Source: Carboxylicivirga sediminis
Lineage (GTDB): Bacteria > Bacteroidota > Bacteroidia > Bacteroidales > Marinilabiliaceae
DNA length: 43,985 bases
Assembly (NCBI RefSeq): GCF_018156225.1
Contig: NZ_JAGTAR010000045.1
Coordinates: forward strand, 1 to 43,985
Reading direction: 5' to 3'
A program made the position numbers and the translations under genes. The notes under the pieces were generated by a model. That model ran no database searches. It had not been told where the DNA came from and saw only the letters and a program-made list of their open reading frames with translations. The first letter of the stretch is position 1. Each line of letters opens with the position of its first letter. Below are positions 1-43,985 of the stretch, piece by piece.

Positions 1-96
1 ATCACCGTAGCTCGCTACGCTTCTGAAATTCGCATTGTAAATCAGTTATTTAAGAAATTTTGAGCTTTGTAATTTTAATCGAACTCAGGTTAATAA
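1..96 (-). repeat. Dispersed repeat, left copy (inverted relative to right end)
   Basis: This stretch aligns with the reverse complement of the last ~90 bases of the window. Both copies share a 13-base identical block (here 79-91, read TCGAACTCAGGTT) and a 14-base palindrome (here 6-19, CGTAGC-TC-GCTACG). Between them lie alignable AT-rich blocks such as ATTTTGAGC and GTAATTTTA. The strand label is arbitrary and only marks orientation opposite to the other copy. The repeat probably continues outside the window. No coding potential is visible. Confidence 0.75.
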
Positions 97-142
97 GAAA
101 TTCACTTGATCATTAGCTTTTTAGAGCAGGACCTTTCTATCA

Positions 143-709
143 CTAAAACAGGCGTACACCTAACCTTACTGAAAAGCGGTTGTAGCTTATCTTTCGCTTA
201 ACATGGCTCACCATCCAGTCGCTTCGTGTGAACTCAAACTCATGATATCTGTACCCAATGGCTACAAATACATTGTAATTATGCCGGCTGGGAAACAAAT
301 AGCCCACCTCTGTATTGAAGAAAGCACCTCCTTTGGTATCTGTAATTTCCATATCCATAAACTCCATATCTTCCAGAGCTATTGCATAACCAGGTGCCAG
401 GCTCCAGTAATAGGCTGCTTTTTTCCGTTGAGGTAGCATTAGTTTCAGCTTGGGCCCGAGTGGTAATACCATTACATCAAACCATTCCAGTCCTGTTACA
501 AGTCCCATTGATAGGTTTTGGTTGAGTTGATAATGGTGCTCCATCCAGAATGATGTAATATGAGGTTGCTCGTCGCCTGATGAGCCTATAAGCATACCAA
601 TGGATGTATAGTTAAAGTAACCTTTGGTTTTGTTAGCAAGCGTGTTATCGTCCTGGGCGAATACAATGGTAACCAGGAACAAGCTAAAAAGGGTGATATG
701 TTTTTTCAT
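143..709 (-). CDS. Small outer-membrane beta-barrel-like protein
   Basis: A protein of about 188 residues when started at the ATG ending at 709 (MKKHITLF...). The frame stays open to 781, but the inner Met is followed directly by a typical signal peptide (hydrophobic LFSLFLVTIVFAQ, cleavage after A-Q likely), so it is preferred. The mature part has alternating aromatic/polar stretches, repeated Y/F-x-Y patterns and a terminal Phe (RLGVRLF), all typical of an outer-membrane barrel of about 8 strands. The specific role is unknown. It is divergent from the lipoprotein gene at 860, with about 150 bases between them holding both promoters. Confidence 0.7.
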   Translation of the reverse strand: MKKHITLFSLFLVTIVFAQDDNTLANKTKGYFNYTSIGMLIGSSGDEQPHITSFWMEHHYQLNQNLSMGLVTGLEWFDVMVLPLGPKLKLMLPQRKKAAYYWSLAPGYAIALEDMEFMDMEITDTKGGAFFNTEVGYLFPSRHNYNVFVAIGYRYHEFEFTRSDWMVSHVKRKISYNRFSVRLGVRLF

Positions 710-859
710 AGGTGTGGTTTTAAGAGATAGATTGATTTTTATTCGAATAGTTGCGTCATCTTTCAAATTAATCCTACGCAACCATTCATTAAAATCTGCA
801 TCTAATGTTATGACAGAATGAGGATTACCATTGTTCTCAATATTTAAAAACCCGATACT

Positions 860-2125
860 ATGAAAAAAATCAGACCCCTGTTCATCGCTTTAACCATTGG
901 TTTAAGCTGCTTTTCCTGTAGCGATAAGATTGAAGAAACTTACCTTGTAAACACTCCTGAGTATTTAAGTTATGAAGACTTAAGGGCCTCCTATACCATG
1001 AAAAGTGCTCAGTCTATTTATCAACCAGGTAAGATTTATTTTAAGGACCAGTTCATTTTCATTAATGAGTATCAAAAAGGTATTCATATTATTGATAATT
1101 CTCAGCCTGAACAGCCGCAGAAATTGTCTTTTCTGGAGATACCCGGAAACATTGATATGGCCATCAAAGGCACCATGCTATATGCCGATAGTTATATTGA
1201 TTTGGTAACACTCGACATCAGTGATATCAACAATGTTGTTGAGGTGGATAGAGATGAAGATGTATTTCCATACATCATTCCTGCATTTAACGAAGGCATC
1301 GTTTCCGAGGTCGACGAATCGAAAGGGGTTATTGTGGGGTATAGTGTAAGTGCCGAAACGGTGAAAGTGAAAAGAGATGAGCTAATGTATGGTACATTTC
1401 CGATGTGGGAATCGACTTTTTTTACTGCTGATGCTTTATCATCAGCCAAGGTTAACGGAGGTGGAAGTGGCACTGGTGGATCCATGGCACGATTTACGAT
1501 ATATGATGATTATCTGTATGCAATAGATAAGGCATCGTTACACCTGTTTGATATATCTGTTAATTCCAATCCTTCATTTACGAAGCAAATACCTATTAGC
1601 TGGCAAATAGAAACCTTGTTCCCTTATAATAAAAACCTGTTTATTGGTGCCCAGAGAGGTATGTTTATTTACAGTTTGCAGAATCCGGCTAATCCGGAGT
1701 TTATCTCAGAATTCAGGCATGCAACGGCTTGCGACCCGGTGGTTGTGGAAGGTGACTATGCCTACGTTACCCTGCGTGGTGGCAATTTGTGCGGAGCCAT
1801 CGAAAGTCAGTTAAACGTAATTGATATCAGCACGCTAGAATATCCAGAAATGGTTGAAGCGTATGCCATGAAAGAACCCTACGGATTGGGCATAGATAAT
1901 GGTTTGTTATTTATATGCGATGGCAGTGCTGGTTTAAAGGTGTACGATGCCAATGATCCTTATGCGATTGACGATCATTTGGTAGCTCACTATCCGGATA
2001 TCAATGCTTTTGATGTGATTCCTTTGGGCAATATTTTGCTGATGATTGGAGAGGATGGTTTATACCAGTACGACTATTCATCTGTTGATCAGATTAAACT
2101 GCTAAGCCATATTGCGATAAATTAG
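860..2125 (+). CDS. LVIVD-repeat beta-propeller lipoprotein
   Basis: 421 aa lipoprotein. The signal peptide ends in a lipobox-like LSCFSC with Cys20 as the probable acylation site, followed by S-D-K. The mature protein contains repeats of the form hhYhhDxxxGLxhhDhSdPxxP (for example around residues 65-85, 218-236, 250-275 and 335-360), which matches the LVIVD/YVTN-type propeller repeats of Bacteroidota surface proteins. Propellers of this type usually mediate binding rather than catalysis, and no catalytic motif is apparent. It is monocistronic, with a strong terminator shortly downstream. The substrate or partner cannot be told from sequence. Confidence 0.75.
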   Translation: MKKIRPLFIALTIGLSCFSCSDKIEETYLVNTPEYLSYEDLRASYTMKSAQSIYQPGKIYFKDQFIFINEYQKGIHIIDNSQPEQPQKLSFLEIPGNIDMAIKGTMLYADSYIDLVTLDISDINNVVEVDRDEDVFPYIIPAFNEGIVSEVDESKGVIVGYSVSAETVKVKRDELMYGTFPMWESTFFTADALSSAKVNGGGSGTGGSMARFTIYDDYLYAIDKASLHLFDISVNSNPSFTKQIPISWQIETLFPYNKNLFIGAQRGMFIYSLQNPANPEFISEFRHATACDPVVVEGDYAYVTLRGGNLCGAIESQLNVIDISTLEYPEMVEAYAMKEPYGLGIDNGLLFICDGSAGLKVYDANDPYAIDDHLVAHYPDINAFDVIPLGNILLMIGEDGLYQYDYSSVDQIKLLSHIAIN

Positions 2126-2162
2126 TTCTGTCACAACTAAACATACTAACTATATTAAAAGG

Positions 2163-2193
2163 AGCTGTTTCATCATTGAGACAGCTTTTTTTT
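2163..2193 (+). terminator. Rho-independent terminator after LVIVD lipoprotein gene
   Basis: A 10-bp stem (2163-2172 with 2177-2186, one G-T wobble), 4-base loop and a following run of 8 T. It starts about 37 bases after the stop codon of the upstream gene. Confidence 0.85.
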
Positions 2194-2282
2194 ACATATG
2201 TTACCCCAAGGTCTGACTCAAACTGGCTATTATTGCATTTTTTGTAAATTGCGCATTAAGACTAAACTAACAGCATATCTGA

Positions 2283-3704
2283 ATGAAGAAATTAGCATTG
2301 CATTGGAAAATAATTATCGGTTTGTTTTTAGGGATTATCTGGGCTATTCTCTCAGGCTTTTTCGGGTGGAGTGAGTTTACCACTAACTGGCTGGCTCCCT
2401 GGGGACGTATTTTTATTAATCTGCTGAAACTGATAGCCATTCCTTTAGTGCTGTTTTCTATTATTGGCGGTATTGTTGGATTGGGCGATCCAAAGCACCT
2501 TGGACGTATGGGGATAAGAACCCTGGTACTGTATTTGAGCACTACTGTTATTGCTGTTTCGCTGGGTTTGCTTATAGTTAATGTAGCTAAACCCGGCACC
2601 TGGATGGATGAAACGGTGCGGAAAGAAAATCGTATTGCCTATGAGCTTTGGGCCCAACAAGAAGGGGAGGAAGTGCATGATGATATCAATATGCTGGCCG
2701 ATCCGGTTAATAGTGAATTAATTGCAGAAGTGGCTAAGCGCAGAGGTTTTGACGAAGATGAGAATGTGCAATCTCGGCTCAAACAGGTCGAAAGCCAAAA
2801 AGATAGCGGACCATTAACTTTTATTGAAGACATGGTGCCTGATAATGTGTTTAAAGCTATGACTGACAATGGGAGCATGCTCAAGGTCATCTTTTTTGCT
2901 CTGTCCTTTGGTATTGCCTTGCTATTTGTACCCAATGACAAGGCACAGCCGGTGATTGCGGTTGTCAATGGCTTAAGCGAAGTGTTTCTGAAAATGGTGG
3001 ACCTGATAATGAAAGGCGCACCGTTTTTTGTGTTTGCTCTAATGGCCGGCATCGTGTCGGAAATGGCCGGTGATAACCCTGTGAAAATATTTGAACTGTT
3101 TAAAGGTCTTACCTGGTATTCATTATCGGTTTTAGGAGGTCTGCTGTTGATGGCTTTTGTGATTTATCCAACTGTGATGAAAGTGTTTGTAAAACGTCTG
3201 AGTTTTAAAGGTTTCTTAAAGGGCATCAGTCCGGCGCAAATGCTCGCGTTTTCTACCAGCTCCAGTGCAGCCACGTTGCCGGTTACATTAGAGTGTGTGG
3301 AAGAAAACCTCGAAGTAGATCCAAAAGTATCGAGCTTTGTGCTGCCCATTGGCGCTACTGTTAATATGGATGGTACCAGTTTGTATCAGGCGGTAGCAGT
3401 TATCTTTCTGGCACAAATGCACATGATTGAACTCGACCTGGCCCAGCAGTTGACTATCATATTAACGGCCACTTTGGCAAGTATTGGTTCGGCAGCCATC
3501 CCAAGTGCCGGATTGGTGATGCTGATGATAGTGCTGAGTTCAGTAGGATTGAACCCGGCATGGATTGGTATCATTTTACCCGTTGACCGTATTTTGGATA
3601 TGGTGCGTACAGTAGTTAATGTGACGGGCGACGCGACAGTAGCCACAGTGATAGGAGAGGTGAGTGCTGGTGAAAATGGGGAGGTTGGCGTGTTTAATGA
3701 TTGA
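2283..3704 (+). CDS. Sodium:dicarboxylate/amino acid symporter (SLC1/GltP family)
   Basis: 473 aa inner-membrane secondary transporter of the DAACS (SLC1) family. Visible family motifs: HP1 serine-rich segment STSSSAATLP (324-333), NMDGT (361-365), HP2 SIGSAAIPSAG (400-410) and the TM8 segment DRILDMVRTVVNVTGD (435-450). In characterised homologues the Arg of DMxRT (here R442) contacts the side-chain carboxylate, so an aspartate/glutamate-type substrate is inferred. A long charged insertion (about 107-183) lies between TM3 and TM4, larger than in GltPh. The last ~13 residues (SAGENGEVGVFND) follow a 23-base segment that is repeated downstream of the next gene, so this C-terminal tail may have been replaced. 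Confidence 0.9.
   Translation: MKKLALHWKIIIGLFLGIIWAILSGFFGWSEFTTNWLAPWGRIFINLLKLIAIPLVLFSIIGGIVGLGDPKHLGRMGIRTLVLYLSTTVIAVSLGLLIVNVAKPGTWMDETVRKENRIAYELWAQQEGEEVHDDINMLADPVNSELIAEVAKRRGFDEDENVQSRLKQVESQKDSGPLTFIEDMVPDNVFKAMTDNGSMLKVIFFALSFGIALLFVPNDKAQPVIAVVNGLSEVFLKMVDLIMKGAPFFVFALMAGIVSEMAGDNPVKIFELFKGLTWYSLSVLGGLLLMAFVIYPTVMKVFVKRLSFKGFLKGISPAQMLAFSTSSSAATLPVTLECVEENLEVDPKVSSFVLPIGATVNMDGTSLYQAVAVIFLAQMHMIELDLAQQLTIILTATLASIGSAAIPSAGLVMLMIVLSSVGLNPAWIGIILPVDRILDMVRTVVNVTGDATVATVIGEVSAGENGEVGVFND
3633..3655 (+). repeat. 23-bp direct repeat, copy 1 (inside symporter 3' end)
   Basis: Codes for A-T-V-A-T-V-I-G of the symporter and is identical over 23 bases to 4311-4333. The sequences diverge right after the repeat. 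Confidence 0.95.
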
Positions 3705-3727
3705 ATAATAGACAAGTCTATAAAATT

Positions 3728-4291
3728 ATGAGAATTTCTATATGCTTCCTTCTGATTCTTTACACGCTAAGTTCATTTGCTAAGAATGATTCAATATACT
3801 GCTACTTTAATGAACAAAGCATTGTTTTAAAGAAAAATGATGTTTTAAATCTATATGGGAAACCTCTAATAAATGATAAAAAGGCGGGATGTTTTAAAGT
3901 TGATAATTCAAAAAAGTGGATTAAATATGGAAAGCTGTATTATGAAGATTTTTATATAGTTTATTATAAAACTTTAGCATTTCATAATTATATGAAGTTT
4001 TACCAAACGACTAATTCATTTATTTTCGAAGGTAATACCCTAAATGCTATTACCACTCTTGATGATGTATTAAGGTTTTACAAGAATAAAGAGGTTTTGG
4101 TCGATCACACTGTTTGTCAATTATTTTCTATTGACAATGAGTTTTACTTTGAGAATGGAGATAAGATAAATCATGTTATTATTGATTCAGAGATGTATGG
4201 AATGATTGAGTTGGTCTTCTATAGTAAAAAGTTGTATGCAATAATTATACATCCACAGGGAGTTTTGGAAGAACTAGAAAAATGGTTATAG
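3728..4291 (+). CDS. Orphan secreted protein of unknown function, AT-rich
   Basis: 187 aa when started at ATG 3728 (MRISICFLLI...). A TTG at 3701 extends the frame but would add only a poor N-terminus before the signal peptide. The signal peptide ends near SSFA-KND. The mature part is rich in Lys, Tyr, Phe, Asn and Ile, with patterns such as LNLYGKP and KYGKLYYEDFYIVYYK; I do not recognise a family with confidence. It is clearly more AT-rich than the genes around it and sits between two copies of a 23-base direct repeat derived from the symporter 3' end, which suggests acquisition by insertion. It could be an accessory or immunity-type protein, but nothing in the sequence proves that. Confidence 0.65.
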   Translation: MRISICFLLILYTLSSFAKNDSIYCYFNEQSIVLKKNDVLNLYGKPLINDKKAGCFKVDNSKKWIKYGKLYYEDFYIVYYKTLAFHNYMKFYQTTNSFIFEGNTLNAITTLDDVLRFYKNKEVLVDHTVCQLFSIDNEFYFENGDKINHVIIDSEMYGMIELVFYSKKLYAIIIHPQGVLEELEKWL

Positions 4292-4304
4292 CAAACATAC
4301 AAGA

Positions 4305-4355
4305 GGTGAAGCGACAGTAGCCACAGTGATAGGTGAAACATCTTCCGAACAGTAG
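4305..4355 (+). pseudogene. Remnant of a symporter 3' end (second copy of C-terminal tail)
   Basis: In frame with the direct repeat, this reads GEATVATVIGETSSEQ and a stop codon, against GDATVATVIGEVSAG... in the intact gene at 2283-3704. The similarity begins at 4305 (GGT GAA versus GGC GAC) and includes 23 identical bases at 4311-4333. No start or upstream coding part belongs to it. It is either the original end of the symporter gene displaced by inserted DNA, or what is left of a deleted paralogue. Confidence 0.75.
4311..4333 (+). repeat. 23-bp direct repeat, copy 2
   Basis: Identical to 3633-3655; the two copies are 678 bases apart and bracket the orphan gene. Confidence 0.95.
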
Positions 4356-4362
4356 CAGGGAA

Positions 4363-4668
4363 TTAATTAGCGGTAGATTGCTGATGTATGATCGGTTTTT
4401 TGCCTTTATTATGAACAGGTGCCCAATATTGGCTCGAATCAACTTTGTGTATCGGCGAAACGCTTTGGGTGTAATTGAGTGAATCAGTGGCAGACAATTC
4501 CACTTTTTCTCCATTTGATAGTATAAGGATAGCTTGGCGCTTGCCAGGTTTAATTTTATCCTTTAACTGAGTTTGGTCGTGCTGACCCTTTAATGTCAGT
4601 GTATAAACCAAGAATATCAGCAAAGGTAGACAGTAGCGTAGTTTTGCATTTTTTAAAGCTTGTTTCAT
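4363..4668 (-). CDS. Small membrane-anchored protein with FecR-like segment
   Basis: 101 aa. An N-terminal hydrophobic helix (about 12-29, YCLPLLIFLVYTLTLKG) is followed by a periplasmic-type tail. Residues about 40-58 (IKPGKRQAILILSNGEKVEL) resemble the stretch that follows the membrane helix in FecR-type anti-sigma proteins of Bacteroidota (PG-x-x-x-A-x-L-x-L-x-D/N-G-x-x-x-x-L). The rest of a FecR protein, including the sensing domains, is absent, and no ECF sigma or SusC/D gene is adjacent. It is either a decayed FecR piece or a distinct small protein; the family link is inference. Confidence 0.5.
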   Translation of the reverse strand: MKQALKNAKLRYCLPLLIFLVYTLTLKGQHDQTQLKDKIKPGKRQAILILSNGEKVELSATDSLNYTQSVSPIHKVDSSQYWAPVHNKGKKPIIHQQSTAN

Positions 4669-4783
4669 TACGATTGTTGTTGGGTGAATTTTATACGAAA
4701 CCTAACTGGTTTAATCAAAAGACACCCAATACAGCATAAGAGGTGACAAAGTATTTGTTATTGATTGTTAAATAGCTATTGAT

Positions 4784-6070
4784 TTATTTTGTCAGTTTAT
4801 AGTCGACCGGAATTTCGAGATGAAAGGAAGTGCCCTTATCTTTTTCTGATTCAAAATACAGCTTTCCTTTAAGTAAATGCGAAAGATTTTTGCTGATGGT
4901 TAATCCAAGTCCGCTTCCGTTAAAGTTGACAAGCTTATTGTCACTATCCTGCTCAAACTGGTTGAATAATCTATCATGTTTTGATTGGCATATGCCCAGT
5001 CCGGTGTCTTCAACAGTAAATTTGATTGAGTCACCAATTATTGTATAATTCAGATAAACATGGCCTTGTAGTGTAAACTTCAGTGCATTAAAAGTTATGT
5101 TGCTCAGTATTTGGTATAGCAGTACAATGTCTGAGTGAATCATTACAGATTCTTCTGGTTTGTTTAGTATTTTGAAATCTACACCGTTAGATGCCTTGAA
5201 TGACAATGATGCCCGAATACGTTCCAATAAGCTATCAGGGCTAAATTTTGATAGCGACACCTTGGTGCTGTCTTCTTCAATCTTCGCTATATTAATGATG
5301 TTATTCAACAGGTTGAGTAAGGTGTGGCCGTTGTCATTGATGATATTGATGTATTCCTTTCTTTCCGCCATTTCCAGGTCGTCCTGCTCCAATAGCTCAG
5401 CAAAACCCAGAATGGCATTCATTGGGGTTCTTATTTCGTGACTCAGATGAGTTACGTATGAGGTTTTAATCCTTTCAGAATGAAGTGCCTCATTACGTTG
5501 ATTGATGACCAGATTTTTAATGTAAATAATAAGAGGTATCTCAAAAATGATAAAAATGAGACATACCATCAGTATATCCAATACTCGCTGAATCTCACTC
5601 GGGTAATAGGTGATTATTCCGGGAAAATAGGCTTCGATGAGTAACAAACCCGGTACATTAATGCCAATAATCAGGTAGGCATACTTTAGTAAATTGTTGT
5701 TTAACAAAAAGGTAAGTAAGGGCACAAAGGCCAGTATGTAAAACAATGTTGGTCCTGAGCTGCCGGCTGTCTCCAGCCACAAAAAGTTGATCATTAAAAC
5801 GACAAATGCAAGGTATAAACGTTTACCAATTCGAAATTTTCTCTTTATGCGTGCCACCCAGTATATGAATGTAACAATTAAGGATGAAGCAAAATTGGAA
5901 TATATTACACTCATCGGGAGACCCAGGAAAGGATTGAATATGGCAGAGATAACTATTAAACACAGTGTTATATGGAGCATGTGTATAAGCACCAACTCCT
6001 GAATTGTGTACTCATCTGGCTTAATTAAAACCAGTTCTTTAATTCTGTTAATATACTGCTTTCCCAACAT
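4784..6070 (-). CDS. Orphan membrane sensor histidine kinase
   Basis: 428 aa. The N-terminal half has about six membrane helices (roughly 28-190) with little periplasmic sequence, so it probably senses within or at the membrane. Then comes a HisKA dimerisation domain with the H-box SHEIRTPMNAILGF (phosphoacceptor H211) and a HATPase_c domain with N-box (N324/N328), G1 DTGLGI (355-360) and G2 GSGLGL (385-390). All catalytic motifs look intact. There is no receiver domain and no response regulator gene in the window, so the partner must be elsewhere. It is monocistronic, with 117 bases of non-coding DNA separating its start from the next upstream gene. Confidence 0.9.
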   Translation of the reverse strand: MLGKQYINRIKELVLIKPDEYTIQELVLIHMLHITLCLIVISAIFNPFLGLPMSVIYSNFASSLIVTFIYWVARIKRKFRIGKRLYLAFVVLMINFLWLETAGSSGPTLFYILAFVPLLTFLLNNNLLKYAYLIIGINVPGLLLIEAYFPGIITYYPSEIQRVLDILMVCLIFIIFEIPLIIYIKNLVINQRNEALHSERIKTSYVTHLSHEIRTPMNAILGFAELLEQDDLEMAERKEYINIINDNGHTLLNLLNNIINIAKIEEDSTKVSLSKFSPDSLLERIRASLSFKASNGVDFKILNKPEESVMIHSDIVLLYQILSNITFNALKFTLQGHVYLNYTIIGDSIKFTVEDTGLGICQSKHDRLFNQFEQDSDNKLVNFNGSGLGLTISKNLSHLLKGKLYFESEKDKGTSFHLEIPVDYKLTK

Positions 6071-6187
6071 CCCGACTCTTTCCTTTTCTGTATGGCATTA
6101 CGAAAAAGTCAGGAGAAAGTTATAAAAAATAACGTATTGTATTAGTGCTTTTGTGAGATTGGAGTTATGGTTCAGATTAGTAGGCGT

Positions 6188-7684
6188 TTAATTGTTGAAT
6201 TTCTTAATGTAAATCCAGAGTCCGGATAACAAAAGCGCGATAGTAGTTAATCCAATAATTGGTACAATGAGAATATAAAATGAACCAATTAAATCCTGGA
6301 AGATTCTGCCTGTATGTATTTCTAATGCCGTATTCCAGAGTGATACAGGTGAAGCATTTTTGATAGATTCCTGCATCGGAGAGAAATAACCATCACGGGT
6401 TAATGTTTGAGCCCCGCTGTTGTAGTCGAAATATACTTCTTGAGTGCCATCCTGGTAATAGCCTGTGGCCATATGTGTACCTATTGGGCGCGACATGCCT
6501 GTATTGGCCTTATGTGGCTGTCTGGTTATATAGTTGAAACAACTGTTATCAAACGGATTCCACAAATAAAGTCCGCTAAAGGAACCAATTAAGTAGTGCT
6601 CTTCACTTTTTTGCTCAAACACATTAATGCCCATCACCGATACAGGAGGTTGATTTGGTACTTTAACCATCTCGGCAAAATCAGCTGTTAAAGCATACAT
6701 GCCGTTAGAAGTAGACACAAAGAAGACCTCATACTTTTGGTTATATCTGATGGCCCTAAGTTGGTCGTACCAGGCATTAGGCGAATCAAGTACGGTAAAA
6801 GGAATGCTTTTAACCTGTGCATTGGCAATGGCAATTAATAGCGGTGGACGCAGAAATATACCGGTAAATGTTGTAAAAACTAACAGTATAATAGCATAGT
6901 AGCCAATCTTATTATGCCATTTTACCGAAAAACGAAACAGTTGCTTATGCTTGCTGGCTGATCTTTGCCTTTTCTTTCTCTGTTTAATCAGAGATGGCGA
7001 AAGAAACCAGATAATACCTGTTACTGAAAGGAAAATAATGATGATGGCGATAATATCCACGATGATTTTTCCACTAAAACCAAGCACTTCACCACTGTGG
7101 AGTAGCCAGATGGTTTTGAACAGGCTGCTTTTACCATCAAAATCATTTGGTGCAGGAAGTTGCATTAATTGATAGGAATTGCTTGTTAAATCAAACTTAG
7201 CAAGCTCACTTCTTGTCAGTACAAGCAGTTGTTGCTTGTGTTCAATTAAATCAGTAATGTGCTCGTTTTCTATATCCAGCGAGATGCAGTTCCACTGATT
7301 GTTGTGGAACTCATAGAGCCCAAACAGGGTGCCGGCAAATAAACGTTGGTTGTTCGTTAGCAGCATGCTGGTCACTTTCCGGTTATCAATTCCCTTATCA
7401 AAGCCCTGATTGAAATCTGTCCATTCATTGGTGGCTGATGATAAGGCCCAGCAACCAATGTTGCCATAAAAGATACTTTGGGTACTGTCGAGCTTTATAC
7501 TTCCCTTAATGGCCGCATTGTTCCAATTATCGTATTGGTAACTCTCTGACAGGTATTGCCGCGGAATATCAATAGAGCTGATAGCTTGCCTGTGGTTTAA
7601 TAAAATGCCTGAAAAAGAAAACAGGATGAGAAAAAAGCAAAGGATGATGCCCGCCCATTTGTGGTATTTGCGCCAGAATTTCAT
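6188..7684 (-). CDS. PepSY-associated TM-type membrane protein with propeller-like periplasmic parts
   Basis: 498 aa, with four clear membrane helices: about 10-29 (W-A-G-I-I-L-C-F-F...), 208-230, 260-278 and 470-494. The opening WRKYHKWAGIILCFFLILFSFSGILLNHR and the later KWHNKIGYYAIILLVFTTFTGIFL match the PepSY_TM family, which includes iron- and reductase-associated membrane proteins; conserved His lie at the helix ends. Instead of an obvious PepSY domain, the two large extracytoplasmic parts carry YWTN/two-component-propeller-like strands (for example TSMLLTNNQRLFAGTLFGLYEF and FFVSTSNGMYALTADF). Substrate is unknown; a role in metal or redox handling at the membrane is inference only. 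Confidence 0.75.
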   Translation of the reverse strand: MKFWRKYHKWAGIILCFFLILFSFSGILLNHRQAISSIDIPRQYLSESYQYDNWNNAAIKGSIKLDSTQSIFYGNIGCWALSSATNEWTDFNQGFDKGIDNRKVTSMLLTNNQRLFAGTLFGLYEFHNNQWNCISLDIENEHITDLIEHKQQLLVLTRSELAKFDLTSNSYQLMQLPAPNDFDGKSSLFKTIWLLHSGEVLGFSGKIIVDIIAIIIIFLSVTGIIWFLSPSLIKQRKKRQRSASKHKQLFRFSVKWHNKIGYYAIILLVFTTFTGIFLRPPLLIAIANAQVKSIPFTVLDSPNAWYDQLRAIRYNQKYEVFFVSTSNGMYALTADFAEMVKVPNQPPVSVMGINVFEQKSEEHYLIGSFSGLYLWNPFDNSCFNYITRQPHKANTGMSRPIGTHMATGYYQDGTQEVYFDYNSGAQTLTRDGYFSPMQESIKNASPVSLWNTALEIHTGRIFQDLIGSFYILIVPIIGLTTIALLLSGLWIYIKKFNN

Positions 7685-7731
7685 GGCTACGAAAATAGAA
7701 ACATTTAAGTAATTGTTTGCCTGTTAGTGAA

Positions 7732-7766
7732 AAATCCCTACAATTCGGGATGAATTGCAGGGATTT
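7732..7766 (-). terminator. Terminator downstream of rsgA
   Basis: Long stem (7732-7746 with 7752-7766, 14 pairs with a single A-C mismatch) around a 5-base loop. On the minus strand the stem is followed by a run of five T. It lies 9 bases past the rsgA stop codon, separating rsgA from the PepSY-type gene. Confidence 0.85.
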
Positions 7767-7774
7767 ATCAATTG

Positions 7775-8833
7775 CTAATACCGCTTTTTCATATTCTGTC
7801 GCTTCATATCACGTACCAGCCTCGACAGATCCTTCCCTTTGCGCTTTTTATCTTGTTGGGTGGCCGAATAATGCTCAGCTTCTTTTCTCAGTTTCAGGTA
7901 ACTCTCGTAAAGATCATATTGCAATTGTCCACTCTCAAGAGCTTTTAGTACGGCACAATCCGGTTCATCGGTGTGTGTACAGTCCTGAAAGCGGCATTGT
8001 ACCGTCAGTTGCTGTATTTCCGAGAATGTCAGTTCTACCGCATTTACTTCACTCATAGCCAAACCGAATTCCCGTACGCCAGCTGTGTCAATCATCAGGC
8101 TTCCATTGGGCAATGCAAATAACTCCCGGTTAGTGGTGGTGTGCCGGCCTTTGCCAACAGCGTCACTAATGGTGTTGGTTTTTTGCATCTGAGCCCCCAT
8201 CAGGCTGTTGAGTAATGTGCTTTTACCTGCGCCCGATGAACCAATCATTATGTAGGTGTGCTCAGGAATCATCAATTTCACTATGGCTTCGACGCCTTCG
8301 TTTAACAGAGCGCTAATCAGCATCACCCTTGTGTTAGGGAGGTTGTGACTTATTTCAGTAGTTTTATCCGCCACCTCAGTAGATATATCAGCCTTATTCA
8401 AAAGTATGATGGTTTCAATTCCGGCATCGTTCAGTACGGTCACCATACGTTCAAGTCTCCTGGGATTATAATCCTGATCGAGTCCCTGAACGATGAATGC
8501 CAGGTCAATATTTGCAGCAAATAGTTGCTTATCGGTTTTTCGGCCGGCTTCTTTGCGTCCCAACTCGCTGTAACGTTCCATCACACTTGTTATGATGCAG
8601 CTGGTTTCGTAGGGCATTATCTGCACCCAGTCGCCTGTATGGGGCAGGGCTTCTTTCGTGCTCGAATAAAGGAGTTGCCCGGTTGTTTCACCGCTAATAA
8701 TACCGGTTGAAGTAACTACTTCATAATTGGTTTTGTTAACGCTTTTGATTCGGCCAATGGTATCTTCAGTTAAATTGTTGGCGTGCTTTTGGCAGTAGTG
8801 TTGCCATCCGTATTGTTGTAATATGCTAGTCAT
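7775..8833 (-). CDS. rsgA: Ribosome small subunit-dependent GTPase A
   Basis: 352 aa circularly permuted GTPase that acts late in 30S subunit maturation. The motif order is the permuted one typical of the family: G4 NKAD (146-149), G5 SAL (174-176), G1 P-loop GSSGAGKS (198-205), G2 HTTT (231-234), G3 DTAG (249-252). A zinc-binding motif follows: C280, C285, H287 and C293. The N-terminal ~100 residues would be the OB fold. Length is normal for the family. The C-terminal tail is Lys/Arg-rich, suiting rRNA contact. A structured leader and a possible promoter lie upstream, and a strong terminator directly follows. Confidence 0.96.
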   Translation of the reverse strand: MTSILQQYGWQHYCQKHANNLTEDTIGRIKSVNKTNYEVVTSTGIISGETTGQLLYSSTKEALPHTGDWVQIMPYETSCIITSVMERYSELGRKEAGRKTDKQLFAANIDLAFIVQGLDQDYNPRRLERMVTVLNDAGIETIILLNKADISTEVADKTTEISHNLPNTRVMLISALLNEGVEAIVKLMIPEHTYIMIGSSGAGKSTLLNSLMGAQMQKTNTISDAVGKGRHTTTNRELFALPNGSLMIDTAGVREFGLAMSEVNAVELTFSEIQQLTVQCRFQDCTHTDEPDCAVLKALESGQLQYDLYESYLKLRKEAEHYSATQQDKKRKGKDLSRLVRDMKRQNMKKRY

Positions 8834-8889
8834 TGTTTATCTGATAATCGTAAGTTTTAAATCAAATTTTAAAAATGTGTGGATACACC

Positions 8890-8949
8890 AAAGACAGGCC
8901 GACCGGAAAGGTCGAAGATGAGAATTTGTAAAGACTTGCCTGTCTTTAC
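8890..8949 (-). promoter_or_regulatory. Structured rsgA leader with mutually exclusive hairpins
   Basis: Three perfect inverted repeats: 8890-8899 with 8938-8947 (10 bp), enclosing 8900-8904 with 8910-8914 (5 bp, loop GGAAA), and 8928-8935 with 8942-8949 (8 bp, 6-base loop). The first and third cannot form together because both use 8942-8947. The element lies 57 bases upstream of the rsgA start, inside its predicted 5' untranslated region. No known riboswitch class was recognised. Confidence 0.5.
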
Positions 8950-8984
8950 TTTACCAGATACGAAACAACTTGTGTCATAAGCTG

Positions 8985-8992
8985 CAAATATA
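8985..8992 (-). promoter_or_regulatory. Candidate -7 box for rsgA
   Basis: On the minus strand this reads TATATTTG, a full match to the Bacteroidota -7 consensus TAnnTTTG. No good -33 TTG is at the usual distance. Transcription would start near 8980, giving a leader of about 145 bases. Confidence 0.4.
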
Positions 8993-9122
8993 GCCTATTT
9001 TTTACAGAAAGGCCTAAAAATCCCAACAAATGGTGATTGCACGGCACTTGGCTGAGCGCTATTTTTGTACCGGTTATTAATGAAGTCATATTATTACAAG
9101 CGATTTTAAATTATTGGTTATT

Positions 9123-9167
9123 AAAAATCCCAAAAAGTTCTTCAGCCAGGAACTAGTTGGGATTTTT
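9123..9167 (-). terminator. Terminator after the outer-membrane protein gene at 9201-10439
   Basis: An outer stem of 11 bp (9123-9133 with 9157-9167) and an inner 5-bp stem (9136-9140 with 9150-9154). T-runs flank it on both strands, and it lies about 34 bases after the stop codon. The remaining gap between this and rsgA (about 8993-9122) shows nothing I can name. Confidence 0.8.
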
Positions 9168-9200
9168 CTGTATTAAGGAGTTTCTTAATTAAAAGCTGTT

Positions 9201-10439
9201 TTACTTAAACTGTGTTTTCTGAAACCATTTTTCGCTAAAAGTTAGTCCAACACGTATGGTATTAAACTGCTCGTTGATTAAGCCATTTGATGTAGTTCCG
9301 GAGTGTTTATATTCATAGGCCAGATTGACTCTCGATTTTCCACGCAACGGAATTGTTAAACCGGCCGTGATACCCTTTGAGTCAATATCCTGTTTTAGTA
9401 CTGAGTAATACTCCTGATTATAAAATGTCCCAATACGGTAGTGCAGGCGTTTAAAAAACGAATCATAATACCTTGTTGATGCATATTGTAAACCTAGGTT
9501 TCCCCCATAGGTGTCGCGGGGTGAGCCATATGATATAGATAGGTCAGATTCGGCCCAGTTGTTATAGCGAAAATCACCGACGATTGTCAATCCTTTATGT
9601 GTTTGATAAGCAAGACCGAATTGATAACCCATAGGTATTGAGAAGTTGCGCGTGTTGCCCGAGTTTGAGCTTAGGTCAGATGTGACATCGTTGTAAATGC
9701 GATGCGTATAATGAGAGTTGAGTTCGGTTGAGAAATTGGCTGTCGCGGCCAGTGAAAACATATTTTGTCCGATAGATTGATGCCACTGGAAACCATAATC
9801 GAACATAAGGGTTGAAAAATGGTAGTTACGTTCATTGTAAATCGTTTCACCAATAATGGACGGATAATATGATACTTCGGTAATATCACTTGAACCCCAT
9901 AGGTAGGATGTGCTGACTCCCACTGATAATCCCTTAAAAATTCGGAATCCATTGTGCCAGGCTATCTGATTTAAGCCGCCCTTTCCATTGTATTCAACCG
10001 GATATTTGTCAATGGTGCCCAGTATGTACTTTTCGGTATTAACACTATAACCAATGCTCGAATAGGGGGATAAGCTAAATCCCATACCCCAGTTTTTGCC
10101 AGCCCTGAATCCAATGCTGATGGCTTCATAGTTGCTGTCCACATTTCGCTGTTGGTCGTTGCTGGTCTCGTAATTAGCAAATGATAAGCGGCCCTGGATG
10201 TTAAAAATCAGGTTAGTGCTATCCAATGAACTATACGATGCCGGATTGAGGTTATTCAAGAACCCATCGGATGATAAGGCTACTCCGGCGTGCCCCATTC
10301 CGGCTGAAGTAACATCAGCTTTCGACTCAAGTATGCCAATACCAAACCGGGAGTAGGGTGAAGATGTATTGTTTTGTGCTGTTAAGCCGAGTGTCAGCGC
10401 CAAAAGTAATAGGGCTAATGTGAGTTTATTCTGTGTCAT
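9201..10439 (-). CDS. Outer-membrane barrel protein paired with DUF4270 lipoprotein
   Basis: 412 aa from the ATG ending at 10439; the frame is open to 10493, but the inner Met begins a clean signal peptide (MTQNKLTLALLLLALTLGLTAQ). The mature N-terminus (SSPYSRFGIGILESKADVTSAGMGHAGVAL, ending about residue 51) followed by LNPASYSSLD resembles the plug region of OmpP1/FadL- or PorV-like Bacteroidota barrels. The rest is rich in alternating aromatic strands (for example GLTIVGDFRYNNWAES, SRVNLAYEYKHSG). Its start overlaps the end of the DUF4270 gene by 14 bases, so the two are translationally coupled and probably work together at the outer membrane. Substrate unknown. Confidence 0.8.
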   Translation of the reverse strand: MTQNKLTLALLLLALTLGLTAQNNTSSPYSRFGIGILESKADVTSAGMGHAGVALSSDGFLNNLNPASYSSLDSTNLIFNIQGRLSFANYETSNDQQRNVDSNYEAISIGFRAGKNWGMGFSLSPYSSIGYSVNTEKYILGTIDKYPVEYNGKGGLNQIAWHNGFRIFKGLSVGVSTSYLWGSSDITEVSYYPSIIGETIYNERNYHFSTLMFDYGFQWHQSIGQNMFSLAATANFSTELNSHYTHRIYNDVTSDLSSNSGNTRNFSIPMGYQFGLAYQTHKGLTIVGDFRYNNWAESDLSISYGSPRDTYGGNLGLQYASTRYYDSFFKRLHYRIGTFYNQEYYSVLKQDIDSKGITAGLTIPLRGKSRVNLAYEYKHSGTTSNGLINEQFNTIRVGLTFSEKWFQKTQFK

Positions 10440-11760
10440 AGTAATAATAGTATAGCAGAAGTTCTGAAGGATTATTGCCTGATGTTTTTCCATTGGCTGC
10501 TAACCACGAATAAGAGCTGCCGACATTATCGGGCAGGGTAATTACCAGGCCGCGGTCAATGTCAACAACCGGTTCAAGCAAGCGTGAGTTAAGGTAGTAG
10601 GTGATATCAAAGGTATAATAGGTATCCTCCTGATAGATGTAATCAATGACTAAGCTGCTGCTAAGGGTGTTGCCATTCGAATCGCTCAGGTAACCCCAAA
10701 TTTCGTTGGCCCGGTATATATCGCCTATATACAACGTAGGTGGCAGATCTTTGATGGTCATTACCTCCATGTTGGGTTTAATTCTCAATTCGGCTTTAAC
10801 AATATGACCCTGCGCCTTAAGCTCAAGTAAATTATTAATGGTAGGAAAATCAATTCTGAATTGTAAACCTGACCCATTCTGCAGCACCGTCATATTATCT
10901 GCGTTTTGTTCTCTTAATAAAGTCTTTCGATTATCCAACTGGTTATACTTAACGGTTTTATCATTGGAGTAAAAGTGGTTAAACTGGGTTAGGGTGCCAT
11001 CTATGCCTAACTCATCAACTATTTCCTCTTTTTCAATGCCTACCTTATGCGAATAGAATCTGAATATGGCCGACTCATCACCACTCGAATAGCCAATGGC
11101 CGATCTGGTTGTGTTAGTGTCGCAGGTAAATGCCAGTCCTTTAAACTGTTCCTTGAACAAGGTTGATTTATCGGTGTGGTTTTTGTATTCGTTTACAAAG
11201 TCGATAATTTCCTTGGCAAAGCTATCGTTTAAACGTATGGTAAGCTCGTTACCTTTCCCAGGAGAGGGGTGAAAGCTTTTGCTGGCAATAGGCATTTCAT
11301 CGTAACTAAACGAGTTGGTACTGTAATAATAGCCGTCATCGCTGCTTATTGTTTCATTGACACGATGAACGTGATACTCTGCATCAGCAATGGTGTCACC
11401 AATATAATAGCCATTGGGTTTGAGCACCACCAGCAAGCTGTCAAAAACCTGTTTTTCGGTGTCCCAGCTTAAATCATTGGGATAACTCATGGTGAAGTAG
11501 GATTTGGCTTCCTGGCCTCCTAATAGTTTATGGTGTATGTGCCCGATTAGGGCACTGCCTGTTGATGAACTGACTACCGAATCGGAACGAAAGGTGGACA
11601 TCTGAATCGTTACTGTATCAATTAGTGCCGTATACGAATCTGAGCCTATAAAATCGTCTCTTAAATCAAGTTCGCCTTGCTGGCAGGAAGCCAGACCAAC
11701 TATAAGAATACTAATTAAAGCAGTATGCTTGTAAATAGTGTTTTGATGTAGTATGTGCAT
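10426..11760 (-). CDS. DUF4270 family lipoprotein
   Basis: 444 aa from the ATG ending at 11760 (MHILHQNT...). An upstream in-frame Met ending at 11790 is possible but gives a polar lead. The signal peptide ends in VGLASC, so Cys is the likely lipidation site. The opening of the mature protein (L-R-D-D-F-I-G-S-D-S-Y-T-A-L-I-D-T-V-T) with later SALIGHIHHKLLGGQEAKSYF fits DUF4270, a Bacteroidota family of secreted or surface lipoproteins without an assigned biochemical activity. It is upstream of, and overlaps, the barrel gene. It is divergent from the kelch gene, and the cluster as a whole looks like a surface module. Confidence 0.8.
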   Translation of the reverse strand: MHILHQNTIYKHTALISILIVGLASCQQGELDLRDDFIGSDSYTALIDTVTIQMSTFRSDSVVSSSTGSALIGHIHHKLLGGQEAKSYFTMSYPNDLSWDTEKQVFDSLLVVLKPNGYYIGDTIADAEYHVHRVNETISSDDGYYYSTNSFSYDEMPIASKSFHPSPGKGNELTIRLNDSFAKEIIDFVNEYKNHTDKSTLFKEQFKGLAFTCDTNTTRSAIGYSSGDESAIFRFYSHKVGIEKEEIVDELGIDGTLTQFNHFYSNDKTVKYNQLDNRKTLLREQNADNMTVLQNGSGLQFRIDFPTINNLLELKAQGHIVKAELRIKPNMEVMTIKDLPPTLYIGDIYRANEIWGYLSDSNGNTLSSSLVIDYIYQEDTYYTFDITYYLNSRLLEPVVDIDRGLVITLPDNVGSSYSWLAANGKTSGNNPSELLLYYYYYDTE

Positions 11761-11963
11761 ATGATGATTTCCATTACAATTGAGCCACAAATTAAGATAC
11801 TGCCTCAGTCAACTTTAAATTTTATCAATATTGAAGAAGAGGAATTCAACTAATGGCACTTTCACATCATCAAATGGAAATACAGAACAGATTATCTCTT
11901 TTAAAACCGCTGATTTAAGATATCTGACCGAAAGGTGAAAAATACGGTGCGTTAATCGAATTG

Positions 11964-11997
11964 TTTGTAATGAACCAACTGATGGCAGTTAGATTTG
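11964..11997 (+). promoter_or_regulatory. Promoter of the kelch/DUF4907 operon
   Basis: The -7 box TAGATTTG (11990-11997) fits TAnnTTTG, and TTTG at 11964-11967 serves as the -33 element. The start codon follows about 22 bases after the box, implying a short leader. The wider 11761-12019 region separates two divergent genes and shows no other clear element. Confidence 0.6.
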
Positions 11998-12019
11998 AGC
12001 GAATTTTAAATACGTACCA

Positions 12020-13030
12020 ATGAATAATATAAGCCAAGTAAGTTTTTTAATGATTGTTGCCATTTGTTTATCTATAACCGCCTGTTCATCGAGTGATGAC
12101 GAGGACGATTTAATGGGTAACTGGACTGAACGGGGAGCGTTTGAAGGTGTTCCGCGCACTGGAGCCGTTAGTTTTGTTATTGGCGACTATGCCTATGTTG
12201 GAACAGGTTATGACGGCGTGGAAGATGAACGTTTACAGGATTTCTGGCGCTATGATGCCCAAAGGGATTTTTGGACGCAGGTGGCTCCCTTTGAAGGTGT
12301 GGCCCGCAATGGCGCTGTAGCCTTTGCTGCCGAAGGCAAAGGATATGTGACTACGGGTTATGATGGTCGTGACCGACTAAAAGATACCTGGGAGTATGAT
12401 GCAGCATCGAATAGCTGGATGCAAAAAGCTGATTTTCCAGCTGAAGCACGTTATGGTGCAGTTGCATTTTCGCTCGACAATAAAGGTTATGTGGGAACCG
12501 GATATGCTGGCAACCTGATGAAGGATTTTTGGATGTATTCGCCTCAATCTGATACGTGGGAGCAGACAGTTAGTATTGGTGGTAAAAAACGACGCGATGC
12601 AGTGGCCTTTGTTATTGACAATAAAGCATACGTCTGTACAGGGTCCGATAATGGGCAATACCTCGAAGACATGTGGGAATACGAGGCAGTATCGGGCGAA
12701 TGGACCGAAAAGCGCAGTATTGGGAACGATACCAATGAAGACGAAAGCTACGACGATGATTACAACATTGTGGCGATTAATGCAACAGCCTTTTCCATTA
12801 ACGGACTGGGGTATATTACCACCGGCGGTCCGGGTGCACCTGGCAACCTGACCTGGGAATACAATCCTGATTCGGATATCTGGCTGCAAAGAAGCAATTT
12901 CGATGGTTCACCACGTTACAATGCAGTTGCTTTTGTAGTTGACAATCAACCATACGTTGTGGGAGGTAACAGTGGTGGCTATTATTTTGATGACGTGTGG
13001 ACATTTAACCCATATGAAGAGCAGGAATAA
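12020..13030 (+). CDS. Kelch-repeat (galactose-oxidase-like propeller) lipoprotein
   Basis: 336 aa. Signal peptide with lipobox SITAC (Cys22), followed by an acidic linker SSSDDEDD that would favour surface exposure. Six kelch-like repeats cover the rest, each with R-x-G/D-A-V-A/S-F...G-Y-V-x-T-G...W-x-Y-x-x-x-x-x-x-W (for instance about residues 45-90, 95-140, 143-188, 191-240, 255-295, 297-336). No copper-ligand set for an oxidase is evident, so a binding role is more likely than catalysis. An acidic insertion (NDTNEDESYDDDYN) interrupts repeat 4-5. Its stop overlaps the next start (TAATG). Confidence 0.85.
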   Translation: MNNISQVSFLMIVAICLSITACSSSDDEDDLMGNWTERGAFEGVPRTGAVSFVIGDYAYVGTGYDGVEDERLQDFWRYDAQRDFWTQVAPFEGVARNGAVAFAAEGKGYVTTGYDGRDRLKDTWEYDAASNSWMQKADFPAEARYGAVAFSLDNKGYVGTGYAGNLMKDFWMYSPQSDTWEQTVSIGGKKRRDAVAFVIDNKAYVCTGSDNGQYLEDMWEYEAVSGEWTEKRSIGNDTNEDESYDDDYNIVAINATAFSINGLGYITTGGPGAPGNLTWEYNPDSDIWLQRSNFDGSPRYNAVAFVVDNQPYVVGGNSGGYYFDDVWTFNPYEEQE

Positions 13031-13368
13031 TGATTAAATTAAGAATGTGTAATAGTTTAACAGTGCGCCATCGTTTAAGGTGGTGCATTGCTTTTTTGCT
13101 TTTGCTCACTGTTGGGGTTTATTTTCACGAGTCAGCCTCGGCATATACCTATGCTGTTTATGAGTGCGAAGGAGGCTATGGTTATCGCATCAGCAAAAAC
13201 GAAAAAGTACTGATACAACAGAATTTTGTTCCAACGCGGGAAGGATATCAGGCCTTTGAACACAAGCAGCAGGCGAAGAAAGCGGCCCGGTTGGTGATTG
13301 CTAAGCTGAAGAACAAACAAACACCCGCCTTATCTTCACAAGAGGTTGATAGTATCCTCGAAAAGTAG
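13030..13368 (+). CDS. DUF4907 family protein
   Basis: 112 aa, with its start overlapping the kelch gene stop by one base (TAATG), so it is translationally coupled. A hydrophobic segment (about 19-34, WCIAFLLLLTVGVYF) is an uncleaved anchor or signal peptide. The remainder (GGYGYRISKNEKVLIQQNFVP...GYQAFEHKQQAKKAARLVIAKL) matches the DUF4907 pattern: a short beta part and an Ala/Lys-rich helix. Function is not known. Kelch and DUF4907 genes next to DUF4270 suggests one surface complex; that is inference. Confidence 0.75.
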   Translation: MIKLRMCNSLTVRHRLRWCIAFLLLLTVGVYFHESASAYTYAVYECEGGYGYRISKNEKVLIQQNFVPTREGYQAFEHKQQAKKAARLVIAKLKNKQTPALSSQEVDSILEK

Positions 13369-13442
13369 GTTTTAACTATTACTGGAAACAATATGAATTG
13401 AGATAATGATGATTTAAGCAAAGTCCATATTCAAAACAACCT

Positions 13443-13450
13443 TATCTTTG
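13443..13450 (+). promoter_or_regulatory. Candidate -7 box for the 13480 gene
   Basis: TATCTTTG matches TAnnTTTG, 29 bases before the ATG. A clear -33 element is not seen. Confidence 0.45.
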
Positions 13451-13479
13451 ACTTTAATTGAAAATCTTTTCGCATCTTT

Positions 13480-13944
13480 ATGCGCAATTTGTCAATTAAG
13501 GTGAATCAGAAAACAAAAATAGAAGCGCAATATTTTAAACTCATCGGTGTAACGCTGCTGATGACGGCTGCGTGTGTGTCTGATTCTGGTGCCAGAAAAT
13601 CACTGTTTTTTGACAATATTGATGTTCGTGAGATAATTCTTGAGCAATTTCAACTGCTGTCTACAAGTCACTGGCAAGAAGTCATTGACTGGGAAAATGC
13701 CATTGACGAATCTCGCGAATTACCTGCAAACTATCAGGCACTGCCAGTGAAGGTAGCCTATAGTGTTGTAAAGAGCAGCCAGTCGTTGCCCGATTTGAAT
13801 GATGAAGCTGAGACTACTTCTGCAGACCATCTTTCTTTGGGGCTGCGAAATATTGCAGATACGTATTCCAGGTATGAACATACGCTGGGTATCATCGATC
13901 GCAATAAGTATTCTTTGATTACCAGGGCAGGACCTCTTGCCTGA
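13480..13944 (+). CDS. Hypothetical exported protein upstream of secA
   Basis: 154 aa. It has a weak signal-like segment (about 17-32, AQYFKLIGVTLLMTAAC) ending in Cys32, which could be a lipobox (MTAAC) after an unusually long polar lead; a downstream start is therefore possible, but none is obvious. The rest is mostly helical and acidic (DNIDVREIILEQFQLL, HWQEVIDWENAIDESRELP) with no family that I recognise. The stop is followed by a hairpin and then secA, with 78 bases between. Its own -7 box lies just upstream. Coding status is supported by length, promoter and codon pattern, but it remains unassigned. Confidence 0.55.
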   Translation: MRNLSIKVNQKTKIEAQYFKLIGVTLLMTAACVSDSGARKSLFFDNIDVREIILEQFQLLSTSHWQEVIDWENAIDESRELPANYQALPVKVAYSVVKSSQSLPDLNDEAETTSADHLSLGLRNIADTYSRYEHTLGIIDRNKYSLITRAGPLA

Positions 13945-13963
13945 TTCCTTCCGCATTTTTATT

Positions 13964-13988
13964 TGAGACGACATATATCGTTGTCTCA
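13964..13988 (+). promoter_or_regulatory. Hairpin in the secA upstream region
   Basis: 9-bp inverted repeat (13964-13972 with 13980-13988, one G-T pair) with a 7-base loop, 34 bases before the secA start. No proper T-run follows. It may be a weak terminator for the preceding gene or a secA leader element. Confidence 0.35.
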
Positions 13989-14022
13989 TATCGTTATTTT
14001 TAAAACTCTATAAAACAATAAT

Positions 14023-17000
14023 ATGGCAATTAGTGGTTTGATTTCCAAACTGTTTGGAAACAAGTACGACAGAGATATGAAAGAGGTGGAGCCTTTCGTA
14101 AAGAAGATTAAAGAGGTGTATCCACAAATTGAGAAACTTTCACATGATGAACTTCGACAGAAGTCAACCGAGTTGCGTCAGCGCATTCAGGATGCAGTAA
14201 AAGCTGATGAAGAACAGATTAAGTCATTGCGCGCAAAAACAGAGGATGGCAATGTAACTGTTGGAGAAAAAGAGAAGATTTATAAGGAAATCGATAAGAT
14301 TGAAAAAGACATTACTGAGAAGCTTGAAAAGGCTTTAACAGATGCTTTGCCAGAGGCATTTTCGATTGTTAAAGATACTGCACGTCGTTTGTCTCAGAAT
14401 CAATCAATAGAGGTGACAGCTACGCAATTCGACCGTGATTTATCGGCCACAAAAGATTTTGTGGAGATAAGTGGCGATAAGGCCACCTACTATAATTCGT
14501 GGTCAGCCGGTGGTAATGAAATTACCTGGGATATGGTACATTACGATGTACAGCTGATTGGTGGTGTTGTTCTTCACAGCGGTAAAATTGCTGAGATGGC
14601 AACAGGTGAAGGTAAAACATTGGTGGCAACACTGCCTGTGTTCCTGAATGCATTAGCTGGTCGTGGTGTGCACGTGGTAACCGTTAACGACTACCTGGCC
14701 AAGCGTGACTCGGAATGGATGGGGCCTTTGTATCAATTCCATGGCCTGTCGGTGGATTGTATTGATAAGCACCGACCCAACTCGCCTGAGCGCCGTGCAG
14801 CTTACAAAGCGGATATTACTTTTGGTACCAACAATGAGTTTGGTTTCGATTACCTGCGCGACAACATGGCTATTTCGCCTGATGATTTGGTGCAACGCAA
14901 GCACAACTATGCCATCGTCGATGAGGTCGATTCGGTGTTGATTGATGATGCTCGTACGCCACTGATTATTTCGGGTCCTGTGCCTAAAGGTGACGATCAG
15001 TTGTTTGGTGAACTGAAGCCAAAAATTGAGAAGATTGTTGAAGCACAAAGGAAGCTGGTAACTGGGGTATTGGCTGAGGCAAAGCAGAAAATGAAGTCTG
15101 ACAATAAAAAAGAGCAGGAAGAAGGTTCGTTGATGTTATTGCGTGCTTTTAAAGGATTACCTAAGAATAAAGCCATTATCAAGTTCTTGAGTGAGCAGGG
15201 TGTGAAGGCCAGCATGCTAAAGACAGAGAATTTCTACATGCAGGAGAACAGCAAAAATATGCATGTGGTGACCGACCCGCTTTATTTTGTGATTGATGAA
15301 AAAAATAATTCCATTGAGCTGACTGATAAAGGGCTCGATTTGATTACCGGTTCGGCCGAGGATCCTAACTTCTTCGTTTTACCCGATGTAGGTTCTGAGA
15401 TTGCTACTCTGGAGAAAGAGACAATGCCTGAAGAAGAGCGCACTAAGAAGAAGGATGAGATTCTGCAGAACTTCTCCATTAAGTCGGAGCGTGTTCATAC
15501 CATTAACCAGCTGTTAAAAGCTTATACATTATTCGAAAAAGATGTGGAGTATGTGGTGATGGACAACAAGGTGAAGATTGTGGATGAGCAGACCGGTCGT
15601 ATCATGGAAGGTCGTCGTTACTCCGATGGATTGCACCAGGCCATTGAAGCCAAAGAGCGCGTAACAGTTGAGGCGGCTACACAAACATATGCTACCATTA
15701 CCTTGCAGAACTATTTCCGTATGTACAATAAGCTGTCGGGTATGACCGGTACAGCCGAAACAGAAGCAGGCGAGCTTTGGGATATCTACGAGTTGGATGT
15801 GGTGGTGATTCCGACCAACCGTCCTATTCAGCGTAACGATATGGAAGATATCGTTTATAAGACCAAACGTGAGAAATACAATGCGGTGAGTGAAGAAATT
15901 ATTCGCTTAGTTGAGCAGGGACGTCCCGTATTGGTAGGTACTACATCAGTTGAGGTGTCTGAATTATTAAGCCGTACGCTAAAAATGCGTGGTATTAAGC
16001 ACAATGTACTGAATGCGAAATTGCACCAGCGCGAAGCAGAAATTGTTGCTGAAGCAGGTGCGGCTGGTATTGTAACAATTGCTACCAACATGGCAGGTCG
16101 TGGTACTGATATTAAGTTGACGCCAGAAGTAAAAGCTGCCGGTGGTTTGGCCATTATTGGTACAGAGCGTCACGAATCACGTCGTGTCGACCGTCAGTTA
16201 CGTGGTCGTGCAGGTCGTCAGGGTGACCCGGGTTCTTCGCAGTTCTTTGTTTCGCTGGAAGATGACTTGATGCGTCTGTTCGGTTCTGATCGTATTGTGA
16301 AATACATGGACCGCCTGGGGCTTGAAGATGGTGAGATGATTCAGCACAGTATGATTACCAAGTCCATTGAGCGTGCGCAGAAAAAAGTGGAAGAGAACAA
16401 CTTTGGTATTCGTAAGCGACTGCTGGAGTATGATGATGTGATGAACTCACAACGCGAGGTGATTTATACCAAGCGCCGTCATGCCTTGCATGGTGAACGT
16501 ATCCAGGTTGATATTTCCAATATGATGATGGATACATGTGGCGATGTGGTAGCTGAATACCAGGAAGCAGGAGACTTTGAAGGTTTCAAATTAGAGCTGA
16601 TTCGCATTTTCTCTGCCCAGTCGCCATTTACCGAAGAGGAGTTTCTGAAAGGGCGTGCTGATGAATTGTCGGATAAGCTTTTTGCTAAGATGTGGGAGGC
16701 TTATAAGCGCAAAAATGAAATGATTGCTAAGCAGGCTCATCCGGTAATTAAAGATGTGTATGAGACCAAGTCAGAGATGTACAAGAATATTGTAGTACCT
16801 ATCAGCGATGGTCAGAAAGTATATAACATCACCACTAACCTAAAGAAGGCCTATGAGACTGAGTCGGTTGAGCTGGTTCGCTCATTTGAAAAAGCTTCGA
16901 TGCTGGTTACTATTGATGATGCGTGGAAAGAGCACCTACGTGAGTTGGATGATTTGCGTCAGGCAGTGCAGAATGCTACCTACGAGCAGAAGGATCCATT

Positions 17001-17328
17001 ATTGATTTACAAGTTTGAGTCGTTCAACCTGTTTAAGTCAATGATTGGTGATAACAATAAGGCAGTGGTGTCATTGCTTTCGAAGGGACATATTCCTATT
17101 CAGAATGCTGATGGTGTGCAGGAAGCACAGGAGCGCAAGCGTCAGGATTATAGTAAGATGCAGACCCGTAAAGATGAGTTTAGCAGAGGTGGTGGTTCGG
17201 GTGATGGCGAGCAGAAAAGGCCTGAGAGAGTGGAGCCCGTGCGTGTTGAAAAGAAAGTGGGACGCAATGAGCCTTGTCCTTGTGGTAGTGGCAAAAAATA
17301 TAAGCAGTGCCACGGTAAAGGATTGTAG
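14023..17328 (+). CDS. secA: Preprotein translocase ATPase SecA
   Basis: 1101 aa motor that drives unfolded preproteins through SecYEG. NBD1 carries Walker A MATGEGKT (192-199) and the Walker B region ending DEVD (300-303). The PPXD contains the long Bacteroidota-type insertion (about 325-440, Lys-rich). Later come [17 protein letters not shown] and NRP, NBD2 with [15 protein letters not shown] and [18 protein letters not shown], and the helical scaffold. The C-terminal zinc finger is intact (C1085, C1087, C1096, H1097), the SecB- and ribosome-binding region in known SecA. The length is typical for the phylum and longer than the ~900 aa of Proteobacteria. lgt follows in the same orientation. 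Confidence 0.98.
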
Positions 17329-17390
17329 ATTTAAAGCTTTTTAGTGCGTAGTGCCTTGTGTACTGTGCACTATTCACTAATTACTAAAAT
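17329..17390 (+). repeat. Short TAGT/ACTA-rich intergenic filler between secA and lgt
   Basis: A 62-base gap made of imperfect alternations of TAGTGC, GTGCACTA and CACTAATTACTA. It is similar in style to the other low-complexity intergenic segments at 21004, 22415 and 24100. No terminator is visible, so secA and lgt may be co-transcribed. Confidence 0.4.
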
Positions 17391-18176
17391 ATGATACTCA
17401 ATTCAATCAACTGGAATGTAGATCCCGAAATATTTTCATTAGGTCCAATTCATGTGCGTTACTATGGCTTGCTGTTTGCCATGGGCTTTATGCTTGGTTA
17501 CTATATTATCGAGCGTATGTTTAAGTCAGAGGGTATTCAGCAGGAATGGCTCGATAAGCTCTTTATGTACGTGGTGATTGCCACGATTGTTGGAGCTCGT
17601 TTAGGTCATGTAATTTTCTATGGCTGGGATTACTATTCGCAAAATCTTGGTGATATCATCAAAATATGGGAAGGCGGTCTGGCCAGTCATGGAGGTGCTA
17701 TTGGTATATTGGTGGCCCTGTATTACTACTCTAAAAAGGTAACTAAACGCAGTATGATATGGACGCTTGATCGTCTGGTAGTGCCGGTGGCTTTGGCTGC
17801 TGTATTCATTCGTTTAGGTAACCTGATGAATTCTGAAATATATGGTCATGCGACTGATTTGCCATGGGGATTTGTGTTTGAACGCCGGGGTGAAGAAGTT
17901 GCTAAGCATCCTACACAATTGTATGAAGCCATTTGCTACCTTATAACTTTTATTACGGTATTCTTTACTTATTGGAAGACAAAAGCCAAAGAAAAGCAGG
18001 GGCTTATTTTCGGCATCTTCCTGATTGGCATATTTGCGTCACGTTTCTTTATTGAGTTTGTGAAAGAAAATCAGGAAGCTTTTGAAGAGGGAATGACCTT
18101 CAACATGGGGCAACTGTTAAGCGTGCCATTTGTTATAGCAGGAATTTATTACATCTATAAAGCATTGAAGAAATAA
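17391..18176 (+). CDS. lgt: Prolipoprotein diacylglyceryl transferase
   Basis: 261 aa inner-membrane enzyme that transfers diacylglycerol from phosphatidylglycerol to the lipobox Cys of prolipoproteins. Seven hydrophobic helices are apparent. Family landmarks: GARLGHVIFY (68-77), GGLASHGG (95-102, with H100), the Lgt signature RLGNLMNSEIYG (141-152, R141 corresponding to the essential Arg of the GNxxNxE motif) and HPTQLYEA (173-180). The length is normal. Its substrates are well represented in this window, which codes for at least five lipoproteins. A strong terminator closes the secA-lgt unit. Confidence 0.97.
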   Translation: MILNSINWNVDPEIFSLGPIHVRYYGLLFAMGFMLGYYIIERMFKSEGIQQEWLDKLFMYVVIATIVGARLGHVIFYGWDYYSQNLGDIIKIWEGGLASHGGAIGILVALYYYSKKVTKRSMIWTLDRLVVPVALAAVFIRLGNLMNSEIYGHATDLPWGFVFERRGEEVAKHPTQLYEAICYLITFITVFFTYWKTKAKEKQGLIFGIFLIGIFASRFFIEFVKENQEAFEEGMTFNMGQLLSVPFVIAGIYYIYKALKK

Positions 18177-18199
18177 TCTGTACCTGATTATTTTGAATG

Positions 18200-18233
18200 A
18201 GCCGGAACCGCGTCATGTGGTTCCGGCTTTTTC
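18200..18233 (+). terminator. Terminator after lgt
   Basis: A GC-rich 10-bp perfect stem (18200-18209 with 18219-18228) extended by two inner pairs, followed by five T. It lies about 24 bases after the lgt stop. Downstream, 18240-18450 carries no supported gene; it looks like decayed low-complexity filler. Confidence 0.92.
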
Positions 18234-18456
18234 GTACTTCATAAGTTTCGTCTCTTGTTGCGATTCTTGATTAATGATACGATCCCTTGATTTCAGACTT
18301 TTGCACGTCGCCGTCTGCACTTCCAGCACGCGAAGATATTGATTGGTTACATTGCAAATGCTTCCCTTGGGAAGCTGTCCGCAAGACTGAATGGGCATTA
18401 TATAATTCAATATTTGTCTTGAATTAATAAAATAGCAATTTACACATGTAAAAATA

Positions 18457-18473
18457 ATATACGAATAGTATAT
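18457..18473. promoter_or_regulatory. Palindromic candidate operator for the TetR regulator
   Basis: Perfect inverted repeat ATATAC-GAATA-GTATAT, 46 bases upstream of the TetR-family gene start. A related half site, CGTATATA, occurs at 18488-18495. The position and symmetry suit autoregulation of the operon by its own TetR protein; this is inference. Confidence 0.5.
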
Positions 18474-18518
18474 AAAAATAAATAAAACGTATATATTAGT
18501 GCTGTAAGTATATTTAGA

Positions 18519-19103
18519 ATGAAGGATATCGCTAAAAATAGGAAATATCAGGCTGCACTTTCAACCGGTAAAAAGCTGTTTTGGAAATACGGCCTTAAAC
18601 GGGTGAGTATTGAAGAGATATGTAAGGAGGCATCGGTGAGTAAGATGACCTTTTATAAGTACTTTCCAAACAAAATTGAACTGGCTAAATCCATTCTAAA
18701 AGGCATTATGGAGCAGGCGATGGAGCAGTTTGAAGAACTAATCAACTCCGATTTGTCTTTCGAGCAAAAAGTGGAGCAGATGATGCACATGAAAATGGAA
18801 GGCACTAAAGAGCTGAGTGTAGAGTTTCTGAACGACATCTATGCCAATCCTGATAATGGCTTGTTGGCTTTTATGCAAAAGTATAGTGAGCAATCAACCA
18901 GTATCTTTGCCGAATTCCTGAAGCAAGCTCAACATAATGATGAGATACGGAAAGATGTAAGCATCGATTTTATTCTCTACCAGATGAATTTGATGACGCA
19001 AACTGTCAATGACCAAACGTTATTGGCAAAGTATAATTCGCCTGGAGAGCTAATAATGGAAAATATGCGCTACCTGTTTTATGGGATGATGCCAAATAAG
19101 TGA
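18519..19103 (+). CDS. TetR/AcrR family transcriptional regulator
   Basis: 194 aa. The N-terminal helix-turn-helix (about 10-56) has the TetR signature: GKKLFWKYGLKRVSIEEICKEASVSKMTFYKYFPNKIELAKSIL (positions 17-60), with the F-Y-K-Y-F recognition helix end. The C-terminal part is an all-helical ligand and dimer domain, Met-rich (MEQAMEQFEEL, MMHMKMEG), with no recognisable ligand class. It is first in a run of seven genes pointing the same way and almost certainly controls them. Its stop lies 5 bases before the ATG of the next gene. A palindrome sits just upstream. Confidence 0.93.
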   Translation: MKDIAKNRKYQAALSTGKKLFWKYGLKRVSIEEICKEASVSKMTFYKYFPNKIELAKSILKGIMEQAMEQFEELINSDLSFEQKVEQMMHMKMEGTKELSVEFLNDIYANPDNGLLAFMQKYSEQSTSIFAEFLKQAQHNDEIRKDVSIDFILYQMNLMTQTVNDQTLLAKYNSPGELIMENMRYLFYGMMPNK

Positions 19104-19108
19104 ATGGG

Positions 19109-20254
19109 ATGAGACTACAACTGTGTATATTGTTATTGTCGGTGCTGCTTGGTGCTAATGCTCAGGTGGCCGATACGCTGAATCGTATCGAATGGCAGGG
19201 GCAAATGGTGGGTTGGATGCATTATAACAAGGATAATCCTTATCCGGTGTATCTTGGCGGACGGTTTATTCCTCAGGCAAATTATACGGTTGATTTAAGC
19301 CTTGACAGCCGTTTGGATTTTGAGGCGTCAGCTAATATGGTTGGCGATGTTGGGCTGCAAATCCCCGATTCGAGTGACTGGAATGGTAATGTGAGTCCCT
19401 ATCGCATCTGGGGACGCTATTCAACCGATCAGCTGGAAGTACGGCTGGGACTGCAAAAAATCAATTTTGGCTCTGCTACTTTACTGCGCCCATTAATGTG
19501 GTTCGACCAGGTGGACCCGCGTGATCCTCTGCAGCTGACCGACGGCGTGTGGGGCGGACTGATGCGCTATTATTTTATGAATAACACCAATGTGTGGGTG
19601 TGGGTGTTGTATGGCAGTGATAATGTAAAGGGGTGGGAATATATGAGGAGTAATCAATCTATCCCTGAGTTTGGAGGTCGTATTCAGGCTCCGGTGCCGC
19701 TTGGAGAGGTGGCCCTATCGTATCATCACCGTGTGGCCGATAGCAGGCATTTAAATGGTGAGGTAGCCGAATGGGATAAGATTCCTGAAAACCGATTGGG
19801 CTTCGATGCACGTTTCGACAAGGTGGTGGGTTTCTGGTTTGAAGGTGCCTGGGTAAATATGAATAAAGATATGGGCGAACTCACCAACCAGGTTAATCTG
19901 AATATTGGCCTGGATTATACTTTTGGTATAGGCAACGGCTTAAGCATTATTGCTGAACATTTAGTAACTTCCTATGATAAAAAAGCATTTGCATTTAATG
20001 ACGCCATCAATATTACGGCCTGTTCGCTGAATTACCCCATTGGTATGTTTGATAATGTCAATACCATTGTGTTTTATAGCTGGGCCGATAGCAAGTGGTA
20101 TAATTTTATCAACTGGAGTAAGCAATACGATGCTATCGTCCTCAATATGATGGCTTATTGGAATCCGGATGACTATAATATGCCGTTGCAAGGCAATGCC
20201 GAAAATCTGTTTGGTGGAAAAGGTATTCAGCTAATGCTGGTATATAATTTTTAA
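19109..20254 (+). CDS. Porin-like outer-membrane barrel of the export operon
   Basis: 381 aa from ATG 19109; a GTG at 19100 would add three residues and overlap the TetR stop. Signal peptide MRLQLCILLLSVLLGANAQ. The mature protein shows beta-barrel strands ending in the canonical terminal aromatic (GIQLMLVYNF). The segment EVRLGLQKINFGSATLLRPLMWFDQVDPRDPLQLTDGVWGG (about 111-150) resembles DUF1302-like porins. Its stop overlaps the ATPase start (TAATG). In this operon it could be the outer-membrane partner of the ABC system, but the family is not experimentally tied to such a role here. Confidence 0.75.
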   Translation: MRLQLCILLLSVLLGANAQVADTLNRIEWQGQMVGWMHYNKDNPYPVYLGGRFIPQANYTVDLSLDSRLDFEASANMVGDVGLQIPDSSDWNGNVSPYRIWGRYSTDQLEVRLGLQKINFGSATLLRPLMWFDQVDPRDPLQLTDGVWGGLMRYYFMNNTNVWVWVLYGSDNVKGWEYMRSNQSIPEFGGRIQAPVPLGEVALSYHHRVADSRHLNGEVAEWDKIPENRLGFDARFDKVVGFWFEGAWVNMNKDMGELTNQVNLNIGLDYTFGIGNGLSIIAEHLVTSYDKKAFAFNDAINITACSLNYPIGMFDNVNTIVFYSWADSKWYNFINWSKQYDAIVLNMMAYWNPDDYNMPLQGNAENLFGGKGIQLMLVYNF

Positions 20255-21003
20255 TGGTAAAACGAATTATTGTCGATGATAAAATATTTCAAGATATGGA
20301 TAATCAAATCATACAATTGGAGCATCTGACCAAGCGTTTCCCGGTAGGAAATGGATTTTTTACGGCTCTAACTGATATCACACTGAGCTTTGGTAAAGGT
20401 GAGTTTGCAGGCCTGGTAGGACCCAGTGGTTCTGGTAAAACCACCCTGCTCAATATTATTGGTTCGCTCGATGTGCCAAGCGAAGGGAAAGCTACCGTAT
20501 TAGGCCGCTCCATTGCAGAGTTATCACAGAAGCAGGCTGCCAATATGCGGAATCATCACATTGGGTTTATATTTCAGACCTATAATCTGCTGCCGGTGTA
20601 CACTGTGTATGAAAACGTGGAATTTGCTTTGTTGCTGCAAAATATTTCTGCCGAGGAAAGAAGGAAGGCGGTAATGCAGGCACTGGAGTGGGTTGGTTTG
20701 ACCGATAAAGAAAAATCAAAACCATCGATGCTGTCGGGTGGCGAGTGTCAGCGGGTAGCTATTGCCCGCTCCATGGTAAAGAGGCCGAAAATAGTTTTGG
20801 CTGACGAACCTACTGCCAACCTCGATTCGAAGAATTCGCATCACATCTTACAAACTATGCAGAAGCTGAATGAAGAGCTGGGTGTGACCTTCATCTTTTC
20901 TACCCACGATGAGAAGGTGATGCAGTACCTGAAACGACAGATATCATTAGCTGATGGGAAAGTGGTAGCCGATGAGCAAGTGGAATTAGTTAGTAGTCAG
21001 TAG
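20254..21003 (+). CDS. ABC transporter ATPase, LolD/MacB type
   Basis: 249 aa from the ATG that overlaps the upstream stop; a second in-frame Met at 20296 (MDNQIIQLEHLTKRF) would give the usual compact N-terminus and is an alternative start. Walker A GPSGSGKT (56-63), Q-loop Q108, signature LSGGE (160-164, Glu in place of the usual Gln), Walker B IVLADEP (180-186) and switch H218 are present, so it should hydrolyse ATP. The pattern is that of LolD/MacB/FtsE-type ATPases that drive FtsX-fold permeases in lipoprotein release or envelope remodelling. The last residues (VSSQ) are coded by the low-complexity TAGT repeat that continues downstream. Confidence 0.93.
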   Translation: MVKRIIVDDKIFQDMDNQIIQLEHLTKRFPVGNGFFTALTDITLSFGKGEFAGLVGPSGSGKTTLLNIIGSLDVPSEGKATVLGRSIAELSQKQAANMRNHHIGFIFQTYNLLPVYTVYENVEFALLLQNISAEERRKAVMQALEWVGLTDKEKSKPSMLSGGECQRVAIARSMVKRPKIVLADEPTANLDSKNSHHILQTMQKLNEELGVTFIFSTHDEKVMQYLKRQISLADGKVVADEQVELVSSQ

Positions 21004-21253
21004 TGGTTAGTTGGCAGAAGGCAGAAGAAAAAGAATGAAGCACCATTAGAATCGCTAGTCTCTGGCAGCTATCTAAAGACATAAGATGCAGGACGCAAGA
21101 AAAAAACACAATCATTCAACTTTTCAACTTTTAAACTCTAGACAGGGAATAAAGGCGGTTGATAGAAGACGAAAAAGACTAAAGCGCCAAGGAAGCAACC
21201 ATTAGCCATTAGCTTTCACTCTAAACCCACAACTCATAACTCTCAACTAGAAC
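21004..21253. repeat. Low-complexity intergenic segment, unit A of a tandem duplication
   Basis: No gene. Words such as GGCAGAAGGCAGAAG, AGCCATTAGCTTTCACTC and AACTCATAACTCTCAAC recur in similar order upstream of the second permease (22490-22624), so the intergenic DNA was duplicated with the gene. No terminator is visible, consistent with operon read-through. Confidence 0.65.
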
Positions 21254-22414
21254 ATGGTAGCATTTAAATTAGCATATCGAAACCTGATTGGTGCAGGCAC
21301 ACGCACCTGGTTAAATGTAAGTGTTTTGTCCTTTGCTTTTGTGCTCATTATTTTCCATAATGGTATGCTTGATGGTTGGAACCGACAGAGCCGTAAAGAT
21401 ACGCAACAGTGGGAAGTGGCCAACGGGCAATATTGGCATCCACACTACGATAAGCTGGATGTGTACAGCATAAAAGATGCCCATAAGCCCTTGGATGCGC
21501 AAATCATTGGCAAGGTGAAGGATGGGAGTCTGGTGCCGATGTTGATTCAGCAGGCTACAATTTATCCACAAGGGCGCATGCAGAGTGTGCTGCTCAAAGG
21601 CATACCTCATGACCAACAGCTATTAAAGCTGCCTACCCAAGAGCTAAAAGCTGTGACCGAAGGTTTGCCTGCTGTCATTGGTAAGCGAATGGCTACGGCT
21701 GCCAAACTGGGTATAGGTGATAAGGTATTGATACGTTGGCGCGATAAGAACGGCACCTTCGATGCTACGGAGCTCACCATTGCATCTGTTTTTAATGCAG
21801 ATGTGCCTTCGATTGATAATGGACAGATATACATTGATTTTGAAGCCATGCAAACCATGATGGGTTTAAGGGGTGATGCCACTTTGCTGGTGACTGGAGA
21901 GGAAGAACCTGCCACTATGGATGGATGGGATTTTAAGGATATAAAGTTTCTATTGGCAGAGCTTGACCAGCTGATTGAATCGAAAAAGGGCGGTGGTATT
22001 GTGCTGCAAGCTGTTTTACTGCTCATTGCTCTGTTGGCCATCTTTGATACACAAGTGCTGTCTATCTTTAGAAGGCAGAAGGAAATAGGCACCTTTATAG
22101 CCTTGGGATTGACTCGCTGGCAGGTGGTTGGTGTCTTTACCATCGAAGGGGCAGCGCATAGCATATTGGCAATTGTGTTAGGAGCCGCCTATGGCATTCC
22201 ATTTTTTATATGGCTCAATGCCATTGGACTTAGTTTTGGCGATGTCGATGTTGGCATCACTATGGCAGCTACCATTTATCCTTATTACAGTGTGCGGCTC
22301 ATCCTGTCAACCATCGGGCTGGTAGTCATTGCATCTGCTATAGTGAGCTATCTGCCGGCCCGAAAGATTGCGAGAATGAATCCAACGGAAGCATTAAAAG
22401 GGAAAATACAGTAA
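21254..22414 (+). CDS. FtsX-type ABC permease 1 (LolC/E-like)
   Basis: 386 aa inner-membrane permease of the MacB/LolCDE superfamily: one N-terminal membrane helix (about 20-40, LNVSVLSFAFVLIIFHNGMLDG), a large periplasmic domain (about 45-240) and three C-terminal helices. The last part carries the conserved segment RRQKEIGTFIALGLTRWQVVGVFTIEGAAHS near 275-305 and ends PARKIARMNPTEALKGKIQ, the usual FtsX C-terminus. By eye about two thirds of residues match the next permease at 22625, showing recent tandem duplication. The ATPase at 20254 would energise it. Confidence 0.92.
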   Translation: MVAFKLAYRNLIGAGTRTWLNVSVLSFAFVLIIFHNGMLDGWNRQSRKDTQQWEVANGQYWHPHYDKLDVYSIKDAHKPLDAQIIGKVKDGSLVPMLIQQATIYPQGRMQSVLLKGIPHDQQLLKLPTQELKAVTEGLPAVIGKRMATAAKLGIGDKVLIRWRDKNGTFDATELTIASVFNADVPSIDNGQIYIDFEAMQTMMGLRGDATLLVTGEEEPATMDGWDFKDIKFLLAELDQLIESKKGGGIVLQAVLLLIALLAIFDTQVLSIFRRQKEIGTFIALGLTRWQVVGVFTIEGAAHSILAIVLGAAYGIPFFIWLNAIGLSFGDVDVGITMAATIYPYYSVRLILSTIGLVVIASAIVSYLPARKIARMNPTEALKGKIQ

Positions 22415-22624
22415 GAAAGACACGAGATGAAAGACATAAGACGGGTGACGGAATAAATTGAAGCATAAAGGAAATGGCTATTAAAGTCAGTAGTTAATAG
22501 TTTGAAGGCAGAAGAAAAAAGAATTAAGCACCCTGGAAATAGCTGGAAGCTATCAGCCATTAGCTATCAGCTTTCACTCAAACCCTAAACTAAAAACTCT
22601 AAACCTACAACTCAATACATAAAA
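22415..22624. repeat. Low-complexity intergenic segment, unit B of the duplication
   Basis: No gene. It shares word order with 20985-21253, including GAAGGCAGAAGAAAAA near 22504 and AGCTTTCACTC near 22575. It ends in A/C-rich filler before the start codon of permease 2. Confidence 0.65.
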
Positions 22625-23773
22625 ATGGTCGCATTTAAATTAGCATATCGAAATCTTTTGGGAGCAGGCTTACGCACCTGGCTCAATGTGAGTGTGCTGT
22701 CGCTGGCCTTTGTACTCATTGTTTTTTACAATGGTATGATTGATGGCTGGAACCGACAGAGCAGAAATGATACGCAGGACTGGGAGATAGGACAGGGGCA
22801 ATACTGGCATCCTGACTACGATAAATACGATGTGTACACCATCAACGAGGCACATCAGCCGATTGACGAGCATGCTCAACAAGAAATCGACGGCGGGCAT
22901 CTGGTACCACAACTTCTGCAGAAGGCCACCATTTATCCTCAGGGGCGTATGCAGAGCATTCTTTTGAGAGGTATTCCGCCTGAACAGACATTATTGAAGC
23001 TGCCCACCGATGCGCTGAATGGTGATGATGAGGCAAAGGTGATAATAGGTAAGCGCATGGCAAAGGCGACCAAACTAAAGGTGGGCGACCAGGTCCTGCT
23101 GCGATGGCGTGATCGACATGGTACTTTTGATGCCAGGCAGGTAACGGTGGCTCAGGTGTTTAATTGCGATGTAGCAGAAGCCGACCAGGGGCAGTTATAC
23201 ATCGATTTTCAGGTGATGCAGCAGATGATGGACTTTGACAGCGAAGCGACTTTATTGGTGAGTGGATCAGAAGATGTCGGACTGGCAGGGTGGAGCTTTA
23301 AGTCGGCCGATTTCTTACTGAAGGACTTGGACGATTTGATTAATTCGGAGCGCATAAGTGGGCGCATCATACAGTTGGTTCTGCTGATGATTGCTCTATT
23401 GGCCATTTTTGATACACAGATACTGTCCATCTTCAGGCGCAAGAAGGAGATTGGCACGTACATCGCTTTGGGTTTAACCCGCAAGCAGGTAGTGGGTATT
23501 TTTACCATTGAGGGCGGCGTGCACAGTATTCTGGCGGCCTTATTGGGTGCTGCCTATGGCATTCCACTGTTTTTATGGATTAATACCATTGGCATTAATT
23601 TTGGCAGTGCCGACATGGGCATCACCATCGCCGAGCGCGTGTATCCTTATTATAGCTGGCAGTTGGTGGTGGGCTCGGTACTTATTGTGTTGGTGACATC
23701 TACGATTGTTAGCTTTATTCCGGCCCGTAAAATTGCTTATATGAGCCCAACGGATGCACTGAAGGGAAAATAG
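22625..23773 (+). CDS. FtsX-type ABC permease 2, tandem paralogue of permease 1
   Basis: 382 aa with the same architecture as permease 1: N-terminal helix, periplasmic domain starting QWHP-like (YWHPDYDKYDVY), and three C-terminal helices with RRKKEIGTYIALGLTRKQVVGIFTIEGGVHS and the ending PARKIAYMSPTDALKGK. The start codon context (ATGGTCGCATTTAAATTAGC) is nearly identical to that of permease 1. Most divergence is in the periplasmic part (about residues 85-190), where substrate or partner contacts would lie. It may form alternative complexes with permease 3. Confidence 0.92.
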   Translation: MVAFKLAYRNLLGAGLRTWLNVSVLSLAFVLIVFYNGMIDGWNRQSRNDTQDWEIGQGQYWHPDYDKYDVYTINEAHQPIDEHAQQEIDGGHLVPQLLQKATIYPQGRMQSILLRGIPPEQTLLKLPTDALNGDDEAKVIIGKRMAKATKLKVGDQVLLRWRDRHGTFDARQVTVAQVFNCDVAEADQGQLYIDFQVMQQMMDFDSEATLLVSGSEDVGLAGWSFKSADFLLKDLDDLINSERISGRIIQLVLLMIALLAIFDTQILSIFRRKKEIGTYIALGLTRKQVVGIFTIEGGVHSILAALLGAAYGIPLFLWINTIGINFGSADMGITIAERVYPYYSWQLVVGSVLIVLVTSTIVSFIPARKIAYMSPTDALKGK

Positions 23774-24136
23774 AAATGAGATGTCTGGTCGTCATAATAG
23801 AGGTGGTATTGCGGTGTGTTTTACCGACATTAGATACGATGTTTGGGCACCCATTGGCATAAGCGGAGGTAAGAAAAATTTGGAACCAAGCTGTGAATTT
23901 TTAAATTTTTCCCGAAGTGATGCCTTTATGGGTAAACGAGTACTACAGTCGGCGGCTTTTTTCTCACCTTTTTGAGCTGTAGGCAAAAAGGTGAAGCCTC
24001 AACGGCTTGAGTTGAAGATAAAAAAAGGTAGTTTGATAATATAAAACAGAGTAATAAGATATCAATATAATAAAAGGTATAGTTGATGCGCAATCTACTG
24101 ACCACAGACTATTAACTACTGACTAATAAACGAATC
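23774..24136. other. Non-coding gap with long hairpin and probable dispersed repeat debris
   Basis: 363 bases without a supported gene. Two overlapping open frames of 64 codons on opposite strands lack start context and protein-like composition. It contains an 11-bp perfect inverted repeat (23964-23974 with 23984-23994) extended by GGCTT/AAGCC (23954-23958 with 23994-23998). After it comes AT-rich filler ending in ACTATTAACTACTGACTAATAA-like words before permease 3. Confidence 0.5.
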
Positions 24137-25411
24137 ATGATACAATTTTTAATCAAAGGGATATTACGCGATAAAAGCCGAAGTCTGCTGCCAATAATAG
24201 TAGTCTCTTTGGGCGTGTTTCTGACTGTTTTTATGAGCGGATGGATGAAAGGCGTGTTTGGCGATATGATTGATATGAATGCTAACTACACCATGGGCCA
24301 TGTGAAGGTGATGACTCGTGCCTACGCCGATAATGAGGCGCAGATTCCAAATGATTTGGCATTGCTGGATGTGAGTGAGCTCATCAGCCGTTTGGAAGCC
24401 GATTATTCCAATATGGAATGGGTGCGACGCATCCAGTTTGGTGGACTCCTGGATGTGCCCGATGCCAATGGCGAAACAAGGGCGCAGGGACCAGCAGCCG
24501 GACGCGCGATTGACCTGTTAACACCCGGCTCAAAAGAGGCAGAGCGCCTTAATATTCCTAAATCGATTGTTGAGGGGCGCTTACCTGAGCAGCAAGGTGA
24601 AGTACTGATAAGCAACGAATTCGCCGAGCGTTTCGCTGTCAATATTGGCGATGATATTTCGGTGATGGGTTCAACCATGTATGGCAGTATGGTAGTGCCT
24701 ACCTTCAAGGTGTGTGGTACCATTAATTTTGGGATGGCCATGCTCGACCGGGGTGCCATCATCATGGATATTACCGATGCCGAACAGGCCTTTGATATGA
24801 TAGATGCCGCTGGTGAGGTGTTGGGCTACTTTAAATCAAACATATACGACGATGAGCTGGCTTTAGCAGTGCGCGACAGCTTCAACCTGAAATACAGCGA
24901 CGAGAGCGATGAATTCGCACCCGTTATGGTACGATTACGCGATGAGCCTTCGCTGAAACAGTATCTGAACATGGCCGATAATATGAGTGCCATGATGGTG
25001 ATGATATTTGTAATTGCCATGTCCATTGTGCTTTGGAATACCGGACTGCTGGGTGGCTTACGGCGATACACCGAGTATGGTGTGCGACTGGCATTGGGCG
25101 AAGAAAAAGGGCATATCTTCCGCACCATCATCTACGAGGCCATCATCATTGGCTCCATTGGTTCGGTGGTGGGGTCGGCACTGGGCATTGCAACATCTTA
25201 TTACCTGCAGGAGAACGGTATCGATTTTAGTTCGATGATGGAAAACGTGACCATGATGATGCCTACGGTTTACCGTGCTAAGGTATCGCCCGAACTGTTT
25301 TACATTGGCTTTATACCTGGTTTGCTAGCCATGACGATGGGGAATGCTTTGGCCGGATACGCCATCTATAAGCGCAAAACGGCACAGCTGTTTAAGGAGC
25401 TGGAGGTGTAA
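24137..25411 (+). CDS. FtsX-type ABC permease 3 (distinct subfamily)
   Basis: 424 aa, longer and only distantly like permeases 1 and 2. An N-terminal membrane helix (about 13-35, SLLPIIVVSLGVFLTVFMSGWMKG), a periplasmic domain with the typical MacB/LolE features (EGRLPEQQGEVLISNEFAERF around 150-170) and three C-terminal helices with TEYGVRLALGEEKGHIFRTIIYEAIIIGSIGSVVGSALG (about 312-350) are visible. The position after the duplicated pair fits a LolC-plus-LolE type heterodimer in which this is the constant partner. Its stop is followed by the 21-bp periodic array. Confidence 0.9.
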   Translation: MIQFLIKGILRDKSRSLLPIIVVSLGVFLTVFMSGWMKGVFGDMIDMNANYTMGHVKVMTRAYADNEAQIPNDLALLDVSELISRLEADYSNMEWVRRIQFGGLLDVPDANGETRAQGPAAGRAIDLLTPGSKEAERLNIPKSIVEGRLPEQQGEVLISNEFAERFAVNIGDDISVMGSTMYGSMVVPTFKVCGTINFGMAMLDRGAIIMDITDAEQAFDMIDAAGEVLGYFKSNIYDDELALAVRDSFNLKYSDESDEFAPVMVRLRDEPSLKQYLNMADNMSAMMVMIFVIAMSIVLWNTGLLGGLRRYTEYGVRLALGEEKGHIFRTIIYEAIIIGSIGSVVGSALGIATSYYLQENGIDFSSMMENVTMMMPTVYRAKVSPELFYIGFIPGLLAMTMGNALAGYAIYKRKTAQLFKELEV

Positions 25412-25449
25412 ATCTGTGAACCTAACAGGTTTTAAGCTAGAAATTGCGC

Positions 25450-25751
25450 GTGATATTGGCACATTTGGTGTGATATGCTATTGCTAAAGCGTGATATGGA
25501 AATGATTGTGCGTGATATTGGGTTGCTCTGGCGTGAGATCGCATTCAGCTGGCGTGAGATTAAGTTGATAGTGATGTGAGATGACATAAATTAGGTGTGA
25601 GATGGTGATCGCGCGGTATGAGATCGACCTAATTATGCATGATATTGTGGCAGTTCACCGTGATATTGAGTCATTCGGGCGTGAGATCGAGTATTGTTGA
25701 CGTGAGATCGACTTGTTTATATGTAATATTGGATTAAAGACCATGTTATTG
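25450..25751 (+). repeat. 21-bp periodic array of short GTGATAT/GTGAGAT cores
   Basis: Cores begin at 25450, 25470, 25491, 25512, 25533, 25554, 25576, 25597, 25618, 25639, 25660, 25681, 25702, 25723 and (weak) 25743. Spacings are 21 bases apart from one 22 and two of 20. The core is [C/G]-[G/A]TGA[T/G]AT-[T/C/G]G; the ~12 bases between cores are not conserved. Frames on either strand are broken by stops. Reading cGT-GAN-ATN as codons gives repeated R/C/H/Y-D/E-I/M with hydrophobic filler, so a decayed coding origin is possible. It fills most of the 398-base gap before the LolA-like gene. Confidence 0.85.
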
Positions 25752-25809
25752 ACTTAATGAGGTGACGGCTGTTGACCAATAAAAAGTAACAAACTAATAA
25801 TTAAATGAT

Positions 25810-26544
25810 ATGACACGAATAATAACGCTATTACTGATAGTCTCTTTAAGCATTGTGGGCAAAGCACAAACAGCCGATGAAATCATCAAAAAGATAGACG
25901 ATAACATGTCCGCCGATACGCGCATCGTTGAGTCGAGCATGACTATTCATGGTCGTCGTAACAGTCGCACCATTACATCGGTAAGCTACACCATGGGCAC
26001 CGAAAAATCATTTACCGAATACCTGTCTCCGGCGCGCGAGAAGGGCACTAAAATGCTTAAGCTCGATGACCGCCTGTGGACCTACTACCCGGCCAACGAT
26101 CGCATTGTTCAGATTTCCGGTCACATGCTGCGCCAGTCATTAATGGGGTCTGACTTGTCCTATGAGGATATGATGGATGATCGTAAACTGTGCGATGTAT
26201 ATGCACCAGTCATCGAATCTACCGAAACCATTGACGGGCATAAAGTGTTTGTGCTAAAACTTACAGCCAAGGTGGATAATGCAGCTTACTATTCGCGCAA
26301 GCTATGGGTTGATGAAACCTATTTCTTACCTGTTAAAGAAGAGCTTTACGCCAAGAGTGGTCAGCTGCTCAAACGCACAGTATTGAGTGATTTTAAACAG
26401 ATAAAAGGCCGCTGGTACCCCATGAAGTTTAACTTTAAAGACGTGCTCAAGCAAGGCGACGGCACCGACTGGGAAATCATCAGCATCAAGTTTAATGAAG
26501 AAATTCCTGATTACCTGTTTACCAAAGCGGCTCTGAAGCAGTAA
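25810..26544 (+). CDS. LolA-like periplasmic outer-membrane lipoprotein-sorting protein
   Basis: 244 aa, with signal peptide MTRIITLLLIVSLSIVGKAQ. The mature protein has the all-beta LolA/LolB-like fold pattern of the PF17131-type family: ESSMTIHGRRNSRTITSVSYTMGTEKSFTEYLSPAREKGTKMLKLDDRLWTYYPANDRIVQISGHMLRQSLMGSDLSYEDM (about 41-120) with the characteristic G-S-D-x-S-Y-E-D-M. Such proteins are thought to carry lipids or lipoproteins across the periplasm. It is last in the TetR-headed run after the permeases, which supports an envelope lipid or lipoprotein export role. It is separated from permease 3 by the 21-bp array. Confidence 0.85.
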   Translation: MTRIITLLLIVSLSIVGKAQTADEIIKKIDDNMSADTRIVESSMTIHGRRNSRTITSVSYTMGTEKSFTEYLSPAREKGTKMLKLDDRLWTYYPANDRIVQISGHMLRQSLMGSDLSYEDMMDDRKLCDVYAPVIESTETIDGHKVFVLKLTAKVDNAAYYSRKLWVDETYFLPVKEELYAKSGQLLKRTVLSDFKQIKGRWYPMKFNFKDVLKQGDGTDWEIISIKFNEEIPDYLFTKAALKQ

Positions 26545-26698
26545 AGCATCTGGCGAACTATCGGTTTGTATGTGCAACCTGGGCGGTCATCCAGATTGTT
26601 TCAAATATGAGTTGCGTTATTTTGCTCATCTTTTGAATCAATTTTTGATGGTATATGAGTTGTGTTGAGCAGCTCCTCCAGGTAGCCTTCAATTTATG

Positions 26699-26723
26699 CA
26701 CACTGCACGGTGAGCGCAGTGTG
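26699..26723. terminator. Candidate bidirectional terminator between convergent genes
   Basis: Perfect 8-bp stem (26699-26706 with 26716-26723), 9-base loop, immediately beside the stop codon of the minus-strand gene at 26727. T-runs are weak on both sides. Confidence 0.4.
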
Positions 26724-26726
26724 GTG

Positions 26727-27815
26727 TTATTTCCTCTGGATTTCGTCAATAAAGAAGTTGGCAATCGTGATTGTCGGCTCGGCTGACCAATCGGCATCCA
26801 GGTTGCCAAGCCAAATGACACTCAGTTCCAAATCGGGGTATAGCATGATGGCAGAGCAGCCGCCCGTAATGCCCCCGAGGTGGCCATATAGTCTGTTACC
26901 ACGCTCATCTTTGGTTACCACCCACCCAAATCCTGTATCACTTTCGTTTTCGCCACTGTACTTGTAGGGTGTAAAAAGTAATTGTTGGCTGTTATTATTC
27001 AAATAAGTACCATATTGAAGTTCATTGCACATTTTAGTCAGATCTTCGGCACAGGAAAGTATACCTCCTGAAGTTATTTTGTAACGGTTGTCGAAAAAGT
27101 GCGCATTAATAATTTCGCCTTGGGTGTTTAATTCATAGCCTGATGTACGATTAGGTATTATCTGATACGGATGGTCTGCTATAGAATTATTCATGTTTAA
27201 TGGTGCAAAAAGAGAGTCTTTTAGTAGTTTTTCGAATTTTAGGTTAGTCTGTTTTTCAATATAGGCTGCTGCAATATTGTACCCATAGCTTGAATAGTGG
27301 AACTTATGACCAGGAGTAAACAAAAGCGAATCATCTTTCAGGATGTTTAAGCCTGTTTGAATACTGTGATGGAAGTTAATAGTCAAGGTGTCTTTGGGTA
27401 AATAATGCCTGATGCCAGCAGCGTGGCAAAACAATTGCCTTACAGTAAACGACTCAGGGATATGCTGAAAACATGCAAGTTTATCGTTGACGGCTTGGTC
27501 AATGTCCACAATTCCGTTTTGGTATAGACGTGCTGTTAGGACAGCCGACACAGGCTTAGAGACGCTTGCAATTCTAAATTTGGTCTCTGGACGAACTAGA
27601 ATATTTTGCTCCAGATTTGAATAGCCAAAGCTTTGTGACCAGACTAAGCTGCCTTTGTGTGATACGGCTATCTGCATTCCGGGAACTTTATGTGTTTCCA
27701 TAAAGCCTTCGATGTAGGAATGAGATTTCTCGATGGAGACACTAAAATTGCCAGTTTGATTATTAGAACACGATAGAAGTAGAGTTAGGGCGATAAAAAT
27801 AATTGGCTTGTTCAT
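26727..27815 (-). CDS. Serine hydrolase lipoprotein, beta-lactamase class C fold
   Basis: 362 aa. Signal peptide with lipobox LLLSC (Cys16). The catalytic SxxK is S84-V-S-K87 within RIASVSKP; the second motif is Y174-S-S with YGYN following (N of the usual YxN is Ser, as in many esterase-type members); the third is H312-L-G-G in YGHLGGITGG, replacing KTG. Such proteins are often D-aminopeptidases, esterases or penicillin-binding-like hydrolases; true beta-lactamase activity is unlikely from motif 3 but cannot be excluded. It faces the LolA-like gene tail to tail and is not part of that operon. Confidence 0.88.
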   Translation of the reverse strand: MNKPIIFIALTLLLSCSNNQTGNFSVSIEKSHSYIEGFMETHKVPGMQIAVSHKGSLVWSQSFGYSNLEQNILVRPETKFRIASVSKPVSAVLTARLYQNGIVDIDQAVNDKLACFQHIPESFTVRQLFCHAAGIRHYLPKDTLTINFHHSIQTGLNILKDDSLLFTPGHKFHYSSYGYNIAAAYIEKQTNLKFEKLLKDSLFAPLNMNNSIADHPYQIIPNRTSGYELNTQGEIINAHFFDNRYKITSGGILSCAEDLTKMCNELQYGTYLNNNSQQLLFTPYKYSGENESDTGFGWVVTKDERGNRLYGHLGGITGGCSAIMLYPDLELSVIWLGNLDADWSAEPTITIANFFIDEIQRK

Positions 27816-28025
27816 TTATGTCTGTGTTTCTTATGTTTTAAACTGTTTCTTGGGTATACGCTTCGTAAAACCGATAGTCATTATTGGTAAATCACTACTA
27901 ATTTATGATTTTGTTTGATATGTCTGCGTTTTCAGTTTCATAATATCTGGCTGATGAGTGCTATCTGTTAAGCTGTTTTTTTTATCTGTGAAAGATGTGT
28001 ATAATTTGAATGTGGGTGTAATTAA

Positions 28026-28125
28026 ATGGGGTCAATATCTTATAAAAGTAATATAAATCATGCAATGGGGTTTCAAAAATGGGTTTAGAAATAAAAAATA
28101 CTAATAATTTGTAATAACACCCCAT
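28026..28125. promoter_or_regulatory. ATGGGGT repeats upstream of amtB, one inside the promoter spacer
   Basis: ATGGGGT occurs at 28026-28032 and 28065-28071, and its inverse ACCCCAT at 28119-28125, the last lying between the -33 and -7 boxes. The arrangement suggests an operator for a nitrogen-responsive regulator. No other gene lies in 27816-28292. Confidence 0.4.
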
Positions 28126-28138
28126 ATTTATATATTTG
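28108..28138 (+). promoter_or_regulatory. Promoter of amtB-glnK
   Basis: -33 TTTG (28108-28111) and -7 TATATTTG (28131-28138), spaced 19 bases: a very good Bacteroidota promoter. The leader to the ATG at 28293 would be about 148 bases. Confidence 0.7.
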
Positions 28139-28292
28139 TACCCGAAAACTGATAAATGTCATAATTATTCTGGCAAGGGGAATTGGTATTGCATGTTTGG
28201 TATTTAACATTGTATATCCTAATTGAGCAGATTAAAGTTGGATTTTGACCAATCGAACTGGGCATTGAATCAATAATCTTTATCACATTATT

Positions 28293-29633
28293 ATGAAATT
28301 AAATCTTAGACTGAAAAAAAGAATGTTGGCAACCCTGGCAATTATAATGGGGTTAGGAGGACTGATGGAGTTAAGTGCGCAACCCGGTGTTGATTCTGGT
28401 GCCACGGCCTGGATGATCACCTCTACAGCTTTGGTATTACTCATGGTTCCTGGTCTGGCCATGTTTTACGGTGGACTGGTGCGCTCAAAAAATGTGTTGG
28501 GTACCATGATGCATAGTTTTGCTGCTATGGGCGTCATGAGTGTACTTTGGGTAACAGTTAGTTATAGCATGTGTTTTGGAAGCAGTGTGCTGGGTGGCTG
28601 GTTTGGCTGGAATTCAGATTACGTGTTTTTGCAAGGCATTGATGAAACAATTATGGAAGGTGGCGTACCCGAATATGTATTTTCCATGTTTCAGGGAAAA
28701 TTTGCCATTATTACACCAGCTTTAATAGCAGGGGCATTTGCCGAAAGAGTGAAATTCAGAGGTTACCTGGTGTTTATTACCTTATGGGGACTGCTCGTAT
28801 ATAATCCATTGTGTCACTGGGTATGGGCCGAAGATGGCTTCTTATTTAATATGGGTGCCGATGGAGCAATTGACTTTGCCGGCGGTACGGTGGTGCATAT
28901 TTCTGCTGGTGTAAGCGGATTGGTGGCAGCTATCTACCTGGGGGCTCGTCGTGGTTATCCTCACCGTCAGATGCGTCCTAATAACCTGGTAATGGTAATG
29001 ATGGGTGTTGGACTGCTATGGGTTGGCTGGTTTGGTTTCAACGCTGGTAGTAGTGTTTCTAGCGGATTGAGCACTGCTCAGGCGCTAACTGCAACCCAAG
29101 TGGCTGCCGCAGCTGGTGCGTTAACCTGGATATTAATTGAAGGGTTCCACCAGGGGAAAATGACCGCACTGGGTTTTGCTTCAGGTATATTATCAGGTTT
29201 GGTAGCTGTTACGCCCGCGGCTGGTGTCGTACAGCCTTTAGGAGCCATGGTTTTAGGTGCACTGGCAACCGTTATTTGTTACTTAATGCTCATTGTTAAA
29301 GATAAACTTGGCTACGATGATTCATTGGATGCCTTTGGAATTCATGGAGTAGGCGGTATTGTTGGCGCAATTGCCTTAACCTTTTTTATCCGCGATAGCT
29401 GGATGGCTAATGCTGCTGAAGCAGCCGGAGGAAGCTGGAGTATCTGGCAACAGTTAGGGGTGCAGGTAGCAGCTGTGGCTATAGCAATGGCCTACTCAAT
29501 TGTATTAACCCTGATTATATTGGTGGTAGTTGAAAAGCTGTTCGGCCTTAAGTCAACACCTGAAGAGGAGATGCAGGGATTAGACCATGCTTACCATGGA
29601 GAACGTGGTTATGGCATGTTAAATCCTAATTAA
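28293..29633 (+). CDS. amtB: Ammonium transporter
   Basis: 446 aa Amt/MEP channel for ammonium uptake. The family signature DFAGGTVVHISAGVSGLVAAIYLG (194-217) contains D194 and pore H202; the second pore histidine is H351 in FGIHGVGG. The aromatic gate region WFGFNAGSS (246-254) is also intact. An N-terminal signal-like segment (about 12-30) precedes the eleven channel helices. The cytoplasmic C-terminus (STPEEEMQGLDHAYHGERGYG) is the conserved element that couples to GlnK. glnK follows 186 bases downstream. ATG is preceded by a well-formed promoter. Confidence 0.97.
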   Translation: MKLNLRLKKRMLATLAIIMGLGGLMELSAQPGVDSGATAWMITSTALVLLMVPGLAMFYGGLVRSKNVLGTMMHSFAAMGVMSVLWVTVSYSMCFGSSVLGGWFGWNSDYVFLQGIDETIMEGGVPEYVFSMFQGKFAIITPALIAGAFAERVKFRGYLVFITLWGLLVYNPLCHWVWAEDGFLFNMGADGAIDFAGGTVVHISAGVSGLVAAIYLGARRGYPHRQMRPNNLVMVMMGVGLLWVGWFGFNAGSSVSSGLSTAQALTATQVAAAAGALTWILIEGFHQGKMTALGFASGILSGLVAVTPAAGVVQPLGAMVLGALATVICYLMLIVKDKLGYDDSLDAFGIHGVGGIVGAIALTFFIRDSWMANAAEAAGGSWSIWQQLGVQVAAVAIAMAYSIVLTLIILVVVEKLFGLKSTPEEEMQGLDHAYHGERGYGMLNPN

Positions 29634-29719
29634 TTAACTTATTACTTTTAAGTATTGAGTTAATAAGGTGGCAGGCTGTTCGGCCGCTTTGTAACCAACA
29701 AGAATAAACTATTAAAGAC

Positions 29720-29785
29720 ATGAAACGAACAAGTAAATTTAAATATAAATGGCCAAACAGATGCCTGATTAAAATTTGCTTGTGA
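29720..29785 (+). other. Possible 21-codon leader peptide between amtB and glnK
   Basis: ATG-initiated frame MKRTSKFKYKWPNRCLIKIC-L, strongly basic with seven Lys and three Arg. The 186-base gap also has a 7-bp inverted repeat (29638-29644 with 29661-29667). There is no evidence for translation beyond the open frame. Confidence 0.2.
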
Positions 29786-29819
29786 GTTCCATCTGACAAC
29801 TAAATGTAAAATTACACAG

Positions 29820-30170
29820 ATGAAATTAATAACCGCTATTATACGTTCATACCAGCTGGACCAGGTCCGAGAGAGCCTTATAGCTGCCGGTATTACCAGA
29901 ATTACAGTCAGTCGGGTGTCGGGCCATGGCGCTCAAAAGCGAGAGGAAGTTTACCGTGGTAAAAAAGTAATTCCATCACTTATTCCTAAAATGCGTGTGG
30001 AAATTGCTGTCAATGATGAATTTGTTGATACAACCGTTAATGCCATCATCGAAGGGGCAAAATCGGTAAGCGAGGTAGAGGGAGAAATTGGCGATGGTAA
30101 GATTTTTATAACACCATTAGAGGAGTGCATCCGAATAAGAACCGGTGAAAAAGGCAGTAATGCTATTTAA
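29820..30170 (+). CDS. glnK: PII nitrogen regulatory protein, GlnK-like, without uridylylation tyrosine
   Basis: 116 aa trimeric signal protein that binds ATP/ADP and 2-oxoglutarate and plugs AmtB. Conserved parts: MKLITAIIRSYQLDQVRESL at the N-terminus, T-loop with G35-H-G-A-Q39-K40, Y45-R-G and P56-K57, B-loop GEIGDGKIFI (88-97) and C-terminal RIRTGEKG (105-112). The T-loop is one residue shorter than GlnB and the position of the modified Tyr51 is V50, while the Ser49 position of cyanobacteria is Lys. So covalent control by the GlnD or cyanobacterial type is not expected; effector binding alone should control it. It also has a short extra segment (KSVSEVEG) before the B-loop. Confidence 0.93.
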   Translation: MKLITAIIRSYQLDQVRESLIAAGITRITVSRVSGHGAQKREEVYRGKKVIPSLIPKMRVEIAVNDEFVDTTVNAIIEGAKSVSEVEGEIGDGKIFITPLEECIRIRTGEKGSNAI

Positions 30171-30217
30171 TGAAACTATGGAAGTTCTTCCATAATAACT
30201 CCAAATCTATGAAGCGG

Positions 30218-30250
30218 AAATCCCTCTTGACATTGTGAAGAGGGATTTTT
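30218..30250. terminator. Bidirectional terminator between glnK and the DUF4301 gene
   Basis: Perfect 11-bp stem (30218-30228 with 30238-30248), 9-base loop; T-run after it on plus and an A-run before it giving T on minus. Confidence 0.85.
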
Positions 30251-30267
30251 TATTGAATAGTCAACAG

Positions 30268-31791
30268 TTACTTCTCGGGTTGATGTTGCGGCCTTAGTAA
30301 GTCCATGACTGTTTTAACGGGATTAAAGGTACTGATAGGTACTTCTACAAAAAAGGTCAGCCAATGTGCCATTGCACCATTCCATAAACCAGGTAATTCA
30401 AGCGCTTTAAGTGCATTCCCGTTCTGTGTTTTTTCAGAAATAAAACCGGTCTCAGGATTAACAAACTTCGTCAGGTCAAATTTTTGTCCTTTGTAATCTT
30501 TGGTGTAGCATACCAGATCTACCGGGTTGAAGTGTGTGCTGGCTTTTAATATGGCTTGTTGTTCGGCATTGTTGGGATCTATTTGTGCTCCCTCCACAAT
30601 CTGCAGGTTAATACTGTCATCCTTTTGTTTTACCCAGAATGGTCCTCCGCCAGGTTCGCCTTCATTTTTAACCATGCCACAAACACGTATCGGACGGTTG
30701 AGTTTATCTAATAGTAAGGAACGCTTATCGTCATAAGATAATTGCTCAATGGCCGAACGTTCCATCTGCAGCTCATTTACCAGAAAGTCGACACCTGTAT
30801 TCGTGGCCTCGTCAGATACCTGTTCAAGACCTTTGAGTATGTCGGATATCTGTGCTTGTTTATCCAATACAATACCGGCCAGCACTTGCTTATATGCAAC
30901 CGTATCCTTTTGCAGGTGCTGTGGTACCACATTGTCTATATTCTTAATAAATACGAGTTCTTCCTGCAGATCATTCAGGTTTTCAATGAGTGCCCCATGC
31001 CCGCCAGGCCTGAATAACAATTGTGCTTCATTATTTCTGAATGGTGTATTGTCAGGATTGACAGCAATTGTATCAGTGGATGGTTTTTGAAATGAGAAAC
31101 TCACATCGAATTTAACACTAAACTGTGCTTCTATTTGTTCTTTACCTGCTTCAAGCTGTTGTTTAAAAAGCTCCTCGTGCTCAGGACTAATGGTGAAATG
31201 TATTTTGGCTTTACCGTTTACTTTTGCATATTGTGCCGCTTCCTTCAGATGTTCTTCCAAAGGAGTCAACGCCGATTCAGAACCCATGTGAAACTTAAGC
31301 AGGCCTTTGGGCAGGCTGCCATAGTTCAATCCCTTACCAAGTAAAAGATGCTCTACTACTTGTGTAGCTAACTTTGTGTCAATGTGCTTAGTATCTATTC
31401 TTTTTTGTAAAGCTTTTTCAAGATCATCGATAAAAGCAAATTGTCGAATGTGTGCAAAAAAAACATCATATGGTGCTTGCTGCATCATCACCTCTTTTTG
31501 TTCTTCATTCGCATTAAGAAACTCAAAAAGAGCCTTAAACATACGGGTAGCCGCACCTGATGCTGGCACAAATTTGATTGTATTCAAGCCATTTTTCAGG
31601 GCCTTATTGTATAAATTGATATAATGCTCATGGTCTTGCGGTGATGCTTGTATAATGCCATTGTCAATGGTAGCTGCTTTATGCAACTCAGCAAAAGCAA
31701 ATCCATTTTTGAAATGCTCCAGTTGTTGCTCAATAAGCTTAATATCTATTCCTTTCTTATTAATTTGTTCAAGGTCGTTTTTTGTAAACAT
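30268..31791 (-). CDS. DUF4301 family protein
   Basis: 507 aa cytoplasmic protein without signal peptide or membrane helices. The N-terminal LEQINKKGIDIKLIEQQLEHFKNGFAF followed by KFVPASGAATRMFKALFEFL (75-94) and later LNRPIRVCGMVKNEGEPGGGPFWV is the hallmark of DUF4301, found mainly in Bacteroidota. The G-A-A-T-R-M stretch and KNEGEPGGGPF hint at a nucleotide- or sugar-phosphate-binding site similar to nucleotidyltransferase-like folds, but the reaction is not known. It stands alone, convergent with glnK and divergent from the FadL-like gene. Confidence 0.85.
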   Translation of the reverse strand: MFTKNDLEQINKKGIDIKLIEQQLEHFKNGFAFAELHKAATIDNGIIQASPQDHEHYINLYNKALKNGLNTIKFVPASGAATRMFKALFEFLNANEEQKEVMMQQAPYDVFFAHIRQFAFIDDLEKALQKRIDTKHIDTKLATQVVEHLLLGKGLNYGSLPKGLLKFHMGSESALTPLEEHLKEAAQYAKVNGKAKIHFTISPEHEELFKQQLEAGKEQIEAQFSVKFDVSFSFQKPSTDTIAVNPDNTPFRNNEAQLLFRPGGHGALIENLNDLQEELVFIKNIDNVVPQHLQKDTVAYKQVLAGIVLDKQAQISDILKGLEQVSDEATNTGVDFLVNELQMERSAIEQLSYDDKRSLLLDKLNRPIRVCGMVKNEGEPGGGPFWVKQKDDSINLQIVEGAQIDPNNAEQQAILKASTHFNPVDLVCYTKDYKGQKFDLTKFVNPETGFISEKTQNGNALKALELPGLWNGAMAHWLTFFVEVPISTFNPVKTVMDLLRPQHQPEK

Positions 31792-32025
31792 ATGGTTGAA
31801 TTTTAAAGATACGTAATAATAAGTTTTTTCGATGTTGATAACAAATCAGGGTCGTTAAATTAAGGTCAATTATCGTATCTCGTGTAAGCAGGAATCCCTA
31901 GTGCCTACCCGTTATTCCCCTGAATTTAAAACGTTAGTATAATAGACTAATAGAATAAAAGAACAAAAAGTTCAAATATACTGGTAATCAATTATTTAAA
32001 TGTTTAGATATTTAAAAAATTAGGC

Positions 32026-32033
32026 TATCTTCG
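32026..32033 (+). promoter_or_regulatory. Candidate -7 box for the FadL-like/SGNH operon
   Basis: TATCTTCG differs from TAnnTTTG at one position and lies 44 bases before the ATG, with TTTAG near -33 (32003). The rest of the 285-base divergent gap (31792-32076) is AT-rich with no further element seen. Confidence 0.35.
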
Positions 32034-32076
32034 CCCTGTTAAAATTTCTTAAAAAGTATTCACTAATCATTCTTTT

Positions 32077-33294
32077 ATGAAGAGAATCGGATTATTCTGT
32101 GGGTTACTTATGCTTAGTTTTCAGCTATTTGCTGAAGGTTATCAGGTAAACCTGCAAGGCAACCGGCAGACAGGTATGGGACATACCGGAGCCGGATTAA
32201 TGATGGGCGCCTCAAGCATGCATTTTAACCCAGGCGCATTAAGTTTAATGGATAAAAAGTATGATTTTTCATTGGGCGGTAGTTTTATTTTTTCTAAAAA
32301 TACGTTCCACAAACAAAGTCCATCAGCGTATGAAGCTAAATCGGATAACCCAATGGGAACACCTTTTTACTTCTATGGAGCAACTAAAATAAATGATAAG
32401 CTGGCAGCAGGTCTGGCAGTTACTACTCCTTATGGTAATTCATTAAAATGGGGCGACGATTGGGATGGTAAGTACCTTATTCAGGATATTTCTTTACGTG
32501 CAATTTTTATTCAGCCTACTATTGCTTATAAAATCACCGATAAACTTGGTTTTGGTGTTGGTTTTATGGCCGTAAATGGTAATGTTGATTTAAACAAGGC
32601 ATTGCCAGCTCAGTCTGCCGATGGCGTGGCAAGTGTTAACATTTCCGGTAATACCTGGGCATTTGGTTTTAATGCTGGTCTTTCTTTCCAGGCAAATGAG
32701 CAATTATCATTCGGACTAAGCTACCGTTCAAAAGTGATGGTTGAATTAGATGAGGGAGATGCTGATTTTACAGTGCCACCATCGCTTGGCGGCATATACC
32801 CGGATACCAAATTTCAATCTGAATTACCAATGCCTGCCAATATGACTTTAGGTGTTGGTTATCAGGTGAATGAGAAGCTATTATTGGCTGTAGATCTGCA
32901 GTATGTAGAGTGGTCGGCCTACGAAAGTTTGAACTTCGACTTTGAAGCTGAAACAGTGCCAGATTCGCATAACCAACGTGATTTTGAAAACACCATGATA
33001 TACCGTCTGGGAGCTGAGTATACCTTAAATGAAAAGTTTCAGTTCCGAGGAGGTGTGTATTACGACAGCACACCAATACCTGAAGATTTGCTAACGCCGG
33101 AAACACCTGGCACCAATAAAATTGGTATGTCATTAGGTTGTGGCTATCAAATTAACGATAAGCTATCGCTGGATGCTTCATTACTTTATATCCATGGTAA
33201 CAAGCGTGAAGATGGCTATGCGCCAACCAATTTTTACGGAACATATTACACCAATGCAGTTATTCCTGGTATTGGTATAAATTATTCATTCTAA
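32077..33294 (+). CDS. OmpP1/FadL family outer-membrane transporter
   Basis: 405 aa. Signal peptide ending about residue 19 (LMLSFQLFAEG). The mature N-terminus QVNLQGNRQTGMGHTGAGLMMGASSMHFNPGAL (23-55) is the plug region of FadL-type channels for hydrophobic molecules; the remaining sequence has about 14 amphipathic strands and the terminal Phe (GIGINYSF). The following SGNH hydrolase gene, 13 bases downstream, forms a pair with it that would release acyl chains outside and import them. The substrate is inferred to be a fatty acid or other hydrophobic compound. Confidence 0.92.
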   Translation: MKRIGLFCGLLMLSFQLFAEGYQVNLQGNRQTGMGHTGAGLMMGASSMHFNPGALSLMDKKYDFSLGGSFIFSKNTFHKQSPSAYEAKSDNPMGTPFYFYGATKINDKLAAGLAVTTPYGNSLKWGDDWDGKYLIQDISLRAIFIQPTIAYKITDKLGFGVGFMAVNGNVDLNKALPAQSADGVASVNISGNTWAFGFNAGLSFQANEQLSFGLSYRSKVMVELDEGDADFTVPPSLGGIYPDTKFQSELPMPANMTLGVGYQVNEKLLLAVDLQYVEWSAYESLNFDFEAETVPDSHNQRDFENTMIYRLGAEYTLNEKFQFRGGVYYDSTPIPEDLLTPETPGTNKIGMSLGCGYQINDKLSLDASLLYIHGNKREDGYAPTNFYGTYYTNAVIPGIGINYSF

Positions 33295-33307
33295 AAAAGA
33301 CGGGGTA

Positions 33308-34666
33308 ATGATGAAAAAGATTATATATCAATATATGCTGCTGGCAATTGTTGTACTTTTGGCTGCTTGTGAACCAAAAGTAGACGACTTTAAACCCTCA
33401 AAGGGAACAGCAGATTTTACGAAGTTTATAGCCATTGGAGATTCTTATACAGCAGGTTACACTGATGGTGCTCTGGGACTAAGAGGCCAGCAGGAAAGCT
33501 TCAGTTATATATTAGGACAACAACTGATGTATGTGGGCAGTGAATCATATCATCAGCCATTGGTGCAGGCTGAAGGAAGTGTAGGTACTACCGTTATTGA
33601 TGCACAAGGTACTTTAAACGGTTACTTTGAGCTAAAAGTAACAGAAAGGGGATTATCTCCTGTACCTTCAGTTGGTAATATGGCCATTTTAGCTGAAGAT
33701 GTCTATGATGAAGATAATCAGAATTTTGGTGTTCCTGGAGCGAAAGTTACTCATTTAGTTGCCGCTGGTTATGCTCAGGCTAATCCTTTTTTTGCACGAT
33801 TTGCCAGTTCAGATGTGACACATGTTTTGGGAGATGCTGCTACAGCAAATCCAACATTCTTTAGCTGTTGGTTGGCCGGAAATGATGTGTTGTCGTTTGC
33901 TTTAGCCGGCGGTGTTGGTGGTATTGGCAATGGCGTAACTGACATTACCGATGCTGCAACCTTCGAATCTGCCTTAGCAGCAGTATTAAATACTTTAACA
34001 GCCAAGGGGGCAAAAGGTGTAGTTGGCAATATACCTGATGTGTCATCCATCCCTTTCTTTACAACTGTTCCTTATAATGCTTTTGTAATTGATGCTGCAA
34101 CAGCAGCGGCTTTAAATGCTAAATATGCAGATTACAATACCGCAGCAGAGTCTGTAGGGCTGCCTCCAATGGTTTTTACTGAAGGACCTAATGCTTTTGT
34201 TATTTATGATGAATCAATTCCTGCGCAGCTAGGACATAGAAGACAGGCAACAGCTGATGACAGGCTGTTATTGACTGCTCAGTCTGAGGCTTTGAGCTGG
34301 GGACCAACAAGTGACCCAATTTTAGGTAATGAACTTGTGTTGACAAAAGATGAGCTAAGCATGATAAGTACGGCCACTAACCAGTTTAATGCGATTAGCA
34401 AAAACCTGGCTGATGGTTTTGGTTTAGCTTTCTTTGATGCTAATGCATTAATGAAGCAGCTAAGCACCACCGGAATAATTATTGATGGACATCACTATAC
34501 TGGAACTTTTGTGACAGGAGGTATATTTTCTTTAGACGGTATTCATGCAACTGGTCGTGGTTCGGCTATTATTGCCAATGCCATGATTGATGCTATAAAT
34601 GATACTTACGGCTCTACTGTGCCACGAGCCAATATTAATGATTACGATATGGTAAAATTTCCTTAA
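33308..34666 (+). CDS. SGNH/GDSL hydrolase lipoprotein
   Basis: 452 aa, starting at one of two adjacent Met (33308 or 33311). Lipobox LLAAC (Cys21). The GDSL fold's block I is G44-D-S46-Y-T-A-G with nucleophile Ser46; block III is G191-N192-D; block V D410-x-x-H413 in DGIHATGRG supplies the charge relay. A long insertion between blocks III and V is rich in Ala and Thr. Function: probably a lipase or esterase at the outer membrane. It is co-transcribed with the FadL-like transporter and closed by a strong terminator. Confidence 0.92.
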   Translation: MMKKIIYQYMLLAIVVLLAACEPKVDDFKPSKGTADFTKFIAIGDSYTAGYTDGALGLRGQQESFSYILGQQLMYVGSESYHQPLVQAEGSVGTTVIDAQGTLNGYFELKVTERGLSPVPSVGNMAILAEDVYDEDNQNFGVPGAKVTHLVAAGYAQANPFFARFASSDVTHVLGDAATANPTFFSCWLAGNDVLSFALAGGVGGIGNGVTDITDAATFESALAAVLNTLTAKGAKGVVGNIPDVSSIPFFTTVPYNAFVIDAATAAALNAKYADYNTAAESVGLPPMVFTEGPNAFVIYDESIPAQLGHRRQATADDRLLLTAQSEALSWGPTSDPILGNELVLTKDELSMISTATNQFNAISKNLADGFGLAFFDANALMKQLSTTGIIIDGHHYTGTFVTGGIFSLDGIHATGRGSAIIANAMIDAINDTYGSTVPRANINDYDMVKFP

Positions 34667-34690
34667 TGGGAATTGATATATGAGTGGTGA

Positions 34691-34715
34691 AAGGAGGGGT
34701 AACCCTCCTTTTTTT
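34691..34715. terminator. Bidirectional terminator after the SGNH hydrolase gene
   Basis: Perfect 8-bp stem (34691-34698 with 34703-34710), tetraloop GTAA, then seven T, overlapping the stop region of the convergent gene at 34714. Confidence 0.88.
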
Positions 34716-35574
34716 ATTTTAATCGGGCAGCAATATCTTTTTCCAGTTCGTCTCTAAGTTGTTGCAATAAAGGGTGATTCGCTTTCAGACTGTATTCGCC
34801 GATTTGATTAATGGGCAGCAGGCGGGGAGATGTTCCACTGATAAAAGCTGCTTCCATTTTACTTATATCCTCAACAGGCAGGCACCTGTATTCCAGGGGT
34901 AGGCCTAAATTTTCAATAATAGATATAATATGCTGACGCATTATACCGGGAAGTACAACCGAATCATCCGCGGTAATGAGCGTATTACCATTTATAAAAA
35001 ACAGGTTGGAGCGACTGCCTTCTGTCAGGCAATTATCACTATTCACCAGCAGTGTTTCGTATACATGCCGTTGCTCAATGATGGTGTTGGCTTTTTCTCT
35101 AACATCGGGGTTGTAGATTTTGGCGTTGGGGTGGTGACGCTCAGAAAACTGGAGGGAGCACTTAATGCCTTTTTGCTGTTGCTCTTCAGTGGGGTAACTA
35201 CTTGGTATGAAATAGGCCATAAAAACCTGCTCGCCGTCAGGCATAAACCTGAAGTCGAGCTTTACATTGCCATCTGAAATATTATTGGCTGCATAAAGCA
35301 TTTTTAGCCGATTGCCTAGCTGACTAATGCGAATGATTGGTTTCTGGTTGGCAATTCTAAGACTGTTCTCCAAACGCTTAAGGTGCTCTTCAATGAACAG
35401 GGGCGTATTTTTCTGAATGCGAAATACCTCATAAATGCACACTTCTTCGTTGGTGATAGCACTGTTGAAAAAGTTCACCGACTTAAGTGTTCTGTCCATC
35501 AGGAAATATTGTCCTAGTATAACAGATTGCATTGAATATGAGGTATGGTTATAAACGAAGATGAAGATAGACAT
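34714..35574 (-). CDS. Class IV PLP-dependent aminotransferase/lyase
   Basis: 286 aa as drawn; inner Met codons ending at 35532 and 35499 are alternative starts, and the one at 35499 (MDRTLKSVNFFNSA) gives the most family-like N-terminus. The fold type IV pattern is visible: EEVCIYEVFRIQKNTPLFIEEHLKRLENSL near the N-terminus, the probable PLP lysine in NAKIYNPD (about 151), and TEGSRSNLFFI (about 190-200) with E binding the pyridine nitrogen. The tail VLPGIMRQHIISI matches D-amino-acid transaminase or aminodeoxychorismate lyase types. I cannot assign IlvE, PabC or Dat with certainty; no pab or ilv genes are nearby. Confidence 0.85.
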   Translation of the reverse strand: MSIFIFVYNHTSYSMQSVILGQYFLMDRTLKSVNFFNSAITNEEVCIYEVFRIQKNTPLFIEEHLKRLENSLRIANQKPIIRISQLGNRLKMLYAANNISDGNVKLDFRFMPDGEQVFMAYFIPSSYPTEEQQQKGIKCSLQFSERHHPNAKIYNPDVREKANTIIEQRHVYETLLVNSDNCLTEGSRSNLFFINGNTLITADDSVVLPGIMRQHIISIIENLGLPLEYRCLPVEDISKMEAAFISGTSPRLLPINQIGEYSLKANHPLLQQLRDELEKDIAARLK

Positions 35575-35694
35575 TTTTTTATACTTCTGACCTATATAGT
35601 GAATTATTACTCTGTTGTAAGAAATAGCTCACGTCAAGGCTCAACTAAACAAATATGTGATAATTTAGGGGTGTGAAAATATAATCTCAATTCA

Positions 35695-36159
35695 ATGAAG
35701 AACTTTACATTTCTAGTACTTTTTATGGCATTTGTCACAGTCTCTTGCCAGTACGGGGGTACTGCATCATCTAACAAGCCAGCCAACGACACAATTCAAA
35801 CGGCCAGTGGGTTAAAGTATTTGTATCTCAAGAAAGGCGATGGTCCAAAGATTGTATCCGGAGCAAGGGTAGGGACCTATTTAAGCCTGATGGTGAATGA
35901 TTCAGTAGTTTGGAATACTAATGAACTTCCTGATTCACTTTTTACGTTTATAGCTGATTCTACACGTTTGATCAAAGGATTTACTGAGGTGTCGATGCTG
36001 CTTCGTGAAGGCGATGAGATAATTGCTATTTTGCCTGATTCGCTGGCTTATGGAGCTAAGGGTGCAGGGGATATTATTCCGCCCAACGCAACTTTGGTTT
36101 ATGATCAGTTTAAGGTAATGAGTGTTGTATTGCCTGATAGCACACTAGTAGTTGAATAA
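35695..36159 (+). CDS. FKBP-type peptidyl-prolyl isomerase lipoprotein
   Basis: 154 aa. Lipobox VTVSC (Cys18) after a standard signal peptide. The FKBP domain covers about 37-148: TASGLKYLYLKKGDGPKIVSGARVGTYLSLMVNDSVVWNT, then LIKGFTEVSMLLREGDEIIAILPDSLAYGAKGAGDIIPPNATLVYDQFKVM, with the typical G-A-x-x-x-x-IPPNATLVYD core. Key active-site residues (the Y/F of LAYG and the I-P-P) are kept, while others such as the F-D-S motif are replaced by V-W-N. It probably assists folding of envelope proteins from the periplasmic face of a membrane. It is monocistronic. Confidence 0.93.
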   Translation: MKNFTFLVLFMAFVTVSCQYGGTASSNKPANDTIQTASGLKYLYLKKGDGPKIVSGARVGTYLSLMVNDSVVWNTNELPDSLFTFIADSTRLIKGFTEVSMLLREGDEIIAILPDSLAYGAKGAGDIIPPNATLVYDQFKVMSVVLPDSTLVVE

Positions 36160-36181
36160 AATTTTAAGGTGTGCTGGTTAA

Positions 36182-37591
36182 TTATTCGGCACTAATCAAT
36201 TGATTGGAGTAATACAAATAGTTGAGCAGTTCCAGCTGATATTTGATGTAGGCTTCGGCCAACTTTAGTCTGCTACCTATGTATTTCTCCTGTCTTTTGT
36301 TCAGCATAAAAACAGAGCTTTCGCCGTATTTAAACTTTTCGGCTTCACCATCCATCAATTGTTTGTAGTTAATGGCATTTGTTTCGTTAATATCTATTTG
36401 CTGTTGTAACACCGATTGTTGTAACCAGCTTGCTTCGGCCTTATTAAATAATTCATTTTGTTTGTAGTTTAAATCCAATTGCAACTCCTGAAGCTTTAGT
36501 TTTCCCATCTTTACCTCAGCGCGTTCTGAACGCAGCAATAATGGCATTGAAAAACCCACACCCATTTTGTAATTGGCAATGTCAAAACTATGAATAGCCA
36601 TGTTATCTGAAGTTGTCAGTAGTGGGTTGTATTTCACCTTTAATTTAGGCTTCAGTTTTTCACGTTTCAGTCGCTGTTCAATCTCAGTTATAGATAGCTT
36701 GTTGATAGAGGCTTGTATCGCAGGGTGATTGTGTATAAGTGCGCTGTCGTAACGTACTACCTGGTGACGATAAAGCTCTCTGTAGTGTTCAGGGAGAGTG
36801 TTCGGTTGCAAATTAAGAGCTTCGTTATTATACCATAAATAGTTTTCTACCGACTGTCTGGATTTAATCAGGTATATCTCATTCTTATTGAACAGACTAA
36901 TGGCTTCCTGATATAAAATGTGTGCTTCAAGCGTATCCATTGAAGTCTTTTCGCCCTGCAGGTACGATTCACGCGTGTTAGTATAATAATCGTAAGCGAT
37001 GGTTATGTTTTCGCTCAAAACATCCATGAAAGAGTGGTACAATTGCCAGGTATGGTATGTATACATTGCATTGTACAGAAGGTCGTTGAGTAAGGTGTTT
37101 TGCTCATTAAGTGAAAGGTGTTGAAATTCTTTGGCCTGACGGATAGCAGTGTTGCGTTCATTAACCAATAAACCATTCAGTAAATTAATTTCGATGCCTA
37201 AATGCCATAAGCCATATTCATCGGTGGTATTTTCTGGATTGAGATAATCGCCTTTAGTATTCTCATAACCGCCAACAATAGTTACACCTGTGGATGTAGG
37301 GAACCTTAGGCGACTTTGAAATTTCTCATAGTAAAGTTTATCATTCAGGTTCTTCTTATCCCAATCAGCATCGAGTGTAGGGTCTGTGCTGCCTTTGGCT
37401 TTCATTAAAGCGGCTTCGGCATAAGATGGCTTAAGCTTAGCTTTTTGGGCAACCGGGTGATAGAGTAATATATTGGTAATATAATCATCGTAACTAAGTA
37501 CCAGACTATCTGATTGTGCCGAGGCATGTATGCCAGTCAGACCCATAACTAGCAGAATGCATATGTGTATAATGTATTTCGTTGTATTCAA
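36182..37591 (-). CDS. TolC family outer-membrane efflux protein
   Basis: 469 aa. Signal peptide ending near HASAQ. Two long helical repeats with the TolC/OEP pattern: NEQNTLLNDLLYNAMYTYHTWQLYHSF and, in the second half, QELQLDLNYKQNELFNKAEASWLQQSVLQQQIDINETNAINYKQLMDGEAEKFKYGESSVFMLNKRQEKYIGSRLKLAEAYIKYQLELLNYLYYS. The FKYGESSVFMLNKRQ motif marks the turn region. It is the last gene of the three-gene exporter operon (37 bases after the HlyD-type gene) and supplies the outer-membrane exit duct. Confidence 0.92.
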   Translation of the reverse strand: MNTTKYIIHICILLVMGLTGIHASAQSDSLVLSYDDYITNILLYHPVAQKAKLKPSYAEAALMKAKGSTDPTLDADWDKKNLNDKLYYEKFQSRLRFPTSTGVTIVGGYENTKGDYLNPENTTDEYGLWHLGIEINLLNGLLVNERNTAIRQAKEFQHLSLNEQNTLLNDLLYNAMYTYHTWQLYHSFMDVLSENITIAYDYYTNTRESYLQGEKTSMDTLEAHILYQEAISLFNKNEIYLIKSRQSVENYLWYNNEALNLQPNTLPEHYRELYRHQVVRYDSALIHNHPAIQASINKLSITEIEQRLKREKLKPKLKVKYNPLLTTSDNMAIHSFDIANYKMGVGFSMPLLLRSERAEVKMGKLKLQELQLDLNYKQNELFNKAEASWLQQSVLQQQIDINETNAINYKQLMDGEAEKFKYGESSVFMLNKRQEKYIGSRLKLAEAYIKYQLELLNYLYYSNQLISAE

Positions 37592-37628
37592 CTTGCTGGT
37601 GTTTTGTATGATGTCGGGTAATTCTGGT

Positions 37629-39002
37629 TTATTTAATTGATTTAATAGGAGCTTTCAGTTTTACCTCCTCTTTATCAACTCCTGATTGGTAAAAATCGGG
37701 TGGGAAACCATTTAGCTGGCGCCATAATTCATACCATACAGGTACCTTGTTTAGTAACAGGAAGGCTTCGGTTCCGGCACCAACCCTCAATTGCTCGGGC
37801 CAGGGTCTGTCAGCTACTTCAGGGCTAATGAGTACCCGGTAATGGCCATTGTCGCTAATGTACTGATCGATGGCCACTATGGTACCATTAAATACGCCGG
37901 TTGATGATTGAGGCCATCCGCTGATAACAATGGCCGGCCATCCGTCAAAGCGCAGGCGCGCACTATTACCCACATGTAGTAGCGGAAGATCATTAGGCTT
38001 AAGATATACTTCAACAGCCAGGTCATAATTATCGGGCACAATGATAGCGATGTCACTGCCTTCTTTTATTGTTTCGCCAATTCCTTTTCTTAATATTTTG
38101 GTGACATAACCAGATTGAGGCGCCGTGAGATAATAATATTGCTGGCGCATGCTGTAATTACTTATTGTGCTCTTCAGTTTGGCAATTGTAGCTTCGTTCT
38201 CCATCTTGGCCGAAATAGCCGATTGCAGGTCCGATTGTGATTTAGCCAGCTTATCGGTATACTCCTGCTCAATGGCCAATAATTCAATGGTGAGGATACC
38301 CACAGTGTTTTGCTGGTTGATCCACTTATTTTGTTGCACACTTACCTTTGCCTCAGCTTCTTGTTTTTTGTACTGTTTTTCTTGTAATTCAGATAAGGTC
38401 TTCAATCCTTTATCATACAGTTCCTTTGTTCGACTATATTGGTTAACAGCTATTGCCAGGTTATTGCGAAATACTTCGAGATCGATGCTGTCCATTGAAG
38501 ACTTGTTTCGTTCTTGCACCAGCTTTTGAAGCGTTTGCTGACGTTTAAGTGCCAGACCTTCATCAAGTGCTCTGTATTGCTTTTTCAGGGCTTCAATTTT
38601 ACTGTCGTATGAAGTTCTGCTTTGGTTCTTCGCTTCAAGTTGTTCGGTTGTATTGGCTATCAGATTAGGATCGAAGTATTCGGCTTTTACTTCAGAAATA
38701 TGCAATATGGTATCGCCTTGATTAACAAAGTCACCTTCGCGCACAAACCATTCTTCAATACGACCTGATATGACAGATTGTATGGCCTGAGGATGTTGTT
38801 CGGGCTGACGGGTTGTTACATAACCCTTAGTACTTATATTTTGTGTCCACGGAAGAAACAGGCCAATTAGCAATACCACAAAACAGCCCAGCATCACATA
38901 TATAGGAGCTTGCTTAACCTGGCATTTCAGAATGATCTGATAGGATTTAAACTGGCTCAGTTCAATATCATTTTTAACACTATTATTTGAGATATCTAGC
39001 AT
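37629..39002 (-). CDS. HlyD-type membrane fusion protein
   Basis: 457 aa, anchored by an N-terminal helix (about 35-52, VMLGCFVVLLIGLFLPWTQ). The biotinyl-lipoyl-like hairpin half is at IQSVISGRIEEWFVREGDFVNQGDTILHI (74-102) and its partner at TAPQSGYVTKILRKGIGETIKEGSDIAIIVP near 298-328. A long coiled-coil hairpin (about 115-285) lies between. The C-terminal beta domain is rich in short strands. It links the ABC protein (start 4 bases upstream) with the TolC-type channel downstream, forming a type I-like tripartite pump. The hairpin length suits a TolC contact. Confidence 0.92.
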   Translation of the reverse strand: MLDISNNSVKNDIELSQFKSYQIILKCQVKQAPIYVMLGCFVVLLIGLFLPWTQNISTKGYVTTRQPEQHPQAIQSVISGRIEEWFVREGDFVNQGDTILHISEVKAEYFDPNLIANTTEQLEAKNQSRTSYDSKIEALKKQYRALDEGLALKRQQTLQKLVQERNKSSMDSIDLEVFRNNLAIAVNQYSRTKELYDKGLKTLSELQEKQYKKQEAEAKVSVQQNKWINQQNTVGILTIELLAIEQEYTDKLAKSQSDLQSAISAKMENEATIAKLKSTISNYSMRQQYYYLTAPQSGYVTKILRKGIGETIKEGSDIAIIVPDNYDLAVEVYLKPNDLPLLHVGNSARLRFDGWPAIVISGWPQSSTGVFNGTIVAIDQYISDNGHYRVLISPEVADRPWPEQLRVGAGTEAFLLLNKVPVWYELWRQLNGFPPDFYQSGVDKEEVKLKAPIKSIK

Positions 39003-39005
39003 GTC

Positions 39006-40649
39006 CTATTGTCCTATTTGGTTTAAGTCAATAATTCTTTCACATTTCTCTTTCCAATAATTGAAGTCTGATACCACAAGTACCGTACAGTTAAACTCTT
39101 TTGAGGTCAGGTAATCAATGATTCTTATTTTTTCATCTTCCTCAATAAACTGCAAAGGTTCTTCAAGTAACAATAACCTGGGTTTATGAATTAATATACG
39201 GGCTATCTGTATCTTCTGAATAACACCGCGGGGAAGCCGGCGCCCACCACTGTCGATGATGGAATCAATACCATATGATTGTCTTCTCAGAAACTCATCT
39301 AAATGTAGAAAACGTAGGGTTTTATCCAGAGCTTCATCGGGCAGGTTCTGCCCCATCAAAATATTATCTCTGATGCTTCCTTCAAACAGTTGATTGGTGG
39401 GCAGCCCAACACCAATAGATGAGAAATAATCATCACGTTTATAGTGCGATATAGGTACATTATCTATCAGTAGTTCGCCTTCAGTTGCGTTAAACAACCC
39501 GGAGATTAACTTTGTTAAAATCGTTTTGCCACTACCTGAAGTGCCGTAAAGGACCACCTTTTCGTTGGCTGCAATGTCAAAGGAAATATTATTCAGAACT
39601 TTTATATCTTCACCTGGAAATGATAAGGAAATGTTTCGGGCCTTAACAGACAGTCCTGTTGAGTTATTAATGGTGGATGTTCCTTTATTTTCATCCAGTT
39701 TTAGATCACTTACGTAGCCTATTTTCTCAAGGGCTGTCAGTACATCATAGATGGTTTCTATCACGCGTATCACCTTTTCAACCGAATTGATGATAAGAAT
39801 GATAATGATTTCGGCTGCAACAAACTGGCCAAGATTGATTTTTTCCTGAAAGACCAGAATACCTCCCAGTATTAGTAAGCTGGCAGCTACAGTAAGTTTA
39901 AAACCAATGAATAACCAAAACTGCTGCAACAACACACGGAAATGACTTTGGCGACATTCTAAGTAGCTGCTAACAATATCGTCTGTTTTGTCGAGGTGTA
40001 GTTTGTTTTTATTGAATATTTTAAAGGTGGCATTGGTTCTCGCAATTTCTTCTAGCCAGTGGGCAATTTTATACTTGTATTTGCTTTCTTGCAAACTGGT
40101 ATCCAATCCTTTTCGACCGGTTATTTTATATATGATCCAGATTATAACTGCCAGGATAAATCCCAGAATAATAAAATAGGAACTATATATAGTTAACAGG
40201 ATCAGGCCAAAGAATATTTGGAAAATGGCCATTGAAAAATCAATCAAAATTTTAGGAAGACCTTTCTGAATCGTTAAAGTATCAAAGAAGCGATTGACAA
40301 GCTCGGGCGCATGTACTTTGTCTAGTTGAAGAAATGCTATGCGAGGAAATCGAAATGCAAATTCAAAAGCAGAGCGGGCAAAAATATCCTGCTGAATATT
40401 TTCAACCAGCCGTAACTGGAAAATTTGCAAGATGCCTGTAAGTGCCATGCCAACCAGTACAAATCCAACCAGTACAATCCAAGTTGATGTTAGTTCGCCA
40501 GTTTGTAAGGAGTTAATTATTGCTTGTATACCAACTGGTAAAGTCAGGTTAATAATTCCGATAAAAAAAGCGTATAAGTATATCTGTTTTAGCACTGAAT
40601 TATATTTCTTCAGCAAATTCCATAATCGTTTTGTTGGTTGCAATATCAT
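39006..40649 (-). CDS. ABC exporter with non-canonical nucleotide-binding domain
   Basis: 547 aa fused permease-ATPase. About six membrane helices (roughly 20-300), no N-terminal C39 peptidase domain. The NBD has Walker A GTSGSGKT (369-376), but the Q-loop Gln is missing (SIGVGLPTNQLF, 411-422), the signature is L-P-R-G-V (472-476) instead of LSGGQ, the Walker B aspartate is Glu (LLLLEEP, 492-498), the D-loop is absent (LQFIEEDE) and the switch His is replaced (VVSDFN). ATP binding seems likely; normal hydrolysis is doubtful. Adjacent HlyD- and TolC-type genes indicate a tripartite exporter of unknown cargo. Confidence 0.85.
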   Translation of the reverse strand: MILQPTKRLWNLLKKYNSVLKQIYLYAFFIGIINLTLPVGIQAIINSLQTGELTSTWIVLVGFVLVGMALTGILQIFQLRLVENIQQDIFARSAFEFAFRFPRIAFLQLDKVHAPELVNRFFDTLTIQKGLPKILIDFSMAIFQIFFGLILLTIYSSYFIILGFILAVIIWIIYKITGRKGLDTSLQESKYKYKIAHWLEEIARTNATFKIFNKNKLHLDKTDDIVSSYLECRQSHFRVLLQQFWLFIGFKLTVAASLLILGGILVFQEKINLGQFVAAEIIIILIINSVEKVIRVIETIYDVLTALEKIGYVSDLKLDENKGTSTINNSTGLSVKARNISLSFPGEDIKVLNNISFDIAANEKVVLYGTSGSGKTILTKLISGLFNATEGELLIDNVPISHYKRDDYFSSIGVGLPTNQLFEGSIRDNILMGQNLPDEALDKTLRFLHLDEFLRRQSYGIDSIIDSGGRRLPRGVIQKIQIARILIHKPRLLLLEEPLQFIEEDEKIRIIDYLTSKEFNCTVLVVSDFNYWKEKCERIIDLNQIGQ

Positions 40650-40793
40650 CAGCGGTCTTATTACGTCTGTTTAGTTAATGATGTTAAAACACCTTTGAGG
40701 TAGGTTTGTTTGCGAATTGGATGAAAACTTGATGTAGTTTAAATGCCTCGATAAATTTAAAACTATCCTCTGTTTTATTAGCAATTATGAAAT

Positions 40794-40835
40794 GTATTTT
40801 GTTTTAGTTTAAGTCATTTTAACTAAACAAAATAC
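40794..40835. promoter_or_regulatory. Large inverted repeat upstream of the universal stress protein gene
   Basis: 40794-40809 pairs with 40821-40835 over 15 bases with a single extra T, around an 11-base loop. It ends 30 bases before the ATG at 40866. AT-rich and without a following T-run suited to termination, it may be an operator or a 5' leader hairpin. Confidence 0.5.
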
Positions 40836-40865
40836 GTCGAATTATGTTTTTTCTTTAAAAAGCCT

Positions 40866-42011
40866 ATGAAACTGTTAGAGAATATATTAGTGCCTGTTAA
40901 GGTGAGTGAGGTATCCAAAGCGCAGATGGCTGTCGCTGTTGAGCTGGCAAAGAAGTTTAAATCGCAGCTTTTGCTCTTGCAGGTATTACCTTTAGAAGCC
41001 AAAAATAGTAATGTCAAGGGCATTATTGAAAAGTATGTGGAGGACGATTTTGCTGAACTACTTAACCGTATGAAAGATGCTGGTGTGCATGCCGAAAAAC
41101 TGATTGCCTATGGCAATATGTTCGAGCAGATTATACGATTAGGTGAAGAACACAAGGTTAACCTGACATTAATTCCGGATGATTTTCACCTTTCGGACAA
41201 TCAACAATCGGTGGATTACATGGTGGAAAAATTGTTGCGCAAATCAGAAAAGCCGGTTTGGGTAGTTAAAGAAAATAGTCGGGTGGTGCCATCATCCATC
41301 CTTTGCCCGGTTGATTTTTCGGATGCATCGGCTCGTGCACTAACCAATGCCATCAAAATAGCCCGCATTTTTAAGGCAAAACTAAATGTGCTGAATGTGT
41401 TTGAACCTTTGGAAGAAATGTATTCACTGCGTTACAAGGTGGATTATGACGAGGAAAACAGAGTGCTTGAACAAGAAAATACCGATAGTTTTCAATTATT
41501 TCTGAAGCAGTTCAATTTTATTGATGTAAACTATGAGTTGATTACTTTGCAAGGTCAACCTTACAAGAAGATATTAGAATTTGCAAAGCAGCATCAGGTG
41601 GATATCCTATTTATGGGAGCCACAGGTAAAACATTTTTTCAGCGACTTTTACTGGGTAGTGTTACCGAGCTAGTAGTCCGCGATTTACCTTGCTCCATTG
41701 TCGTTACCAAGTCGGAAAATATATTAAACCTAAAAATAGAGCAGGATATTACAGATTTGGAAAAATTACTATCTAATGCCATTAAACTGGAGGAGGCTGG
41801 CTTCTATGCTGATGCTATTGAACAGGTGAACGCTGCACTGAAAATAAATGATTTACACCTGCCTGCCATTTATGCATTGGTTCGGTTGTATTCAAAAACA
41901 GATAATCAGGAAATGGCTGATGTTTACAATAAAAAAGCCGATGAAATATTGAAGCGATTGTGGAACAAAAAAATTGAGCTCGAGATACGTAAGGGAATGG
42001 AGCAAAGCTAG
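40866..42011 (+). CDS. Tandem universal stress protein with TPR-like tail
   Basis: 381 aa. Two USP domains in a row: 1-139 (ILVPVKVSEVSKAQMAVAVELAKKFKSQLLLLQV) and 141-281 (SILCPVDFSDASARALTNAIKIARIFKAKLNVLNVF). The second domain holds the ATP-binding pattern G-A-T-G-K-T-x(8)-G-S-V (about 255-270), the first lacks it, as in many tandem USPs. The C-terminal ~85 residues (IEQDITDLEKLLSNAIKLEEAGFYADAIEQVNAALKIND) are helical and TPR-like, an unusual addition for this family. Likely role: stress or growth-arrest response in the cytoplasm. It is monocistronic, with a large inverted repeat upstream. Confidence 0.9.
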   Translation: MKLLENILVPVKVSEVSKAQMAVAVELAKKFKSQLLLLQVLPLEAKNSNVKGIIEKYVEDDFAELLNRMKDAGVHAEKLIAYGNMFEQIIRLGEEHKVNLTLIPDDFHLSDNQQSVDYMVEKLLRKSEKPVWVVKENSRVVPSSILCPVDFSDASARALTNAIKIARIFKAKLNVLNVFEPLEEMYSLRYKVDYDEENRVLEQENTDSFQLFLKQFNFIDVNYELITLQGQPYKKILEFAKQHQVDILFMGATGKTFFQRLLLGSVTELVVRDLPCSIVVTKSENILNLKIEQDITDLEKLLSNAIKLEEAGFYADAIEQVNAALKINDLHLPAIYALVRLYSKTDNQEMADVYNKKADEILKRLWNKKIELEIRKGMEQS

Positions 42012-42023
42012 AAATGTAATTTA

Positions 42024-42066
42024 TACAGTGCTGATGCAACGCAAGACTTTTTCCATCAGCACTGTA
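42024..42066. terminator. Bidirectional terminator-like hairpin between USP and GNAT-nitrilase genes
   Basis: Perfect 13-bp inverted repeat (42024-42036 with 42054-42066) around a 17-base loop, between two convergent stop codons. T-runs are poor, so it could act as a mRNA end stabiliser. Confidence 0.65.
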
Positions 42067-42090
42067 AGCTATGTATGACCTATAGTATTC

Positions 42091-43638
42091 TTACTCCTCT
42101 GAAGTACGCGTAATTGTATAAATGTCTTTCCGTCTGTCTTTGAGGTTACGCACACTGCCCAGCTGATTCAATTCTCTCAGTTTATCTATATCAACATCTG
42201 CTATTAAAATCATCTCAGTATTGGGGGTGGCCTCTGCCTTGATACCATTTGTAGGAAAGGCAAAGTCGCAAGGCGTAAATACCATCGATTGTGCATACTG
42301 AATATCCATATTATGCACTTTGGGCAGGTTACCCACACTTCCGGCAATTGCCACGTAACATTCATTTTCAATGGCTCGTGCCTGTGCACAGCTTTTTACC
42401 CGCGAATAGCCGTTTTGTGTATCGGTTAAAAAGGGTACAAACAGGATATCTATACCATCTTCGGCCAATAGGCGGCTCAACTCCGGAAATTCAACATCGT
42501 AACAAACCAAAATACCAATTTTACCACAATCAGTATCATAGGTGCGGATGGTATTACCTCCTTGTAATCCCCATACTTTTACCTCGTCAGGTGTCACGTG
42601 CAGCTTCTCAAAGCGTTCTATTCCACCATCGCGTTTGCACAGGTAGCCTGCGTTATACAGGTTGTTATCCACCACCTCTGGCATGCTGCCGGTTATAATA
42701 TTGATGTTATAGGTGATGGCCAGTTCGGCAAAGCGCTTGGTTATATCTTCGGTGTATTCGGCCAGTTTGCGTATGGCTTCGGGTTCGGACAGGTGATTAT
42801 ACCTCGACATTAGAGGCGCATTGAAAAATTCAGGGAATAGGGCGAAGTCGCACCTGTAGCCCGACACAGCATCAACAAAGTACTCGGCTTGCTGCATCAA
42901 CTCTTCAAAGTCGCGGTAAAGACGCATCTGCCATTGAATAAGACCCAGGCGAACAATGGTTTTTTTGGTAGCTGCTGTGTCTGTTTCTTTTTCGTAGTAC
43001 ACATTGTCCCACTCCAGCAATACGGCATATTCTTTTGATTCCTTGTCGCCCTCCAGGTAGCCCTGAAGTACCCTGGCCGGGTGAAAGTCATTTGACATCT
43101 GGAAGTTAAGAACCGGATCGTGAATTTCTTTGTTACGTACTTTTTCGATGTATTCACGGGGCGATATCTCGGAAGAATATTGATGATAGTTGGGGATGCG
43201 TCCGCCAAATACAATACCTTTCAGGTTGAGTTTTTCGCAGAGTTCCTTGCGGTAATCGTATAAGCGGCGCCCTAATCGCAGGCCTCTGAATTTGGGTCTT
43301 ATAAATACATCAATGCCATATAGCTTATTACCATCGGGGGTATGTGTGTTGAAAGTATATGAGCCGGTGATTTGGCTGTAGGTGTGTTTGTCGCCAAATT
43401 TCTTGTAATCAACAATGATTGACAGTGCGCATCCTGCTAATTCATTGTCTACTTTAATACCTACTTGTCCTTCCGGGAATTTTTCAATCAGTGTTTTAAT
43501 GTGCTGTTCTTTCCAATAGGCTTCGGGCATGTTCGAATAGGCCTCCTGCATGGCACTCTTAATTTCATCATAATCATCAAGTGTGAGGAAAACCAACTCT
43601 ATATTATCAATAGCCTGAACGTCTGTTTTTGTTTCCAT
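42091..43638 (-). CDS. GNAT acetyltransferase-carbon-nitrogen hydrolase fusion
   Basis: 515 aa fusion. The GNAT domain (about 10-215) has the acetyl-CoA loop R118-G-L-R-L-G-R-R (118-125) after strand 4 (KLYGIDVFIRPKF). The nitrilase-superfamily domain (about 228-505) carries the complete catalytic triad: E270 in ALFPEFF, K345 in RFEKLHVT and C379 in ILVCYDVEFPEL. This domain pair is a recognised bifunctional family; the natural substrate is not established, though amidase activity on an acylated amine would be logical. It is monocistronic; the upstream 43639-43880 region is AT-rich, and I see no clear minus-strand -7 box there. Confidence 0.95.
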   Translation of the reverse strand: METKTDVQAIDNIELVFLTLDDYDEIKSAMQEAYSNMPEAYWKEQHIKTLIEKFPEGQVGIKVDNELAGCALSIIVDYKKFGDKHTYSQITGSYTFNTHTPDGNKLYGIDVFIRPKFRGLRLGRRLYDYRKELCEKLNLKGIVFGGRIPNYHQYSSEISPREYIEKVRNKEIHDPVLNFQMSNDFHPARVLQGYLEGDKESKEYAVLLEWDNVYYEKETDTAATKKTIVRLGLIQWQMRLYRDFEELMQQAEYFVDAVSGYRCDFALFPEFFNAPLMSRYNHLSEPEAIRKLAEYTEDITKRFAELAITYNINIITGSMPEVVDNNLYNAGYLCKRDGGIERFEKLHVTPDEVKVWGLQGGNTIRTYDTDCGKIGILVCYDVEFPELSRLLAEDGIDILFVPFLTDTQNGYSRVKSCAQARAIENECYVAIAGSVGNLPKVHNMDIQYAQSMVFTPCDFAFPTNGIKAEATPNTEMILIADVDIDKLRELNQLGSVRNLKDRRKDIYTITRTSEE

Positions 43639-43882
43639 GGTAATCTATAATTATCAAATTAACAGATGATTGTAATTAAGTAAAAGGTTGCATTAATGGC
43701 CGGCTAATTTATGGATATAATTGACACCTGCTATTATTTCGTAAAATTATTTTGGGGTAATCAAATAATAAAGTCAAACGTACTTACAGTTTAATTATCA
43801 GCTTTTATGATGAATATAGTCGGTTAGTTTCGTCTGGTTGACATCAAATGCACTGTGATGCTACAGGTCAAACAGAACTTCT

Positions 43883-43890
43883 TATCTTTG
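43883..43890 (+). promoter_or_regulatory. Candidate -7 box pointing out of the window
   Basis: TATCTTTG fits TAnnTTTG on the plus strand, just before the terminal repeat. No gene follows inside the window, so it may serve the next gene or the repeat itself. Confidence 0.3.
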
Positions 43891-43894
43891 TTAC

Positions 43895-43985
43895 TTATAA
43901 CCTGAGTTCGACATAAAATTACTGGCTCAAATCGCTTATAAATGTTTAGTTTCAAGGAATATTTGTGAAAGCATAGCGAGCTATG
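43895..43985 (+). repeat. Dispersed repeat, right copy (inverted relative to left end)
   Basis: Reverse complement aligns with 1-96. It includes the shared block AACCTGAGTTCGA at 43899-43911 and the palindrome CATAGC-GA-GCTATG at 43972-43985, ending exactly at the last base of the window. The G-to-A and C-to-T differences from the left copy keep the palindrome paired. Confidence 0.75.

Follow-up and report, generated by a model that had tools for sequence, protein, structure and literature searches.

The window, the whole 43,985-nucleotide stretch of DNA that was analysed (G000:C73), comes from Carboxylicivirga sediminis and holds an array of short repeats in the gap between a permease gene and a lolA-like gene. 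The features of this region are as follows (window coordinates, strand, description).

24137..25411, + strand, FtsX/MacB-type ABC permease of 424 aa, the upstream gene (PF02687, PF12704)
25412..25809, no strand, permease / lolA-like gap of 398 bp, which contains the array
25449..25721, + strand, 13-unit array with core [CT][GA]TGA[GT]AT plus 12-14 variable bases and a step of 21 (20 once, 22 once)
25722..25762, + strand, pair of decayed units, TGTAATAT (step 21) and CATGTTAT (step 20)
25772..25801, + strand, sigma-70-like site between the array and the lolA-like gene
25810..26544, + strand, LolA-like outer-membrane lipoprotein-sorting protein of 244 aa, the downstream gene (PF17131, E 3.8e-58)

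The 13 cores start at positions from 25449 (first) to 25701 (last) on the + strand. The spacings between them are, in order, 20, 21 four times, 22 and 21 six times, such that 10 of 12 equal 21 bp. With the decayed units, which start at 25722 and 25742, there are 11 steps of 21, two of 20 and one of 22, in agreement with a preliminary description of this DNA, which had reported about 15 cores at a 21-bp step with one 22 and two 20. It had also called the gap the only long one; the gap is indeed the longest in the operon, but others of 250, 210 and 363 bp are present (based on ORFs). Sigma-70-like sites are not commoner near the array than in shuffled DNA (two in 25300-26700, with a shuffle mean of 3.3).

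Two minor observations concern DNA upstream of the array. A dispersed repeat of ~190 bp at window positions 23822-24016, between the second and third permease genes, has three more matches in its own genome (87, 88 and 72% identical) and an 86% match near an array at C10 in the genome G006 (L036:2845-3038). The gaps between ABC genes at 22415-22624 and 21004-21253 contain text with a 7-bp period that is partly purine-rich.

The array's identity at lag 21 is 0.497, whereas 2000 dinucleotide shuffles have a mean of 0.273 (sd 0.027) and none of them reaches the observed value. Even the best lag in the range 10-59 is at most 0.393 in any of these shuffles, so the autocorrelation proposed as a check in the preliminary description does show an excess at 21 bp. 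When units are cut by spacing alone, within two stretches that have no length change (13 units in total), the best seven columns contain 10.4 bits and the core of the chained units is recovered; 5000 random rotations give at most 3.9 bits. TRF, run with a minimum score of 30, did not list the array.

The spacers had been described as unrelated, which is not fully correct. Their pairwise identity is 0.361, compared with 0.266 (sd 0.013) expected from composition, and this is matched by 0 of 500 shuffles. Given this residual homology, the units seem to derive from one 21-bp repeat by extensive divergence, rather than being random inserts. The reported blocks of T- and G-type cores (TTTTGGGGGTTGG) are present, but they are weak as evidence (4 runs, P = 0.042).

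The array very probably belongs to the non-coding tandem repeats of bacteria whose units have a constant size of two helical turns. This class is already described but not understood, and the features of the array that were tested here all fit it. Papers by Subirana and Messeguer deal with such repeats (PMC8161180, PMC6749651, PMC8625621). According to the parts of PMC8161180 drawn on here, Bacillus has tandem repeats of 20-21 and of 52 nt, and many bacterial groups have 20-23-nt repeats that are constant in size, free in sequence and mostly non-coding. Also described there is a short conserved sequence within constant-size repeats that are otherwise variable. The authors equate 20-21 nt with two turns of the helix. 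They regard the function as unknown, proposing either small RNAs or a nucleoid protein, and they give the 52-nt repeats as occurring in Firmicutes only (PMC8161180). The preliminary description had held that this is not a standard feature type, but repeats of 20-21 nt with constant size and variable sequence are, going by the same parts of that paper, already in print.

Like the published 20-23-nt repeats as characterized in those parts (PMC8161180), the window array has a two-turn unit that is constant within the array (apart from the single spacings of 20 and 22) and is non-coding, with stops in all six frames and one-base length changes. Its core corresponds to the short conserved sequence. 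Several same-size families of different sequence are found in the genus (22 of the 30 calls described below, with units unlike by eye). The published details, to the extent covered here, concern Bacillus (PMC8161180), whereas the present array belongs to Bacteroidota, its spacers are near saturation and its core is common to two genera. Also unlike those Bacillus details, arrays of 40-42 bp are numerous here, and a single orthologous gap holds arrays that differ between species. The 52-nt repeats of Bacillus, again as described in those parts of PMC8161180, resemble the window array in constant size, variable sequence and short conserved motifs, but differ from it in unit size. Literature searches returned nothing on Carboxylicivirga, nor on the core.

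This genus offers a handle on the reason for fixed-size, free-sequence, non-coding repeats in many bacteria. One gap between conserved genes holds different 21-bp arrays in three species and none in four. In addition, there are core families in which the spacers have mutated almost without restraint, with little change in core and step.

Within its own genome, the exact paired core is confined to the window locus, and a BLAST search with the array yielded 12 other short matches with E-values of 0.13 or worse. As a genome-wide motif, the core is not enriched in the sampled part of this genome (24 seen, 21.8 expected). The preliminary description had proposed a search of the genome and its relatives. 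The core family is present in 3 of 13 other genus genomes (G006, G008 and G013) and in one genome of another genus (G072), and the genus has other arrays as well. A three-core pattern matched six of 60 genomes, including the window's own. Four of these (G000, G006, G008 and G013) have the core family, and G053 and G055 have other repeats with a 23-bp step. A stricter pattern matched five of 60 family genomes, namely G000, G006, G008, G072 and G065; the G065 repeat is conserved over most of its unit. In a wider core search of 395 genomes of the phylum, six matched besides the window's genome, each with either a simple 7-bp repeat or a repeat most of whose unit is conserved.

G006 has the core family at three loci (C10, C135 and C200), with different spacers. 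C135 and C200 have flanks and units in common, and they exhibit higher-order repeats of seven and five units, respectively. C10 and C135 have homologous upstream genes, neither of which has a Pfam match. More generally, 10 neighbours of related arrays were scanned, and among the seven with a Pfam match none was common between loci. In column comparisons with the window's units, those of G006 C10, C135, G008, G013 and G072 were each equalled by 0 of 1000 shuffles, a match that is partly by construction because these arrays had been found by that core. A second core family, TTCCGTAG, occurs at a 21-bp step with variable spacers at three G006 loci (C66, C120 and C175), and in none of the others among 60 family genomes. 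The G013 array of the window's core family (C530, L040:6-377) has seven successive units of 20 bp, and the remainder are 21.

We also applied a lag scan to parts of three genomes of the genus, covering 515 kb of G000 (including the window), 337 kb of G006 and 400 kb of G002. These samples were chosen independently of known arrays, the exceptions being the window and contigs C135 and C162 of G006. The scan made 30 non-coding calls, which include the window's array once, the G002 array L092 twice and two near-copy G006 calls (L136); some calls near the 0.50 threshold are AT-rich text and may be chance. Fourteen coding calls were set aside. Periods of 20-23 and of 40-42 account for 11 non-coding calls each, and the remaining eight are 7 (twice), 8, 11 (twice), 14, 27 and 51. 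Block shuffles of the samples gave two calls in all. Two small controls consisted of 50 kb of E. coli K-12, with no non-coding call, and 80 kb of four other Bacteroidota, with one (period 88, in G032, of the same family).

By eye, the intergenic arrays in these samples mostly have units other than the window's. Their cores differ (CTTCCGTAG, AAGGAGTG, CTGAATGAAA) and include palindromes, e.g., TTTCCCACCATGGGAAA at 41 bp. No clear bias in gap orientation was seen: 29 array calls (periods 10-11, 20-22, 40-44, 61-64 or 83-85) are 16 tandem, 7 convergent and 6 divergent, 14 other calls are 5, 5 and 4, and the 456 gaps of 150 bp or more that serve as background are 303, 55 and 98. In this count genes are ORF calls, and it includes stretches selected for their arrays (the window, L036, L037, L038, L196, L197 and L194).

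The lolA-like gene is found at E 1e-30 in 8 of 14 genus genomes, and the protein is 94% identical between the window and Carboxylicivirga mesophila. The permease-lolA gap is readable in seven genomes (the G013 gap is cut off and is outside the seven). Three have an array in it: G000, G011 (identical in sequence to C. mesophila L028) and G006 (the sequence of C. marina L030). As evidence against its own reading, the preliminary description had named ordinary intergenic DNA at orthologous loci combined with a lack of such arrays elsewhere. The orthologous gap is indeed free of an array in G004, G008, G009 and G010, yet C. mesophila and C. marina have 21-bp arrays there and further arrays lie elsewhere. 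In a more distant relative (L033), the gap contains purine-rich text with a best lag of 35.

In the C. mesophila gap array, 12 of 12 spacings are 21, and its units have no detectable similarity to the window's (p 0.79). The C. marina array likewise has 12 of 12 chained spacings of 21, and beyond the chain comes one spacing of 34; its units are borderline in a column test with those of the window (p 0.04). Similar values were obtained for C. mesophila versus C. marina (p 0.051) and for the window versus L092 (p 0.041). Since 5 of 28 pairs of other, unlike arrays have p < 0.01 in this test (one being a same-genome pair with alike cores), p values near 0.05 mean little. The gap arrays of the three species may represent one array that changed, or separate births. 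This comparison of a gap across species is our main addition to the known repeat class.

Constraint on the core was assessed by simulating repeats that evolve at a uniform rate. In the window, none of 1000 star-tree and none of 1000 coalescent simulations reached the contrast by which the best seven columns stand out from the others, and the column variance was reached by 0 of 1000 and 3 of 1000, respectively. The contrast in G072 and in G006 C135, C200 and C120 was also reached by 0 of 1000 simulations of either type. Eleven segments have seven or more units, and in none of them did more than 21 of 1000 simulations reach the contrast; the coalescent variance test is not significant in four of the 11 (p 0.058-0.43). 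Units chained by their core favour such a test, a bias of which the window's spacing-only cut is free.

Unit length also appears to change little. Among 14 array segments, 117 of 130 spacings equal 21. Under a star tree, spacer divergence in these segments implies ~1100 substitutions. With one indel per 10-20 substitutions as the neutral ratio, length changes should number 56-112, as opposed to 13 seen, seven of which are the one run of 20-bp units in G013; without G013, there are 6 for about 949 substitutions. This deficit would support a constant unit length, but is suggestive only, because a star tree overcounts shared changes, chaining was restricted to steps of 20-22 and the arrays were picked for regularity. 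The seven 20-bp steps in G013 further weaken the case for a strict unit length.

What could maintain such arrays? The best mechanism, which we put forward tentatively and at slightly less than even confidence, is that the cores are phased sites for a putative DNA-binding protein along one face of the helix. The preliminary description had proposed that a 21-bp step places every core on the same side of the DNA, and this idea has gained from the 22 of 30 calls at 20-23 or 40-42 and from the recurrence of the 21-bp step in the C. mesophila gap with a dissimilar unit. Arrays would grow via duplication of one or several units, as is suggested by the higher-order repeats visible in the two related G006 arrays. 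Spacers would mutate freely. Selection would oppose change in core and unit length because the candidate protein would occupy neighbouring cores along one face. It would more probably form a structural or nucleoid-type assembly than regulate the lolA-like gene. If a protein does explain the arrays, they would constitute a new kind of nucleoid or chromatin element.

In favour of the protein we count a core contrast beyond the uniform-rate model, the recurrence of the core family with different spacers, the likeness of the second core TTCCGTAG at three G006 loci, the small number of length changes, the 12 of 12 steps of 21 in C. mesophila and the higher-order repeats of G006 C135 and C200. Against it, we count the difference in cores between arrays of one genome, which would call for several proteins or loose specificity. 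The lack of core enrichment elsewhere in the sampled genome, the four relatives without a gap array, the G013 run of seven 20-bp steps and the four of 11 non-significant variance tests also count against it.

The main rival is a neutral, degenerate minisatellite, i.e., a 21-bp repeat that arose by slippage or recombination and is decaying, with the core kept by conversion or chance and a step that is mutational rather than selected. This reading is possible, although we are inclined to doubt it. It accommodates the residual spacer homology, the higher-order repeats, the absence or change of the gap array between species, the lack of a common neighbour function among those scanned and the run of 20-bp units in G013. 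However, uniform-rate simulations do not produce the core contrast, length changes are few for the divergence (by a biased count) and the period is common to arrays of other units.

It is improbable that the array acts as RNA, e.g., as a small RNA or a sponge whose transcript carries many copies of a short motif. The Bacillus coagulans 52-nt satellites are transcribed, according to the parts of PMC8161180 and PMC8625621 used here, and the core strand of the window array is the sense strand of both flanking genes. However, predicted folding is ordinary (z -1.45 for the + strand, 0.41 for the - strand), the window and seven related loci have no Rfam match at gathering scores, and a sponge does not need an exact step.

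Intrinsically curved DNA, in which two-turn units add bends in one plane and the curvature is selected, would account for units that keep their size while their sequence is free. Of 19 unit sets, two rank high in one of the two models used, L121 in that of De Santis (0.022) and L136 in that of Bolshoy (0.013). However, when real is compared with permuted column order using the two wedge tables, the window ranks at 0.30 (De Santis) and 0.93 (Bolshoy), with medians over the 19 sets of 0.36 and 0.32. The array is thus not more curved than equally periodic DNA, and the core is left unexplained. We rejected a curved DNA element as very improbable.

Still less credible are replication or partition iterons, a centromere (as the preliminary description had also considered) or a CRISPR-like array. 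Plasmid iterons are direct repeats of ~20 bp in helical phase, as here, that are conserved over most of the unit and lie at a replication origin with a rep gene. The window's spacers are 36% identical, the array lies in an intergenic gap of a row of ABC permease and lolA genes, and no Rep, replication, partition or Cas protein is among the six proteins scanned upstream of or adjoining it. CRISPR arrays have identical repeats of some 23-50 bp and unrelated spacers. Constant and variable parts alternate in both, but here the core has 8 bp and the spacers, of ~13 bp, have residual mutual homology. The iteron and centromere proposal also does not fit with an exact paired core that is confined to this locus in its genome, four relatives without a gap array and patterns absent from most relatives (the matches in 6 and, for the stricter pattern, 5 of 60 genomes). 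A coding heptad repeat (7 codons = 21 bp) can practically be dismissed: one reverse frame has few stops in G006 C200 (0 in 83 codons), G072 (0 in 62) and G006 C135 (1 in 118), but one-base length changes break any frame, and the longest open run in the window array is 56 of 106 codons.

As curvature, RNA folding, coding and Rfam searches gave no support, a core-reading protein or a neutral satellite with a mutational step remain. A more specific version of the protein reading is speculative, and we consider it rather unlikely as stated: a filament-forming DNA-binding system with a fixed two-turn footprint would read the cores and ignore the rest. Arrays with differing cores would arise and be replaced in gaps, with selection on step and core and not on the whole unit, such that species would swap the sequence of a gap array and keep its step.

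Two well conserved intergenic arrays in the window's own genome (L056:14284-14646 and L052:451-916) have periods of 41 and 42 bp and lag identities of 0.91 and 0.79. Also in this genome, 41-bp arrays with the palindromic core TTTCCCACCATGGGAAA and its variants, separated by variable spacers, occur at L106:7130-7421 and L110:15606-15891, and by eye some of the variants are altered on both arms. In G004, the palindrome TTGCCCAAACGGGCAA and its variants form a 42-bp array downstream of the lolA-like gene (L067, about 2287-2540), again with variable spacers. The window's own genome encodes three Y1 transposase domains (PF01797; G000:C42, C46 and C111), and these transposases are possible movers of palindromic repeats.
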